Shown here: one piece after another, positions 1 to 64,000 of the stretch
Numbering within the stretch: the first letter of the stretch is position 1
Layout of the letters: every line of letters begins with the position of its first letter
DNA from: Lentisphaerae bacterium WC36
GTDB lineage: Bacteria; Verrucomicrobiota; Lentisphaeria; Victivallales; SZUA-371
NCBI GenBank assembly: GCA_020683205.1
Contig: CP085689.1
Coordinates: forward strand, 1,550,001 to 1,614,000
Direction: 5' to 3'
Length of the DNA stretch: 64,000 nt
The notes under the pieces: model-generated
The model's input: the letters and a program-made list of their open reading frames with translations, nothing else
Told to the model about the DNA's origin: nothing
Databases searched by the model: none
Made by a program: the position numbers and the translations under genes

Positions 1-736
1 AGGTATCCTTACGAAAAGCACCTTTTTCTGTTAGCAATGGATATTTATCAATAGCTAAGCGCCAACCTTGATCCTCAGTTAAATGCCAATGAAATGTATT
101 CATTTTATACATTGCCATCAAATCAATAATTTTCTTGATATCACTAACTTCAGTAAAATGGCGGCATGAATCAAGCATCATTCCGCGCCACTTAAAGCGT
201 GGTTCATCAGCAATTTTTACAGCTGGAATCTTAATGGCTGTGATATTCAGAACTTCTTTTTCCATACTTACAGGTAACATTTGACGCAGTGACTGAGTCG
301 CATAAAATGCCCCCTTGGCTGTACTAGCTTTTATAACAACGTTTTTTGGAGTAACTTCTAAAATGTAACCTTCTTCGCCAATTGCATTATCAACAGCAAA
401 AACAACACTATTATTTTCTACAGTTGTACAACTTGTTACTACCGCAGGTGTAAATCCTGCATTTGAAACACGGTTCACAAAAAACTTCGCACCATCATAC
501 AAAGATTTATCGATCTTGATTTTTGTTGAAGCATCAAGAATAAAAAATTCTTCTCTAGCTGTAGCCATTGCTGTAGGCTGTGGAATAATTGATAAATCTG
601 CAGTAGCAATATTACATTTCTTAGCACTTTGAGCTACTGAACATTTTTGTTTTGACGTATTTGAGCAACCACTTACTAAACTTATAACTGAACCTGTTAA
701 GGCCATGCAAGTAAGAGCAAAAAACTTCCTAGGCAT
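1..736 (-). CDS. beta-N-acetylhexosaminidase (GH20), lipoprotein, C-terminus outside window
   Basis: N-terminal 245 codons of a GH20 enzyme that releases terminal GlcNAc/GalNAc from glycans. The start ATG at 736-734 follows an AGGAGA ribosome site. The protein opens with a lipoprotein signal peptide ending in LVSGC (Cys about 24), so it is probably anchored to a membrane. A GH20 N-terminal beta/alpha domain (about residues 50-160, with the GAFYATQSLRQ segment) leads into the barrel start, with RGMMLDSCRHF and NTFHWHLTEDQGWRL. The secreted GH20 at 49.6-51.6 kb has the equivalent segments SFMLDSSRHF and YFHWHLVDDQGWRF. The catalytic Asp-Glu pair would lie beyond base 1, so activity cannot be judged. 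The gene is transcribed alone, away from the neighbouring ligase. Confidence 0.9.
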   Translation of the reverse strand, partial: MPRKFFALTCMALTGSVISLVSGCSNTSKQKCSVAQSAKKCNIATADLSIIPQPTAMATAREEFFILDASTKIKIDKSLYDGAKFFVNRVSNAGFTPAVVTSCTTVENNSVVFAVDNAIGEEGYILEVTPKNVVIKASTAKGAFYATQSLRQMLPVSMEKEVLNITAIKIPAVKIADEPRFKWRGMMLDSCRHFTEVSDIKKIIDLMAMYKMNTFHWHLTEDQGWRLAIDKYPLLTEKGAFRKDT

Positions 737-891
737 CTCTCTTCTCCTGTGTAAAATTAATTTTAGAAGTTCAAAAAATTTATTAAACTTAATATTCTCT
801 CATTTTATACTTTAATTCACATTATAAAATTATCAAGCAAAAACAAAACTTAATCCCAAAATGATTGAAAAAAAGTTTTATTTTAAAATAT

Positions 892-2214
892 TTAGTTTTG
901 ACGATTATCAATAACTCTCTTAGCTTTACCTTCACTTCTAGTAATAGTATGTGGTGCAACCAAAATCACTTTAACACGCAAGCCAATTGTTTCCTCTATG
1001 GAACTCGTCAATTGGTGTTGTAAATTTTCCATCATTCTAACTTTATCACTAAACACCTCTGGTGTAACTTCAATTTCTACTTGAATGTTGTCGCGACCAT
1101 TATCTGAATAAAGAGTTATTTGGTAATGAGGTACAGTTCCTTCAACCGCTAAAATTGCAGCTTCAATTTGCGATGGGAAAACATTTACGCCACGAATAAT
1201 CATCATATCATCACTACGGCGTCCAATACGATGAATTTTTCTAATTGTTCGACCGCAAGAGCATTTCTCAGTCATAATACTAGTAATATCACGCGTACGA
1301 TAACGAATCATCGGAAACGCTTCTTTAGTTAATGTTGTAATAACCAATTCACCTTCTTGACCATCTGGAAGAACTTCACCTGTTTCAGGGTTAATAATTT
1401 CTGGGTAAAAATGATCTTCAAATATATGTAGACCATTTTGTTCCTTACATTCAATTCCGACTCCTGGCCCAATAATTTCACTTAAGCCATAAATATCAAA
1501 AGCTTTAACTCCAGTCATGTTTTCGATCTGTATACGCATCTCTTCAGTCCAAGGTTCAGCGCCAAAAATACCAGCGCGAATCGGCAAATCTTTCATATCA
1601 ATCCCCATCTCTTCACACTGCTCAGCAATGAAGCAGAAATAACTAGGCGTACAACAAATAGCAGTCACTCCAAAATCTTTCATCACCATAATTTGTCGTG
1701 CGGTATTACCTCCAGAAATAGGTACAACTGTTGCACCAATAGCTTCAGCCCCATAATGAGCTCCAAGTCCACCAGTAAATAATCCATACCCATATGCATT
1801 TTGAATAACATCATTTAAATGAAGTCCACAACAAGCAAAAGAACGCTGCATAACACTAGCCCAAGTATCAATATCATTTGCAGTATAACCAACAACAATT
1901 GGTTTACCAGTGGTCCCACTTGATGCATGTAATCGCACAACATTACTTAAAGGTTCAGCAAAGAGTCCATAAGGATAAGTATCACGCAAATCAGTTTTCA
2001 CTGTGAAAGGTAATTTTGCTAAATCTTTTAAACTTTTAATATCATCAACAGAAATGTTTTTTTCATCTAGACGTTGACGAAAAAGTTCAACATTTTCATA
2101 AACTTTTTTAACAACCGCTTTTAAACGTTGTAATTGAAGATCTGCAAGCTGTTCTCTAGGCAAATAATCATTTGCACTAATGTCATTGAAGTTATCGTAA
2201 AATTGTTTAGTCAT
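892..2214 (-). CDS. paaK: phenylacetate-CoA ligase family AMP-forming enzyme
   Basis: The 440-residue length and motifs match phenylacetate--CoA ligase, an adenylate-forming enzyme that activates aryl acids to CoA thioesters using ATP. Visible motifs are the phosphate-binding loop [13 protein letters not shown] (about 98-110), the adenylate-site [10 protein letters not shown] (about 242-251) and the hinge region YRTRDIT followed by a Cys-x-Cys pair. The C-terminal lid contains the lysine-bearing segment SEGKAKRV. In anaerobic gut bacteria this family often works in reverse with indolepyruvate/2-oxoacid ferredoxin oxidoreductases during aromatic amino-acid fermentation. No such partner lies in this window, so the physiological direction is unknown. 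It is a single-gene unit. The family assignment is firm; the exact substrate is inferred. Confidence 0.88.
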
Positions 2215-2332
2215 AATTACCTTTTGCTATTACTTTATTTTTAGAAAGATTTCTATTTAAATTTTTATTAAAAATATCGTTAAATTCACTCAATTACAAA
2301 TAAATTATTAACTTATAGAACATTTTTTTACA

Positions 2333-3400
2333 TTATTTTGAAAAAACTAACACAAGAGTTCCAATAATTGCCACTAATAATAAAATAGCCAATGTTATTT
2401 TAAGGGCGCTGTATGGTCGTTCCCCCTGCACTTCTCCAGTTCTTGCGTTAATATAAAAACGATAATCTTTGTTTTTAAACTTGATATTACTAACCCATAC
2501 AGGCAAAATTAAATACTTAAATGCAATATCATTGTAACTATTACAGTAGCTATGTATCCGTTGTTTATCACCCCCAATATCACGGCGAATAGAGTTTTTA
2601 ATTGCATCATCAATAGCATCTTCTGCATTATCAAAAGACTCGTAAAGATCAATTGAATAAGTTTCTCCATCAAATCCCCGCAACTTATCTGCATCAAATT
2701 TTTCTAGATTTTCTAAGTCCCAAGGTTCAAGCTCTTCGACAAATTTGCGTTGAAAAGTTTTTGAGCAATAAATTAAAACATCATTAAAGAAATTATAAAC
2801 AACTCCATACGCGCTATACCAACGTGTTTTTGTGCGAGTGTGACTATTCCCTTCGCTATCAGTGTAGTGCTCAGTATAATTTTCACCTCTTTGTCCAGTA
2901 TATCGAGAATGAACGCTAATATCAAAAGTGAAAAATGGCATAAAAACACCATTTAGTTTATTAAGTAAACGCTCTTCTTTAAATGAATTTGGCGCAAACC
3001 ATAGTGACTTTTGCCATTGTCTAAATTTTTCACGAGCATCTTCTCTAGCAATTTGAAACGGTAGCATATATTGGGGTTTTAATGCATTCTGCTCATGAAA
3101 TGTCTGAGTTACGGCCGTTCCACAGTATGGGCAATCTTCTATTAAATCATTACCTTCAAGAACAATTTGTGCACTACATGCAGTACAATCAATAATTTTT
3201 TCAATAATATTTTCACTGCTTTTAGTAAATTTTTCTGCAAAAAAAGCAAAATCATGCTCTTCAATAGCAAAATCATTATCATCTGTGTTTTTCAATTCAA
3301 TAGTTTCCCCACAATATTCACATTGCAAATTTGTGCTCTGGATAGAAAAAGAAATTTTTCCATCACAATTAGGACACTTTAACGTATTGTTTTTTGTCAT
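2333..3400 (-). CDS. zinc-ribbon protein with C-terminal membrane anchor
   Basis: About 355 residues, unknown function. Two CxxC pairs (CPNCDGK, CEYCGET) form an N-terminal TFIIB-like zinc ribbon. A second pair (CTACSAQ, CPYCGTAV) follows near residues 75-100. A long soluble middle region contains HYTDSEGNSHTRTKTRWYSAYG. The protein ends with one hydrophobic helix (ALKITLAILLLVAIIGTLVLVF), so it looks C-tail anchored with the ribbons in the cytoplasm. A longer reading from a TTG at 3412 is possible, but the GGGGG run at 3406-3410 sits at ribosome-site distance from the ATG at 3400-3398, which I therefore prefer. It resembles the widespread zinc-ribbon membrane proteins that occur near SPFH/virion-core proteins, but no such neighbour is present. 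Confidence 0.75.
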   Translation of the reverse strand: MTKNNTLKCPNCDGKISFSIQSTNLQCEYCGETIELKNTDDNDFAIEEHDFAFFAEKFTKSSENIIEKIIDCTACSAQIVLEGNDLIEDCPYCGTAVTQTFHEQNALKPQYMLPFQIAREDAREKFRQWQKSLWFAPNSFKEERLLNKLNGVFMPFFTFDISVHSRYTGQRGENYTEHYTDSEGNSHTRTKTRWYSAYGVVYNFFNDVLIYCSKTFQRKFVEELEPWDLENLEKFDADKLRGFDGETYSIDLYESFDNAEDAIDDAIKNSIRRDIGGDKQRIHSYCNSYNDIAFKYLILPVWVSNIKFKNKDYRFYINARTGEVQGERPYSALKITLAILLLVAIIGTLVLVFSK

Positions 3401-3412
3401 AACAACCCCCAA

Positions 3413-3663
3413 CTACTTTTAAATATATTAATACTAAGAAAAAAACTGAATCAATTAATATAGTAACATTTTTTGCTTATGCAAGCAAAAAAATATGCAC
3501 AATATGAGTTTTAATCCATAAAGTGCATATACAAGTTAATATCACAAAAAATTTTCAATTGTTTTTGTAAAGTTCCGTCTATAAACCTTACAAGGAATTA
3601 TTAAGATATCTTAAAATTTACCCTAAATTAACCTAAAAAATTTTCAATAAAAGCCCCCGCATA
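3413..3663. other. non-coding gap with two adjacent stem-loops
   Basis: No gene is seen. At 3469-3492 there is a perfect hairpin, TTTTTTGCTT / AAGCAAAAAA with a 4-nt loop. At 3493-3530 a second inverted repeat, ATATGCAC / GTGCATAT, has a 22-nt loop. Neither has a free U-tract after the stem, so neither is a textbook terminator, although the first could end transcription of the upstream minus-strand gene by its U-rich arm. A small RNA cannot be excluded. Confidence 0.4.
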
Positions 3664-3939
3664 TCATTGGTGATAACTTTGATTTTTTTTTATAAATTGC
3701 AAATAACTAGCATTGATTACAGCTGCTATTACAATTAAAAAAATAAACATCGTTACAACTCTGGCATCTTCTTCACAAATGTCCTCCGTAATATTTATTT
3801 GATTGTTACATGCTTTATATCGACAATTATAATTACTAATTCCTGTTGTTAAACTTTTGTAACTACTTACATTAGCTAAAACTCCAGTTGCTTGTGAAAT
3901 TGCTATAAAGCATAAAATTTTTAATAATGCTTTTTTCAT
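3664..3939 (-). CDS. small membrane protein, unknown function
   Basis: 91 residues, not recognised. A signal-peptide-like N-terminus (MKKALLKILCFIAISQATGVLA, probable cleavage after VLA) is followed by a short periplasmic segment with four cysteines. A single transmembrane helix comes next (about 62-80, VVTMFIFLIVIAAVI), then a basic tail FIKKNQ. AGGAAA precedes the ATG. The plan (leader, Cys-rich loop, acidic residues, hydrophobic helix, Lys tail) resembles the frameshifted small gene at 37.0-37.4 kb, suggesting a lineage-specific family of tiny envelope proteins. This similarity is by eye and weak. Confidence 0.6.
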   Translation of the reverse strand: MKKALLKILCFIAISQATGVLANVSSYKSLTTGISNYNCRYKACNNQINITEDICEEDARVVTMFIFLIVIAAVINASYLQFIKKNQSYHQ

Positions 3940-4124
3940 TTTTATATTTCCTATTTTTATTTACACTTTCTATCTAAAGCAACTGCGATGCCAATCAGTC
4001 ATACAAAAACATAACATTCTTATAACAAGACAGTTGCAACTATATAAGCTCAAGCAGCACTCATTCCACACATGTCCGCCACATTTTCCTATGTACTTTT
4101 TTTGTACAGATATCTATTCATTTA

Positions 4125-4153
4125 TTGTATATTAACAAAAAGTAAGTTATATT
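4125..4153 (+). promoter_or_regulatory. sigma70-like promoter for the sigma-54 activator gene
   Basis: TTGTAT, 17 bases, then TATATT, placed about 50 bases before the start codon of the activator gene. Prediction by consensus only. A small TGTAC/GTACA inverted repeat lies 17 bases upstream (4092-4108). Confidence 0.45.
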
Positions 4154-4206
4154 AGACAAACTAGAGATAATAAAATTTAACAAATTTAATTTATTGGAGA
4201 GGTAAT

Positions 4207-5760
4207 ATGATAATAAAAAAAGAGCAACTTGAACTAATCAAGGCACTGGGTGATTTAAACTTTACTAATCCTTTTTTAGAAGAACGTGTTGAATTAGAGC
4301 GCAAAATTTTAGGAGAAGATTTTTCTTACGCAGGCACCGTGTGGCATATTCACGAAGATCAGCAACACGCAGAAAAAAACTTAAGAAGAATTATTGAACT
4401 AACAGCCTTTCATGCCGAAGATTTGCGCAATAAAATTTCTTTAAGCGAAAAATTGACAAAAGAAATTGTAGTCGCGTATGAAAATTTAATTGTTTATCAT
4501 CTTTTTGAGAAATATCGTTTGAACTTCACCCGTCAATTAGAAATAAAATACAATCAATGCGGATTCACTTTTTTTGAGGATTTTTCTAGTGATTATAATT
4601 ATTACATGAATATTATCAGTAAACATAAAAATTATTTACAGTATGATTTAAAACGAACTTTTGAGATTTTCTTTCAAGTTCACCGAGCATTTCATTATAT
4701 ATTCAGGTCAATCATTGGCTCTTCGCTTGCTATTGCTAAATTAAGAGCAGATATTTGGCAATCTGTGTTTAGCTGTGATATTTACCGTTACAATCGCTCA
4801 CTATATGATAGAATGAACAATATTTCAACATTAATAACTGGTCCATCTGGAACAGGTAAAGAATTAATTGCTAGAGCAATAGCTTTGTCTCAATATTTAC
4901 CATTTGATGATAAAAAGTTATGTTTTATAGAAGACTATCATGAAAAATTCCATCCTCTGCACCTTTCTGCAATGCCAGCAACATTAATAGAGAGTGAATT
5001 GTTTGGTCATTTAAAAGGGGCTTTTTCAGGCGCTGTTGTTGACCGTATTGGCCGCATGGAATACTGTAGCCGCTATGGAACTGTATTTTTAGATGAAATT
5101 GGTGAAATTAACCATGAAATTCAGGTAAAATTGTTAAGACTATTGCAAGATCGAACATTTTGTCGCATTGGAGATAATGAACAACGTTCTTTTACTGGAA
5201 AAATTTTAACTGCAACAAATCGTAACTTGTTACAAGAAGTGGACGAAGGAAATTTTCGTCAAGATCTATACTACCGACTTTGCTCAGATATAATTGCTAC
5301 ACCAGATTTACAGCAGGTAATAAATGGCTCAGAAAAAGAACTCTATAATATAGTCAATTTTATATCAAAACGTGTAGCAACAGATTCAGAAGCAGAATGG
5401 CTCTCTTCCGACACAATAAAAGCCATAAAAAAGGGTGTAGGTTTAGACTATAATTGGCCAGGAAACTTTAGAGAACTTGAACAATGTGTTAGAAATGTAT
5501 TAATTCGTGGCGATTATTCTCCACAATACACAAAAAAAATTACATCAAAAATGCCAAAAATTACTAATAAAGAATTAATTAAAAACATTGAATCAATTGA
5601 AAATGGTGATTTATCAGCAGATGAAATTTTAAATTTATACTGCCACATTTCATACTCTAAAACTAACAATTATGTTAAAAGTGCTCAAATTTTGCAGTTA
5701 GATCGCAGAACAATTACCAAGAGAGTACAAAATTATTTGCAGGATAATAACTTAAAATAA
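4207..5760 (+). CDS. sigma-54-dependent transcriptional activator with GAFSGA loop
   Basis: 517 residues. Central AAA+ sigma-54 interaction domain: Walker A GPSGTGKE (212-219), sigma-54-contact loop GAFSGA (271-276, normally GAFTGA), Walker B VFLDEIGE (293-300), then NRNLLQEVDEGNFRQDLYYRL with the sensor/arginine region. A Fis-type helix-turn-helix ends the protein (TNNYVKSAQILQLDRRTITKRVQNYL region, about 487-513). The N-terminal 200 residues are helical and match no receiver, PAS or GAF domain that I recognise, so the signal sensed is unknown. GGAGAGG precedes the ATG. Two paralogous lipoprotein genes follow on the same strand and may be targets or partners (inference). Thr-to-Ser in the loop is conservative and may retain sigma-54 contact. 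Confidence 0.88.
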   Translation: MIIKKEQLELIKALGDLNFTNPFLEERVELERKILGEDFSYAGTVWHIHEDQQHAEKNLRRIIELTAFHAEDLRNKISLSEKLTKEIVVAYENLIVYHLFEKYRLNFTRQLEIKYNQCGFTFFEDFSSDYNYYMNIISKHKNYLQYDLKRTFEIFFQVHRAFHYIFRSIIGSSLAIAKLRADIWQSVFSCDIYRYNRSLYDRMNNISTLITGPSGTGKELIARAIALSQYLPFDDKKLCFIEDYHEKFHPLHLSAMPATLIESELFGHLKGAFSGAVVDRIGRMEYCSRYGTVFLDEIGEINHEIQVKLLRLLQDRTFCRIGDNEQRSFTGKILTATNRNLLQEVDEGNFRQDLYYRLCSDIIATPDLQQVINGSEKELYNIVNFISKRVATDSEAEWLSSDTIKAIKKGVGLDYNWPGNFRELEQCVRNVLIRGDYSPQYTKKITSKMPKITNKELIKNIESIENGDLSADEILNLYCHISYSKTNNYVKSAQILQLDRRTITKRVQNYLQDNNLK

Positions 5761-5841
5761 TTGCTAAATTTGCTATATAGCGTTAAATTATATTAATTTG
5801 TGTAATTATATTTATTTTTGAATATGGATATTGGAGAATTT

Positions 5842-6471
5842 ATGATGTCAATAAAAAACTTTTGCTTTACTGTTGCTATTTGCTTTACATTTTGTTCCCT
5901 ATTTAGTAGCTGTAAAAATTTGCAAGAATTAGAAAAATTAATCAACGAAACTGATGACGTAGGCATGAGTGAAGAAATGATTAAGGAGCGAGAAAATAAG
6001 AAACCAGGGTTTATGATATCTCTTAATGAAATTGTTAAAGAGCGCACAACCGAAGATATTGAAATTATGATCCCAAGTTATATCTATCGCAATCAAACAA
6101 TATGTGTGAATCGTAATGCTTTTTTAGCGGCACGCAATATTCAAAAAATTGAACGCGTCCCAAATAAAAAATTGCCAAAAACCTATGATCTAATTCTCTA
6201 TTTGGACCAAGCTGGCATGATCAAATATGAAGTATTGTTAACAACATTTAAAGGGCAAAAAATTGGTATCTTAGTTGACCGTCGCTTCTATCGTGCTTCT
6301 AAAATTGAATCTCCATTAAGTGAGAAAGAGCGCAAAATTTTAATTCATGGTCCCTTTGGCGAAAATGTTTCACAAAAAATTGTTGAAAAATCAACTATAA
6401 ATTATAAATTTTATAATGATAAAAGTTTTCAGAAAATTTTTAATCTAGACAAAATAATTGACCCTAGATAA
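5842..6471 (+). CDS. lipoprotein, paralogue of the next gene, SecDF-P1-head-like
   Basis: About 209 residues. The start is ATG 5842 or 5845, set by GGAGA at 5833-5837; an upstream TTG at 5818 is less likely. The signal peptide ends in FSSC, a loose lipobox. The mature part contains ISLNEIVKERTTEDIEIMIPSY, DLILYLDQAGMIKYEVLLTT, GILVDRRFYRASKIESP and HGPFGENVSQKIVEK. The order 'bound/limit statement, own-value strand, GPF, helix' recalls the P1 head subdomain of SecD (isG-F-eeA-la), so a small periplasmic alpha/beta fold is inferred. It shares this architecture with the adjacent gene, so the two arose by tandem duplication. Function unknown. Confidence 0.75.
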   Translation: MMSIKNFCFTVAICFTFCSLFSSCKNLQELEKLINETDDVGMSEEMIKERENKKPGFMISLNEIVKERTTEDIEIMIPSYIYRNQTICVNRNAFLAARNIQKIERVPNKKLPKTYDLILYLDQAGMIKYEVLLTTFKGQKIGILVDRRFYRASKIESPLSEKERKILIHGPFGENVSQKIVEKSTINYKFYNDKSFQKIFNLDKIIDPR

Positions 6472-6496
6472 CTTCTAAATTTAAATGGAGTAATTT

Positions 6497-7105
6497 ATGA
6501 TATATTTTAAATTTATGGCAAATAGTGTTTTTATAATTGTGCTGTTATTACTATGTAATAGTTGTCAGCAATGGCTTGAAACAAGTTCACATGAACTACA
6601 ACAGCAAGAAGAAGCAAAGCTTGAAAAAAAACGCATTGGCGCAATTATTACAATCAATAACATTATTAAGGAATATACCAATAAAAAATATGAAGTACTA
6701 GTTCCCTCTTTTTGGGAAGAAAATGAAAAATTATGTGTTAATAAAAATAGTTTATTAACGCCAGAAAGCATTGAAACCATTGAGCGTTTGCCAAATGATA
6801 AAGTTGCCAACACATTTGACTTAATTTTACATTTAAACGATCAAGGCTTAATGAAATATGATATTATGGAAACAACATATGCAAATAAAAAATTAGCACT
6901 TTTAGTTGATGGACAATTTTATAAAGCAATTGAAATAGCGCCTCTGATTGATAAAAAGAAGAATAGTTTTTTCATACCTGGTCCCTTCAGCGATAATTTA
7001 TCAAAAAAAATTGTTGAAAAAGCTCCAGTAAATTATCGCTACTATAACGGAATCGAAGAAGAGTCAAACCTTCAGACTTTAGAGCGCCTAATGAATCCAC
7101 AATAG
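6497..7105 (+). CDS. lipoprotein, tandem paralogue, SecDF-P1-head-like
   Basis: 202 residues. GGAG sits just before the ATG. The hydrophobic leader VFIIVLLLLCNSC supplies the lipobox Cys. It aligns along its whole length with the preceding gene: ITINNIIKEYTNKKYEVLVPSF, IETIERLPNDK, DLILHLNDQGLMKYDIMETT, LALLVDGQFYKAIEIAP, IPGPFSDNLSKKIVEKAPVNY. The gap is 25 bases, so the two genes are likely co-transcribed, and a bidirectional terminator follows. As for its partner, a SecD-P1-like periplasmic fold is an inference; no enzyme motif is seen. Confidence 0.75.
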   Translation: MIYFKFMANSVFIIVLLLLCNSCQQWLETSSHELQQQEEAKLEKKRIGAIITINNIIKEYTNKKYEVLVPSFWEENEKLCVNKNSLLTPESIETIERLPNDKVANTFDLILHLNDQGLMKYDIMETTYANKKLALLVDGQFYKAIEIAPLIDKKKNSFFIPGPFSDNLSKKIVEKAPVNYRYYNGIEEESNLQTLERLMNPQ

Positions 7106-7138
7106 ATATTAATTTTTACATATATAACAGTTTAAAAT

Positions 7139-7177
7139 AAAAAAATCTGCTAAAAATAATATTAGCAGATTTTTTTA
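7139..7177. terminator. bidirectional intrinsic terminator
   Basis: Stem AAAATCTGCTAA / TTAGCAGATTTT with an 8-base loop, flanked by A-run and T-run. It lies between the convergent lipoprotein pair and bamA and can serve both. Confidence 0.85.
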
Positions 7178-7195
7178 CTATTATTAAATATATAA

Positions 7196-9526
7196 TTACC
7201 AAGTAAACCCTACATTAAAATGGAACTGAATTCTATTTTTAGCATCTGGTGAATTATTTACAATAGGATATGCAACATCAAGTCTAACAGGCGCATTCAA
7301 GTATGGTACTAGAACCCTTAAACCATAACCAGCCCCCACATTCAATGTATTAAATGAAATTTCATATGGATTACGCCATATCGAACCAGCATCAATAAAT
7401 GCAGCACCTCTAATAAATTTCCATATAGGATGAGTTGCTTCTAAAGAAGCAAATGCAATAGTGTTACCACCAATTGCATGGTCATTACTATCAGCTACAC
7501 CAGCTTTCATGAATTCAAAACCGCGCAACGAGTTACCACCACCAAGGAAATAACGTTCATAAATTGGCACTTCATCATTTATATTGAAATTAGAAACAGT
7601 GCCTAATTGACCTCGAGCATGAAGACGAATAGCTTTATCAAACAAACTATAGTGATATGAAGCACGAGAATTTAAACGATAGTAGTTAAAACTACCACCC
7701 ATAATTTTTGCATTTATAGCTCCTTCAGCCATAATATAATGTCCACTAGTCGGCTCTAAAATAATTTCGTCACGAGTATCACGCTCTAAACGAATCAAAA
7801 ACTCACTAATACGATTTATATCTTCTTGATCACGCAATTCAGGGCTTGCTCCACTAGAAATTTCATCAACATCAACCCATTCCATACGGTAGCGAGCTGT
7901 GACTCGCATGAATTGCTCAAAAGTATAACCTAATGAAATATTACCACCTAAATGATTTTCACGCCAATAATCATAGTTGTAGTCACGAACATAAGCTTGA
8001 GGAGTTAATGCTAAAGGAATTCCAAACAACCAAGGTTCTGTAAACGAAAGTTCAGCACCTGCACGCTCTAAACCATAATATCCACTCAAGTTCAAGCGTT
8101 GCCCACCACCTAAAAAGTTATTTTGTGGATTAAAGATATCCACGTTAGGACTGCTTAATTTAACAGTACCAACCAAACTATTGTAGTCCGAAGCCCCTGC
8201 TCCCAATTGTAAATCAACAAATGGCTTTTCTTTCACTTCAAAATTAACGTCTTTTTCGCCAATACGATTACTATTAACAGCGGCAGCTTTAACATCTTCA
8301 AAATATCCCATCCCCATTAAACGTTTGCGACTCTGTTCAATACGGAAATTATCAACAGGATCACCATTTTGAATTGCCAATTCACGACGTATTACATAAT
8401 CTTGAGTAATTCTGTTCCCAGAAATATTAACTCTTTTTACGGTATATGGACGTCCTTCCGTAATTTCATAAACAACATCAACTCGATGTGTTACGTAATT
8501 AGAAATTGGAACTGCTTTAATCGTAACATCAGCATAACCCAGTTTATCATATTCCTCTTCGATAACACGCTTATCATTAACTGTATCAGAATAACAATAC
8601 GGTTTTTCAAGTTTTAATTTTAATCTTTTTTGAAGAGTTTCAGTAGGAACTGCCTTATTCCCTTTAATACTCACACTATTTACAATATAAGGTTTACCCT
8701 CAAAAAAAGTAAATTTTACATTCATCCAAGATGGATCATCTCCACTTTGAGATGTAGTAATTTTTTCTACTTTAAAATCCAAATAGCCTTTTTCATGATA
8801 AAGTTGTGCTAAACGCGCTTTATCTATAAGTAATTCTTTTGGGTCATACAATCCAAATTCTAAAAATCTACTTAAAATATTATATCTCGTAGCAATAGAA
8901 TCTTTTAGTGTATAGTCTGAGTAAACAGTACTATTTTCAAAGGTTACATTATCAACTTTAATACGTAAATTTTCTTTAACATAAAAATGAATATTTAATG
9001 TACCATCAGTGTTATTTTCACGCCTATAAGTAACTTTTGCATCATTATATCCCTTAGCTTTATAAAGCTTCTCAATATTTTTTAATGACTCAGAAAGTTG
9101 AGCATCTTGTAATGGCATATCAAGAGCAATTGGCACAACTTCATCAGTTAACAAATCTTTTGAGGTAACTTCTTTGTTACCAGAAATTTCAACATTGACT
9201 ACTACAGCCCTACTTTCCAAAATAAATTTAATAGAAACATCACCATCTTCATGTTTAATAAGGTCGTATTTTAAGTTTCTAAAAAAACCCATTTCCTTCA
9301 AACGTTTCAAATCTTCATTTGCACGCTCAACGTCGTATTCATCTCCAGCACGCTCGCTGATATTAAACATTAAAGTTTTCTTTTCAAATTTAAATTGAGA
9401 AGTCTGCTCAAATATAATATCTTTAATTTTTGCAGCAAAACCTTCATTAGCACCAACAACACCTAAAGACAACAATGATGATAATACCATTTTTTTACTA
9501 CATTTTTTAAACTTCTTCACAACCAA
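7196..9526 (-). CDS. bamA: outer-membrane protein assembly factor BamA
   Basis: 776 residues. BamA folds and inserts beta-barrel proteins into the outer membrane. A signal peptide (about 1-31, ending GFAA) is followed by five POTRA repeats (about 33-430; for example RAVVVNVEISGNKEVTSKDL and PYTVKRVNISGNRITQDYVI). A C-terminal Omp85 barrel follows, with the conserved loop-6 motif GGGNSLRGFEF and the final aromatic residue W. AAGGAG lies 6 bases before the TTG at 9526, which is therefore the likely start; GTG at 9520 is an alternative. It is the last gene of the prs...dnaB block, 87 bases after dnaB, and ends at the bidirectional terminator. Its presence shows a diderm envelope. Confidence 0.95.
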   Translation of the reverse strand: MVVKKFKKCSKKMVLSSLLSLGVVGANEGFAAKIKDIIFEQTSQFKFEKKTLMFNISERAGDEYDVERANEDLKRLKEMGFFRNLKYDLIKHEDGDVSIKFILESRAVVVNVEISGNKEVTSKDLLTDEVVPIALDMPLQDAQLSESLKNIEKLYKAKGYNDAKVTYRRENNTDGTLNIHFYVKENLRIKVDNVTFENSTVYSDYTLKDSIATRYNILSRFLEFGLYDPKELLIDKARLAQLYHEKGYLDFKVEKITTSQSGDDPSWMNVKFTFFEGKPYIVNSVSIKGNKAVPTETLQKRLKLKLEKPYCYSDTVNDKRVIEEEYDKLGYADVTIKAVPISNYVTHRVDVVYEITEGRPYTVKRVNISGNRITQDYVIRRELAIQNGDPVDNFRIEQSRKRLMGMGYFEDVKAAAVNSNRIGEKDVNFEVKEKPFVDLQLGAGASDYNSLVGTVKLSSPNVDIFNPQNNFLGGGQRLNLSGYYGLERAGAELSFTEPWLFGIPLALTPQAYVRDYNYDYWRENHLGGNISLGYTFEQFMRVTARYRMEWVDVDEISSGASPELRDQEDINRISEFLIRLERDTRDEIILEPTSGHYIMAEGAINAKIMGGSFNYYRLNSRASYHYSLFDKAIRLHARGQLGTVSNFNINDEVPIYERYFLGGGNSLRGFEFMKAGVADSNDHAIGGNTIAFASLEATHPIWKFIRGAAFIDAGSIWRNPYEISFNTLNVGAGYGLRVLVPYLNAPVRLDVAYPIVNNSPDAKNRIQFHFNVGFTW

Positions 9527-9613
9527 AAAAACTCCTTTATATAAAAATATATAATAAGTACTTTGCAGAAAAGGCGCTATCTGTTACATCAATTTAAAAG
9601 AATTTCACAAATT

Positions 9614-11050
9614 TTACTCTTCAGCGTCAGGCATATCAGCCTCGCTAAATTTTTTCGTTGTCCTAAATTCACCTAAATGTGGATGGAAAGATAAATAACA
9701 AATACCAATTTCTCCATTACGATTTTTTTCTACAATCAATTCTGTATTCAATCCAGTTTCTAAATCCTCTTCAGTCATATCTTTAGCTTTATCACGATCA
9801 CGATGCAAAAACATAACAATATCTGCATCCTGCTCGATTGCTCCGGATTCACGTAAGTTACTCAATTTAGGACGCGTAGTGCCTCCTGTAGGAGTTTTTT
9901 CTACCTCACGGTTTAACTGAGCTAAAACCACCACTGGTACTTCTAAATCTTTTGCCACTTTTTTAACAGTATTAGAAATTTCTGCTACTTCTTGCTGACG
10001 TCCATCAGTTCTATCAGAAACTTTCATTAACTGCAAATAATCAATAATAATTGCTTGAATATCATGCGCTGCTTTTAACCTTCTTGCTTTAGTCCTTAAT
10101 TCACTAGTAGTTAAGCCAGCAGTTTGATCAATAAAAATATTTGACTGCTGATAACGTGAAATAGCCTTAGTTAATCGCGTCATATCTGCATCTTTAAACG
10201 ATTTATCATAAAAAGAAGACTCAGAAACTTTTGCTTCAGCACATAATAACTTCTTAGTAATCTGTTCAGCGGTCATCTCTAAACTAAAAAATGCAACTGG
10301 GCGATTACTTTCAGTTAACGCAATATTTCGCAGTAAATTAAGAGCAAATGTTGTTTTACCAATTGACGGACGTGCTGCCAAAACAATCATTTCTCCAGGT
10401 TTTAAACCCACAATTAATTTATCTAAATAGTCAAAATGAGTTGGAATTCCAACCTCCATTTCGCCTTGTAAAATCTTTTGAATATTAGTAAAGGTTTCCT
10501 TCATTGTTTCTTGAATTGTCAGAATATCCTCTTTCACATGAGCATTTCTTACATTGAAAATATCACTTTCAATTTTTTCAACGAGTTCAGAAACTTCATG
10601 ATTATCCTCGTAACACATATTAATAGCGTTAACACAACTATTAATTAAATTACGCAGAATACTATACTCTCTAACCAGCTCGCACCAACCTTCAAGCGCA
10701 GCTGTTGTTGCAATTGACTCCATCAAATCCAATAGAGCCGAAGTACCCCCAATTTCATCAAGCTTGCCTAATTTTCTTAAGTAAGCTGTAACCATAATCG
10801 GATCAACCTGACGGTTGTTTTCCTCATAAACCTTTAAAATCGCTTCATAAATAGAACGATTCTTTAAAGAATAAAACACTTTAGAAGTGCCTAAAAGCTC
10901 CATAGCCTGATCAATACATGAATCAGGCTCTTTGAGCATCGCAGCAAGAATCGCCTTCTCTGCCACATCATCATGTGGAGTCGGACGATCCTCGCCTAAA
11001 AAGTCAGAAATTTTAATTCCTGTTGAATACTTTTTTTGTTCTTCAGCCAT
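9614..11050 (-). CDS. dnaB: replicative DNA helicase DnaB
   Basis: 478 residues from the ATG at 11050-11048, which overlaps the rplI stop in a TAATG arrangement (translational coupling). A longer reading to 11068 would invade rplI and is rejected. N-terminal DnaB domain (about 28-125, PHDDVAEKAILAAML), then the RecA-fold helicase: Walker A ARPSIGKTT (about 226-234), SLEMTAEQITKKL, Walker B AIIIDYLQLM, and the DnaB-specific RESGAIEQDADIV arginine-finger region. It unwinds DNA at the replication fork as a hexamer. Gene order rplI-dnaB is widely conserved. Confidence 0.96.
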   Translation of the reverse strand: MAEEQKKYSTGIKISDFLGEDRPTPHDDVAEKAILAAMLKEPDSCIDQAMELLGTSKVFYSLKNRSIYEAILKVYEENNRQVDPIMVTAYLRKLGKLDEIGGTSALLDLMESIATTAALEGWCELVREYSILRNLINSCVNAINMCYEDNHEVSELVEKIESDIFNVRNAHVKEDILTIQETMKETFTNIQKILQGEMEVGIPTHFDYLDKLIVGLKPGEMIVLAARPSIGKTTFALNLLRNIALTESNRPVAFFSLEMTAEQITKKLLCAEAKVSESSFYDKSFKDADMTRLTKAISRYQQSNIFIDQTAGLTTSELRTKARRLKAAHDIQAIIIDYLQLMKVSDRTDGRQQEVAEISNTVKKVAKDLEVPVVVLAQLNREVEKTPTGGTTRPKLSNLRESGAIEQDADIVMFLHRDRDKAKDMTEEDLETGLNTELIVEKNRNGEIGICYLSFHPHLGEFRTTKKFSEADMPDAEE

Positions 11051-11502
11051 TAGCCACGAACAACCCAAACTTTCACAGTCGCAGTAACTTGGCTGTGTAA
11101 TTTCACAACTACTTCGTAATTACCAAGTTCTTTAATGTGATCATCTAGTTTAATTGCATTGTGGTCAACGTTGATATCTTGCTCCGCAAGTTTCTCAGCA
11201 ATCATACGAGCAGTCACAGAACCGAATAAAACGTTATCTTCACTTGCTTGCATTGTAATGCTAACTTCTGCTTCATTAACTTTTGCTGCTAATGCTTCAG
11301 CAGCTTCTAATGCTTTCTTACGAGCAGCTTCAATTTGCTCTTTACGAGCTTCAATACGACGTAAAGCGCCTGCAGAAGCTTTTGTAGCCAAATCTTTCGG
11401 AATTAAATAGTTACGCGCGTAACCTGCTGCAACTCTTACTTCTTGACCCGCTAAACCTAAATTATCTACATCCTCTAAAAGGATTAATTTTACTGATGCC
11501 AT
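11050..11502 (-). CDS. rplI: 50S ribosomal protein bL9
   Basis: 150 residues. N-terminal rRNA-binding domain with the family signature GYARNYLIPKDLATKA (about 28-43), a long connecting helix rich in Ala/Glu/Lys, and a C-terminal domain with LFGSVTARMIAEKL. AAAGGAG lies upstream of the ATG. Located between rpsR (19 bases) and dnaB (1-base overlap) in the conserved S6-SSB-S18-L9 order. Confidence 0.97.
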   Translation of the reverse strand: MASVKLILLEDVDNLGLAGQEVRVAAGYARNYLIPKDLATKASAGALRRIEARKEQIEAARKKALEAAEALAAKVNEAEVSITMQASEDNVLFGSVTARMIAEKLAEQDINVDHNAIKLDDHIKELGNYEVVVKLHSQVTATVKVWVVRG

Positions 11503-11521
11503 TGTACATTCACTCCTTTAA

Positions 11522-11743
11522 TTACAGTACCAAACTAATGATTCTAGCTCTTTTTACTGCACCGCTAAGCATTTTTTGATGTCTTAAGCAAGTACCAGTA
11601 ATACGACGTGGTAAAATTTTACCATTTTCTGTTTGGAATTTCTTCAAAAGATCAGCATTTTTGAAGTCAATATAGTTTACTTTGTTTTCACAAAGTCTAC
11701 AAATTTTTGGAGTATTAACTCTTTTTTTTCTTCTAGGTGGCAT
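11522..11743 (-). CDS. rpsR: 30S ribosomal protein bS18
   Basis: 73 residues, a normal length. Contains the S18 signatures [19 protein letters not shown] and [17 protein letters not shown]. Two cysteines (CRLC) are retained, so this is a zinc-binding-type N-terminus. AAGGGAG precedes the ATG. It binds next to bS6 on the 30S platform; the rpsF-ssb-rpsR order is conserved. Confidence 0.97.
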
Positions 11744-11809
11744 TTTCTATAGCTCCCTTCAAGTTTTATATTTATTATTGTTTATTATTTTATTTCTTAA
11801 AAATTATAT

Positions 11810-12388
11810 CTAAAACGGAATATCATCTTCAATATCGCTTGAATCAAACACATCAGGCATTGCAGGAGCTCCGCCTTTTGTCGCAAAATTTTGATTACCG
11901 AATGGACCAGAATTATTACTACTATTTTGTTGATTCGAAAACCCATTATTATTATCTGCGAATTGATTAGAGTTTGCTTGTTGCTGATTATTATTAAACT
12001 GGTTATTACTATAAGTATTATCAGCATTTACATTAGTTCCACTTGAAGCATTATTTCTATTACTCATAAATTGAACACGCTCTGCAACGACACGTAATCT
12101 TGAACGATTTTGTCCACTCTCACGATCTTGCCATTGATCTAACTGTAAACGACCTTCAACAAAAATAGCAGACCCTTTTTCCAAATAACGGCCACATGAT
12201 TCTGCTTGTTTTCCCCAAACAACAACATCAACAAAACAGGTCTCATCACGCTGTTCATTATTGCTTGATGTAAAACGACGATTTATTGCTAAACCCAAAT
12301 CACACACAGCCATTCCACTTGGCGTATGCCTTAAAGAAGGTTCTCTTGTTAGATTACCCATTAATAACACTTTATTTAAAGATGCCAT
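11810..12388 (-). CDS. ssb: single-stranded DNA-binding protein
   Basis: 192 residues. OB fold at about 1-110 (MASLNKVLLMGNLTREPSLR, FVDVVVWGKQAE, IFVEGRLQLDQW). A long Asn/Gln-rich linker follows (about 113-165), then the conserved acidic interaction tip DSSDIEDDIPF that recruits replication and repair proteins. Sits between rpsF and rpsR. The same DDIPF tip occurs in the phage DUF669 protein at 59.2-59.9 kb. Confidence 0.96.
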   Translation of the reverse strand: MASLNKVLLMGNLTREPSLRHTPSGMAVCDLGLAINRRFTSSNNEQRDETCFVDVVVWGKQAESCGRYLEKGSAIFVEGRLQLDQWQDRESGQNRSRLRVVAERVQFMSNRNNASSGTNVNADNTYSNNQFNNNQQQANSNQFADNNNGFSNQQNSSNNSGPFGNQNFATKGGAPAMPDVFDSSDIEDDIPF

Positions 12389-12447
12389 TTTGATTTCTCC
12401 GTTTACGGTAAACTTTCCGTTAAATTTTACTCACTAATGATTAAAAA

Positions 12448-12780
12448 TTAATCTTCGTCAGAGTTATAATCACCAGCAACAATCATATCATCTGGACGAT
12501 CGAAAACGATTGTCATATCTCTTAATACACGCTCATCATGTTTGAATTGTGTACTGATATCTTTTACTTTGTCTGCATCTAAAGTGAAAATAAAGTTTAA
12601 GTATAAACCAGCTTTACGCTTGTTAATTTCACGAGCAAATTGTTTACGACCCATAACTGTAGATTCTTCAACAGAACCACCCCATCCTTCTAATAATTCA
12701 GTTAGCTCTTTTGTAAAAGCTTTACCTTCGTCATCTACTAGACGTACATCTAGAATAAATACAGATTCATACTTTTTCAA
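12448..12780 (-). CDS. rpsF: 30S ribosomal protein bS6
   Basis: 110 residues starting MKKYESVFILD, as is usual for S6. The start is a TTG at 12780-12778, placed 8 bases after GGAGG; reading the frame from 12795 would put the ribosome site inside the gene and is rejected. Includes ESTVMGRKQFAREINKRKAGLYLNFIF, the S6 core that pairs with bS18. First gene of the rpsF-ssb-rpsR-rplI-dnaB run. Confidence 0.95.
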   Translation of the reverse strand: MKKYESVFILDVRLVDDEGKAFTKELTELLEGWGGSVEESTVMGRKQFAREINKRKAGLYLNFIFTLDADKVKDISTQFKHDERVLRDMTIVFDRPDDMIVAGDYNSDED

Positions 12781-12820
12781 AATTGAATCCTCCAAAATTT
12801 AATTTATTATAATTTATTTA

Positions 12821-13438
12821 CTATTTTTCATTATCTTCGGAATTGCTCTCAGAATAATCAATTCCATTATATTGATTCATTGCTTGGCTCACGCCTCTTG
12901 CTAAGATCAATTTTATTGCTTCACAACAACCTTTTTTTACTTCTAAAAAAATTTTTTCTTCATCTGAGGTAAAATCTCCCAGCACAAAATCAACTTGTTG
13001 TGTACGTTCTTCTGAGTTAACGCCGATTCTTAATCGAGCAAAATTACTGCTATTTATTTCTTGAATAACTGATTCAACTCCGTTATGACCGCCACTACTA
13101 CCTTTTTGTTTAATTCTAATTTTACCTAATGGTAAATCAGTATCATCGTAAACCAAAAGCACTTCTTCCGGCAATAACTTCTCTTTTTTGATTAATAAAC
13201 TTAAGGCTTTACCGCTTAAGTTCATAAAAGTTAAAGGCTTTTGTAAAAATATTTTCTGTCCTCTAAACTTTCCAGTGAAAAGAAAACTTGAAAAAATATG
13301 TCGCTCAATAAAATTTGTTTTTAATTCACTCAAAAACTGATCAATTATCATAAAGCCTGCATTATGCCTAGTATTTTTATATTCATCACCAGGATTCCCA
13401 AGCCCTACTATAACTTTAATTTTTTGAATATTTCGCAT
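12821..13438 (-). CDS. pth: peptidyl-tRNA hydrolase
   Basis: 205 residues. It cleaves peptidyl-tRNA released by stalled ribosomes. Visible active-site elements are VGLGNPGDEYKNTRHNAG with catalytic His25, KPLTFMNLSG with Asn73, VYDDTDLPLGKIRIK (about 97-111) and SSGGHNGVESVI. Slightly longer than usual because of a charged Asn/Glu/Asp C-terminal tail. Directly downstream of rplY, a common arrangement. Confidence 0.95.
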   Translation of the reverse strand: MRNIQKIKVIVGLGNPGDEYKNTRHNAGFMIIDQFLSELKTNFIERHIFSSFLFTGKFRGQKIFLQKPLTFMNLSGKALSLLIKKEKLLPEEVLLVYDDTDLPLGKIRIKQKGSSGGHNGVESVIQEINSSNFARLRIGVNSEERTQQVDFVLGDFTSDEEKIFLEVKKGCCEAIKLILARGVSQAMNQYNGIDYSESNSEDNEK

Positions 13439-13467
13439 ATATCTTCTTGAATCAAGTCTAAAATTTA

Positions 13468-13749
13468 TTACTCAGCAGTTTGAAAGTCGATATGCACTTG
13501 AACATCGCGTAAGTAGTCAACTTGTACCTCTTTCACGAATGCAGTGATTTTCTTATCGCCATCAACTAAAACAACTTGCTCTGGACGACTTTCTTTATTA
13601 GCCATCAACCATTCATTAACTGAAACAGTAATATTTTGAGATTCGTTACCTTTACTATAAAGAACTGCAGGAACTTTGCCTTCTTTACGCAATCTTCTGT
13701 TGGCATTTTTGCCTGTCTGAGTTCTTGACTCAATCTTTAATTCGAACAT
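13468..13749 (-). CDS. rplY: 50S ribosomal protein bL25, short form
   Basis: 93 residues. Matches the short L25 family (without the CTC extension), with the segments SRTQTGKNANRRLRKEGKVP and KEVQVDYLRDVQVHIDF. It binds 5S rRNA. AAGGAA precedes the ATG. Lies between prs and pth, an order shared with many bacteria. Confidence 0.93.
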   Translation of the reverse strand: MFELKIESRTQTGKNANRRLRKEGKVPAVLYSKGNESQNITVSVNEWLMANKESRPEQVVLVDGDKKITAFVKEVQVDYLRDVQVHIDFQTAE

Positions 13750-13806
13750 TTTAATTTCCTTATTTTATATTTTTAATTAAATATCTATTCTTCTTTTTAC
13801 GAAAAA

Positions 13807-14757
13807 TTATGAATAATTAAACAGTGTTGATACCGATCGACCTTCATTAATACGACGAATCGCTTCTCCCAGTAGTGGAGCAATACTTAATTGAATTACC
13901 TTATTATCTGTATCAGCGTCAAACTTAACACCATTAGTTGTTACCATTTCTTTAATAATTTCAGAATTTTTAATTCTTTCAACACCAGCATCATTTAACA
14001 AGCAATGTGATACTGCAACATAAATATCACCAGCGCCAGCTTTCTTTAACTGCTCAGCAGCACCTAACAGTGTTCCAGCAGTTGATGTTAAATCGTCAGT
14101 AATTACACAAGTACGACCAGCAACATCACCAACTAAATGAGATGACTCAACACTTTCAGCATCAATGCGACGTTTTGCGACAACCGCTAAACCTGCATCT
14201 AATTTCATCGCATAAGCATTTGCCATTTTTACACTTCCAGAATCTGGAGCTACTACAACTGCATTCTTACCTAATTTTTCCTTTAAGTAAGGCACAATTA
14301 CTGGAGCTGCATATAAGTGGTCTACTGGAATATCAAAGAATCCTTGAATTTGCTGTGAATGCAAATCCATTGTAATAATACGATCAACACCAGCAGTCAC
14401 TAAAAGATTAGCAACCAATTTACTTGTAATTGGCACTCTTGGACGATCTTTACGATCCTGACGAGCATAGCCATAAAATGGCAACACTGCAGTAATTCTT
14501 GCTGCAGAAGCACGTTTTGCCGCATCAATCATAATTAACAATTCCATCAAATTGTCATTCGTTGGCGAAGATGTTGGCTGAATAATATAGACATCAGCTC
14601 TTCTGATATTTTCTTTGTATTGCACAAAAATTTCACCATCTGGAAATCTTGAAATTTCAATATCTCCTAACGGCATCTCTAGATAGTCTGCGATTTCTTG
14701 TGCTAGTTGCGGATTAGATGTCCCTGAATATACACGAATATTTTTTGGCATTGCCAT
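13807..14757 (-). CDS. prs: ribose-phosphate pyrophosphokinase
   Basis: 316 residues. Makes PRPP from ribose 5-phosphate and ATP for nucleotide, His and Trp synthesis. Motifs are SRFPDGEIFVQ (about 38-47), YGYARQDRKDRPRVPI (the flexible-loop/ATP region), VVAPDSGSVKMANAYA, and the PRPP loop VITDDLTSTAGTLL. ATG 14757 follows AAGGAAAT; the ATG two codons later is also possible. It is the first gene of the leftward block ending in bamA. Confidence 0.96.
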   Translation of the reverse strand: MAMPKNIRVYSGTSNPQLAQEIADYLEMPLGDIEISRFPDGEIFVQYKENIRRADVYIIQPTSSPTNDNLMELLIMIDAAKRASAARITAVLPFYGYARQDRKDRPRVPITSKLVANLLVTAGVDRIITMDLHSQQIQGFFDIPVDHLYAAPVIVPYLKEKLGKNAVVVAPDSGSVKMANAYAMKLDAGLAVVAKRRIDAESVESSHLVGDVAGRTCVITDDLTSTAGTLLGAAEQLKKAGAGDIYVAVSHCLLNDAGVERIKNSEIIKEMVTTNGVKFDADTDNKVIQLSIAPLLGEAIRRINEGRSVSTLFNYS

Positions 14758-15191
14758 ATTTCCTTAAATTGTACCCTTTTAAAATTTTTAATCTATAATT
14801 TTATCTTTTCAAACACTACAAAAGCTTTAATCTTATTAATTAAGCAATCATCATTTAAAAAAGATATCCAGGATACAATTTTCCAAACACAGCAATCTTT
14901 TATTGAAGATCAACTAAAGATTAGAAACAACTCAGATATTTAGTTAAATGAAACCTATCGGTTGAGTCAACTACCGAAGTAATTTTCCCAAATCCACTAG
15001 CTAAAATTGCTATCTCAATTGGATTGAGGCTTCTGTATTTTATTCAAATACTCTTGAAATATAATCACTTTTTCTCATATTTCAAACTTTATTCTCAAAA
15101 ATTTATTATTTATTTGTATTTAATTAGCTTTTGTATTATATTAACCTCACTTTGTTACATAAAATGTAATTAAAATAGGGATTATTTTAAA
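14758..15191. other. 434-base divergent intergenic region
   Basis: Lies between divergent prs and the GH3 gene, so it should hold both promoters; none is clear enough to assign. A short hairpin CTCAAT-TGG-ATTGAG lies at 15014-15028. On the minus strand 14921-15043 is open for about 40 codons without a start codon (contains NPIEIAILASGFGK), possibly a worn gene remnant. An inverted repeat TTACAT-AAA-ATGTAA at 15155-15169 sits just before the GH3 start. Confidence 0.4.
15155..15169. promoter_or_regulatory. inverted repeat, possible operator of the GH3 gene
   Basis: TTACAT-AAA-ATGTAA, two perfect 6-base arms 3 bases apart, ending 22 bases before the GH3 ATG. Its place suggests a repressor site, but the arms are AT-rich and could be chance. 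Confidence 0.3.
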
Positions 15192-17834
15192 ATGAAAATT
15201 ATGAAAAATTTATCGTCAATGAGTCTTTTTTTACTATTAATTAGTGGAAATAGTCTACTTGGAAATGTTCAAAACGACAAACAAAATACAAAACGGCAAA
15301 AAGACACCGAAGTCACTTCTTTAATAAAAAAAATGACTTTAGAGGAAAAAATCAAGCTGCTTGGTGGTGCTGGATTACGAACTCAACGTATCGAAAGATT
15401 ATCTATTCCAGAAGTCTATATGGCTGATGGTCCAATGGGAATTCGAGGAAAAAAAGCCACTGCCTTAGTAGCAACTATTGGCTTAACTGCTTCTTGGAAT
15501 AAAAAATTATCTTATTTATATGGCGACATTGTTGGTCGTGAATGTCGAGCCTATGATATTGGCTTTATTCTCGGACCAGCAGTTAATATTTACCGTTTAC
15601 CGCAAAATGGTCGCAACTTTGAATATATGGGCGAAGATCCATATCTAGCCAGCAAACTTGTTGTTCCAATGATCAATGGAATTCAAAAAAATAATGTTAT
15701 TGCAACACTAAAACATTTTGTAGCAAATAATCAAGATTTTGACCGACATCGTGGAAACAGTATTGTTTCTGAGCGTGCCTTGCGTGAAATTTATTTACCT
15801 GCATTTAAAGCAGGAGTGGTTGAAGCAAAAGTTGGCGCAATAATGACAGCTTACAATCACATAAATGGCGAACATGCTAGCGGTCATAGATTATTGACTA
15901 ATGATATTTTACGAAAAGAATGGGGATTTTCAGGCATACTGATGTCTGACTGGGGAGGAACTTATCATGCACTACCAATGCTAAAATACGGCATTGATCT
16001 TGAAATGGGACACGCAAAACGTTATAAAGCAAAAAATATTAAAAAACTTTTAGCGGAATATAAAATTTCGATATTTAATATTGATCAACATGTCTACAAT
16101 ATTATTAATACTTGCAAAAAATTTGGTGTATATAGTTACAGTTTTAAACATTTAAAAGATAAATTAAAATCAAAAAATAATGATGAAGTCATTCCAATTT
16201 TGATAAATGATAAATCAAAAGTCACACCATCGAAGAAAATTGATTTTATAAAAAATCACAATCAAGCATTGCAAATTGCTCGCGAATCTGTGGTATTATT
16301 AAAAAATGACAATAATTTTTTACCACTAGATAAAAACATCTCTCAGAAAATGGTTATAGTTGGTCGAAATGCCTTAAATACTCCATCAAGTGGTGGCGGA
16401 GCCGCAAATATTGAGCCATATCGCTATATAGATAATTTTACTGCAATTAAAAATGCGTTTCCAAATGCTAGTATTGAATATGTTGAATTAAATCCATTAA
16501 CTAAGTTTTTAAATACCAAAAACATTCCACAACGCCAATGGCAATTCAGGGTATTTAAAAACAGTGATCTAACAGCAAAAAATATTATTTTTGAGCAAAG
16601 TTTATCAAAAATAGATGATAAAATTAATATTTCAGAAAATATCAAAAAAAATCGCTATAACATTGCTCAATGGTCAACTAATTTTATTTGCGACGAGGAT
16701 AAAACCTTGACTATTGCAGTTAATTGTGAAACTCTTTTTAGGGTCAAGATTAATGGCAAAATTATTTTAGATAAATGGTTAAATCGTAAATATTTACCTG
16801 CAGTTTATGATTATTTTGGTGAAAATTTTGCGGTAAACTATGATTTTAAGGCAAATAAAAAATACCATGTATCAATTGAAACAAGCGGTAAAACTTCATG
16901 GAGTAAAGTTCCAAACCAATATCAACTTCGTGCAAATATTGGTGTGTTACCATCTTTAAAAACAGAAAAAAATAAAGTCGCAAAAAGTGATATTGTTATT
17001 GCTTGTATAGGATTAAATTCGTTTATTGAGGGCGAAGGTCATGATCGTGACTTTGAGCTACCTGATTCAGAAGAAAAAATTATTAAACTTGCGACAAAAT
17101 TGAATAAAAATGTAATTACGGTTATTAATGCTGGAGGCGGAGTGCGTATGACCAACTGGGTTGGTGATACAAAGGCAGTGCTAATGGCGTGGTATCAGGG
17201 ACAAATTGGTGGTCAAGCAACAGCAGAAATACTTAACGGAACAGTTAATCCATCTGCTAAATTACCAATATCAATAGAAAAAGAATGGCAAGATTCTGCG
17301 GCATATGGTTCTTATGATGCTAAAAATAACACAAAAGTAACTTATAATACTATGGTGGGTAGTTATCATGAACCAGTTCCAGAGTATTATAAAGAGGGGA
17401 TTTTTGTCGGATACCGTCATTTCGACAAAAACAAAATTGCTCCACTATTTGAATTTGGTTATGGTTTATCATATAGCAATTTCACTTATTCAAATGTTAA
17501 AATTAGTGCCAAAGAAATTTCTAAAGAACAAACATTAACAGTTAATTGCGACATTACTAACGATAGCAACCATGCTGGGTCTGAAGTTGTTCAATTATAT
17601 ATTAATGATGAAAAATGCCGCGTAACTCGTCCAGTTAAAGAATTAAAAGGATTTGAAAAGGTTTACTTAAAACCACATGAAACAAAAACTGTTAAATTTC
17701 AAATCACAGTTAAAGATTTGCAATTCTTTGATGAACTGTACAAACAATGGGTTGCAGAAAATGGTAAGTTTAATATTTTAATTGGCGCAAGTTCTCGTGA
17801 TATAAAACTAAAAGAGTCATTCAAGTTAAAATAG
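15192..17834 (+). CDS. secreted glycoside hydrolase family 3 with PA14-like insert
   Basis: 880 residues. GH3 enzymes remove terminal beta-glucosyl, xylosyl or related sugars. Signal peptide at about 1-24. GH3 N-terminal barrel (about 45-300) with KHFVANNQDFDRHRGNS and the nucleophile Asp253 in ILMSDWGGTYHA. The GH3 C-terminal alpha/beta domain (about 360-700) is split by a PA14-like insertion (about 445-600), a carbohydrate-contacting module found in GH3 beta-glucosidases. A C-terminal Fn3-like domain contains GSEVVQLYIND. The acid/base candidate is in NSFIEGEGHDRDFELP. The ribosome site is poor (TAGGGA is rather far). The gene converges with a GH31 gene across a shared terminator. The sugar specificity is not evident. 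Confidence 0.92.
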   Translation: MKIMKNLSSMSLFLLLISGNSLLGNVQNDKQNTKRQKDTEVTSLIKKMTLEEKIKLLGGAGLRTQRIERLSIPEVYMADGPMGIRGKKATALVATIGLTASWNKKLSYLYGDIVGRECRAYDIGFILGPAVNIYRLPQNGRNFEYMGEDPYLASKLVVPMINGIQKNNVIATLKHFVANNQDFDRHRGNSIVSERALREIYLPAFKAGVVEAKVGAIMTAYNHINGEHASGHRLLTNDILRKEWGFSGILMSDWGGTYHALPMLKYGIDLEMGHAKRYKAKNIKKLLAEYKISIFNIDQHVYNIINTCKKFGVYSYSFKHLKDKLKSKNNDEVIPILINDKSKVTPSKKIDFIKNHNQALQIARESVVLLKNDNNFLPLDKNISQKMVIVGRNALNTPSSGGGAANIEPYRYIDNFTAIKNAFPNASIEYVELNPLTKFLNTKNIPQRQWQFRVFKNSDLTAKNIIFEQSLSKIDDKINISENIKKNRYNIAQWSTNFICDEDKTLTIAVNCETLFRVKINGKIILDKWLNRKYLPAVYDYFGENFAVNYDFKANKKYHVSIETSGKTSWSKVPNQYQLRANIGVLPSLKTEKNKVAKSDIVIACIGLNSFIEGEGHDRDFELPDSEEKIIKLATKLNKNVITVINAGGGVRMTNWVGDTKAVLMAWYQGQIGGQATAEILNGTVNPSAKLPISIEKEWQDSAAYGSYDAKNNTKVTYNTMVGSYHEPVPEYYKEGIFVGYRHFDKNKIAPLFEFGYGLSYSNFTYSNVKISAKEISKEQTLTVNCDITNDSNHAGSEVVQLYINDEKCRVTRPVKELKGFEKVYLKPHETKTVKFQITVKDLQFFDELYKQWVAENGKFNILIGASSRDIKLKESFKLK

Positions 17835-17857
17835 TAAAAGAGATAAAAGTTGAGTGC

Positions 17858-17894
17858 AAAAAAAGCGTTACAATTTAAATTGTAACGCTTTTTT
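17858..17894. terminator. bidirectional terminator between GH3 and GH31
   Basis: Perfect long palindrome AAGCGTTACAATTT / AAATTGTAACGCTT flanked by A-run and T-run. It serves the converging GH3 and GH31 genes. Confidence 0.9.
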
Positions 17895-17912
17895 AAAATT
17901 ATAAAATGGTGA

Positions 17913-20024
17913 CTACTTAGTCATAAATAGCCATTTAACATCTCCATAAAACGGCTTATAAGAACCATATTTTCCAGTTATTTTACCAACTAATTTATTA
18001 TTATATTCATCTTTAACAACAGAGAAACGAGTTATACTAAACTCCTTGTTTTGGTAATTAAAGGTTTTACCATCATCGTCATAAAGCATAAATTCAGAAG
18101 GAACATCACCATAATGACGTAATGTTAATTTAGTATTTTCCTTAATTTGATCAGGATTCATTACTGGATTAATCATTGGAATAATTCCACCATTTTTCAC
18201 GAATAATGGCATTTTATCCAATGAAACTGTGACTTTAATTTTTTGATCATTACCTACATATTTTCCTGTGTAAAAATCATACCATTTTCCTTTTGGTAAA
18301 ATCACTTCACGAGTGTCATTTTTATGCTTACCCCAAATAATTGGAGCAACTAATAAACTATCACCAAGCATAAATTGATCGGCATTTTCAATATTATAAT
18401 TTAAAAGCATAGAGCGCACTGGCGGTTGTCCAGTGAAGCGGTATTGAGCAAAAGTGGTATAAATATATGGCAACAAGCTCATACGCAAATTAATTGCGGT
18501 ACGAATTTCATTTTCAACTTTTTTGAAACTCCATGGTTTTTTGCCACTACTCCAAGCGTTTAACATTGCTAAAGGCGACATACAAACCGCCTGCATACGA
18601 CGCACCCATTCGCGTTCATTCCCTGCGCTACGAATTTCTGGAGTCCATAAAATCCCTGACAATGAACTATTACACAATGCAGCAATAAAATCTTCATGGT
18701 TATAATGATCACTATATAAAACAAATGGACTTGAAGCTGCTCCAGCGTTGCTAGCTCGTACTAAACCATAAGTTCTTAAATTTTGGCGATCATACATTTC
18801 AACCATAGTTTTTTGGTATAGCAATCCTTGAATATTTGAATATTGTTCGCCATTTAAACCACCTGGAAAAAAAACGTGTCCCGGAAAACGTTCGTCAACT
18901 TCATCAAGTTTATAACCAGCAATACCAATATCAAGATGAATTTTTTGATGATAATCTTGGAAAACCTTACGTGTTTTCGCTAAAGTTAAATCTGGCACAA
19001 TTCCTTGATAAACCAAATGCGATGCTGATAATGGTTCAATTTGTTTATATAGTGGCGATTCAGGGTGTAAATATGGATGCTCCCATAAATTTACATAAAT
19101 TCCTTGATTTTTTAAACTAGTAACAAATTTTTTAGGGTCAGGAAAACGGCTATTATCCCAAGCAAGTGTTGAAGGGTATGTTTTAGTTTGCCACCCAGGT
19201 TCAACCCCCATAACACTCAAAGGCATTTTATGCGTTTTGTACTCTTTAATTGCATTAGTAATAAAATCTTGTGAATGCTTTGTGTGTGCTCTATCCCAAA
19301 AACCAAGGCCCCATTTTGGAGGTAAAACACCCCCGCCACTATATAAATTATATCGTTGGACAACATTCATCAAAGTTGGTCCAGCGAATACAATCACTTC
19401 CAAACCATCACCGTTAACAGATGCTTCAACATATTTGCCTTGCGCCTTATGCGTCCACTTACGATCGGTAGTACGATCGCGTTTTACTGGTAATTTATCT
19501 GAATCAGGACGGTATGTGTTATTAAAGAAAAATTCAACATTGCTAATTGAGTTAATTAGTACTCCATAACCTTTACTAGAAACATAAAATGGTACTGGTG
19601 CGTGAGTTTTTTCATTTCCGCCGTGATACCAGCTCATTTCCATGCGGTAACGCTTATGATCACGACGCACTCCTTTAAACTGCAGACCCATGCCATAAAT
19701 TTTTTCATCATCAGCCATAGGTAAACGAACAAAAGCCTTATTGGCGCCTGCAGTTCCTGCAATTTTAGTCAAATCAAGTGGAAAATTAGCTAACGGTAAA
19801 GACTTTAATCCGTCAATTTGAACACTTCGACGGCGTAAACTCATATAATTAACTTGATCAGCTTTACCAATTATAGTTTTCCACACCCCAGGTGCAACTT
19901 GTTGCCACTTAAGTTGTTGAATTTGTTGTAATCTCGTCGGCAGTTGCTGCGCCAAAACTTCATGTGTTAGCGAAGTCATTAGCGTACTTGCTACAGCCCC
20001 CATTATAATGGTTTTAAATTTCAT
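17913..20024 (-). CDS. secreted glycoside hydrolase family 31
   Basis: 703 residues. GH31 retaining alpha-glycosidases act on alpha-glucosides, alpha-xylosides or alpha-galactosides. A signal peptide ends at about residue 25 (EVLAQ). The N-terminal beta-sandwich has YGMGLQFKGVRRDHKRY. The barrel includes LPPKWGLGFWDR, the nucleophile region AGYKLDEVDERFPG (Asp374) and the acid/base region FVLYSDHYNHEDF. The distal domain has GDSLLVAPII, PKGKWYDFYTGKYVG and MLYDDDGKTFNY. The nucleophile motif (LDEVD) differs from the textbook DxNE, placing it in a divergent GH31 group together with its paralogue at 32.0-34.2 kb. Substrate unknown. Confidence 0.92.
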   Translation of the reverse strand: MKFKTIIMGAVASTLMTSLTHEVLAQQLPTRLQQIQQLKWQQVAPGVWKTIIGKADQVNYMSLRRRSVQIDGLKSLPLANFPLDLTKIAGTAGANKAFVRLPMADDEKIYGMGLQFKGVRRDHKRYRMEMSWYHGGNEKTHAPVPFYVSSKGYGVLINSISNVEFFFNNTYRPDSDKLPVKRDRTTDRKWTHKAQGKYVEASVNGDGLEVIVFAGPTLMNVVQRYNLYSGGGVLPPKWGLGFWDRAHTKHSQDFITNAIKEYKTHKMPLSVMGVEPGWQTKTYPSTLAWDNSRFPDPKKFVTSLKNQGIYVNLWEHPYLHPESPLYKQIEPLSASHLVYQGIVPDLTLAKTRKVFQDYHQKIHLDIGIAGYKLDEVDERFPGHVFFPGGLNGEQYSNIQGLLYQKTMVEMYDRQNLRTYGLVRASNAGAASSPFVLYSDHYNHEDFIAALCNSSLSGILWTPEIRSAGNEREWVRRMQAVCMSPLAMLNAWSSGKKPWSFKKVENEIRTAINLRMSLLPYIYTTFAQYRFTGQPPVRSMLLNYNIENADQFMLGDSLLVAPIIWGKHKNDTREVILPKGKWYDFYTGKYVGNDQKIKVTVSLDKMPLFVKNGGIIPMINPVMNPDQIKENTKLTLRHYGDVPSEFMLYDDDGKTFNYQNKEFSITRFSVVKDEYNNKLVGKITGKYGSYKPFYGDVKWLFMTK

Positions 20025-20144
20025 TCTTTTCCTCTTTTTTTAAAACTTTAATTTTGTATAAATTTCCTAACTTGCAAAAAAGTAATTTATTGCATATACA
20101 ATAGCATCAATTATAAAATATACCAGTTTAACAATTACTTAATA

Positions 20145-20192
20145 TAATAAAAAGAAGCACTCTAAATACAACAATTGTTGCAAATAGAGTGC
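20145..20192 (-). terminator. intrinsic terminator of clpB
   Basis: Inverted repeat GCACTCTA / TAGAGTGC with an inner CAACAATTGTTG palindrome. Read leftward it is followed by TTCTTTTTATT, so it terminates clpB transcription. Confidence 0.75.
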
Positions 20193-20252
20193 CAATTATA
20201 TGTGAACCCCCCGCTAATTCGCATCGTATTTATAGAAAAATACCATTTTGCG

Positions 20253-23129
20253 TTACTTTTTCTTTTTTTTATCTTTTTTTGTTTCTTTTTTAGTCTTTTT
20301 CTCCTCTTCGTCCACAATTTCAGCATCAATGATTTCATTATCATCAACGACATCATTATCATCATCAGAATGGAAATCTAACGACTCTTCAGCTTGATTA
20401 ACTTCTTCACCTTCGATCACATCTTCATCATTTCTATTTTCTTTCGTTGCGTCTTTATGCTTTTTTTTTGCTGTTTTAACATCATCTGTATTTTCATCAC
20501 CTTCAGAAGCTATTTCATCTTCAGGTAAATCATCAATAATAAAAGTTAATTTATCATCAGCAACAGCACACTGCAAATAACTGCTATCTGGCAACTCACC
20601 ACTAATAATTAATTTTGAAATTGGAGTTTCCAGTTCACGAATAACCGCACGCTTTAATGGTCGCGCTCCAAAATTTGGATCAAAACCATGTTCAGCTAAT
20701 AATTCTTTAGCGTCATCAGCCATATTAAAGATAATATTATGATCAATTAAACGTTTTTTCAAGCTAATCAACTGAATGTCTACTATTTCCTTAATATGTT
20801 CTAATTCTAAGCCATGGAACATTAACATATCATCAATACGATTTAAAAATTCTGGACGGAAATGTTCTTTCATTAAATCAAATACTTTTTCTTTAGCAGC
20901 CTCTTTGTCCTCTGATTCAAGAATTATACTGCTACCAATATTTGAAGTCATAATAATAATGGTATTCTTAAAATCAACAGTTCGACCCCGTGAGTCCGTA
21001 ATACGTCCATCATCGAGAACTTGAAGTAAAATATTAAAAACATCACCATGTGCTTTTTCAATTTCATCAAACAGCACCACTGAATATGGACGACGACGAA
21101 CTGCCTCAGTCAACTGCCCTCCTTCATCATAACCAACATATCCTGGAGGCGCACCAACTAAACGTGCAACGCTGTGTTTTTCCATATATTCACTCATATC
21201 AATACGCACCATCGAACGTTCATCATCAAATAAATTAGTTGCCAACGCTCGTGCTAATTCTGTTTTACCAACTCCAGTAGGACCAAGAAAAATAAATGAC
21301 GCGATTGGTCTATTTGGATCTTTAAGACCTGCTCTAGCACGCATAACTGCATCTGAAACAGCTTCAACCGCCTCATTCTGACCGATAACTCTTTCGTGAA
21401 GTGACTCTGATAAATGAATTAATTTTTCTTTTTCACTTTCAACTAATTTGCTAACAGGAATATTAGTCCAACGAGCTACAATAGTTGCAATGTCTTCTTC
21501 ATCAATATCTTCTTTTAGAAGTCTTGCACCCTTTAAACCTTTATTTTCACTATCAACGTCTTCTTCGGCCAAAGTATCCTCATAATCATGAATTTGCTTT
21601 TCAATACTAGGAATCGTACCATGTCGAAGCTTAGCAGCATCTTCTAGATTATAATCTCGCTCAGCACGCTCTAATTGCTGCTTTGCCATTTCCAAACTAC
21701 TACGCAATGTTTGAATTTTTTCAATATTAGCTTTTTCATTATCCCAGCGAGCTTTTAATTCTTTACATTCACTTTGAATATCAGCTAATTGTTCCTCTAA
21801 TTTTTCACGTTTTGCATTACTAGCTTTGTCAGTTTCTTTTTTCAATCCAGCAATTTCGATTTCCAATCGCATCGCAACTCGTTGCATTTCGTCAATTTCG
21901 GCAGGACAACTTTCAAGTTCAGTTTTTAAACATGCCGCTGCTTCATCCATTAAGTCAATTGCTTTATCCGGTAAAAAACGATCGCTAATATACTTATCTG
22001 ATAAAACTGCCGCTGCTACCAGCGCTGAATCTTTTATTTTTATTCCGTGATATATTTCATAACGATCCCGCAAACCACGTAAAATTGAAATAGTATCTTC
22101 AACAGTGGGTTGGTCTATTAAAACACTTTGAAAACGACGTTCTAAAGCAGCATCTTTTTCAACATGTTTTCGATATTCATCGGTAGTAGTAGCACCAACA
22201 CAGTGTAATTCACCACGAGCCAACATTGGTTTTAAGAGATTCCCAGCATCCATTGAACCTTCAGTCGCACCAGCGCCAACAACAGTGTGTAATTCGTCAA
22301 TAAAGAGAATAATCTCTCCTTCTGCAGCTGCAACTTCTTTGAGAACAGCTTTTAAACGTTCCTCAAATTCGCCTCTAAATTTTGCACCTGCAACCAATGA
22401 TCCCATATCTAATGAAATCAATCGACGATTTTTCAAACTTTCAGGAACATCCCCACGAATTATACGACGTGCTAATTCTTCAGCAATAGCAGTTTTACCA
22501 ACTCCTGGCTCGCCTATTAACACAGGGTTATTTTTGGTTCTTCTTGATAAAATTTGAACCACACGACGCACTTCGTCATCACGACCGATAACTGGGTCTA
22601 ATTTGTCATTTGCTGCCATTTCAGTTAAATCACGACCATATTTTTCTAAAGCTTCAAAAGTAGTTTCTGGGTCTGCAGAAGTCACCCTTTGATTACCTCT
22701 AACTGACTGCAAACATTGCAAAATTCGATCTTTAGTTATGCTAAATTCTTGAAAAATATTTTTAACTGGTTCTTTTACTGACGTCAATGCTAAAAAGAAA
22801 TGCTCAACGCTAACATATTCATCTTTCATCTCTTCAGCAGTCTTCTGCGATTTCATCAACGTTTCACTAAAATCTTTACCATTATATGACTGCGCCGAAT
22901 CCCCCTGCACTTTTGGCAAACGATCAATAGCAACATTAACTGCATCATTTATGCCAGAAACAGGAACATCCATTTTTTTTAAAATTGATGGGATCAACCC
23001 ATTATCCTGATTTATCAAAGCACTAAGCAGATGAATCGCCCCGATTTCTTGATTGCCGTGTTCTAAGGCAATACTTTGGCATGCCATTAATGCTTCACGA
23101 GATTTATTTGTCAATTTTTCTAAATTCAT
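20253..23129 (-). CDS. clpB: ClpB disaggregase with extra charged C-terminal tail
   Basis: 958 residues; ClpB is usually near 860. It rescues aggregated proteins with DnaK. N-terminal repeat domain (1-145). First AAA+ domain with Walker A GEPGVGKT (about 204-211). Coiled-coil M domain (about 400-525). Second AAA+ domain with Walker A GPTGVGKT and Walker [12 protein letters not shown], then the C-terminal subdomain [15 protein letters not shown]. After about residue 868 comes an unusual tail of about 90 residues: acidic Asp/Glu blocks, then Lys-rich ends finishing in KKKKK, with no fold visible. TTG and ATG starts are not in conflict; a GAGGAG-like site precedes the ATG. Confidence 0.95.
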
Positions 23130-23190
23130 AATTTCTATGTAGCTCCTCTATATAATAAATATATTAATTGGATTTTTACATCTAATACTT

Positions 23191-23219
23191 ATTATAATAG
23201 TTAGCATCATTTATGCCAA
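23191..23219 (-). promoter_or_regulatory. promoter of clpB
   Basis: On the minus strand TTGGCA, 17 bases, TATAAT: a near-consensus sigma70 promoter 60 bases upstream of the gene. The -35 box lies in TTTATGCCAA (23210-23219), a 10-base sequence repeated directly at 23238-23247. No CIRCE or sigma32 box is seen, so heat control, if any, is by another means. Confidence 0.6.
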
Positions 23220-23433
23220 TACTTTTAATACTACTTTTTTATGCCAAAACAGCAATAAATAAATAAAAATTGTAAATTTTTGACTCATATACAATTTAAT
23301 GAGACATTTTGGCTCAATATTAATTTAACATAATCTAAAGCTTTAAATTGTACATAATCTGAATTCATGATAAATTAATTTGTTATACAAATTGAATATA
23401 AAATTAAAATAAATTTTGGAAAATAAAAATATT

Positions 23434-24495
23434 ATGGATAAAAAACGTTTAATTATAGTTGATGCTTTTGCGCAAATATACCGAGGTTTCTATGCTGTTA
23501 GAAACCCATTAACAAATTCACAAGGACAACCAACTAATGCTCTACTAATGTTATCAAAATTTTTATTGAAATTAGAACAAAATTTTCCATCTAAAGAGGG
23601 TTGTTTTATATTTGATTGTGGTAAACCACAGTTTCGTCTAGATATTGCGCCTGATTACAAGGCAAATAGAAAACCAATGCCTGAAGAATTAAAAGCTCAA
23701 ATGCCATTTATTGAAAAAATTATTTCTGCATTTGGCTGGAATAAAATTCGTGAAGAAAATTTTGAAGCAGATGACTTGATCGGTGCCGTTGCACAAAAGA
23801 GTGAATGTGATGAAGTACTAATCATTACTAGTGATAAAGATATTCACCAATTAGTTAATGAAAAAATTAAAATTATGGCACCAGACAAGAAACAACCAAG
23901 CGGTTTTGACATTCGTGATGTTGCCTCAGTTGAAGAACGTTTTAATATTTCTCCACATGAAATTGTTGACTACTTAGCCATGATTGGTGATTCATCTGAT
24001 AACATTCCTGGATTGTCTGGAATTGGTCCTAAAACTGCAGAAAAATTAATTAAACAATTTGGCTCAATTAAAAATATGATTGCGAATAGCGATCAAATTA
24101 GCAACAAAAGATGGCGTGAAAAAATTGATTCAAGCCATAAATTATTAGAGAATAATATTAAACTGGTAACTTTAAATGTAAATGTTGAAGAAAAATTCTG
24201 GAAACAACCAAATTTAACTAATCGAACAACTCCTAATTTTAAAGAAATTGCTCAATTATTTGCAGAATTAGAGCTTAAGAGTTTATTTAAAGAATTAAAA
24301 GATATTGCCCTAGAGTATCATCAAAAATTATCTGACGATGATTTTATTTTTGAAAAACAAGCTAATAGTAAAGAGTCAAATAGTGACGATCTATTTAATT
24401 TTTCTGAAAAAAATAATGTTGAAAGTTCTAATAAACCTAATGAGTCAAACGACAATAATAATAAACACGACCAACCAGATCTATTTGGATTCTAA
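23434..24495 (+). CDS. stand-alone 5'-3' exonuclease / flap endonuclease (PolA N-terminal type)
   Basis: 353 residues from ATG 23434 (TTG 23416 is an alternative). It corresponds to the 5' nuclease domain of DNA polymerase I: DAFAQIYRGFYA, IFDCGKPQFR, DYKANRKPMPEEL, FEADDLIGA, ITSDKDIHQLV, MIGDSSDNIPGLSGIGPKTAEKLI (the helix-hairpin-helix). The acidic metal ligands of the family are present. There is no polymerase domain. About 50 low-complexity Asn/Ser/Lys residues follow, ending in QPDLFGF, which matches the beta-clamp-binding pattern QxxLF. Likely role: removing RNA primers and flaps, tethered to the clamp (inference). recQ follows 18 bases downstream. Confidence 0.88.
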   Translation: MDKKRLIIVDAFAQIYRGFYAVRNPLTNSQGQPTNALLMLSKFLLKLEQNFPSKEGCFIFDCGKPQFRLDIAPDYKANRKPMPEELKAQMPFIEKIISAFGWNKIREENFEADDLIGAVAQKSECDEVLIITSDKDIHQLVNEKIKIMAPDKKQPSGFDIRDVASVEERFNISPHEIVDYLAMIGDSSDNIPGLSGIGPKTAEKLIKQFGSIKNMIANSDQISNKRWREKIDSSHKLLENNIKLVTLNVNVEEKFWKQPNLTNRTTPNFKEIAQLFAELELKSLFKELKDIALEYHQKLSDDDFIFEKQANSKESNSDDLFNFSEKNNVESSNKPNESNDNNNKHDQPDLFGF

Positions 24496-24513
24496 AAAAT
24501 AAACATATTTATA

Positions 24514-26523
24514 ATGATTAAAGAGCAGTTAAAAAAAGTTTTTGGATTTCATGAATTCCGTGACAATCAGCAGCAAATTATTGAGACGATATTGGATAAC
24601 AAGGATGTTTTTGCCGTAATGCCTACAGGTGGTGGTAAATCATTATGTTACCAACTACCTGCACTGATTAAAGAAGGATTATGCGTTGTGATTAGTCCAT
24701 TAATTTCATTGATGAAAGATCAAGTTGTTAATGCAGCAAATAATGGCATTAAAGCAACATTTTTAAATAGTTCGATGACAATTTCGGAAGTCAAAGACAC
24801 CTATTTTCAACTTGAAAATAATTTACTGGACCTGCTTTATATTTCTCCAGAAAGATTAGTTAGCGAAGGTTTTATAGAGAAACTCAAAACATATCCAATT
24901 TCAATGTTTGCAATTGACGAAGCGCACTGTATTTCAGAGTGGGGTCATGACTTTCGTAGCGATTATCTGAACCTAAAATTGATAAAGGAAAATTTCCAAC
25001 ATATTCCAATTGCTGCATTTACTGCTACTGCAACTAAAAAAGTCCAAAGCGACATAATTGAACGACTTAAATTAACAACCCCACTGATAGTACGTGCTTC
25101 ATTCAATCGAGAAAATTTATTTTACTCAATAGCGATGAAGAGTCGTGAAATTAATGAGCAAATTTATGACTATATTATAGATCACAAAAACGACCCAATA
25201 ATTGTTTACCGCACTAGCCGCAAAGCTGTAGAAGAATGTACTGAATATTTACGGCAAAAAAATATCAAAGCTTTACCTTATCACGCAGGATTACCCAAAA
25301 AAGAGCGTGATGAAAATCAGCAAAAATTTAGTTTTGATGAAATCCAAGTCATTGTTGCTACTGTTGCTTTTGGTATGGGAATTGATAAATCAAACGTCCG
25401 TCATGTTGTTCATGGAGACCTACCTAAAAGCATGGAAAATTATTATCAAGAAACTGGACGCGCTGGACGTGATGGGAGCCCTGCATTTTGCCACCTGTTT
25501 TATAGTAAAGCTGATATTAGAAAATTAATGTTTTTTATTGAAGAACTAAGGGAAACTAATCCTGACGAATATGCAATTGCCAAAAGTAAAATATTTGCTA
25601 TGAATAACTTTGCGGAAAACTTTAACTGCCGCCGCAAAAAAATTTTAAATTACTTTAATGAAAAATACCCACATAAAAATTGTCAAAGTTGCGATGTTTG
25701 CAATAGCATGACTCGAAAAAATGATGAAAGCATTAATGCTATGAAGTTTCTTTCAGCAGTAGCTAGAACTAATGGTTGTGCTTCCTTAGATGCAATTATT
25801 GATATTTTATTGGGCAATCACAGCAACGAAGTTACTATTAATGGCTTCAATGATTTACCTACATTTGGGAAAGGATCTAACAACAATCGTGATTTTTGGA
25901 TTGACTTTTATCATGAATTAACCACACAAAATATTATCCAATACAATGAAATTGAATCAAAATTTAGAATTTCTAAAAATGGAGGTGAAATTTTATTTGG
26001 TCGCCAAAAATTTTATACGATTACAACAGTAAAACGTGATGAAAATGAAATCGTTCGTAAGCAACAAAATAGCTTTTTTACAAAAAAATCACAAAATTTT
26101 TCAAGTTTTACTGATGATAATTTTTCACAACGCATCTATAGTGATAAATACGACTCGCTAGATAACGATTTTACTAGTTCATATCGATATAAGCGTAGTC
26201 TCAGCAATAATAGTGATGTTTCAAAAAATCATAAAAATAATAAAAAACAATATTTTAATAATCCAAGGCATGACGAACTTTTTAATCAATTAAAACGATT
26301 AAGGTACAATTTGGCTCAACAACAAAATGTTCCTCCATACGTTGTTTTTAATGATAAATCGTTACATGAAATGGCTGAAAAAATTCCACAAAGAAAACAT
26401 GAATTCTTACAAATCAATGGTGTAAATTCGGTCAAAATGGATAAATATAGTAAACAATTTTTAGCAGAAATTAGAAGTTTTTTGATTAAAAACAGCTCTT
26501 TAGTCAAAAAAATCAAGGAATAG
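24514..26523 (+). CDS. recQ: ATP-dependent DNA helicase RecQ
   Basis: 669 residues. Walker A PTGGGKS (37-43), DEAH box AIDEAHCISEWGHDFR (about 136-151), motif VI YYQETGRAGRDG, and a RecQ zinc site (CRRKKILNYF... CQSCDVC, about 370-395). A winged-helix region follows, then a low-complexity linker (about 510-585), then an HRDC domain (HDELFNQLKRLRYNLAQ, about 588-660). It resolves recombination and repair intermediates. No clear ribosome site is visible. It is downstream of the exonuclease, possibly in an operon with it and the next gene. Confidence 0.95.
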   Translation: MIKEQLKKVFGFHEFRDNQQQIIETILDNKDVFAVMPTGGGKSLCYQLPALIKEGLCVVISPLISLMKDQVVNAANNGIKATFLNSSMTISEVKDTYFQLENNLLDLLYISPERLVSEGFIEKLKTYPISMFAIDEAHCISEWGHDFRSDYLNLKLIKENFQHIPIAAFTATATKKVQSDIIERLKLTTPLIVRASFNRENLFYSIAMKSREINEQIYDYIIDHKNDPIIVYRTSRKAVEECTEYLRQKNIKALPYHAGLPKKERDENQQKFSFDEIQVIVATVAFGMGIDKSNVRHVVHGDLPKSMENYYQETGRAGRDGSPAFCHLFYSKADIRKLMFFIEELRETNPDEYAIAKSKIFAMNNFAENFNCRRKKILNYFNEKYPHKNCQSCDVCNSMTRKNDESINAMKFLSAVARTNGCASLDAIIDILLGNHSNEVTINGFNDLPTFGKGSNNNRDFWIDFYHELTTQNIIQYNEIESKFRISKNGGEILFGRQKFYTITTVKRDENEIVRKQQNSFFTKKSQNFSSFTDDNFSQRIYSDKYDSLDNDFTSSYRYKRSLSNNSDVSKNHKNNKKQYFNNPRHDELFNQLKRLRYNLAQQQNVPPYVVFNDKSLHEMAEKIPQRKHEFLQINGVNSVKMDKYSKQFLAEIRSFLIKNSSLVKKIKE

Positions 26524-26527
26524 AAAA

Positions 26528-27370
26528 ATGGACATCGAATTAACAAACCTTTCAAAAAAGGGGCAAAATAATTTTATTAAATACTTTTTGCAAACTAGAT
26601 CAAAAACTAAATATTATATAGTAATTTTAATTGCAACAATTATTTCAGCCTTAATCGGCTCATATATCTTTTTTAGTGAGCACAACTTAACTAATTTTGT
26701 AAATTATCTTTTTATAAATGTTCCACTATATTTTTTCTTCATCTGGAGTATGGCATTTTGGTTTCAAAAAGATAATATTAGAGGAATGAAAAAATTTATT
26801 CACGAGAATTCTAATAATGGTATTTTCCACTATTGTTTTGAGTGCGACAAAAAAGTAGATACCAATTCAGAAAATTGTCCTGAATGTCATAATTCATTGC
26901 GACTTAATATTTTTCAATCAAATGTCAAATCATTACGGAATCATATGCAAAACAATATGATTTATATGTTTGTTGTTGCTCTTGTACTGTTTACCTTTAT
27001 TCCTTTGAGCATAATGACCAGTAATATTAACTCATTAAAACAATCAATTTACCGTGTTACTTATGACAAAGCAGTTCTAAGTGCCGAAGCTGCTTTCAAT
27101 ACTAATCAAATGTTCTTTTTTGCCCCACAGAAATTCAGTGGTAGTAATTTAAGTGGTAAAGTTATGAAGTTTCATAATAATATTCCTGTTTGTTCATATG
27201 TCTATGACGAACATGATTTTATGCCATTTGTTTATATACGCTACCATTCAAGTGAATATGCAAGCAAAGTTTTTTGTAATGCTTTCAATAACGCAATGGA
27301 AGATATGTTGGAACAAAAAACTAATGATGAACGCCACCTTAAGGCACAACAGCTATTAAGTTCACAATAG
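26528..27370 (+). CDS. zinc-ribbon integral membrane protein, unknown
   Basis: 280 residues, not recognised. Two N-terminal membrane helices (about 27-50 and 57-75) are followed by a cytoplasmic loop with a CxxC...CxxC zinc ribbon (YCFECDKK, CPECHNS, about 97-120). A third helix (about 140-163) leads to a C-terminal soluble domain with VYDEHDFMPFVYIRYHSSEYAS. Begins 4 bases after recQ and ends 3 bases from the convergent Dus gene. Its role is unknown. Confidence 0.65.
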   Translation: MDIELTNLSKKGQNNFIKYFLQTRSKTKYYIVILIATIISALIGSYIFFSEHNLTNFVNYLFINVPLYFFFIWSMAFWFQKDNIRGMKKFIHENSNNGIFHYCFECDKKVDTNSENCPECHNSLRLNIFQSNVKSLRNHMQNNMIYMFVVALVLFTFIPLSIMTSNINSLKQSIYRVTYDKAVLSAEAAFNTNQMFFFAPQKFSGSNLSGKVMKFHNNIPVCSYVYDEHDFMPFVYIRYHSSEYASKVFCNAFNNAMEDMLEQKTNDERHLKAQQLLSSQ

Positions 27371-27373
27371 AAA

Positions 27374-28384
27374 TTAAAATATTCTATTAACAACATCACG
27401 CACAAAATTAATATTTTCATGACGTGAAAAATTTTTCACTTTTTTAAATTGATCTGAGTTAGTACCACAACAAAAACGTACTAACTCAATAATTCTTGAA
27501 GTTATAATTTCATTATTGCCATTTAACTTCAAATAAGAAATAAACACCTGCAAAAACTGCTCCATCGAAACTTTTTTATTAAAATTATGATTACGTAATT
27601 GAGCAATAATAAATGGATTTTTTACTAATTCACGAGCAACCATTACTCCATCAGCTGTAGTTTGATTAATAAATTTCTGAGCAGATTCATTTGAAGTTAT
27701 ATCCCCATTGATAACTAATGGAATATTAGCACAAAGTTGACGCGTTAACTGCAGTCGCTCCAAAGCTACACTTAAAGCCTGCGGACGATATGCTTCAGTT
27801 GCAGTCCGATAATGCATGACAACGTAATCAATATTATCATTAATTGAGAAAAGTTCGTTCAAGATAATCTTTTGTTCACTCCCAGAATCATATCCCGTGC
27901 GCATTTTAATGCTGTAGGGAACTTGACTAGCACAAATATTTGCTAAATTGTCATGAATTTGCTTTAGTAATACTAAATTCTCTTTTTTAAGCAACCCACT
28001 ACCATTATTACTCTTTATTACTCGTAAACTCGGACAGCCTACATTAAAGTTTATTCCAGCAACACCAAGTAAAATCAATCGTTCAGCAGTTTTTGCTAAA
28101 TTAGTTGCATCATTACCTAAAAGCTGAACTGTAATTGCCGAATATGGCGTATTTTCGCTAACAAAATCAGCTAAAAATTGCCGTAAATAACGATTAGAAG
28201 GTACCGTATTATTTACATTAATGAAAGGAGTAAACCAATGTTCTATTAACTTTAATTGATTTAAAGTTTTACAAAAAGCATCATCCATAATTCCCTCCAT
28301 AGGTCCAGCTAAAACCCGCGGAATAGTAAATTTTTTATCAGCTTTTTGCAAAACAATATTTTGAGAAAAATCAAATTTATTCAT
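27374..28384 (-). CDS. tRNA-dihydrouridine synthase family protein (DusC-like)
   Basis: 336 residues. Flavin-dependent reduction of uridine in tRNA. The N-terminal AGPMEGIMDDAFCKTL resembles the DusC start. The catalytic Cys lies in INFNVGCPSLRVIKSNNGSG, and the FMN-binding strand VINGDI is present. About 20 bases longer than typical at the C-terminus. Ends 12 bases before murD's stop codon in the same direction, so the two are likely co-transcribed. The exact target uridine is inferred only. Confidence 0.85.
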   Translation of the reverse strand: MNKFDFSQNIVLQKADKKFTIPRVLAGPMEGIMDDAFCKTLNQLKLIEHWFTPFINVNNTVPSNRYLRQFLADFVSENTPYSAITVQLLGNDATNLAKTAERLILLGVAGINFNVGCPSLRVIKSNNGSGLLKKENLVLLKQIHDNLANICASQVPYSIKMRTGYDSGSEQKIILNELFSINDNIDYVVMHYRTATEAYRPQALSVALERLQLTRQLCANIPLVINGDITSNESAQKFINQTTADGVMVARELVKNPFIIAQLRNHNFNKKVSMEQFLQVFISYLKLNGNNEIITSRIIELVRFCCGTNSDQFKKVKNFSRHENINFVRDVVNRIF

Positions 28385-28395
28385 AATAGAATTAA

Positions 28396-29748
28396 TTAAT
28401 TTAAATTGTGTACGAGTTCTTTAAATAACTCGCCTCTTTCAGCATAATTTTTAAACATATCCATGCTAGCGCAGCCAGGTGAAAGCATGACAATAGATTC
28501 CAGTTCTGAACTATTAGAATTAATATCTTCAATACTCCCATTAAAAGCATCTTCAAAACTAGTAAATTTTTGACAATTAAAGCAATCATGTAATAAATCA
28601 TATAGTTCATTTTTACAGTCACCGTAAATTGCTAAAAATTGAACTTTATTTGCGTAAGCCTTTAATACTGAAAAATCCATCTCTTTATTAAGTCCACCAA
28701 GCATAATAGCCAAGTATTTTTCACTTCCATTACTGTTCTGAACATCACAAACTGCATCAATAGCAGTTATAACAGCATCAGGGTTAGTTGCCTTCGAATC
28801 ATTAATAAAGGTAATATTATCTTTTTTCTCGACAAATTCAATGCGGTGTGGTGAAACTTTAAAATTGCTTATAAATTCCTCAATTACAGGATACTCTTCC
28901 TTTGAAATTCCCTTAATTCGATTTGCTAAATTAAGGGCCAATGATAAATTATCAATGTTATGAGGATATGTTAGCGCAAGGTTATTTTTAATATTAATTG
29001 CAAATGAATCAATTACAGCGTTATTAATAAATTGTTTTTTACCATTTACTATAAAAACATTGTCATTTAGGTAAACACCATCTTTAACTGTCTTAAAATA
29101 ATCTGGAATAAAATTTTGCTGTTCAGAATCTATTCGCATAATATTACCCAAAAATGAATTATCAATATTCACTTGATTAAAAATATTAAATTTGACCGCT
29201 GCATATTCATTAATATCATTATGATAACGGTCTAAATGATCACTAGCAATATTCGTTATAGCTGCGGCTTTTGGTGCAAATTCTTTGACATGTTCTAGTT
29301 GAAACGAGCTAACTTCAATTACCAAACACTGGACGTTGCTGCGTTTTTTATTATGAATATCTGCCACAATCTCAGACACAGCAACGCCAATATTTCCGCA
29401 GGCAATAGCATTAATTCCGCGCGCATTAAGCAATTCTGCGGTCATTTCTACCGTAGTAGTTTTTCCATTTGTACCTGTTATTGCAATAACATCAATATTT
29501 TTCGGCAAAAAGCGGTAACCAAATTCTAACTCACTAATCATTTCCACACCACTATTTTGAGCCTGAATATAAAGTTCACTCCATGGTGGAATACCCGGAC
29601 TAATAACAATTAAATCCGACAATAAAAACGGCGACATCGTATTCTCTACTGGAGCACCATCAACAATTATAACATTAAAACCGAGCGTTCTAGCTAAATA
29701 TTCTGTAGCTCTGCCACTAATTCCATAACCTGCAATTGCAATATTCAT
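28396..29748 (-). CDS. murD: UDP-N-acetylmuramoyl-L-alanine--D-glutamate ligase
   Basis: 450 residues. Adds D-Glu to UDP-MurNAc-Ala in peptidoglycan synthesis. N-terminal Rossmann start MNIAIAGYGISGRATEYLA, ATP loop TGTNGKTT (91-98), AAITNIASDHLDRYHND, and the C-terminal INDSKATNPDAVITAI. No other mur genes are nearby, so murD is outside the usual dcw cluster here. Confidence 0.95.
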   Translation of the reverse strand: MNIAIAGYGISGRATEYLARTLGFNVIIVDGAPVENTMSPFLLSDLIVISPGIPPWSELYIQAQNSGVEMISELEFGYRFLPKNIDVIAITGTNGKTTTVEMTAELLNARGINAIACGNIGVAVSEIVADIHNKKRSNVQCLVIEVSSFQLEHVKEFAPKAAAITNIASDHLDRYHNDINEYAAVKFNIFNQVNIDNSFLGNIMRIDSEQQNFIPDYFKTVKDGVYLNDNVFIVNGKKQFINNAVIDSFAINIKNNLALTYPHNIDNLSLALNLANRIKGISKEEYPVIEEFISNFKVSPHRIEFVEKKDNITFINDSKATNPDAVITAIDAVCDVQNSNGSEKYLAIMLGGLNKEMDFSVLKAYANKVQFLAIYGDCKNELYDLLHDCFNCQKFTSFEDAFNGSIEDINSNSSELESIVMLSPGCASMDMFKNYAERGELFKELVHNLN

Positions 29749-29816
29749 ATTTTAAAATCCTATTAATTAACAACTTTAAGTTAGACGCTTAAGCCTTTTT
29801 TTCAAGAAATCAATAT

Positions 29817-31766
29817 CTAGTATTTAATAATTACGTGTTTTAATGGCTCAATAATAACATTATTTTTTAGTTTTACCCTTTTATCAGTAGTATTTACCGC
29901 AATAAATATTCTTTCATTATCAATATTTTTTTCATAACACAAAACACCTGGCACTTCTTGATAAACATTCGTAGCTCCCGAAGCCTTAAAAATTGGAACT
30001 AAATGCTTCAATTCTCGCCAATATTTGTCATGTTGATTTAACAAACGATTATTTTTTGAGCCCATCTCTTTCCACCAATGCATTAAACCTCCGCCTTGCA
30101 TCATTGCTAAAAGTGCACCGTTAATTGCTTGATCATCTTTGTTTATAAAATGTCCTAAATTTATAATATTAAACTTAGCAGTAGTTGGCGTTCCTTGTAA
30201 CATTTTATCAACAAAAATAAATTCATCAAGAATTTTTTCAGTTGATTTTTGATATGCTTGATTCACATAAACATCACTGGAATTACGATTGCGTGGAATA
30301 ACCGATTCCATGTAGAATGTTAATAATGTTGGCCGCGATGGGTCTAGGGCTTTAACTAACTCATTGATTCTTTTAATTTCCCAAGATTTAACACTATGTT
30401 TAGGCAATTCTGGCTCATCAAATAAATACCAAGCAATTAATGATTTGTGATCAATTAAATCTCCAATACGCTTAGCAATGAAATCAAAATCTTGAGCTCT
30501 AAAGCGTTCTCGATTGAATGATGTCATTGCTTTTAAGTTATAGTTTGCAACTTTATCAAGCCATTGACGTGTATAATTATTATTAGTTGTTAAATCAGCT
30601 CCATAGTGCTGAACAAAATTAATCCCTTTTTCTTTCATTGCCGCCATTTCAAATTTTCGCACAATATAGCTACCAACTGGGAAAAAGTTAATACCATCAA
30701 TTTTTATACCCCTATTATTCCAAACTACTTGCTGTAAATTTGGTGAATGCGATATATAAACTTGCGATACTCCTACATTATTAGCAGTATCACTAACTTC
30801 GATTCTTAGTTTTTCAACCCCCTTTTTCCAACCACCTTTTGGAGCAGTTAATTCAATTACATTTGGCGCAATAATTTTCCCGCTTAAGGTTTCATTGCAA
30901 TATTTGCCAACGATATTTTTTATTGTACCATCTTTATAAAATTTAAAAATGAATGAATCTTGCTTGTTTTTAATAAAGGTTGGTTTTGCATAAAGAATTG
31001 GCGCATCGCAATCTTTTCCTAACGGTGCAATTTGTGTGAATGATACTACTTTTGAATAAACATTATCTGCTGTTTTAACTCTATAAAACCATTTACCAGC
31101 TTTTAATTTATCTGGTATGGTTTTTGCTTGAAATTTACTTACTTTATAATTAAAAACTGGTGAAGCGCTAAAATTTTCATCTTGACAAATTTCTAAAATT
31201 GAATTATCTGCAAATGTTTGCCAATAAAAATCTGGTGTATTGTCATTAATAATTTGTCCTTCAAATGGTGAAACTATTGTTATTTGAGGTACTAAATATG
31301 TCACAATAGCATTGCGTAATTTTACATTTTTAGTTTCATCAATAATTCGACAGCCAACCTCTAGTTTTGTTGTGCCACTTGGAATATAACAACCTTTTCC
31401 TTGCGCTGGCAATATAAACTTCTTACTATGAGTTCTAACATATTGATATGTTAATGCATTATTTTGTGCATTTAACAACGACATGCTACAAACTATGGAA
31501 TTTTGACGACTTTTTAATACCTCTTGCGGCTGCTCAATGTTATATATAACTTTAATTAAGCCATTAGAGTTTTTTGGAATATTAATAGAGAATGGCAATT
31601 TTTCTTTTTTCGCGAGTATTTTCTCCCTATAAAAAGCCTTATCTTTAACTAAATACCCCCTCGCCTTATGGCGCGAAATTTTTGCTAAATCAGAATCTTC
31701 AACAGCAAATATATTAACACAAAAAGCACAAAAAAATGCCGTAATAAATAATTTTTTCTTAAACAT
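29817..31766 (-). CDS. secreted protein with TIM-barrel glycosidase-like domain
   Basis: 649 residues with a signal peptide (about 1-21). An N-terminal beta-sandwich region includes a Fn3-like segment (DNTPDFYWQTFADNSILEI, about 160-235) and an Ig-like segment (about 260-340). A TIM-barrel domain (about 350-570) contains FFPVGSYIVRKFEMAAMKEKG, NLKAMTSFNRERF and IAWYLFDEPELP. The DEPE triad position matches the acid/base NEP region of clan GH-A. A short beta domain closes the protein. It is a probable glycan hydrolase; I cannot name the family. It lies upstream of murD on the same strand but 68 bases away. Confidence 0.65.
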   Translation of the reverse strand: MFKKKLFITAFFCAFCVNIFAVEDSDLAKISRHKARGYLVKDKAFYREKILAKKEKLPFSINIPKNSNGLIKVIYNIEQPQEVLKSRQNSIVCSMSLLNAQNNALTYQYVRTHSKKFILPAQGKGCYIPSGTTKLEVGCRIIDETKNVKLRNAIVTYLVPQITIVSPFEGQIINDNTPDFYWQTFADNSILEICQDENFSASPVFNYKVSKFQAKTIPDKLKAGKWFYRVKTADNVYSKVVSFTQIAPLGKDCDAPILYAKPTFIKNKQDSFIFKFYKDGTIKNIVGKYCNETLSGKIIAPNVIELTAPKGGWKKGVEKLRIEVSDTANNVGVSQVYISHSPNLQQVVWNNRGIKIDGINFFPVGSYIVRKFEMAAMKEKGINFVQHYGADLTTNNNYTRQWLDKVANYNLKAMTSFNRERFRAQDFDFIAKRIGDLIDHKSLIAWYLFDEPELPKHSVKSWEIKRINELVKALDPSRPTLLTFYMESVIPRNRNSSDVYVNQAYQKSTEKILDEFIFVDKMLQGTPTTAKFNIINLGHFINKDDQAINGALLAMMQGGGLMHWWKEMGSKNNRLLNQHDKYWRELKHLVPIFKASGATNVYQEVPGVLCYEKNIDNERIFIAVNTTDKRVKLKNNVIIEPLKHVIIKY

Positions 31767-31936
31767 AATCTATAGTCCCTTTTCTAAATAAAATAGATAT
31801 CATTTAAAAATTATCAAGTTTTTTTCAAAACAAATCATTAAATAACAACATTAAAAATCAATATTAACAGAAATTATCCTTTAATCGCATAAAAATACCC
31901 TAATACCTGTTTTTAATTTTTTCTATATTTGAAAAT

Positions 31937-31964
31937 TTGATTTATTTAATTATCAAACTATATT
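31937..31964 (+). promoter_or_regulatory. promoter of the second GH31 gene
   Basis: TTGATT, 16 bases, TATATT, ending 41 bases before the ATG. It is overlapped by TTTGAT / ATCAAA arms (31936-31957), a possible operator. Confidence 0.45.
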
Positions 31965-32005
31965 TTTAAAGATATTTACATAAACATTAAAAAAGAGAGG
32001 AAATT

Positions 32006-34228
32006 ATGATTAAAAAGTTATTTTTAACTGCATTATGCGCTTCATCTTTTGCATCATTGAATAATCTATCAGCAATGCAATGTGAAACAAAAGGGGAAAC
32101 AACTAAGGGTGATTTAAGCGATTTGCAAAGTGTAAAAAAATGGGAAAAACTTGCTCCAGGTATTTGGAAACTTACAATTGGTGACATGAATGATGAAATT
32201 CGTTATACCGATTATGCTGCAAGCAAGCCAAAAACAACACAACTCAACAAATACGAAGCAAAAGATTTCCCTTTTAGTCAAGATGAATTCAAATTCATGT
32301 TCACTAAAGATAAAAAAATTGTAGTCCGCATCCCAACTGACAAAAAGGAATCTTTATATGGGTTTGGTTTGCAATATGATGGCATCAAAAAAACAAAAAA
32401 AGTTTTACAATTAAATGTTGATCACTGGGCTCGTGGTGGTGGAAAAACACATGGACCTGTACCATTTTATATTTCAAGTCGTGGTTATGGTGTATTTTTT
32501 AATACTGCACGCTTTATGAAATTTTATGTTCAAGTAGGAAATCGTAAAGATGATAAAAATTTACCTCCACGTGTTGACCGCAATCCTCCAGCTGACGAAC
32601 CACAACCAGGACGTTGGGATTCTCAACCGATTTCAAATGCAGTCGAAATGTCAATGAACGGAAACGGTCTTGAAGTTATTGTTTTTGCTGGAGACTCAGT
32701 TTTAGACATTGTTGCAAAATATAATCTTTTAAATGGTGGTGGTGCAATGCCTCCGTTATGGGGATTAGGATTCTGGCATCGAGTTCCATCTAAATTCAAT
32801 GAAAAACAAGTTCGTGATGAAATTGCTGTTTTTGAAAAAGAAGGTTACCCTTTGGATGTTTTGGGTTTAGAACCTGGTTGGCAAACAAAATCATATCCAT
32901 GTACATTTGAATGGCAAAAAAAACGTTTTCCAAACCCAGGAAAATTTTCTCAAGATTTACTGAATAAGGGTATTCGTTTAAACTTATGGTTAAACCCATA
33001 TATTTCTCCTAGTAGCAGAATTTATGAAAAAATGTATCCGTTAAGTGGATCACATATGGTTTGGTTAGGAATTGTTCCAGATTATAATCTACCTGAAGCA
33101 CGCAAAATCTTAACTGACCAACATTATGAAGACCATATTAAAATTGGCGTTAGTGGTTATAAAGTTGACGAGGTAGACGGTTATGATAAATGGCTATGGC
33201 CTGACCATGCAACCTTCCCGTCTGGCAAAAGTGCTGAAGCAATGCGCCAATCTTACGGATTATTGCTTGAAAATATGTATTATAATGACCTATTCAAAAA
33301 ACGTAATGTTAGAACTTATGGCTTAATCCGTGCCAATAATGGTGCTGCATCTGGTTATCCTTTTGCAATTTATAGCGATTCATATAATCACAAAGAGTAT
33401 ATTACAGGTATTTCAGCGGCAAGCTTATCAGGTTTACTATGGGCTCCAGAGGTTCGTTCGGCATATAACGGCAAAGAATGGTTAAATCGCATGCAAACAG
33501 CTGCTTTTTCAGATTTTACAATGTTAAACGCTTGGGCAAGCGGCAAAAAACCATGGAGTTACAAAGATGTAGCACCACAGATCAAAGAAGTTATGCAATT
33601 AAGAATGAGTTTACTTCCATACTTATACACTGCATTTAGTGAATATAACCGTAAAGGTATTCCTCCAGTTAGAGCAATGGTTTTAGAAGCAGGATTTGAC
33701 TTAAAAGAAAAAGTAATTCAAACAAAACTTGATGGAATCAAAAATCCTTATGAAACAGATAAAGTTATGCAAAAAACTGACCAATATATGTTTGGTCCCT
33801 CAATTTTAGTTGCTCCATTTTATGGTCGTTGCAGAGATAAACGAGAGGTAGTACTACCAAAAGGTAAATGGTATGATTTTTATACTGGAAAATTTATTGG
33901 CAACGGTAATTCAATTAAAATAACAAATAATGGTAGAACACCATTGTTTGTTAAAAATGGTGCAGTAATTCCAATGTTAACCAAACCTGTAGTTAACACT
34001 AAGGAAGCATACGGCCATGAGTTAAAATTACGTCATTATGGTAAAAAAACTGGTACTGCTTATTTGTATGAAGATGATGGCTTAACATTTGATTATGAAT
34101 CAAAAGATGCTCACCGTTTAACAAAGTATACTGTTTCTGCAGACGGCCAATTAACTAAAGAAGTCGTAACAAACAAAGCAAAACCTATGTTTGGAAATGT
34201 TATAAAAGTTGAAGTTATGACAAAATAA
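32006..34228 (+). CDS. secreted glycoside hydrolase family 31 (paralogue)
   Basis: 740 residues. Paralogue of the GH31 at 17.9-20.0 kb: it shares YGFGLQYDGIKK, THGPVPFYISSRGYGV, LPPLWGLGFWH-type start of the barrel, VSGYKVDEVDGYD at the nucleophile, FAIYSDSYNHKEYI at the acid/base and SILVAPFYG, PKGKWYDFYTGKFIG. Signal peptide at about 1-23 (LSAMQ). The DEVD motif is again present instead of the classic DxNE. GAGAGGA precedes the ATG. A terminator follows. Together with the first copy it points to processing of one class of alpha-linked glycan; the substrate is not known. Confidence 0.92.
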   Translation: MIKKLFLTALCASSFASLNNLSAMQCETKGETTKGDLSDLQSVKKWEKLAPGIWKLTIGDMNDEIRYTDYAASKPKTTQLNKYEAKDFPFSQDEFKFMFTKDKKIVVRIPTDKKESLYGFGLQYDGIKKTKKVLQLNVDHWARGGGKTHGPVPFYISSRGYGVFFNTARFMKFYVQVGNRKDDKNLPPRVDRNPPADEPQPGRWDSQPISNAVEMSMNGNGLEVIVFAGDSVLDIVAKYNLLNGGGAMPPLWGLGFWHRVPSKFNEKQVRDEIAVFEKEGYPLDVLGLEPGWQTKSYPCTFEWQKKRFPNPGKFSQDLLNKGIRLNLWLNPYISPSSRIYEKMYPLSGSHMVWLGIVPDYNLPEARKILTDQHYEDHIKIGVSGYKVDEVDGYDKWLWPDHATFPSGKSAEAMRQSYGLLLENMYYNDLFKKRNVRTYGLIRANNGAASGYPFAIYSDSYNHKEYITGISAASLSGLLWAPEVRSAYNGKEWLNRMQTAAFSDFTMLNAWASGKKPWSYKDVAPQIKEVMQLRMSLLPYLYTAFSEYNRKGIPPVRAMVLEAGFDLKEKVIQTKLDGIKNPYETDKVMQKTDQYMFGPSILVAPFYGRCRDKREVVLPKGKWYDFYTGKFIGNGNSIKITNNGRTPLFVKNGAVIPMLTKPVVNTKEAYGHELKLRHYGKKTGTAYLYEDDGLTFDYESKDAHRLTKYTVSADGQLTKEVVTNKAKPMFGNVIKVEVMTK

Positions 34229-34257
34229 TTTAATTTATATTTTAAAATATAAAGTTC

Positions 34258-34290
34258 AAGGATACGAGCTATTTTAGTTCGTATCTTTTT
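34258..34290 (+). terminator. terminator after GH31
   Basis: GATACGA / TCGTATC stem with an inner CTA/TAG pairing, followed by TTTTT. Confidence 0.8.
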
Positions 34291-34373
34291 CTTTGACAAA
34301 AATTATTTCAAGCGTATAACACTCTTATAGCTGCTAACTTAAATATTATTTTAATTTAAAAAATATCATAAAT

Positions 34374-34393
34374 AAATCTATCATGATAGATTT
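34374..34393. promoter_or_regulatory. perfect 20-base palindrome, likely operator
   Basis: AAATCTATCA / TGATAGATTT, ten perfect pairs with no spacer, ending 11 bases before the -35 box of the downstream gene. Its size and position fit a dimeric LacI-, GntR- or MarR-type regulator site; no matching regulator gene lies next to it. Confidence 0.6.
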
Positions 34394-34404
34394 TAAATAA
34401 AATA

Positions 34405-34445
34405 TTGCCTTTTTTTAGAAATGATATTATAATATTGTCATGACA
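34405..34445 (+). promoter_or_regulatory. promoter with palindrome at the start site
   Basis: TTGCCT, 17 bases, TATAAT (34405-34433). A second perfect 10-base palindrome TGTCATGACA follows at 34436-34445, about where transcription should start. AAGAGG precedes the ATG at 34465. Confidence 0.6.
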
Positions 34446-34464
34446 TAGATGTTAAGAGGTAATT

Positions 34465-37011
34465 ATGACAAATTTTATAAAAATATTGCTCTTTACAGCA
34501 GTAATCGGTATTTTATTAATGATTTCTGCTCAAAGCAAAGCTAATACACCATTAAGTTTTCAACAATTTTTAACTGAAAAAGGAATTGGTGAAGGTCTCC
34601 CAGATTTTTCTCATGCTGGTTTTAATGGCAATGCAGAAGAAATTCCTGTTGTAACAAAAAAGAACTACAAATATTTTAATATAACAAACTATGGTGCTAT
34701 TCCCAATGATGGAAAATCAGACAGAGAAGCTATAATTAAAACAATTGCGGCGGCAGAGCAATATGACGGAAAAGCTGTTGTATTTTTTCCAAAAGGACGT
34801 TTTATCCTGCGAGATAAAAATGATCTAATGTCAGACGAAATTTTCATTTCAAAAGATAATATTGTACTTCAAGGATCAGGAATGTATCTAGGGGGCACTG
34901 AATTAATAACAAAGGCACCAACTTTCAAATCACTGCTTTCATTCAGGCTAAAAAATGCTAATGAACGTTGGAATGGCTATTCTATATGCAACATAACTTC
35001 ACAAATTACTAGAGGAGAAAATTATGCAATAGTAGACGATACCAGTAACCTTAAAGTTGACCAATATGTTAATATAATCGGCATGCTACCAAATACTAAT
35101 AATAAAAAGATGCAAGATTATTTTAAACCACACCAACCTTCAGGGTTATTTCTAAAAGATATTAATAAACGCCCATGGGTTAGAAGAATTAAGGGACGCC
35201 ACCGTATAAAAAATATTGACAAAAATTTAAAAAAAATAACATTCACAGAACCAATTCAATTTAGTTTTAAACAAACCGAGAACGTAAGATTGACTACAGA
35301 TTTCAAAGATGGTCAACATTACTTAAAAAATGTTGGAATTGAAAACTTAGCTATTACATCTGAATTTAAGGAACTCTATGCCCATTATAAAAATTTATTA
35401 GTTGATGGTTACAATTTTATTAATTTTTCTTACACAATAAATTCATGGGCTCGCAACATTCGTTTAAGAAATTATACCAATGCTATTAGACCATCAGGCG
35501 GTATGTATAATACATTTTACAATATCCAACTAGAGGGAAATGCTGGTCATATGTCATTATCTGGCTACAATTCATACGGCAATCTTTATGCTTATGTCAG
35601 AGAATTCACCGATAGTCACCATGGTTTTGGAGGAACAGACAATCATGTAAACGGAGTATTTTTGCGATGTGTACAATGTGCAAACCTTGAAGCTCATTGT
35701 AAATTTCCTCATGCTACATTATTTGATGTAAATGAAGGGCAATTCGCACGACTTCGTATGGGCGGAGCGATGAAAACTCCACATCATGGTCCAGATTTAG
35801 TTTACTGGAATTGGAATAACAGTAATTCATTTTTCGGTAATGGTTATAATATGATTGCCGACACAAGAAAAACACAAAATATCGATTTTTGGCCAGCGGG
35901 TTCACGTTACGGCTTTGTTTTTCCTCCATATATAGTTGGTTTACATGGCATAAAAGTTGACATCAAAGATCAAAAAACAGATATAAAAATCAACGAAAAT
36001 CAGGGTCGTATAGTCTGTCCAGTTTCATTATTTGAGGCACAAATTAAAGCACGTTTAGGAAAAGTTCCAAGCTGGATAATTAAGCGAAATAACAGTTTTG
36101 AAAAAGTTAGCAGATATAGTAGAATTCAATTCTCAATTCCAAAATATGATTCTAATTATGTCGTAGGACAAATTATTAATTTACGTGCTAGAATTCATCC
36201 AAAAATGAATTTAAAATATGTAAAAAAAGTTGAATTATATCAAAGTGTTTCTTTCGATTTTGATTATAAAAAATCTAAGAAAGTTTACATCAGTAAAGAT
36301 AAATTTACTACACGCTATAAGTGTAGCACTAAAGGCGCAAAATTTCTGTTTTTGGTTATGACTAACGTCTTAGGAGAGCAATCTATTTCTGACCCATTGG
36401 TAATTAATGTAAGTGCCGCAAAAAATTCTGACACTTTTGTTAAACCTGTAAAAGTTTATTTTGGAGTAAAACATACTAAAAAATCATCTCGTGATATTTT
36501 TGGTATTGCTAACAAAGAAGCATTTAAAAATTCCTTATTAAAAGCGCGTCAAGATTCTTATATTAGTAAGCTACGTGAACTTGAAGCTAATGAACATGCA
36601 ATTGAAATTAACAATGCAAATAATATCAAACATGCTCAATCAATTAGCAATGGCAATGAAAAAGATTCTGTGCCATTTTTTAAAGGATATGGCACAAGCT
36701 ATGTTTTTGATTTAGGAAAAGCAACTGCTATTAAGGGAATACAACTTGTTTTTGCGAAGAATATTTCGACTGCAAATATTGCCTTTGAAATACAAACTTC
36801 GAACAACTCTGAAGCTTTGCAAAGTGCTTACAACAATGATAATTTCTGGGAAACTCAGCGTCGTGTCGGTAGAACGTTAATTAATCAACAATATCAAGTC
36901 AATGGTAAAATTATGAATGTTTATATGACCATGAAAAAAGCACGTTTTATACGGATTTGGGTCAGAAAATCAAATCTACCAATTTCAGAAATAAAGATTA
37001 TTAAATATTAA
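34465..37011 (+). CDS. secreted pectate-lyase-3/DUF4955-like beta-helix protein
   Basis: 848 residues. Signal peptide at about 1-27. The segment LPDFSHAGFNGNAEEIPV is typical of DUF4955/polysaccharide-degrading proteins. A Pectate_lyase_3-type right-handed beta-helix follows (about 68-470: FNITNYGAIPNDGKSDREAI, VVFFPKGRFIL, VLQGSGMYLGGTEL). A beta-sandwich comes next, and a discoidin/F5-8-like C-terminus (about 735-848: SYVFDLGKATAIKGIQLVF, ARFIRIWVRK). The family is associated with polysaccharide breakdown, but neither the catalytic residues nor the substrate can be assigned here. It has its own promoter and operator. Confidence 0.8.
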   Translation: MTNFIKILLFTAVIGILLMISAQSKANTPLSFQQFLTEKGIGEGLPDFSHAGFNGNAEEIPVVTKKNYKYFNITNYGAIPNDGKSDREAIIKTIAAAEQYDGKAVVFFPKGRFILRDKNDLMSDEIFISKDNIVLQGSGMYLGGTELITKAPTFKSLLSFRLKNANERWNGYSICNITSQITRGENYAIVDDTSNLKVDQYVNIIGMLPNTNNKKMQDYFKPHQPSGLFLKDINKRPWVRRIKGRHRIKNIDKNLKKITFTEPIQFSFKQTENVRLTTDFKDGQHYLKNVGIENLAITSEFKELYAHYKNLLVDGYNFINFSYTINSWARNIRLRNYTNAIRPSGGMYNTFYNIQLEGNAGHMSLSGYNSYGNLYAYVREFTDSHHGFGGTDNHVNGVFLRCVQCANLEAHCKFPHATLFDVNEGQFARLRMGGAMKTPHHGPDLVYWNWNNSNSFFGNGYNMIADTRKTQNIDFWPAGSRYGFVFPPYIVGLHGIKVDIKDQKTDIKINENQGRIVCPVSLFEAQIKARLGKVPSWIIKRNNSFEKVSRYSRIQFSIPKYDSNYVVGQIINLRARIHPKMNLKYVKKVELYQSVSFDFDYKKSKKVYISKDKFTTRYKCSTKGAKFLFLVMTNVLGEQSISDPLVINVSAAKNSDTFVKPVKVYFGVKHTKKSSRDIFGIANKEAFKNSLLKARQDSYISKLRELEANEHAIEINNANNIKHAQSISNGNEKDSVPFFKGYGTSYVFDLGKATAIKGIQLVFAKNISTANIAFEIQTSNNSEALQSAYNNDNFWETQRRVGRTLINQQYQVNGKIMNVYMTMKKARFIRIWVRKSNLPISEIKIIKY

Positions 37012-37015
37012 TATT

Positions 37016-37054
37016 CAAATTCAGAGTTGCTTCAATCATCATGACTCTGAATTT
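37016..37054. terminator. hairpin after the DUF4955-like gene
   Basis: AAATTCAGAGT / ACTCTGAATTT with a 16-base loop, starting 5 bases after the stop. It lacks a long T-run, so efficiency is uncertain. The minus-strand small gene ends inside it. Confidence 0.5.
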
Positions 37055-37360
37055 GAAAAATATCATATAAGTCTTTACGGCATTTATTCGTCAAAACACT
37101 ACGATATGAGAGATATGACGCCATTAAAATTAAAACAAAAACAGTAATTTCATTTTTTTTCATCGCTAAAATTTTAATATTTGCCCCCAAAATCATCCAC
37201 ACAATAAAAATAATAAGTAAAGCGCGATCGAATTCAGCAATAGCCGAAGTATAATTATAATCCCATGCTCCTGAACGGCATTGACAACATCCAAATTCCG
37301 GAATAGCTCCAATTAAAACTAAACCTACAAATGCTAATAAATAAAAGTTTTTTTAGTCAT
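37032..37360 (-). pseudogene. small membrane protein gene with A7 frameshift
   Basis: From ATG 37360-37358 the frame meets a stop after 8 codons (MTKKTFIY). If one base is gained in the seven-A run at 37348-37354, it continues as an intact protein of about 109 residues: a leader LLAFVGLVLIGAIPEFG, a CCQCRSG cysteine cluster, AIAEFDRALLIIFIVWMILGANI membrane helix, Lys-Lys, a second helix EITVFVLILMASYLSY, and a basic tail. The uninterrupted, plausible downstream frame argues for a real gene. It could be a true mutation, phase variation by slippage in the A run, or a sequencing error. Confidence 0.55.
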
Positions 37361-37466
37361 TACCTGCTTTTTATTCTCTAATTCCATAATCAGTGTCTCA
37401 AATTCATACCAACAAAAATAACCCATACAAAAAAGATTATATTGTAAATTGTCACATCAATTAATG

Positions 37467-37622
37467 TTAATTTTTTCCAAAATAAAAAATCACATGACGA
37501 ATTAAAATTAATATAAATAGTTTAGTGCGAAATCCTGCTACAATATCGCCAATGCGGCATTTACAGGGAATTGCTGCAACAAATCCCATAACAAGAAACG
37601 CAATGAATAAAAAATTTCGCAT
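37467..37622 (-). CDS. 51-residue small membrane protein
   Basis: A hydrophobic leader (MRNFLFIAFLVMGFVAAIP) is followed by CKCRIGD, which recalls the GAIPEFGCCQC region of the neighbouring frameshifted gene, and then by a second hydrophobic stretch (LFILILIRHVIFYF). GAGAGGG is present but almost touches the ATG, so the start is uncertain. It is probably a shortened paralogue of that gene. Function unknown. Confidence 0.45.
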   Translation of the reverse strand: MRNFLFIAFLVMGFVAAIPCKCRIGDIVAGFRTKLFILILIRHVIFYFGKN

Positions 37623-37716
37623 CCCTCTCAGTGATTTTTAACTACTTTCCTTATCAAAAAAAATTCGTTGATAAAAACTTATCACGTTACTTTATCATAA
37701 TCAATTAAAATCTGAA

Positions 37717-37914
37717 TTACTTACTTTTTGCATCTATATTGTTTTTTTCAAATTCTATAGCATTTTCAACCTTAGGCGCATTTTTTGCATCTTCCATTTG
37801 AGGAGGCTCTATAAAAGTTTTTTCTTCAAAACGATGACCACCAGTTAATGCACAGCAGCCACTAATTAACACTCCAACAGCTCCAATCATAATTAATAAA
37901 TTAAATTTTTTCAT
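37717..37914 (-). CDS. small lipoprotein, unknown
   Basis: 65 residues. The signal peptide ends in GVLISGCC (lipobox LISGC). The mature part is short, charged and probably disordered (EKTFIEPPQMEDAKNAP). AAGGAA lies before the ATG. It follows the cytoplasmic GH20 gene after 17 bases, so it may be its downstream partner, and it heads the row of tiny envelope genes at 37.0-37.6 kb. Confidence 0.65.
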   Translation of the reverse strand: MKKFNLLIMIGAVGVLISGCCALTGGHRFEEKTFIEPPQMEDAKNAPKVENAIEFEKNNIDAKSK

Positions 37915-37931
37915 AATAATTTTCCTTTTTT

Positions 37932-39881
37932 TTAAAAAATATTTGTTGTTAACATTTGGCTAATAACATGTGAAACTCCTGCACCTTTTGGATTCTCAAA
38001 AACTTCATCCAAAATTTCAATATTAGCAATTTCATCGTTACAATATTCACTTAATGTTTGCTTAACTTCACTCCAACGCGCTAACTGACCTCCTAACCTT
38101 AACTGAACAGTTTCAAAACCAAAAAATTTATTATTTGCGAGCCAAACTTTTCTAAATTCAGCGATGAATTGTTCTAAAAGAACCTTTATTTCATCAATTT
38201 CATCAATTAAAGCATTTAATGATTCTTTATCATTGTTTTTATACTTTTGGTACATATTAGTGATGAAATCAAATTTTTTCTGCAAAAAAGTTGCACTTAA
38301 TTCTAAATATTTTTTAAGGTCACAAAGCTCAGTGTCAGTCGATTTTGCAACTGACTCTAAAACAAAATTCGTTGCAAATCTCAACTGCTCTATAGTTAAT
38401 CGTTTTTGTGCAAGGCATTCATTAAAATAAAGTGCATACATTGGATCATCATGAAGTAAACAAAACCCAATTATTTCCTCAATATTTATAGCACAACATT
38501 GGCGCATATTATGATAATTTCCACCGTTTGAAACAATTTTAAATAAATTATTAATGTGTTCATCATTAACATCATCTTCATTACGGTATCCATATTCTGA
38601 AGCAAAAACTAACCCCAACAGAGTTGATTCAAGTGAGCAATAAGCTCCATCATCTGCCCACATCGTGAAAAAAACTTCTTCTACATCATTTTTTCGGCAG
38701 CTCTGTAAACATGGCTTAACAGTTTTTTCAGTCAACGCTTGATCATAAAATAACCTGCGCCAATTCCATGTGCCAACCGCCATTGCAACCTTGCTTTTAT
38801 CTTCTCCAACTAACTTAAAATGTTTAGTTAAATAATCATCATAAAAGTTTTCATCAGTATGAAAATAATCCCAATATGTTAGCGTTATTCCAACAGGAAT
38901 TGCCGCAACTGCATTTTCAGGAATTTGAGCTCCTAAGTCATAATAATCTTTAGTTTCACTTCCCATTCGGAAAAACATATCACTCCAAATAGAGATATTG
39001 AACTTATATTTGCTACAAATTTCATGCACTTTTTTAAGGTGTTGAGAAAAAATTTCAAAAGGAGGCACAAATCCATTTTTATCCATAAATTGGCCTCGCC
39101 CTAAGCCATAGGTTTCATCAAAGCCAATACATATATCATTACTACGGATGTTTTTGCGCCAAAAATCAACCATTTTTTCGATTAACTTATAACTCTTTGT
39201 TTCTCCTACCAAAATAGTTCTTTCGCCATCTTTGATATCTTTATAATAATCCCATTGTAGCATTTTTTCGAGATGACCTAAAACCTGAATACTCGGAACT
39301 ATTTCAATACCAAATTGCGCTGCATAATTATCTATTTCACGAATTTCTTCAGCACTATATGCTCCTCGTAAATATCCAAAATACGGTTCATTTTTTAGCT
39401 TATAGGTTTCTTCACAATACATATAAATACGATTGAAGCCCAGCAAAGCACAGCGACGAACTAACTTTTTCATATAATCAACGTGCAAAACTGCATTACG
39501 AGAACAATCAACCATGGTGCCAAATTTTTTATAAGAAGTAAAAATTTCTTCTGTAACGTCTTGAATTTCATTATCTTTGGCTAAAATATCAGCCAATGCT
39601 CTAAAAACACCAACAATACAATTAGCCTTAACTTCAATTTCTTGACTATTATTAAATTTATAACTAAATGAAATTTTTTCATTTCCAACTTGTTCAACAT
39701 TATTAACAACTATTTTTTTGCAAAATTTTGAAGAACAATCAGACGTTATTGGTATCGCATCAACAATATTTAACGATGCTAATTCGTTGTTGTTTTTGTA
39801 TTCTTTAATTAAACTTAATAATTGTTTAGAAATTTCAGATGATAATATGTAAAAAAAAATGGATTCATTTTGTGTGTCCAT
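37932..39881 (-). CDS. cytoplasmic beta-N-acetylhexosaminidase, GcnA-like GH20
   Basis: 649 residues without a signal peptide. A GH20 barrel (about 110-400): FGTMVDCSRNAVLHVDYMKK, NRIYMYCEETY, EIVPSIQVLGHLEKML, and the catalytic Asp-Glu in CIGFDETYGLGRG (about 253-265). This matches the GcnA/GH20C type known from streptococci, which cleaves terminal GlcNAc or GalNAc from small oligosaccharides. A helical C-terminal domain follows (about 430-649). The cytoplasmic site implies that an importer brings in amino-sugar oligosaccharides, complementing the two exported GH20 enzymes. Confidence 0.85.
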   Translation of the reverse strand: MDTQNESIFFYILSSEISKQLLSLIKEYKNNNELASLNIVDAIPITSDCSSKFCKKIVVNNVEQVGNEKISFSYKFNNSQEIEVKANCIVGVFRALADILAKDNEIQDVTEEIFTSYKKFGTMVDCSRNAVLHVDYMKKLVRRCALLGFNRIYMYCEETYKLKNEPYFGYLRGAYSAEEIREIDNYAAQFGIEIVPSIQVLGHLEKMLQWDYYKDIKDGERTILVGETKSYKLIEKMVDFWRKNIRSNDICIGFDETYGLGRGQFMDKNGFVPPFEIFSQHLKKVHEICSKYKFNISIWSDMFFRMGSETKDYYDLGAQIPENAVAAIPVGITLTYWDYFHTDENFYDDYLTKHFKLVGEDKSKVAMAVGTWNWRRLFYDQALTEKTVKPCLQSCRKNDVEEVFFTMWADDGAYCSLESTLLGLVFASEYGYRNEDDVNDEHINNLFKIVSNGGNYHNMRQCCAINIEEIIGFCLLHDDPMYALYFNECLAQKRLTIEQLRFATNFVLESVAKSTDTELCDLKKYLELSATFLQKKFDFITNMYQKYKNNDKESLNALIDEIDEIKVLLEQFIAEFRKVWLANNKFFGFETVQLRLGGQLARWSEVKQTLSEYCNDEIANIEILDEVFENPKGAGVSHVISQMLTTNIF

Positions 39882-39994
39882 AATTAGAGTTCCTTAAAAA
39901 ATTAGTTATTTTTGAAGTATATTTAACAAATTAATTTACACTATTTTATTCGTAAATACAATTAATTTTTATAGCAAAAAGGTTAGTTATGATT

Positions 39995-40130
39995 TTAATG
40001 ATTAAAATAGACTAAATTTTCACAAATTTCTGCTTGCGTCATACGCTGAAAAGGTTTATTGTAATTAATGAATTCACGAATAAAATTTTGATAATAAAAA
40101 ACCAAATTATATTGGATATTAAAGATAAAT
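39995..40130 (-). pseudogene. possible transposase C-terminal remnant
   Basis: Reads about 45 codons open on the minus strand up to the aroA start, ending in INYNKPFQRMTQAEI and a stop at 39995-39997. The pattern YN-x-P-x-x-x-x-T-x-x-E resembles the tail of DDE integrase-type transposases (YNxxRPHxxLxxxTPAE). No start codon and no upstream domain are present, so at best it is a relic. Weak evidence. Confidence 0.25.
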
Positions 40131-41438
40131 ATGAAAGCAGTTGTTAAAAAATCTCATGTTTCAGGAAACATCATCGTTCCTGGTTCAAAATCTCATACAA
40201 TCAGAGCGATAGCAATCGCTTGTTTAGCAGAAGGTCAATCAAAAATCATTAATCCATTAATTTCTGAGGATACAATCTCAGCGTTAAATGCGGCAAAAGC
40301 GCTTGGAGTAAAAGTAGTTGAACACGACCATTACTGGCTAATTAATGGTGTAAATGGTAATTTTAATCAACCAGAGAATATAATTGATTTGGGAAATTCT
40401 GGGACAACATTACGATTATTTAGTGCGATGGCAGCAACTAGCAATATTGCGGTAACTTTTGACGGTGATGAATCATTACGCTCTCGACCAATGCAACCTC
40501 TTTTAAGTGCCTTAGAACAATTAGGAGCCAAAGTAACTTCAAATAATGGTCGATGCCCTATAACGATAACTGGTCCACTTTCTGGCGGAAATGTCACGGT
40601 TGATGGTACAACTTCGCAATATACGTCTGCTCTATTAATTTCTACGCCATTATTAAAAGAGGACTCAGTTATTGAAATTCCAAAACTAAATGAAGTTCCT
40701 TACGTTGATATTACATTACAATGGCTCAAATCACAGAATATTCAGTACAAAGCCTATAATTATTACGATAAATTTGAAGTTGAAGCTAATCAGGCATATT
40801 CAGCTTTTACATCACATATTCCTGCTGATTTTTCAACTGCGACATTTCCGCTGTTAGCTGCGGCCATCACTCAAGGTGACGTTGTTATCGAAAATTTGGA
40901 TTTTTCTGATGCACAAGGCGATAAAGAAGTTTTTAATTTATTTACAGAAATGGGTGTTAAAGTCGAACGTGGCACAACTAACTTAATTAGTAATATTCAT
41001 GGCAAATATAACACTGACCCAGATAATAATAGTATTGCAAAATTAAAGGCTTTAAAAATAGACTTAAATTCAACTCCAGACGCATTACCTGCAATAGCTG
41101 TTGCGGCAGCGTGTTGTAACGGAACAACAATTATTCACAATGTTGCTCAAGCCCGAATCAAAGAAACAGACCGCATTGCTTGCATGGCTAAAGAGTTAGG
41201 AAAAATGGGAGCTAAAATCACAGAAACTCCTGATGGAATGATTATTGAAGGGTCTGATAAATTAACTGGGGCAATAGTTAATAGTTATGATGATCACCGC
41301 ATTGCCATGGCATTAACTATTGCTGGAATGGTTGCGGAAGGTGAAACAACTATTTTAGATTGTGAGTGTGCTGCAGTAACATATCCTAACTTTTTTGATG
41401 ATTTCATCAAAATAGGTGCAGATATAACTTTAAAATAA
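40131..41438 (+). CDS. aroA: 3-phosphoshikimate 1-carboxyvinyltransferase (EPSP synthase)
   Basis: 435 residues. Transfers enolpyruvate from PEP to shikimate 3-phosphate for aromatic synthesis. Visible elements: VPGSKSHTIRAIAIACLAEG (about 18-37), LGNSGTTLRLFSAMAA, DESLRSRPMQPLL, ARIKETDRIACMAKEL and the late DHRIAMALTIAGM. ATG 40131 lacks a strong ribosome site. Followed after 22 bases by alr; the pair may be an operon. The rest of the shikimate pathway is elsewhere. Confidence 0.95.
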   Translation: MKAVVKKSHVSGNIIVPGSKSHTIRAIAIACLAEGQSKIINPLISEDTISALNAAKALGVKVVEHDHYWLINGVNGNFNQPENIIDLGNSGTTLRLFSAMAATSNIAVTFDGDESLRSRPMQPLLSALEQLGAKVTSNNGRCPITITGPLSGGNVTVDGTTSQYTSALLISTPLLKEDSVIEIPKLNEVPYVDITLQWLKSQNIQYKAYNYYDKFEVEANQAYSAFTSHIPADFSTATFPLLAAAITQGDVVIENLDFSDAQGDKEVFNLFTEMGVKVERGTTNLISNIHGKYNTDPDNNSIAKLKALKIDLNSTPDALPAIAVAAACCNGTTIIHNVAQARIKETDRIACMAKELGKMGAKITETPDGMIIEGSDKLTGAIVNSYDDHRIAMALTIAGMVAEGETTILDCECAAVTYPNFFDDFIKIGADITLK

Positions 41439-41460
41439 CTTTCAATTTAGGAATTCAAAA

Positions 41461-42585
41461 ATGAGCAACAGAGTATACCTTGAAGTAGATTCAACATTGT
41501 TAAAAAACAACTTTTTAGCGATAAAAAAAAGAGTCAGACCTTGTCAAGTTATGGGAGTATTAAAAGCAAATGCTTATGGACTGGGTGTAAAAAATATTGC
41601 ACAAATACTTTTAGATGCAGGGATGGAAAACTTTGGGGTTGCTAACATTAATGAAGCGCTCGAATTACGTAAATTATCATCAACGTGTAAAATTCAAATT
41701 CTTGGTGGCGTTTTAACTGAGGAAATTACAGTTGCAATAAAAAATGATATTATGTTGCCAATTGTTGATTCTGAAATTGTATATCATATTAATCAAGAAG
41801 CAAAAGCACAAAATAAAATTGCTAAGTGCCAAATTTTAATTGATAGCGGTATGGGGCGTTTAGGTCTACTAATTGATGAAGCTTTTGATATTATTCAAAA
41901 TATTTCTCAAAAATATAAAAATTGCCAACTTGAGGGAATTTATTCACATTTTCCAAGCGCATATTCTTCTGATAATGATTATAGTTTAAGACAAATCAGT
42001 AACTTTAAAGCTCTTTTAGCCAAATTAACTGCTGAGTGTGGTATTAATTTTAAATATATACACATTGCAAATAGTGATGGCATTAATAATATTGCAGAGT
42101 CCCGTCAAACACCATTTAATATGGTACGAAGTGGGATTAATTTATACGGATTATTTGATCAACAGGGTTTAAAAAATAGTGAATTAAAACCTGTCATCAG
42201 TTTAAAAAGCCGTTTGATTTCAATTCGTCAAATGAAACAAGGTAGCTACATTGGTTATGGTTGTAGTTATAAACTACCTAAAGATTCGGTGGTTGGAACG
42301 GTATGTGCTGGCTACGCTGATGGTTTACCGATGGAGCTGTCAAATCGAGGATATATGTTAATTAATGACCGTTTGTGCCCAGTTATTGGTCGCGTATCAA
42401 TGGATTATGTGACAATTTTATTAGATGAAGTTGCTGAAAAAGTAAAATTAGGCGATACTGTGACATGTTTAGGCGGAAAAGGATTTAATAGCATTAGTGC
42501 TGAACAGTGGAGCCAATTAAAAGGTTCACACGCATACGATGTTATTTGCGCATTAGGCAATCGAGTTCAACGAATTTATGTATAA
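41461..42585 (+). CDS. alr: alanine racemase
   Basis: 374 residues. PLP enzyme making D-alanine for peptidoglycan. The lysine Schiff-base site is MGVLKANAYGLG (Lys35). The C-terminal beta domain has VGTVCAGYADGLP and the Tyr-bearing SMDYVTILLDE. TTTAGGAA sits before the ATG. Together with murD it serves cell-wall synthesis. Confidence 0.96.
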   Translation: MSNRVYLEVDSTLLKNNFLAIKKRVRPCQVMGVLKANAYGLGVKNIAQILLDAGMENFGVANINEALELRKLSSTCKIQILGGVLTEEITVAIKNDIMLPIVDSEIVYHINQEAKAQNKIAKCQILIDSGMGRLGLLIDEAFDIIQNISQKYKNCQLEGIYSHFPSAYSSDNDYSLRQISNFKALLAKLTAECGINFKYIHIANSDGINNIAESRQTPFNMVRSGINLYGLFDQQGLKNSELKPVISLKSRLISIRQMKQGSYIGYGCSYKLPKDSVVGTVCAGYADGLPMELSNRGYMLINDRLCPVIGRVSMDYVTILLDEVAEKVKLGDTVTCLGGKGFNSISAEQWSQLKGSHAYDVICALGNRVQRIYV

Positions 42586-42653
42586 TAATACGAGCTTTTC
42601 TAATAATTTACTATTTTTAAAAATTTTATTAAATATAATAAGGAGAAATCAAC

Positions 42654-43901
42654 ATGAATCATATTCTTTTTTTAAGAAAATATTTTTTAAATTTATTTTT
42701 ATTAATTTTTGCCAATCTTTGTATAATTGCAGTTTTAGCAAATGAAGAAAATGGAACATATATTGTTAAAGATGAAAATAAACTTAAAAAAATTAAAATA
42801 CCTAAATCACAAGAAGATAATTGCGAAAAAGTTGATTTTTCCGAAAATAATTTTTCCGATGGCACAGACGATTCAAAACTTTACTGGAAGCCACGCTGGC
42901 TTACTCATGGAGTTTCATCTTTAGCTTTAACTGATACTCAAATTATTGGCGAAAAAATTTACTTTGTTGAAAAAGCAGGAAAACAAAATGCAGCTCAAGG
43001 CGCTTTAGTGGTAGTTTATAATTATAAATCCAGTGAATTTGAAAATATTTTAAAGATTTCTAGCCATCAAATTATTAAATTTTGCATTAGTGCTGACGGA
43101 GAAATACTTTATGCAATTACCAAAGCTCAAGAAAAATTAAATCAACAATTTGATGAAGTTATCGCAATCGATTTAGTTGATGGCGAAATTATTGGTTCAT
43201 TAAAACTAAAAAATATTAATTATAATTTTAAAGATATAGCAATCTCTGAAGACAATGTAGTTGCAAGCTATTTTGACAGCAAAAAAGAGAAAATTTCTTT
43301 AATTATTTATGATAAAAACTTAACAACACAGCAAAAACTAATTAAAACTGATTTTACAGATGGGGTATTAGTAGCTACAAAAGACAATCAATGTTTATTT
43401 TTAAATAAAAATAATGGGCTACTTATCGATTGTAATAAATTAATTATTGATAAAAGCAAAAGCGTTAAATTTAACTTTCTTTCAGGCATAAATGAAGCAG
43501 TGTATTGTAAGAATATCAATAGCGTTTTGATATTAACACACATCGGCACGCTGTCAAACTTAATTAATAGCACGCCTTTAAAAAATATAAAAATTTACCA
43601 AAATGTTGCAGCTGAATTCTTTTATAATGAGGAATTAGGACTAGTTTCCTTATTTGATCTTAAAAAGAAAACTTTAACTTTAATTGATGTAAAAAATTAC
43701 TTTAAAGAGAAATATAAAGTAAAAATTAAGTCATTAAAACCAAAAGATTCAAAAGGTAGTAGAGTTCTCTGGTCAAAAGTTATTACAAGCAGTCCATTAA
43801 AAATTTTAGTTTTCACCAGTTATGGAGCTCTCTATACTGTTAATGGAACCAAAAAACGCAATCGTTATACAAAACAAGTTCTCATCGAACCAGTTCAATA
43901 A
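42654..43901 (+). CDS. secreted protein, beta-propeller-like, unknown
   Basis: 415 residues, not recognised. An N-terminal signal or anchor (about 9-29, LNLFLLIFANLCIIAVLA) comes first. After a Lys/Asp-rich stretch, repeated units of about 40-45 residues with hydrophobic strands and Asp-Gly turns follow (KFCISADGEILYAITK, IAISEDNVVASYFD, LVATKDNQCLFLNKNNG, KILVFTSYGALYTVNG). This is consistent with a beta-propeller, but that is inference. AAGGAG precedes the ATG. Located after alr with a 68-base gap. Confidence 0.6.
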   Translation: MNHILFLRKYFLNLFLLIFANLCIIAVLANEENGTYIVKDENKLKKIKIPKSQEDNCEKVDFSENNFSDGTDDSKLYWKPRWLTHGVSSLALTDTQIIGEKIYFVEKAGKQNAAQGALVVVYNYKSSEFENILKISSHQIIKFCISADGEILYAITKAQEKLNQQFDEVIAIDLVDGEIIGSLKLKNINYNFKDIAISEDNVVASYFDSKKEKISLIIYDKNLTTQQKLIKTDFTDGVLVATKDNQCLFLNKNNGLLIDCNKLIIDKSKSVKFNFLSGINEAVYCKNINSVLILTHIGTLSNLINSTPLKNIKIYQNVAAEFFYNEELGLVSLFDLKKKTLTLIDVKNYFKEKYKVKIKSLKPKDSKGSRVLWSKVITSSPLKILVFTSYGALYTVNGTKKRNRYTKQVLIEPVQ

Positions 43902-43964
43902 ATATCTCTATTTTTATTAATTCCAATTATCCATTAATAATATAGAAAAAATCCACAAAACTAT

Positions 43965-43992
43965 TTGCTTTTAAATTGCAATTGATTATATT
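43965..43992 (+). promoter_or_regulatory. promoter of the interrupted GH123-like gene
   Basis: TTGCTT, 16 bases, TATATT, ending 29 bases before ATG 44022. Consensus match only. Confidence 0.35.
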
Positions 43993-44021
43993 ATATTGAT
44001 ATTTAAAAAACTATTTTAAAT

Positions 44022-46829
44022 ATGAAAAGTAATATTAAAATGACTATAACTAAAAAAATGGAGAGGATGATGAAGAGAATTTCAGCTAAAACATCATTTT
44101 TTGCAATGACTGCAATTGCTACACTGTTTAACTTAAATGCAGCACCAGCAACCGACGCAATAAGTATCAAAAATGATAACTACAATATGCCTGATCAAGA
44201 GGCATTAAAATCAGTTTATAATCCAGTTTAAAAAACCATTATGGATGAATATGCAACAGAAAATGAAGTTGCAAACTTTACAAAAAAATTCAAACGTGAT
44301 TTATATGTTTTTGGTGGCGATAGACTTCAACAAATAAAACTTAAAACTAAATTTCCTAAATTATGGATTAACAACAACGGAAGTAATCTGGAAAAATTTA
44401 TTGGGAAAGCTCAACCAAATGAATATTATGTTTTTTACTTAGGTTTGTTTAGTACAACTAAAGAGCATAAAAATATTGAATTAGATTTTGATGGCTTAAA
44501 AAGTACATCTAACAATAGTATTATTACAAAAAATTCATTTCAGTGTTTCAATGCTGGAGGAATTGACTTTTTAGGTAATAACTTTCAAAGCACTGTTAAT
44601 TTAAAGAAAAACTATGTACAACCATTATATGTAGGAGTACAGATTCCTGAATATGCTAATGGAGATTATACCGGAGTTATTACAGTTATCGACCAAAATG
44701 GTGATAGAATTCCTGTAAAAATTAAAATTAACGTTGCTGGAGAAGTTCTTTCTGATCACGGTGATAATGATTCACAACGTTTATCACGTTTACGTTGGTT
44801 AAACTCTATTGCGGAACAAGATAGTAATGAACTGGTTGAACCATTTACAGCTATAGAAGTTGATAAAGCTACTAATACATTAAGTATTTTAGGACGCAAA
44901 ATTTGTTTGACAAATACAGGTATTCCAGAACAAATTCAATCTTATTTCAATAGTAGCAACACGGCTATTACCGCTACTCCAAAAAATATTTTAACAAAAC
45001 CATTTAATTTTAAAGTTACAACAGCTGATGGTGTTTTAGATTTTAAACCACAAAGCTTTAAATACACTAAGCAAACGACTGGAGCTGTATGTTGGGAAGC
45101 TATTAGTGAAGCAAATAATATGACTTTAACAGTTAAAGGTCGTCTTAAAATGGATGGTTTTATGGAATTTAAATGCAAAATGAAAGCAACCGATAAAGTA
45201 AATATCGAAGATATTGCTCTAGATATGCAATACAGCAAAGATTCTGCAAAATATTTCATGGGCATTGGTCAAAAAGGTGGCTTAAGAAAAGAAAATATTG
45301 ACTGGAAATGGAATGTTAAACGTAATCAAGATGGATTTTGGATGGGTGCAGTTAATGCAGGTATGAAAGTGCGCTTAAAAGGCGCAAATTATCGCTCTCC
45401 ATTAATTAATGCATATTACAATTTTTATACTTTAAATGAGCCAAAATCTTGGGGCAACAATTCAAAAGGTGGTATCCGCGTTGCTAGTAATAGCAATGGT
45501 GCTTTAGCTTCAGCATATAGCGGTGCTAGAACAATGAACGCTAATGATTCATTACAATTTGATTTTGACTGTTTTGTGACTCCATTTAAACCAATTAATA
45601 TGACAAAGCATTTCACAGACAAATACTTCCATCCAACTCAAAAGGTTGTTGATCCTAGGTTATGGGATTTTAAATGGATCAAGGAACAAGGCGCTAATGT
45701 GGTAAATATTCACCATAATAAAGAACCTAATCCAACAATTAATTACCCATATTACGACGAATCGATGCCTATTTTGAAAAAATATGTTAAGCAAGCTCAC
45801 GACAATGGTATAAAAGTAAAAATCTATTATACGACTCGTGAAATCTCAAACAATATTCCTGAATTGTTTGCATTCCACTCAATGAATGGCGAAATTATTT
45901 GCCCTGGACCAGGAAAAGATGCAAAGCCTGTTACAAATCGTCGTGGTCCACACAAATGGTTATTAGATAATTTAGGTGAAAATTTTATTCCTGCATGGCG
46001 TGAAGTTTTAAAAGGTCGTTATAAAGGTCTTTTAGACTTAGCTGTTGAAACTACACCTGATTCTCGTTTGGAAAATTATTACATCGAAGGCTTGAAATAT
46101 ACCGTTAAAAATACAAATATTGATAGTTTATACATTGATGATACATCTCTAAGCCGTAATGGTTTCCAACGTGCACGTAAAGTATTAATGAATAACAACC
46201 CGGACAGTGTTATTGATGCACATTCATGGAGTCATTTTAATGGCTTAGCTGGTTGGACTCCTTCTGCTTACTACTATATGCAAAATTATCCATATTTTGA
46301 CAAATTATGGTACGGTGAAGGTTTTGAAGGTCGCTATAAATCTGTACCAGCTGATTATTGGTTAGTTGAAATTAGTGGTATTCCATTTGGCTTAATGAAT
46401 GAATTAATGGGGAATCATCAACCAACCAAAGGAATGTTATTCGGTATGGGACAACGTCTTGGCTGGGGTGGAACATTCCCTCAAGAAACATGGAAATTAT
46501 GGAATGACTTTGGTATTGAAAAATCAACATTCTTTGGTTATTGGGATGCTGCAAATCCGATTAAAGATGCTAGCGGCAACTCAAACGTGAAATTAAGTTC
46601 ATTTGTGAAAAAAGATGGTGCTTTATTTACAGTAATTAACTGGAATAAAAAAGTTGATGCAAGCGTAAAATTAGCAATTGACTTTGATAAATTGGGTTTA
46701 AATAAAAGCGACTATAAACTGGTTGCGCCGAAATTAAACCGCATTCAAGATGCTAAAGAATTTAGTTTTGATCAATCAATTAATTTAAAACCAAACCAAG
46801 GATATATCATTCACTTGATTAAAAAATAA
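44022..46829 (+). pseudogene. GH123/DUF6067-like secreted glycosidase broken by one in-frame stop
   Basis: The signal-peptide part (44022-44231: ISAKTSFFAMTAIATLFNLNA, ending VYNPV) and the large part (44241-46829, 862 residues) are in the same frame, separated by a single TAA at 44229-44231; reading on gives KTIMDEYATENEV without a gap. The large part has a beta-sandwich (about 1-180), then LSRLRWLNSIAEQDSNELVEPF, RGVGGIN-free barrel with GIKVKIYYTTREISNN, YIDDTSLSRNGFQRARKVL and WYGEGFEGRYKSVPADYWL. This is the DUF6067 layout related to GH123 beta-N-acetylgalactosaminidase. The downstream ORF alone would lack an export signal. A CAA-to-TAA change would explain it; readthrough is the alternative. 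Confidence 0.65.
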
Positions 46830-46855
46830 TAAATTGCTTCGTTGCAGTTTTTTAG

Positions 46856-46888
46856 AAAGCCCTAACAACTTTATGTTAGGGCTTTTTT
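46856..46888 (+). terminator. terminator after the GH123-like gene
   Basis: AAAGCCCTAAC / GTTAGGGCTTT with an 8-base loop, followed by TTT and further T-rich sequence. Confidence 0.9.
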
Positions 46889-46950
46889 ATTTTTTTTAAT
46901 GCAGATTTTAACTAGGTTAATAAAATATCAATTTTTCTTAGTTAAAATAA

Positions 46951-46979
46951 TAGACAACAAGAAGTTAAGCGTTTATAAT
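46951..46979 (+). promoter_or_regulatory. promoter of the purine permease
   Basis: TAGACA, 17 bases, TATAAT, 61 bases before the ATG. No purine riboswitch core was found between here and the start. Confidence 0.45.
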
Positions 46980-47039
46980 CATTTCATATTTTTTAGTTAG
47001 TAAGATTAGAATTTTAAATTAAGTAAGTATGGAATTTGT

Positions 47040-48413
47040 ATGATTGATTTGATTTCAAGATTTTTTAAATTTGAAGAACGTAAAACCAACATTTCTACAG
47101 AAGCATTAGCTGGTTTTACAATTTTTACAGCAATGTCTTACATTATATTTCTTCAACCATCAATTATGACTGGTAAAGAAGTAGGAATTGATACAGGTAT
47201 GGACATGGCGGCGCTAATTACTGGAACATGTATAGCTTCAGCTGTTGGGTGTTTTTTAATGGGAATTTTAGCCAATTACCCAATTGGATTAGCCCCAGGA
47301 ATGGGAGGAAACTTTTTACTAGTCATAACAGTAATACCAGCGGTAGCAGTTATTTTGGGCAAAGAGGTCGGCTCTGCTGCTGTTTGGCAGGTTGCACTCG
47401 GGTTAGTTTTTGTTAGTGGATTATTATTTATTATTTTAACATTTTTTAATGTACGGCAACTCTTTATGCATGCAATCAGCCCTAGTTTAAAAGCAGCAAT
47501 TTCTGCAGGCATCGGTATTTTTATTACCATTGTAGGACTAAAAAATGGTCATATTATAGAAGTTGCACAAAACACTGGGTTTGTCTTAACAGCAGATCTG
47601 CGCCAAAGTTCAGTTATTATTTTCTTTATTGGCTTAATTGCCATCACTTCATTTTGTGTTCTGAAAATTAAAGGTGGAGTACTTTACGGTATTATTATTG
47701 CAGCTATTGTTTCATTACTAGTTGGAGAAATCAAATATAATGGTATCGTTGATATGCCTGCAAGCATGGCTCCAGTATTTGCAAAATTAGATATTACAAC
47801 CGTTTTAAAAAACATTGTAGCCTTTATTCCATTAATTATTGTCTTAACATTTTTAGATATTTTCGATACAATGGGAACATTGATTGGCGTTGGAACTCAT
47901 GCAGGACTGATGAAAAATGGCAAATTAGATCATGCATCACAAGCATTTGCCTCTGATTCAGTTGCAACTTTATTTGGATCTGTATGTGGTCATAGCACAG
48001 TGACATGTTATATTGAAAGCGCAACTGGTGTTGAAGTTGGCGGACGTACGGGTTTTGCGGCAATTATTACAGGAATATTTTTCCTTTTGGCTTTATTTTT
48101 CCAGCCTGTTGTCTTGGCGGTATCTGAATTCAAACCTATTACAGCCCCTGCTCTAGTAGTTGTGGGTGCGATGATGATGAAAAGTGCACGTGAAATTGAT
48201 TGGGACGATTACAGTGAATCTGTTCCAGCATTCTTAATTTTAGTAGGGGTACCATTAACATACAGTATTGCATATGGAATGATGCTTGGTTTTGTTGCAT
48301 ATCCAATTGTGAAATTACTAACAGGAAAAGGCAAAAAAATAGGTTATTTAAACTATATTATGGGAGCAATTTTGCTAGTTTACCTATTATGGATTAAACC
48401 GAAAGGCGGATGA
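47040..48413 (+). CDS. NCS2 family purine permease, AzgA type
   Basis: 457 residues, about 13 membrane helices. Transports adenine, guanine or hypoxanthine with protons. AzgA signatures: IFTAMSYIIFLQPSIM near the start, GLAPGMGGN (about 86-94), FLDIFDTMGTLIGVGTHAGLM, VCGHSTVTCYIESATGVEVGG, AAIITGIFFLLALFF. The ATG is preceded by a loose GTAAG. A bidirectional terminator follows. The substrate within the purines is not certain. Confidence 0.92.
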   Translation: MIDLISRFFKFEERKTNISTEALAGFTIFTAMSYIIFLQPSIMTGKEVGIDTGMDMAALITGTCIASAVGCFLMGILANYPIGLAPGMGGNFLLVITVIPAVAVILGKEVGSAAVWQVALGLVFVSGLLFIILTFFNVRQLFMHAISPSLKAAISAGIGIFITIVGLKNGHIIEVAQNTGFVLTADLRQSSVIIFFIGLIAITSFCVLKIKGGVLYGIIIAAIVSLLVGEIKYNGIVDMPASMAPVFAKLDITTVLKNIVAFIPLIIVLTFLDIFDTMGTLIGVGTHAGLMKNGKLDHASQAFASDSVATLFGSVCGHSTVTCYIESATGVEVGGRTGFAAIITGIFFLLALFFQPVVLAVSEFKPITAPALVVVGAMMMKSAREIDWDDYSESVPAFLILVGVPLTYSIAYGMMLGFVAYPIVKLLTGKGKKIGYLNYIMGAILLVYLLWIKPKGG

Positions 48414-48435
48414 TATAAATACAGTTATTTCAAGT

Positions 48436-48469
48436 AAAAAGGGCATGATAAAAATTCATGCCTTTTTTT
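48436..48469. terminator. bidirectional terminator
   Basis: AAAAAGGGCATGA / TCATGCCTTTTTTT between the permease and the convergent HD-cupin gene; the latter's stop codon overlaps its edge. Confidence 0.85.
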
Positions 48470-49604
48470 ATACAAATAGGTCCCTAATTACATTTTGGTG
48501 CTGAGGAAATAATTCACAAATTTTATTAACAGTAGCTCCAGTAAAATCTTCATATTCAAAACAAGGAAAAACTGCGGCTCCAAATAAACCAAAATCATAT
48601 TTATTATGTTGAATTAATTTTGTAGCTTGCCACGTTCCTGCGGGTATAATACTTTGAGGGATTTCCCCATTTAAAATATCATTTCCAATAATACGCTCTT
48701 CGATTGAACCATCTTCAAAAATCAATAATTGTTTAGCACTACAGCCCGAATGATAATACCATATTTCATCACTTTCAACCTTATGCCATGATGAAACTTG
48801 ATTATTTTTTAATAAATAGTAAATACTCGTTCCAGCGGTTCGCCCCTCATCAACAATTTTGGTTTCTGAGCGGTAAATTTCATTAAAATAACCACCTTCT
48901 ATTGTTAAGGGTTTTAGTTCTAGTTTCTCAATAATTTTTTCTGCTATTGAAGAAATATTTAATACCTTTTTAATGTTTGCTTGTGCTTGTTCATTAAAAA
49001 TTTTAAACTGCTCAGTGAAAAAAATTGTTTTTCCAGCTAGAAGTTTAAAAAATTCACTACGTCTAATTTTAAATTCTTCTTCATCTAAACCACTTTCTCT
49101 TCTAATATACTCAGCATCATCTTGCAATCGCTCTAAATTAGCGAAACTTGCATAATCTAAATCATGAATAACTTTAACTAACCTCGAGCTATTTTCGTTA
49201 ATATTTGTGCCTATTTTAGTTGAAATAATTAAATCTTCAACAACTACAGCAAAATCATTTAAGCTCATTTCTGTAGGACCGATAAACAATTCAAGCTGCT
49301 TATTTACTTCAATAAAATCTTTAAATTCAAGAGCCGAATCCTCTTCATTTGTATTTGAAGTAACATTATAAACTATGTCATGAAAATAAATAGTGGCTAA
49401 AAGAGCTAAAACTTCAAATAATGTAAACTTTTCATCAGCAAAACTTTTACATAAATCATCACGCATTCGCAAAATATGGTAATCAAAAGAATGATAATTG
49501 TATTTTCTGCTAACAAATTGAGGTTTAACAAAACTCTGAAGAATCGCTTCAAACCTGTTTACATCTGGATTTTCAAAATAATATTTTAGCTCTTTATATT
49601 TCAT
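48468..49604 (-). CDS. HD-domain hydrolase fused to DUF985 cupin
   Basis: 378 residues. The N-terminal half (about 1-200) matches predicted metal-dependent HD phosphohydrolases: YHSFDYHILRM, IYFHDIVYNVTSNTNEEDSA with the HD pair, and a late Asp in HDLDYASF. The C-terminal half (about 226-378) is a DUF985 cupin: LELKPLTIEGGYFNEIYRS, SIYYLLKNNQVSSWHKVESDEIWYYHSG, IIPAGTWQATKL, FGAAVFPCFEYEDF. Each family normally stands alone. The fused protein suggests linked small-molecule steps, but no substrate can be named. The ribosome site (AAGGAA) is near the ATG. The next gene upstream on the same strand is the secreted GH20. Confidence 0.85.
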   Translation of the reverse strand: MKYKELKYYFENPDVNRFEAILQSFVKPQFVSRKYNYHSFDYHILRMRDDLCKSFADEKFTLFEVLALLATIYFHDIVYNVTSNTNEEDSALEFKDFIEVNKQLELFIGPTEMSLNDFAVVVEDLIISTKIGTNINENSSRLVKVIHDLDYASFANLERLQDDAEYIRRESGLDEEEFKIRRSEFFKLLAGKTIFFTEQFKIFNEQAQANIKKVLNISSIAEKIIEKLELKPLTIEGGYFNEIYRSETKIVDEGRTAGTSIYYLLKNNQVSSWHKVESDEIWYYHSGCSAKQLLIFEDGSIEERIIGNDILNGEIPQSIIPAGTWQATKLIQHNKYDFGLFGAAVFPCFEYEDFTGATVNKICELFPQHQNVIRDLFV

Positions 49605-49618
49605 TTAATTCCTTATTT

Positions 49619-51589
49619 TTATTCAGTGAAATTAACCTCTGAAATAACCATATTTGATTGTTGTTTTTCAGTTACGATAACTTTAATGGCTTTAACTTTT
49701 TCTTTTGTAGGAAATGTCATTTCAAAAACACCATCTTCAAATCTTCCTATTTGTTTAAAATTAACGCCATCAGCAGAAATTTTCACAATTCCAAATTTAT
49801 CATACTGTTTAGCTTTAGCAAAATCATGCATGTATTCAAAATCTGCATAAATACTTAAGCTACTTAAATTTTTATAATGGTCAAATTCTACAGTAAAATA
49901 ATCCCCAATTTCAGGAATCTTTTTACTAACATACCACGTTACATCGTTACTATCAAGCATATATTCAGGAACATAAGTTTTATAAATTCCCATTGAAGTT
50001 GTTATTTTTGCCGCAGTTTTTTGTTTTATGTCAACAACTTTATGAGGCTTTGCAAATTCAACTCCTTGGCGCTCATAAAATTGTTTTATAACCGCTAACC
50101 TATTCAAAAAAGAGTCATAGTCTTTAATATTCTCATTACTCCACATCTGTTCGGCAAACGCTAAAATGCGAGGAAAAATCATTTTATTAATATCTTCACT
50201 AATAACATACTCCGTCCACATTGTACATTCACCGCCAATTATATTTTTTGCTTGAGCATCAGTTAAACCAACAGGAATAACTGGGAATTTATAAACTCGC
50301 TCTAACGGTAAAACTGGAACCCAACTAGGTTTAGAGCCACCTGGATGGTTGCGATAGTCAAAATAAGCATAATCTCCTAAAGAATTAATTACCTTGAAAT
50401 TCCCCTCAATAGAAGCTTTTGCTGCAACAAAATCTTGACGTTTACCGCCCCAACTACAGCGCCAACCTTGAATATGACTATCTTTTGGTATTCCTCCTTT
50501 ATCTAAATGCTCACCCCAAACAATTGCTCTTGAACCATGTTTCTTAATAATTTGTGCGACGTTATCTAAAAATATTTTTTCTAATTTGAACGTTTTTTTG
50601 AAATTATTTCGCTTAATTTTGGACGAACAACTTGAACATTTATTCCAAATATCACCAGCAACCTCATCTCCTCCAATATGAACATATGGCGGCTCAAAAA
50701 CATCAATCAACTCCTTAAAAATATCATCAAGCACTTGATAAGTTTTTTCTTTTGTAACACAAATCGTTGAGCCAGTATCTTCTTCATTTTTTGCTACATC
50801 ACATAACAATTCAGGAATTGACTTTAATAATGCTTTACTATGTCCAGGCACATCAATTTCAGGAATAATAATAATATTACGTTTTTTAGCATAATTAACG
50901 ACTTCACGCAATTCTTCTTGAGTATAAAATCCAGCTCTTTCCATTTTATGGTCCTTAGCTAAAAAACCTCCAATTTGAGTCAATTTAGGATATTTTTTAA
51001 CCTCAAAGCGCCATCCTTGATCATCAACTAAATGCCAGTGAAAATAATTCATTTTTAATGATGCCAAATTGTCAAGCAACTCCTTAATTTTTGAAATTTT
51101 TTGAAAATGACGACTCGAATCTAGCATGAAACTACGAAACTCAAAGCGTGGAGCATCTTCTACTGAAATTAACGGTAATTCTTTTTTAAAAGAGCCACTC
51201 TTATCAATTTGTAGCATTTGTAGCAGGGTCTGAATGCCATAAAATACTCCAGCATCATCGCTTCCGATAATATTAATAGAATTTTTTCCAATTGTTAATT
51301 TATAACTATTTTTTTTAGTAAAACTTTTATCAATCTTTAAATTAATAATTTTCGTCTTATTTTGAATTTTTTGGGAAATGTTTAATTTTGTTGATAAAAA
51401 TTCTGCACAAAAATTTAAATTATTTTCATCATTTTTAATTGAAACATCTCTATCAATTATGAATTTATCAGTACTACTCTGTAGCCGGACATTGTTTGGA
51501 TATGGAATTAAGTTTAAAGCTTTTTCTTTAGCAAAAATCGGCATCGCCACCAAAGAACAAATCGAGGTAATAAATAATCTTTTAATCAT
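49619..51589 (-). CDS. secreted beta-N-acetylhexosaminidase (GH20)
   Basis: 656 residues. Signal peptide at about 1-20 (ending IFAKE), no lipobox. GH20b N-domain (about 24-145, DDAGVFYGIQTLLQML). Catalytic barrel (about 148-510) with FMLDSSRHFQKI, YFHWHLVDDQGWRF, IIIPEIDVPGHSKAL and the catalytic Asp-Glu in PPYVHIGGDEVAGDIW (about 300-315). A C-terminal F5/8-like sandwich (about 560-656) closes the protein. It shares motifs with the partial GH20 lipoprotein at the window start, so the organism has at least three GH20 enzymes here. Confidence 0.94.
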   Translation of the reverse strand: MIKRLFITSICSLVAMPIFAKEKALNLIPYPNNVRLQSSTDKFIIDRDVSIKNDENNLNFCAEFLSTKLNISQKIQNKTKIINLKIDKSFTKKNSYKLTIGKNSINIIGSDDAGVFYGIQTLLQMLQIDKSGSFKKELPLISVEDAPRFEFRSFMLDSSRHFQKISKIKELLDNLASLKMNYFHWHLVDDQGWRFEVKKYPKLTQIGGFLAKDHKMERAGFYTQEELREVVNYAKKRNIIIIPEIDVPGHSKALLKSIPELLCDVAKNEEDTGSTICVTKEKTYQVLDDIFKELIDVFEPPYVHIGGDEVAGDIWNKCSSCSSKIKRNNFKKTFKLEKIFLDNVAQIIKKHGSRAIVWGEHLDKGGIPKDSHIQGWRCSWGGKRQDFVAAKASIEGNFKVINSLGDYAYFDYRNHPGGSKPSWVPVLPLERVYKFPVIPVGLTDAQAKNIIGGECTMWTEYVISEDINKMIFPRILAFAEQMWSNENIKDYDSFLNRLAVIKQFYERQGVEFAKPHKVVDIKQKTAAKITTSMGIYKTYVPEYMLDSNDVTWYVSKKIPEIGDYFTVEFDHYKNLSSLSIYADFEYMHDFAKAKQYDKFGIVKISADGVNFKQIGRFEDGVFEMTFPTKEKVKAIKVIVTEKQQSNMVISEVNFTE

Positions 51590-51826
51590 AATTTTTCCTT
51601 TTATTAATTTTTTCTCTACAAAAATTCTTTATATGAATTTAAGTTAATAACTTTTAAAGAAATTACAATATAATTATATATTAATTTATTTTAAAAATAT
51701 TTTTTAAAATAGTTTACAATCAATGAATTAGCAAATAACGGCAAAAAAAGTATTATTTTTTTAATAAAAATCATTTGCAAAAATTAATTTATATTCTATA
51801 TTATAAGCACAAACTCAAAGCGAGTT

Positions 51827-51913
51827 GCCAGGATGGCGGAATTGGCAGACGCAACGGACTTAAAATCCGTCGGCCGCAAGGCTGTGAGGGTTCAAGTCCC
51901 TCTCCTGGTACCA
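51827..51913 (+). tRNA. tRNA-Leu (UAA)
   Basis: Acceptor GCCAGGA / TCCTGGT, long variable arm as in class II tRNAs, anticodon loop CTTAAAA with anticodon UAA, T loop GGTTCAAGTCC, and encoded CCA. Confidence 0.96.
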
Positions 51914-51975
51914 TTTTATTTTATACCTAAGCAGTGCGTCTTAGGATTTTTTTTACCTCAATAATTAAACATATT

Positions 51976-52052
<77 letters not shown>

Positions 52053-52162
52053 TTTTAATACTTATAACTTACTTATCATCAACTACTTACACATATTTTT
52101 TAATTTATCAAAAGTCTTAAAAGTGTCATAATTTTTCTAAGTTTTTAGTATTTTCTTAAGAT

Positions 52163-53284
52163 TTAAAATGTTTTCTTTAAGTCGATTACGTTATGATAAT
52201 CACCGTAATCTTTTGTTTGTTGAATAGAACTATGACCAACAACAGTTCCTATTTGTTCATCGCTAAATCCTGCTCTTCTAAGTTTATCAACAAAACGATG
52301 ACGGAAACAGTGAAAAGATTTATCTTTAATATCTATTGCTTTTAATTTCTTCATAAATACATGATTCAAGCTACTTCCTGCGTGTCTTGTTCCTTTCTTA
52401 TATTTATCAACTTTATCAGGGAAAAAGTATCCCCTTGCATCTACTGGAGCATCTAGCAAGAATTTTAATTCATCTATTAACTGAATATAAACAAATCGTC
52501 CAGTGTGACGAGTCTTTGCAGGTTGAAGTTTTATAACATAATCTTTTTTATCAAAATCTAGAGTTATATTTTCTTTTTTTAGATGAACTACGTCAATAAA
52601 GCGTAATCCTGTATAAGCCGCAATCTTACAAATATCAAGCCAATCTCCTGTAAATTTACTTAGAATTAGCTTTAACTCATCATCTGAAAAAGGAATTTTG
52701 ACACTAGCATCTTCTTCCTGATTTCTTCTTTTAATGCCGTAAAATGGATTATTTAAACCAACTCCTTTAAATACACCTGAAAGGTTTACTAGATATTTAT
52801 TATAAGTACTAGCTTTAACCTTCAATGACGACATAAATTTTACAGCATCATCAAAATCAATTTGTTCAATATCTACTACGTTATTATTTTCTAAAAATTT
52901 TACGAATTTATCAAAGTGCTTTTCTCTTTGATACTGCACTGTGGTAGTTATCTTATTATACCCTTCCGTTAATTTATAGCGTTCAAAAAGACCTTCAATA
53001 GATTGCTTGCGCTCTTTTTGACGACTTTTTTTGACGTTTGATAGTAAATTAATATCTTGAGTATGTTTTAATTGCCTACACGCTTCAGCTTCATAAATTA
53101 ACGCCTTAACTTCTAATTTTTTAGCTTCAACGCGACAATTGGCGATAAAAATTTTTATATCTTTGATTTGTTGGCGTTTCTCTTTAATCGTTCCAACTAA
53201 TGGGAAATTAACCTTATTAACTTTATTCGTTGCAGGGTCAGTTATATTAACTCGATATTGAGTTGTTTCAGCTGTAATTTTCAT
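52163..53284 (-). CDS. int: tyrosine recombinase, prophage integrase
   Basis: 373 residues from ATG 53284-53282, chosen because TTGGAGA lies 9 bases upstream; the open frame to 53371 would overlap the nuclease gene. N-terminal arm-binding region, SAM-like core-binding domain (about 100-190), then the catalytic domain: AYTGLRFIDVVHL (Arg), HCFRHRFVDKLRRAGF (His-x-x-Arg), VVGHSSIQQTKDYGDY (Gly-His and the nucleophile Tyr). It inserts and excises the element at tRNA-Val. Confidence 0.92.
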   Translation of the reverse strand: MKITAETTQYRVNITDPATNKVNKVNFPLVGTIKEKRQQIKDIKIFIANCRVEAKKLEVKALIYEAEACRQLKHTQDINLLSNVKKSRQKERKQSIEGLFERYKLTEGYNKITTTVQYQREKHFDKFVKFLENNNVVDIEQIDFDDAVKFMSSLKVKASTYNKYLVNLSGVFKGVGLNNPFYGIKRRNQEEDASVKIPFSDDELKLILSKFTGDWLDICKIAAYTGLRFIDVVHLKKENITLDFDKKDYVIKLQPAKTRHTGRFVYIQLIDELKFLLDAPVDARGYFFPDKVDKYKKGTRHAGSSLNHVFMKKLKAIDIKDKSFHCFRHRFVDKLRRAGFSDEQIGTVVGHSSIQQTKDYGDYHNVIDLKKTF

Positions 53285-53309
53285 GATATTTTCTCCAAAA
53301 AAATAAAAA

Positions 53310-53837
53310 CTACAAATTTTTAATACGGTATTTTTCGGGGTTGGTTGGATTCGCTTGACTCCATAATCCAAGTTGACTATTTTTAGCCGTTTTTTCGGCT
53401 TCTGCTAGGTCTTTTTCGTTTCTAGCATATCTTTTGTAGTGCCACGCTAACCCTGCCCTAATCTGTTCCAAATTAACGTACGTTTTAACTCCGTGTTTTT
53501 TTGTATAAACTTTTGCTATTAATCGCCCGTATTTATCCGTTTCAATTGGTTCAATAATCACTCTTTTATAGCGAATTAACCTAAAAAGATTATCTTTTGA
53601 CTCTTTACCAAACGGTTGTTTTTTTTCGGGTGCGTCAATTCCAAATAACCTAACTTGAATATCAACACCTTTAGATTTAGCCTTAAATGAATCACCATCA
53701 TAAACGTATGCAACAATCGCTTCATAAGGTGCGTTATCATTTTTTACAATAATTTGTGGCTCATTTTTTGAATCATTTTGACAGCCTGCGAAAAACAAGC
53801 CGACCGTTATAAATACTGCAATTAGTAAATTTTTCAC
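53310..53837 (-). CDS. thermonuclease-like (SNase) lipoprotein, prophage-borne
   Basis: 175 residues from GTG 53837-53835, preceded by GGAG at 7 bases; the open frame to 53867 is not needed. A signal peptide ends in LFFAGC (lipobox). SNase fold: VAYVYDGDSFKAKS (Ca-site Asp), VRLFGIDAPEKKQPFGKES (Arg and Glu), DKYGRLIAKVY (second Arg), RAGLAWHYKRYA. Staphylococcal-nuclease-like enzymes cut DNA and RNA. The lipid anchor places it outside the cytoplasm. It sits between the repressor and integrase, so it is probably expressed in the lysogen. Confidence 0.88.
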   Translation of the reverse strand: MKNLLIAVFITVGLFFAGCQNDSKNEPQIIVKNDNAPYEAIVAYVYDGDSFKAKSKGVDIQVRLFGIDAPEKKQPFGKESKDNLFRLIRYKRVIIEPIETDKYGRLIAKVYTKKHGVKTYVNLEQIRAGLAWHYKRYARNEKDLAEAEKTAKNSQLGLWSQANPTNPEKYRIKNL

Positions 53838-53854
53838 TTTTGTTCTCCAGTTTT

Positions 53855-54628
53855 TCAATCCTGCCAAAAATGCTTAATTTCTGCTCTGTTCATTTCTTCA
53901 TCAAGTTTTCGCTCGTCTCGCAACGACATTTTTACAGGGTAAATTTTGCGAAAATCATCGCTACGTTTATTCAACGTTATATCTTCGCCATTATTGCGAT
54001 TGATTGATTTCAATTGAAACTGATCGCCATTATCAATATAAATTTTAAACAAAATTTCACCAGTTGCCAGTTCAACCACTACACGATCACCAGTTAATGG
54101 AAAATCTTTAGTTGAAACTAATAACAAAGTTCCATCAGGGTACCACGGTAACATTGATTCACCTTTTACACGTACGACAATATCAGACTCTAAAGCATTT
54201 GGAAATGCTGCAAATTCATCACTAATTTGCAAATCAATAGAATTTTCGGCATACTCTCCAGGCTCAAGCGCTGATGCATCTGCAACAATTGGCACATTGC
54301 GAAAGTTTTCAGTATTGGTATGCTCTACTTCAGATTTATTTTTAATAATAATATTTTTAAGTTCTTTAATTGCCTCAGATAATTCTTTTTCTTTATTACT
54401 GTGCTGAATAAAAAAATCTTGAGAATTAAATTTAGATAAATCCATATACGGCATAATTGCAGGCGATAATTTTTGCCAATTATCATCTGAAATAGTTGTT
54501 ACCTTTCCTGAAAGCCAACGGCTAACATTACTTTTACTTATACCTACCTTTTCTGAAAATGCGGATACTCCACCTAAACTTTCCGCAACTTCTTTCATCG
54601 CTTCTAAAATTTCTTTTGTAATTTTCAT
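53855..54628 (-). CDS. prophage repressor, HTH plus S24 peptidase domain
   Basis: 257 residues. N-terminal helix-turn-helix (about 20-45, FSEKVGISKSNVSRWLSG). A linker follows with the likely self-cleavage region VADASALEPGEY (about 115-126). The LexA/CI-type S24 domain has nucleophile Ser158 in VKGESMLPWYPDG and catalytic Lys195 in EILFKIY. It represses the element's early promoter and would be inactivated by RecA after DNA damage. Divergent from the small gene at 54.8 kb across a promoter/operator region. Confidence 0.9.
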   Translation of the reverse strand: MKITKEILEAMKEVAESLGGVSAFSEKVGISKSNVSRWLSGKVTTISDDNWQKLSPAIMPYMDLSKFNSQDFFIQHSNKEKELSEAIKELKNIIIKNKSEVEHTNTENFRNVPIVADASALEPGEYAENSIDLQISDEFAAFPNALESDIVVRVKGESMLPWYPDGTLLLVSTKDFPLTGDRVVVELATGEILFKIYIDNGDQFQLKSINRNNGEDITLNKRSDDFRKIYPVKMSLRDERKLDEEMNRAEIKHFWQD

Positions 54629-54674
54629 AAAACTAATAGCATCCTTGTTTCATTATTGTTCCACACATACAACA

Positions 54675-54702
54675 AATATAATGTTACAAGCTCAAATTTC
54701 AA
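54675..54702 (-). promoter_or_regulatory. repressor promoter (leftward)
   Basis: On the minus strand TTGAAA, 16 bases, TATATT, ending 46 bases before the repressor ATG. Confidence 0.5.
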
Positions 54703-54741
54703 CTATTTATAAAAAAAAACTTAATTTTTTTTAATTTATAG

Positions 54742-54770
54742 TTGCATTCATGCAAATTTCAATTTATACT
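54742..54770 (+). promoter_or_regulatory. early rightward promoter with overlapping operator
   Basis: TTGCAT, 17 bases, TATACT. The -35 box is the left arm of the palindrome TTGCAT-TC-ATGCAA (54742-54755), a natural site for the S24 repressor. Transcription would begin near 54777, just before the first early gene. Confidence 0.65.
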
Positions 54771-54803
54771 AAAATATAATGAATCAATCGGGAGTATCTA
54801 ATT

Positions 54804-54974
54804 ATGGAAAAAGTTAAAATCATGATCGAAGTGAGCAAAGAAACTCATTTAGAAATGAAAAAAATCGCCAAAACAGAGTGTCGGTTTCTATCTGCTATAT
54901 ACGACTCTTCTGCTAGAGATTTCGTAAAAAAATTTAACCGTAATGTTGCACGCATGAAACAAGCAACAAATTAA
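54804..54974 (+). CDS. 56-residue early protein, probable ribbon-helix-helix regulator
   Basis: Starts ATG with GGGAG 9 bases upstream. The first strand EKVKIMIEVSKETHLEMKK and the helix FLSAIYDSSARDFVKKF resemble Arc/CopG proteins: a beta strand followed by two helices. First gene of the rightward operon, divergent from the repressor, so a Cro- or Arc-like role is plausible but unproven. Confidence 0.5.
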   Translation: MEKVKIMIEVSKETHLEMKKIAKTECRFLSAIYDSSARDFVKKFNRNVARMKQATN

Positions 54975-54975
54975 A

Positions 54976-55007
54976 AAGCAGATCTAACCACAAGGATTAA
55001 ATCTGCA
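54976..55007 (+). other. hairpin in the early leader
   Basis: GCAGATcTAA / TTAaATCTGC with a short loop, placed just after the first early gene. No T-run follows, so it is not a clear terminator. Confidence 0.4.
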
Positions 55008-55096
55008 AAGTTCTTTGACAATTTTAGATGCGGAGGTTTGGGTGAATCGCTTAAAATTCACCAACATAAAAAAGGTATACCTCTCTTACTTGTTCG

Positions 55097-55136
55097 TTTA
55101 GTAGTGGCTCTATCGCCAAATTTTGACACTACTAAA
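55097..55136 (+). other. 10-bp-arm inverted repeat in the leader
   Basis: TTTAGTAGTG / CACTACTAAA around a 20-base loop. A smaller competing stem TGGC-GCCA (55105-55118) shares its left arm, so alternative folds are possible. Confidence 0.5.
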
Positions 55137-55149
55137 ATCAACTATAACC

Positions 55150-55207
55150 GACACATTGTATTATTGTCATAACATTTCAAATAATACACACAATAATGCA
55201 ATGTGTC
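55150..55207 (+). other. 18-bp hairpin before the Nmad5-like gene
   Basis: GACACATTGTATTATTGT pairs with ACAATAATGCAATGTGTC over 18 positions; the single mismatch (T159 with G198) is a G-U pair in RNA. The 22-base loop is AT-rich. It ends 4 bases before the ribosome-site region of the gene starting at 55229, so it could control translation, RNA processing or binding of a protein. Confidence 0.65.
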
Positions 55208-55228
55208 AATATTTTTGGAGAAAATATT

Positions 55229-55885
55229 ATGACACAACAAACAAAAACTGAAATCAAATTCAAAAATAAACGTCTTTCACAAGATGATAAACGCACGATT
55301 GTTTATAAATGTATTCATTTTGCAATTAAAGAAGATGAAACAAAGATGCTCGAAATGAGAAACCAATTATGGGATGATATTTATAATTTTCTCGTTCCAG
55401 CAAACGTTTTGAAAAAGATTAAAGAAATCCCTAAAAAATTCATCAAATATAAAAAGAGATGCAATTTGGATTTTGTTATCAATGTGCAAAATGTAGACTT
55501 TAATAGACCTCAATATCGTATTAAATCTACTAAAGATAATCATCTAGATTACTCTTTACGTGAAGAAATTCCTTATTTTGCAAGCACTGCTAATCGAAGT
55601 TCCGATTATTTCAGTTGGGGTGATGTTAAGCCACTTCATAAAAAACTTGCTAAATTTTTTAAACTTGAAGATAAAATTGAAACTAAAAAAAATGAAGTTG
55701 AAACAGAAGCATATCGAATTTTAGCGTCGTGTAACACCACCAAACAGTTAGTTGAGTTATGGAGTGAAGCCGTTAATTTCTTACCCGATTATATTATCGA
55801 AAATCGTTCAACAAATAGCGAAAATTTACCCGCAGTAATCAACACAACTAAATTAAATAATTTACTGGGGGTGCAAAATGGCTAA
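55229..55885 (+). CDS. Nmad5-like phage protein
   Basis: 218 residues from ATG 55229, which follows TTGGAGAAA; an upstream ATG at 55196 lies inside the hairpin and is rejected. The N-terminal KRLSQDDKRTIVYKCIHFA and the C-terminal CNTTKQLVELWSEAVNFLP fit the nucleotide-modification-associated Nmad5 family of phages (unknown biochemistry, sometimes near DNA-modifying genes). Followed with an 8-base overlap by the next gene. Confidence 0.5.
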   Translation: MTQQTKTEIKFKNKRLSQDDKRTIVYKCIHFAIKEDETKMLEMRNQLWDDIYNFLVPANVLKKIKEIPKKFIKYKKRCNLDFVINVQNVDFNRPQYRIKSTKDNHLDYSLREEIPYFASTANRSSDYFSWGDVKPLHKKLAKFFKLEDKIETKKNEVETEAYRILASCNTTKQLVELWSEAVNFLPDYIIENRSTNSENLPAVINTTKLNNLLGVQNG

Positions 55886-56180
55886 CTCTCAACCTAAAAA
55901 CTGGAAAGATAGAAATTATACGCCGATGTTTGTCAAAATTGGCAGTTTACACGCCATGTTTGATGGGGCAGATAAAGATTTCTTACGAGAACTTGCCGAA
56001 TGGGGCAAAGCAATTCTACCAAATAAAGATAAAGCAAAATCAGCAGATCGTTTCAATGTTGCAAAAATGCAAGAAATTTGCAATTTTATTTGCACTTTTC
56101 CCGACTCATTTATGGACGATAAATATAAAACTTACGAAGAAGCACGCTTCGATATTTTGGGCGAGGAGGTGGTCGTATGA
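55878..56180 (+). CDS. 100-residue phage protein, unknown
   Basis: Not recognised. Starts GGGGGT-N5-ATG, overlapping the previous gene by 8 bases. Acidic at the end (EARFDILGEEVVV), mainly helical, no membrane segment. Ends in an ATGA overlap with the next small gene, so it is translationally coupled. Confidence 0.6.
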   Translation: MANSQPKNWKDRNYTPMFVKIGSLHAMFDGADKDFLRELAEWGKAILPNKDKAKSADRFNVAKMQEICNFICTFPDSFMDDKYKTYEEARFDILGEEVVV

Positions 56181-56311
56181 TTTGGCAAAAAATTTTATTT
56201 TATTTGCATGAAAACATTGATTTATGTTGGTGTTTTTTAATTGGATTTGCCACTGGTGCATTTTTTGTCTTACTAATTAATTTAATGATTTCTTATCACG
56301 GAGGTATCTAA
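56177..56311 (+). CDS. 44-residue phage membrane protein
   Basis: ATG overlaps the previous stop (ATGA). One membrane helix (about 17-37, WCFLIGFATGAFFVLLINLM). GAGGAGG lies 9 bases upstream. Unknown role; small phage membrane proteins often affect exclusion or lysis timing, but nothing here shows which. Confidence 0.5.
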   Translation: MIWQKILFYLHENIDLCWCFLIGFATGAFFVLLINLMISYHGGI

Positions 56312-56313
56312 TT

Positions 56314-56457
56314 ATGGATGAAAGCGGATGCGGATGTCTGATCATCATATTAATATTAGTTTTTTGCGGAATACTAAATTTTACTTTTTCATGTGGAGGC
56401 ATCACTATAAAAACAGAAAAAAAACAAAGCGAGGTACAAAATGAAAAACCTCTTTGA
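56314..56457 (+). CDS. 47-residue cysteine-rich membrane protein
   Basis: Starts 2 bases after the previous stop, with GGAGG upstream. MDESGCGCLIIILILVFCG gives a membrane helix with Cys before and inside it; SCGGI follows, so four cysteines in 47 residues. Unknown role. Confidence 0.5.
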   Translation: MDESGCGCLIIILILVFCGILNFTFSCGGITIKTEKKQSEVQNEKPL

Positions 56458-56557
56458 AAAACTCTACGAAGCATTTTTTATGCTGTTAGTCGTCATCTTT
56501 TTACTAGGAATGACGGCTTTTTTTATTAATCAAATCAACATCTTAATTGGGAAATAA
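56441..56557 (+). CDS. 38-residue phage membrane peptide
   Basis: ATG with GAGG upstream, overlapping the previous gene by 17 bases. One helix (about 12-31, AFFMLLVVIFLLGMTAFF). Too small to classify; the run of three tiny membrane genes with proper ribosome sites argues that they are real. Confidence 0.45.
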   Translation: MKNLFEKLYEAFFMLLVVIFLLGMTAFFINQINILIGK

Positions 56558-56562
56558 TAATC

Positions 56563-57861
56563 ATGAACCAAGTTACAATAAATTCACTCGAAATCGAAAA
56601 TGTTAAACGCATCAAAGCTATTAAAATCGCCTTTAATAATAAAAACCTCACTGTTATCGGCGGTAATAATGCTCAAGGTAAAACAACAGTACTTGATACA
56701 ATTTGTTGGGCGTTGGGCGGTAATAAATTTGCACCTAGCAATCCAAAACGTGACGGATCTGTTGTTGACCCAAGTATAAAATTAACTCTCTCAAATGGCT
56801 TGATTGTTGAAAGAAAAGGGAAAAACTCCAGTTTAAAAGTGACCGACCCATCAGGCAACAAAGGAGGTCAACAATTATTAAACTCTTTTGTTGAAGAATT
56901 AGCTCTTAATCTGCCGAAATTTATGAACGCTAATAATAAAGAAAAAGCGAATATTTTATTAAGAACGCTTGGAATTGAAAGCGAATTAAGAGCACTTGAC
57001 GACCAAGAGCAAAAAATTTATAACGAACGGCATTTAATCGGTCAAGATTACGAGCGTAAACGCAAATATGCGGAAGAATTACCACATCATGAGAATGTTC
57101 CACCAGCAATTATTACTGCTAATGAATTAATCGAGCAACAGCAAAAAATATTACTAGTAAATGCCGAAAATGCCAAACAACGGACTAATTTAGCTAATAA
57201 TCAAGAAAAATTAGTGACAACTCAAAACAAAATTACTTATCTTCAAGAGCAATTAAAAGCTGAGCAAGAACTTGAACAATCACTCTTACATAACATTGAA
57301 ATTGGGCAAAAAACAGTTGAAGAGTTACAAGATCAATCAACCGAAGCTATAGCACAACAAATTGAACAAATCGACACAACTAATACTAAAATTAGAGCAA
57401 ATCTTGATAAAGATAAAGCTTTAATTGACGCTGAAAATCTCAAAAAAGATTACGACGATAAAACAACATTGATTCAGGCAATCAGAGATCAGCGAATGGA
57501 ATTGCTTAAAAATGCTAATTTACCGCTGGAAGGCTTATTAATCGACAATGGCGAATTAGTTTATAATTCTCAAAAATGGGATTGTATGAGTAGTTCAGAA
57601 CAAATGATTGTCGCAACAGCAATCGTCAAAAGCTTAAATCCTGAATGTGGATTTGTTTTGCTCGATAAATTAGAGCAGTTAGACAAAAATAGTTTAGACC
57701 AATTTGCAAAATATCTTGAAGAACAAGGACTGCAAGTTATTGCAACAAGAGTAGCAAATGATGATAGCTGCACAATTATTATCGATGATGGCGAAGTTAT
57801 TCAAGATAACACACCCAAAAAAGCAATTAGCAATAATAAATTTGCGGGGTTAGAATTATGA
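56563..57861 (+). CDS. SMC/RecF-like AAA ATPase of the phage replication module
   Basis: 432 residues. N-terminal NSLEIENVKRIKAIKIAF strand-helix and Walker A VIGGNNAQGKTTVLD (about 31-45). A coiled-coil middle (about 140-285) rich in Glu/Lys/Gln. Then the signature region CMSSSEQMIVATAIV and Walker B GFVLLDKLEQLD (about 364-375). The residue after the Walker B Asp is Lys rather than the usual catalytic Glu. The layout resembles phage SbcC/RecF-like ATPases placed beside single-strand annealing proteins. Overlaps the next gene by 4 bases (ATGA). Confidence 0.75.
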   Translation: MNQVTINSLEIENVKRIKAIKIAFNNKNLTVIGGNNAQGKTTVLDTICWALGGNKFAPSNPKRDGSVVDPSIKLTLSNGLIVERKGKNSSLKVTDPSGNKGGQQLLNSFVEELALNLPKFMNANNKEKANILLRTLGIESELRALDDQEQKIYNERHLIGQDYERKRKYAEELPHHENVPPAIITANELIEQQQKILLVNAENAKQRTNLANNQEKLVTTQNKITYLQEQLKAEQELEQSLLHNIEIGQKTVEELQDQSTEAIAQQIEQIDTTNTKIRANLDKDKALIDAENLKKDYDDKTTLIQAIRDQRMELLKNANLPLEGLLIDNGELVYNSQKWDCMSSSEQMIVATAIVKSLNPECGFVLLDKLEQLDKNSLDQFAKYLEEQGLQVIATRVANDDSCTIIIDDGEVIQDNTPKKAISNNKFAGLEL

Positions 57862-58133
57862 CAACTAATCAAATGATTGCAAAAGCAATTGAAGATAAAG
57901 CAATAGTTTTAGCACGCAATGAAATAGAAAAGCGCAAATATGACAAAACTCTAAAACTTCAAGAATTTTGTAGATTAAATGATATTTCAAAAGAGGAACT
58001 TAAAAATATCATTGACGAAATTATCAACCCTACCAAAACAGAACCACCAAAAGAGTTAATCGAGGCTAAAAAACAAGAGGTTATTGACCAAATGATAAAG
58101 AATTTAGGAGGAACATATAATGTTGCAAATTAA
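57858..58133 (+). CDS. 91-residue phage protein, unknown
   Basis: Helical and charged; no known domain. Starts in an ATGA overlap with the ATPase gene and overlaps the Sak4-like gene by 14 bases, so it is coupled to both and may be a partner of the recombination proteins. Confidence 0.55.
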   Translation: MTTNQMIAKAIEDKAIVLARNEIEKRKYDKTLKLQEFCRLNDISKEELKNIIDEIINPTKTEPPKELIEAKKQEVIDQMIKNLGGTYNVAN

Positions 58134-59184
58134 TCGCGGAAAAATTCAAAAAGCACAACGAGTAATAGTTTATGGACCTGAGGGCATTGGCAAAACCTCA
58201 ATAGCAAGTAAATTTCCTAACCCAGTTTTTATTGATACAGAAGGTGGCTCTTATCATCTTGATGTAGCACGAACCCCTTCCCCTGATTCGTGGGAAATGT
58301 TAAAACATATTTTGGGCGAATTAATCATCGACAACCAAGGATTTCAGACAGTTGTTATTGATACAGCAGATTGGGCGGAAAGATTATGTATTCAACATAT
58401 TTGTGCTGTTGGTGATGAAAAAGGACCTAATAAAACAGGACTTGAAAATTTTGGATTTGGAAAAGGTTACGTTTATTTAGAAGAAGAATTTGGACGACTT
58501 CTTGATACTTTAAGTCGCTTAATCGACAAAAATGTTAATGTTGTTCTATTAGCTCATTCGCACCTTTCACGCTTTGAACAGCCTGACGAAATCGGTGCTT
58601 ATGACCGTTATGAATTGAAAATGACAAAAAAAACTAGACCATTAATTAAAGAATGGGCTGACATGGTTTTATTCTGCAATTATAAAACATTCGTTCAAGA
58701 AATTGACGGCAAGAAAAAAGCCAGTGGCGGGCAGCGTGTGATGTATTCGAGTCATTGCCCTAGTTGGGATGCAAAAAATCGTCACAATCTACCTTATGAA
58801 ATGCCATTAGATTATTCACAAATTGCACACACTATTCCAGTTTTTGATAATAATCCTCAACAACAGCCTAAAGTTGCAGACACTGCACCAACGGCTGAGC
58901 AGGCAATGCAAGAAGCAACCGTTGAAGATGAATTAAACGCTGCAACTCCGCCAGATGATTTTAAAGGTCAATCTCAAGTTGAAAATAAAAACTATCCTCA
59001 ACTTTATAGTTTAATGGAAGCAAACGGCATTACGGAGCAAGAAATTAAAGAAGTAGTAGCTAATTTTGGGATTTATCCAATTGACACGCCAATTGAGCAG
59101 TACGACGAAAATTTAGTAAATGGTCGGTTAATTCCAAAGTTTGAAGCAGTAAAAGATGCAATTATCAACAATAGAAATAAATAA
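58120..59184 (+). CDS. Sak4-like RecA-fold ATPase (AAA_24)
   Basis: 354 residues. Walker A VYGPEGIGKTSIASKFP (about 14-31), FIDTEGGSYHLDV, Walker B-like VVIDTADWAE, VVLLAHSHLSRF with the His-containing motif, and KKTRPLIKEWADMVLFCNYKT. This matches the AAA_24/Sak4 phage group, RecA-like single-strand annealing/recombination ATPases. The C-terminal 130 residues are low-complexity, then NYPQLYSLMEANGITEQEIKEVV. GGAGGAA precedes the ATG. Acts with the DUF669 protein downstream. Confidence 0.8.
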   Translation: MLQINRGKIQKAQRVIVYGPEGIGKTSIASKFPNPVFIDTEGGSYHLDVARTPSPDSWEMLKHILGELIIDNQGFQTVVIDTADWAERLCIQHICAVGDEKGPNKTGLENFGFGKGYVYLEEEFGRLLDTLSRLIDKNVNVVLLAHSHLSRFEQPDEIGAYDRYELKMTKKTRPLIKEWADMVLFCNYKTFVQEIDGKKKASGGQRVMYSSHCPSWDAKNRHNLPYEMPLDYSQIAHTIPVFDNNPQQQPKVADTAPTAEQAMQEATVEDELNAATPPDDFKGQSQVENKNYPQLYSLMEANGITEQEIKEVVANFGIYPIDTPIEQYDENLVNGRLIPKFEAVKDAIINNRNK

Positions 59185-59206
59185 AATATATTAAGGAAAC
59201 GAAATC

Positions 59207-59875
59207 ATGGATAATTACAACAACAATAATTTTAATCAAGACGGAAATTTCAATAACACAAATTTTAATAATCAAAATCAAGTAGGTGGATTTAATAATC
59301 AGGCTGCTAACCCAGACCCAAACAATGAATGGAATTTTAATATTACATCTGATGAAATGGATTCAGACTTTGTTTTATTACCTCCTGGAGATTATCAATA
59401 CACAATTACTAATTTTGAAAAAGCACGCCATACGCCAAAAGGTCCAGGGAAAATTGACCGACCATGTCCTAAAGTTATTTTACATCTTCGTATTAAATCA
59501 GCAGAAGGTAAAGATGTTAATGTGAAATCTAATTTATTTATTCATCCCGCTTGTGCGTTCGGAATCGGTGCATTTTTCCGTTCTATTGGTCATATTCAAA
59601 AAGGAGAAGATCTTAATCCTGGAAGTGTCGACTGGAATAGAGTTATCGGCTCAACTGGAACGTGTAAAATTAAACATCGTGAATATAACAATAATAAATA
59701 CAATGAAGTTGATCGTTTCCTTGAACCAAGTGATAATTCATCTCAGCAAAATATGCAGGGTAGTAGATTTATGGCAAATGATATGCCTCCTAGTACTCAA
59801 AATGCAACCAATATGCAGAATCAACAACAAGTACCACAAGGTGGTGGAGATATTACCGATGATATTCCATTTTAA
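59207..59875 (+). CDS. DUF669 phage SSB-like protein with DDIPF tip
   Basis: 222 residues. N-terminal Asn/Gln-rich head (1-45), then the DUF669 core: FVLLPPGDYQYTITNFEKARH (about 63-83), KVILHLRIKSAEGKDVNVK, FGIGAFFRSIGHIQKGE, VDWNRVIGSTGTCKIK. A disordered linker ends in GGGDITDDIPF. The last residues match the host SSB tip (SDIEDDIPF), so it probably recruits the same host partners while coating phage single-stranded DNA. AAGGAAACG precedes the ATG. Confidence 0.75.
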   Translation: MDNYNNNNFNQDGNFNNTNFNNQNQVGGFNNQAANPDPNNEWNFNITSDEMDSDFVLLPPGDYQYTITNFEKARHTPKGPGKIDRPCPKVILHLRIKSAEGKDVNVKSNLFIHPACAFGIGAFFRSIGHIQKGEDLNPGSVDWNRVIGSTGTCKIKHREYNNNKYNEVDRFLEPSDNSSQQNMQGSRFMANDMPPSTQNATNMQNQQQVPQGGGDITDDIPF

Positions 59876-59904
59876 TAATCTTGATGAAATCAAATCTTAA
59901 CTTT

Positions 59905-59937
59905 AAAAGGACTAATTTTTATAATTAGTCCTTTTTT
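59905..59937 (+). terminator. strong intrinsic terminator within the early operon
   Basis: AAGGACTAATT / AATTAGTCCTT with a 5-base loop, then a run of T. It lies between the DUF669 gene and the helicase, whose ribosome site (GGAGAA) starts right after it. No promoter is seen between, so helicase and later genes need readthrough. Confidence 0.85.
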
Positions 59938-59949
59938 ATGGAGAAAATT

Positions 59950-61542
59950 ATGAAATTACGACCATATCAGCAGCAAGCGATGGAAAACGTGTTAGCAGAG
60001 TGGGAGAATGTCGACCGCACACTGTTAGTTCTTCCAACAGGAACAGGGAAAACCATTGTTTTTGCTAAAACTACTGAAATTATTGTAGGACAACGCAATG
60101 CTAGAGTTTTAATTTTAGCACATCGTGGTGAACTTTTAGAACAAGCAAGCGATAAAATTTTAACTGCTACTGGCTTAAAATGTGCAACGGAAAAAGCAGA
60201 AGAAACCGCATTAGGTTCATTTTTTAGAATTACCGTTGGTTCAGTTCAAACTTTAATGCGTGAAAAAAGACTAAAACAATTCGCTAAAGATTATTACACA
60301 CACATTATTATTGATGAAGCTCACCACGCATTAAGTACGAGTTATACCAATATTTTAGATTATTTTAGCTCAGCTAAAGTTTTAGGAGTAACGGCAACGC
60401 CTGACCGTGGCGATAAAAAAGACTTAGGAGCGGTATTTGATTCTTTAGCATACGAATATGCACTCCCCCAAGCAATTAAGGACGGTTATTTATGTAAAAT
60501 TAAAGCTCTAACATTACCTGTTAATATTGATCTTAATGGAATCGGCACTCAAGCAGGAGATTTTAAAAGTGCAGAACTTGACGACCGCTTAACGCCATAC
60601 TTAAAAGATATTGCTAAACAAATGACTGAGCACTGTTTAAACCGAAAAACGGTTATTTTTTTACCTTTAATTGCGACAAGTCAAAAAATGTGTGAAATTC
60701 TTAATGGTTTGGGATTTAATGCGGCAGAAGTTAACGGGAATAGCCCTGATAGAAAACAAATTTTAGAAGATTTTGACGCAGGAAAATATAATGTGTTATG
60801 CAATTCCATGCTTTTAACTGAGGGTTGGGATTGTCCAAGTGTTGATTGTATTGTGTGTTTAAGACCGACCAAAGTTCGCAGTCTTTATGCTCAAATCATA
60901 GGTCGTGGAACTCGTTTATATCCTGGAAAAAGCGAAGTACTACTTCTAGATTTCTTATGGAATATTGACCGCCATGAACTTTGCCGCCCTGCACATTTAA
61001 TCGCAGAGAACCGCGAAGTCGCACAAAAAATGACAGAAAAAATAGAAGAAGCAACAGTTATTCCTCTTGATTTAGAATTTGTTGAAGAAGACGCCAAAAA
61101 TGAAGTAGCTATTGAACGAGAAAATAAACTTGCTGATCAATTAGCAGAAATGAAAAAACGTAAGCGCCAAAGTGTCGATATTTTACAGTACGAAATGAGT
61201 ATTCAAGCTGAGGACTTAATGGACTATACTCCTGCCTTCAATCATGAAATGGCACCTGCAAGTCAAAAACAAAAGACAATGTTAGAAAAATTTGGGATCT
61301 TTCCCGACGATGTTCCAAACGCAGGAAAGGCTTCACTCTTAATCGAACGTTTACAAAAACGCCAACTTGCAGGAATGACCACTCCTAAACAGATTCGGTT
61401 TCTTGAAAAGAAAGGTTTCAACCACGTGGGAAATTGGCAATTTAACGACGCTAATAACTTAATTCGTCGCATCAGTGCCAATAACTGGAGAATTCCTAAT
61501 ACTATTGATCCAAAAACATACAATCCTAACGAAGGAGTATAA
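59950..61542 (+). CDS. SF2 DEAD/DEAH-box helicase, phage
   Basis: 530 residues from ATG 59950, set by GGAGAA. Motif I VLPTGTGKT (about 29-37), DEAH box IIIDEAHHALS (about 117-127), motif III GVTATPDRGDK, motif V TEGWDCPSVDCIV, motif VI QIIGRGTRLY. A C-terminal domain follows with repeated segments around TPKQIRFLEKKGF. It is the usual ATP-driven helicase of phage replication modules, next to RusA and the primase-helicase. It probably opens DNA for recombination-dependent replication. Confidence 0.9.
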   Translation: MKLRPYQQQAMENVLAEWENVDRTLLVLPTGTGKTIVFAKTTEIIVGQRNARVLILAHRGELLEQASDKILTATGLKCATEKAEETALGSFFRITVGSVQTLMREKRLKQFAKDYYTHIIIDEAHHALSTSYTNILDYFSSAKVLGVTATPDRGDKKDLGAVFDSLAYEYALPQAIKDGYLCKIKALTLPVNIDLNGIGTQAGDFKSAELDDRLTPYLKDIAKQMTEHCLNRKTVIFLPLIATSQKMCEILNGLGFNAAEVNGNSPDRKQILEDFDAGKYNVLCNSMLLTEGWDCPSVDCIVCLRPTKVRSLYAQIIGRGTRLYPGKSEVLLLDFLWNIDRHELCRPAHLIAENREVAQKMTEKIEEATVIPLDLEFVEEDAKNEVAIERENKLADQLAEMKKRKRQSVDILQYEMSIQAEDLMDYTPAFNHEMAPASQKQKTMLEKFGIFPDDVPNAGKASLLIERLQKRQLAGMTTPKQIRFLEKKGFNHVGNWQFNDANNLIRRISANNWRIPNTIDPKTYNPNEGV

Positions 61543-61546
61543 AATC

Positions 61547-61990
61547 ATGACTATTGCACATTCTACAATTTATAATAAAACTTTCATTTTTGAGGGCACT
61601 CCAAAAGCTGTTCAGTCATTCCGCTTCACTCGCTCTGGGCGAAAATATCAGCCTAAAGAAATTGGAGATTGGAAAAATTTAATTAAATTACAGGCTAAAG
61701 AACAAATTACTAGTAAAGTTATGCCAAGCAGTAAAGCCTTAAAAATTGAAGTTGAATTTATCTTTCCTCCCCTTAAAAGTTGGAGCAAAAAACGTTTAGA
61801 AGAATTAAAAAACGGTGCAACATTCTTCAAAACAACTAAGCCTGATTTGACCGATAACTTAATGAAAGGTTTTATTGATGCTTTAAGTGGCATTTTATGG
61901 GATTGTGATCAGCAAATTTGTGTGGTGCAAAGTGTCAAAAAATATGGTTTAAAGGCAATGACCACTTTAAAAATTACGGAGCTTGACTAA
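61547..61990 (+). CDS. rusA: RusA-family Holliday junction resolvase
   Basis: 147 residues from ATG 61547, preceded by GGAG; the open frame from 61475 overlaps the helicase and is not the start. IFEGTPKAVQSFRFT at the N-terminus and the acidic core KPDLTDNLMKGFIDALSG plus ILWDCDQQICVV, where the Asp residues bind metal. It resolves Holliday junctions formed by phage recombination. The next gene starts 2 bases later. Confidence 0.85.
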   Translation: MTIAHSTIYNKTFIFEGTPKAVQSFRFTRSGRKYQPKEIGDWKNLIKLQAKEQITSKVMPSSKALKIEVEFIFPPLKSWSKKRLEELKNGATFFKTTKPDLTDNLMKGFIDALSGILWDCDQQICVVQSVKKYGLKAMTTLKITELD

Positions 61991-61992
61991 TT

Positions 61993-64000
61993 ATGTTTGA
62001 TGATAGAAAAAATGCCTTAGAATTATTAAAACATATTAATGGAGCTGTTCTTGATTATCAAGAATGGCTCAATGTTGGCATGATTCTTAAAGATATTGGT
62101 TGCTCTTGCAGTGATTGGGAAAACTGGAGCAGAATCGATTCACAAAGATTTATTGAAGGAGAATGCTATAAAAAATGGCAAACTTTCAACGGTGGTTTTA
62201 GTGGTAACGTTTCAATGGGAACTTTAGTTGATATTGCAAAAAGGCAAGGCTGGACACCTCCTAAAGCAATGCAAGAATACACGGTTACAGATATTAATCC
62301 TAATGACGAATGGGATTTTAATATTAATGCGACTGATAGTCTAAAGCAAGATTATAAAATTGTTGATAAAGAATGGGTGCAAGGCGAAGATTTGCCAAAA
62401 CCATGGATTAATGATTCACGCTTAGAGATTATTAGTTTTATTGAAGCTCTTTTTGAAAATGATGAAAAAGTTTGTTATTGCACAGAAATGTATTTTAATG
62501 AACATCAAAAACGTTGGCTGCCAGGTAACGGACATTCAGACCGTACCGCAGGTGAATTAATTAGATCATTACAAGCTGCTCAAGATATTGCTGATGTTAT
62601 TGGTACAATTAACACCGAAGCGGGGGCATTTGTTAGAATTAATGCTATGGACGGCAAAGGTAGCAAAGATGCCAATGTTACCAATTATCGGTATGCTTTA
62701 ATTGAATGTGATGATATTGAAATTGATAAACAATTTGCGATGTATAAACAATTAGAGTTACCAATTGCAACATTAGTTCACTCAGGCAATAAAAGTCTAC
62801 ACGCCTTAGTAAAAATTGAAGCAACTAACATTGATGAATACAAAAAAAGGATTCAATATCTTTATAAAATTTGTGCAAAAAATGGATTGAATATTGATAA
62901 ATCAAATCGTAATCCAAGTCGTTACAGCCGCTTACCTGGAGTACAACGAAATGATAAACGTCAATACTTATCTACGGTTAATATTGGAAAGGAATCATGG
63001 GAAGAATGGGTTGAATGGGTTGAAGAACTCAACGACGATTTACCAGATGCCGAAGGATTAGAAAATTATATTGATAATCCACCCGAATTAGAACCTGAAT
63101 TAATTAAAGGAGTTTTACGCCAAGGGCATAAAATGTTAATTGCTGGACCAAGTAAAGCAGGTAAAAGCTTTGATATGATTCAATTAACCATCGCAATCGC
63201 TGAAAAACTTAAATGGCACGGTTGGCAGTGTGCTCAAGGTAAAGTTTTATACGTTAATTTAGAACTGAGCAAAAATAGCTGTATTTTACGTTTTTTAAAT
63301 GTTTATAAAGAATTAGGAATTAATCACGACAATATTCATAATATTGATATTTGGCATTTAAGGGGAAAAAGTATGCCGATGGATAAATTAGCACCTAAAT
63401 TAATTCGTCGAGCATTAAAAAAGAAATATGCAGCAATTATCATCGACCCAATTTATAAAGTTATCACAGGTGACGAAAATAGCGCTGAACAAATGAGTAA
63501 ATTTTGCAACCAGTTTGATAAAATTTGTACAGAATTAGATACAAGTGTTATTTATGCTCACCATCACTCTAAAGGTTCTCAAGGACATAAAAAGAGCGCC
63601 GATCGTGCAAGTGGCAGTGGAGTATTTGCTCGTGACCCTGACGCAATGGTTGATTATATTGAATTGGAAATTACCGAAGAACGTCGCAAAGCTATTATTA
63701 ATGATTTAGAATGCGAAGCAATGGCTAAGGCTTTTGATATTGCGATGCCTAATTGGCGTGATGCGTGCCCTATTGATGATGCTTTAGTTGGCGATAAATT
63801 AGCACGTTGGAGCGAAAGTGTTGGATTAGGTGACGCTATGCGACAAGTTCGCCCTGCTGCACGGATTAAAGGAGAACTAATGACAGCGTGGCGTCTAGAG
63901 GGAACACTGCGGGAATTTGCCAGTTTTAAGCCTGTAAACTGCTTCTTTAGTTATCCAGTTCATACGCTTGATCCAAACTGTTTACTAACTGATGCTGTTC
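61993..64000 (+). CDS. phage primase-helicase, C-terminus outside window
   Basis: 669 codons are visible without a stop. PriCT-2 domain (about 5-90: LDYQEWLNVGMILKDIG, WENWSR, KWQTFNGG). A primase-like region (about 225-345: RYALIECDDIEIDKQ, TLVHSGNKSLHALVKIE, NPSRYSRLPGVQR) resembles archaeo-eukaryotic/RepB-type primases. Then an AAA_25 RepA-like ATPase: Walker A IAGPSKAGKS (383-392), KVLYVNLELSKNS, Walker B AAIIIDPIYKVITGD, YAHHHSKGSQG. It combines priming and fork unwinding. TTATG start; the ribosome site is weak because it overlaps the RusA end. Confidence 0.85.
   Translation, partial: MFDDRKNALELLKHINGAVLDYQEWLNVGMILKDIGCSCSDWENWSRIDSQRFIEGECYKKWQTFNGGFSGNVSMGTLVDIAKRQGWTPPKAMQEYTVTDINPNDEWDFNINATDSLKQDYKIVDKEWVQGEDLPKPWINDSRLEIISFIEALFENDEKVCYCTEMYFNEHQKRWLPGNGHSDRTAGELIRSLQAAQDIADVIGTINTEAGAFVRINAMDGKGSKDANVTNYRYALIECDDIEIDKQFAMYKQLELPIATLVHSGNKSLHALVKIEATNIDEYKKRIQYLYKICAKNGLNIDKSNRNPSRYSRLPGVQRNDKRQYLSTVNIGKESWEEWVEWVEELNDDLPDAEGLENYIDNPPELEPELIKGVLRQGHKMLIAGPSKAGKSFDMIQLTIAIAEKLKWHGWQCAQGKVLYVNLELSKNSCILRFLNVYKELGINHDNIHNIDIWHLRGKSMPMDKLAPKLIRRALKKKYAAIIIDPIYKVITGDENSAEQMSKFCNQFDKICTELDTSVIYAHHHSKGSQGHKKSADRASGSGVFARDPDAMVDYIELEITEERRKAIINDLECEAMAKAFDIAMPNWRDACPIDDALVGDKLARWSESVGLGDAMRQVRPAARIKGELMTAWRLEGTLREFASFKPVNCFFSYPVHTLDPNCLLTDAV

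Follow-up and report, generated by a model that had tools for sequence, protein, structure and literature searches.

A DUF669-related prophage protein with the C-terminal tip of the host SSB, a probable docking peptide of a Sak4 recombination module

A prophage in the genome of Lentisphaerae bacterium WC36 encodes a putative ssDNA-binding protein of 222 aa that ends in DDIPF, as does the single-stranded DNA-binding protein (SSB) of its host. We propose that this ending probably serves the phage recombination module as a docking tip, to which partners of the host SSB may bind too. The features on which the argument draws are listed below, with positions referring to the window, that is, the whole 64,000-nucleotide stretch of DNA analysed.

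11810-12388, minus strand: host chromosomal SSB, ending SSDIEDDIPF (tip at 11813-11836); family match and translation
24514-26523, plus strand: host RecQ helicase with RQC and HRDC domains; profile match
52163-53371, minus strand: phage integrase at the prophage boundary, assigned to the tyrosine recombinases by inspection alone
55196-55885: prophage early gene with an Nmad5 nucleotide-modification-associated domain
56563-57861, plus strand: AAA_23/SbcC-like ATPase of the recombination module (phrog_1499); profile matches
58120-59184, plus strand: Sak4-like single-strand annealing protein (AAA_24, phrog_124), 354 aa, ending NNRNK with no PF tip
59207-59875, plus strand: putative phage ssDNA-binding protein, phrog_2698/divergent DUF669, 222 aa; profile matches and AlphaFold2 model
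59849-59875, plus strand: C-terminal tip DITDDIPF plus stop, a putative SSB-like docking peptide; translation and ending survey
59938-61542, plus strand: phage-encoded RadD-like SF2 helicase (phrog_16; PDB 6jde, E 4e-38); profile matches
61475-61990, plus strand: RusA-like Holliday junction resolvase; profile matches

Identity and setting of the phage protein

The protein encoded at 59207-59875 (plus strand) has the C-terminal end QVPQGGGDITDDIPF. Its residues 37-203 match the phrog_2698 profile with an E value of 2.2e-41, and two relatives in that group, from Enterococcus phage EFC-1 and Faecalibacterium phage FP_Lugh, are annotated as DUF669. The Pfam DUF669 profile itself scores 15.5 bits (E 0.019), below its gathering cut-off of 21, and we therefore file the protein under phrog_2698 as a divergent DUF669 relative and not as a member of the Pfam family. 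Thus, the name DUF669 given to it in an earlier note on this DNA, made from the letters alone, holds through its relatives but not by the Pfam score. No Pfam family was matched at E 0.001, and at E 10 a weak DUF669 hit was the only one. An identity as canonical bacterial SSB (PF00436) was considered and rejected, the SSB domain giving no sequence match in the Pfam search.

An AlphaFold2 model, built from 62 sequences, predicts a core at residues about 50-180 (pLDDT about 95, mostly above 90) with the order strand-strand-strand-helix-strand-strand, and two disordered, N/Q-rich tails, the C-terminal one long. Among solved structures the best fold match to this predicted core comes from plasmid pCF10, whose PrgE protein gives a Foldseek E of 7e-6 and a VIA Z of 13.5. 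The second is the C-terminal domain of RadD, with a middling Z of 6.8; the latter domain is also the best DALI hit of PrgE according to its authors (PMC11137577). The best matches in a viral structure library include DUF669 proteins. On this model, the core is confidently predicted to be an OB-fold. PrgE is a non-canonical ssDNA-binding OB protein and the closest solved fold, but it is only 14-16% identical to the phage protein, is encoded in a conjugation operon and has an N-terminal tail that contributes to oligomerisation (PMC11137577). For the 222-aa protein we infer ssDNA binding from the family, by analogy with phage HK620 (PMC5928155).

The integrase-like ORF adjoins tRNA-Leu and tRNA-Val genes (51827-52052), and from there the prophage runs through the Nmad5 protein, the SbcC-like ATPase, Sak4, the 222-aa protein, the RadD-like helicase and RusA. 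Sak4, which matches AAA_24 at E 1.6e-59 and phrog_124 at E 1.1e-69, is the likely partner of the 222-aa protein; no solved structure was matched by its sequence at E 0.01. Beyond the window come an AAA_25 ATPase and then ORFs that by inspection resemble phage structural genes. Further along the prophage, two minus-strand ORFs of 660 and 254 aa (L222:7898-10723) follow the plus-strand run and are possible cargo or defence genes.

The gene order is a known one. Phage FP_Lugh is annotated with the same succession of ATPase, Sak4, DUF669 and helicase, and EFC-1 has ATPase, Sak4 and DUF669, then two inserted genes before the helicase. The phrog_2698 proteins of streptococcal, enterococcal and Faecalibacterium phages, such as Javan311, EFC-1 and FP_Lugh, have cores about 35-45% identical to that of the 222-aa protein, and in these phages sak4 lies upstream while a phage helicase gene follows, at once or, in EFC-1, after a few genes. 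Their tips differ, however, being GGPF, PGAF or QGAF and not DDIPF, and the Bacillota hosts examined for this group have SSB tips DDLPF. Since such GxF relatives keep the gene order, DDIPF is not required for the partnership in the phrog_2698 family.

A tip shared with the host SSB

The host SSB (11810-12388, minus strand) lies in an rpsF-ssb-rplI-dnaB neighbourhood, the gene order being read by inspection, and its C-terminal end is FDSSDIEDDIPF. Seven of the last eight residues are common to the phage protein (DITDDIPF) and this SSB (DIEDDIPF), the shared pattern being DI-x-DDIPF. The resemblance extends to the C-terminal linkers: N and Q make up 38% of that of the phage protein and 40% of that of the SSB, whereas the folded cores contain 10-12%. 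Both the common DDIPF and the common style of Asn/Gln-rich linker, as claimed in the earlier note, are thus borne out. With an OB-fold predicted for the phage protein, the two would also have that core in common, but the cores have no detected sequence relationship, and the N-terminal tail of the phage protein (54% N+Q) has no equivalent on the host SSB. A second host SSB (C1:2340346-2340630, in a 158-codon open frame) has the tip SKDYEDDIPF; it is a paralogue, possibly carried by another mobile element.

Endings were surveyed in 3461 distinct closed ORFs of at least 100 aa, from all DNA gathered up to that stage. A C-terminus of the form [DEN][DE][ILVM]PF was confined to SSBs and DUF669-type proteins, apart from two cases in Sak4, and therefore chance does not account for the tip. 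It might alternatively have been copied from the end of the host ssb gene by recent recombination, and in effect 20 of the last 24 nucleotides agree between the two genes. However, the encoded residues together with the codon usage of the host lead one to expect 18.6 matches (probability of 20 or more, 0.25), and extended DNA similarity to ssb is absent. As the agreement is no greater than codon usage predicts, there is no sign of copied tip DNA, and with every other examined class of ORF also lacking endings of the DDIPF kind, an origin by chance or by recent copying is very improbable.

Candidate partners of the tip

The closest precedent is phage HK620, whose DUF669 protein (HkaK), encoded beside sak4, is a tetrameric SSB (Hutinet et al. 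2018; PMC5928155). When the six C-terminal residues of HkaK, NDYPPF, were removed, Sak4 failed to load on ssDNA coated with the SSB and recombineering fell about 10-fold; the same authors already remarked that NDYPPF resembles DDDIPF, the tip of the SSB of E. coli (PMC5928155). The idea that a DUF669 phage SSB carries an SSB-like tip is therefore already in print, and the partner demonstrated for it is the phage's own Sak4. In a 2021 survey, sak4 was commonly found upstream of SSB genes, DUF669 genes included (PMC8093625). Among our own matches sak4 accompanies DUF669-type genes in 464 of 506, as judged by a distance rule and with some of the loci gathered through a Sak4 query. The window protein is thus a further example of the known DUF669-Sak4 arrangement and no new system. 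In the literature consulted, mostly non-subscription, nothing closer to a host-mimicking phage SSB tip than the HK620 work was found.

By analogy with HK620, the OB-fold core of the 222-aa protein would bind ssDNA, the flexible N/Q-rich linker would carry DDIPF as a terminal docking peptide, and this peptide would bring Sak4, encoded directly upstream, onto the protein-coated ssDNA. The occurrence of acidic PF tips in several divergent DUF669 groups, beside Sak4 proteins with no PF ending, is consistent with such a partnership. The two systems share a DUF669-type phage SSB next to sak4 and an acidic C-terminal tail ending in Pro-Phe, but NDYPPF is no copy of the host tip whereas DDIPF equals it. 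Furthermore, the HK620 mechanism is carried over a wide gap, given that its Sak4 has 227 aa against 354 aa in the window and that the two sequences are only remotely related. As the tip is nearly identical to that of the host SSB, host SSB-tip readers such as RecQ and PriA could conceivably bind it as well.

The stronger proposal, made in the earlier note, is that DDIPF would recruit RecQ, PriA and other host SSB partners to phage ssDNA, so that the element borrows them. On this view, selection for such recruitment would have shaped the likeness. RecQ and PriA belong to known classes of SSB-tip-binding proteins (RecQ in E. coli), and the host encodes both, its RecQ with the RQC domain; RecO_C (PF02565) was not detected in the whole host genome, with 9 of 14 control genomes positive, and the host may have no recognisable RecO. 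The proposal is also favoured by the specificity of the tip, its place on an OB-fold protein of a ssDNA-binding family, the presence of DDIPF on both host SSBs and the seven of eight final residues shared with the main one. Matching pairs of DUF669 and SSB tips occur in some genomes of the phylum, namely EDEIPF/DDEIPF in genus g57, DEDVPF/DEDVPF in family f45 and DDDIPF/DDDIPF in genome G243. Genus g57 appears to be Akkermansia-like, its DUF669-type protein having 93-97% protein matches to Akkermansia phages. The comparison with each host's SSB suggested in that note nevertheless gave no clear agreement beyond chance: across nine lineages, grouped by hand, the residue before PF agrees in seven, with 5.9 expected by shuffling (p about 0.4). 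In an initial 18 genomes the DUF669 tip seemed strikingly to follow that of the host in every detail, but this faded in the larger sample and the idea was discarded. In several Bacillota genomes with SSB DDLPF the homologues have endings such as PGAF or PGQF (GxF), order-mates of the host with SSB EDDIPF carry PPWARK-tipped DUF669 proteins, and the last three residues of the tip are PPF in HK620 and APF in Vibrio phage. In addition, the tested HK620 tip serves its own Sak4, and the hydrophobic-PF tip is a minority one. On balance the proposal is supported in part, and selected mimicry of the host seems to us rather unlikely.

Two further readings need no host partner. The tip might dock the phage RadD-like helicase encoded just downstream, in the way that the E. 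coli SSB tip docks RadD, an SSB-tip reader that the phage enzyme matches at E 4e-38. In E. coli RadD the tip is bound by a pocket of Arg21, Arg49 and Arg145 (PMC10238739). Among 204 phage RadD-like helicases, however, position 21 is mostly N, K, D, E or Q, position 49 is Gly and position 145 falls in a gap, with no telling difference between tip classes at these positions. Because the arginines are not conserved, docking through the known RadD pocket is not supported, and we hold the helicase to be an improbable partner. Equally little probability attaches to an acidic tail that works in cis and has no dedicated partner: it would shield the surface with which the protein itself binds DNA and so modulate the affinity for ssDNA. 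Acidic tails of several phage SSBs do act in cis on their DNA-binding face, and the long disordered C-terminal tail of the AlphaFold2 model would suit such a role, but the precise hydrophobic-Pro-Phe end, common to SSBs and other DUF669 proteins, would be left unexplained. Docking within the phage recombination module, with Sak4 as the likely partner, thus remains our preferred reading.

Tip classes in DUF669-Sak4 modules

The search for the tip among DUF669 proteins, another suggestion of the earlier note, showed it on a minority of them, so that the objection which that note set against its own idea, a scarcity of the tip among homologues, applies in part. The DUF669-type and Sak4 proteins were collected by similarity searches from selected seeds. 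The 342 distinct DUF669-type proteins comprise 152 with a GxF ending, 104 with hydrophobic-PF, 30 with a PW tip and 56 others; within the window protein's own family (226 proteins), the first two classes number 152 and 53. The hydrophobic-PF tips are acidic, with a mean net charge of -2.6 over the last ten residues. In 44 genomes of the same phylum an acidic hydrophobic-PF tip was found on a DUF669-type protein in 16 (19 of 59 proteins), the remaining endings being PPWARK-like, GxF-like or none. DUF669 tips of gammaproteobacterial phages also vary (NDYPPF, SDLPF, DDAPF). A scan of viral contigs with the window protein as sole query gave no matches, a scan of genome contigs for homologues gave 11 loci only, and tblastn with the DUF669 query of the f45 type found no phage record.

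The PPWARK or PW-x-x class of DUF669 tips occurs at loci L228-L239, L253 and L254 and in phages Seurat, PaMx25 and Mcat25, and many genomes of the host's order have a PPWARK-type DUF669 tip although their SSB ends DDIPF. In Akkermansia phage Chantilly (L319:4001-4552), a DUF669-type protein is publicly annotated as 'DNA polymerase', probably a misannotation.

The distribution of tips within modules follows a further pattern. In 322 distinct DUF669-Sak4 pairs (viral contigs L056-L484), hydrophobic-PF tips are present on 108 DUF669 proteins and 115 Sak4 proteins, never on both members of a pair, against about 39 such pairs expected; the Fisher p values count related phages as independent and are not to be taken at face value, and tip classes and patterns were picked after the data had been seen. 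In GxF modules the C-terminus of Sak4 is often a helix-like stretch capped by hydrophobic-PF (MIKDNRILPF, RKDLPF and once DIDDIPF), and in DUF669-PF modules Sak4 halts after the helix-like stretch, as does the window Sak4 (DAIINNRNK). The HK620 pair also conforms. Because modules with neither tip occur, the rule is 'at most one' and not 'exactly one'. A quick Sak4 tree shows five changes of the DUF669 tip, one of them false through a loose pattern (L147, tip GRF). With only about four switches, the exclusivity lies beyond a phylogenetic test and no sign test could attain significance. One switch, L372, lies inside the GxF clade (DUF669 GWNPDGLPF, Sak4 ending KTKRGNK), and L473 is likely a reversal. 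On the plus strand of L184, a 385-codon ORF that starts near base 892 encodes a Sak4 ending VDIDDIPF, so that here the annealase bears an acidic tip of SSB type, beside a DUF669 neighbour ending WQSGRF.

One might tentatively suppose that each Sak4-DUF669 module bears at most one docking peptide, moved by evolution between the partners, acidic on the SSB-like protein and neutral on Sak4. If so, the peptide would connect the module with a third partner held in common, or the polarity of docking between Sak4 and DUF669 would have flipped. SSB-tip pockets that read the terminal carboxylate are not expected to accept residues beyond the Phe. The hydrophobic-PF tips of Sak4 are neutral in charge, unlike the acidic ones of DUF669, and many copies of Sak4 run on for a few residues past the Phe; for both reasons the tips of the two proteins may not be equivalent.

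Recombineering makes use of phage annealases together with the SSB-like protein of the phage, and it is the C-terminal tip that determines the partners brought together on ssDNA. In the survey the DUF669 tip proved to be a changeable module, of acidic xPF, GxF and PPW types, and so the choice of partner is open to simple tip swaps. The window offers a naturally occurring instance of a phage tip that equals that of the host.
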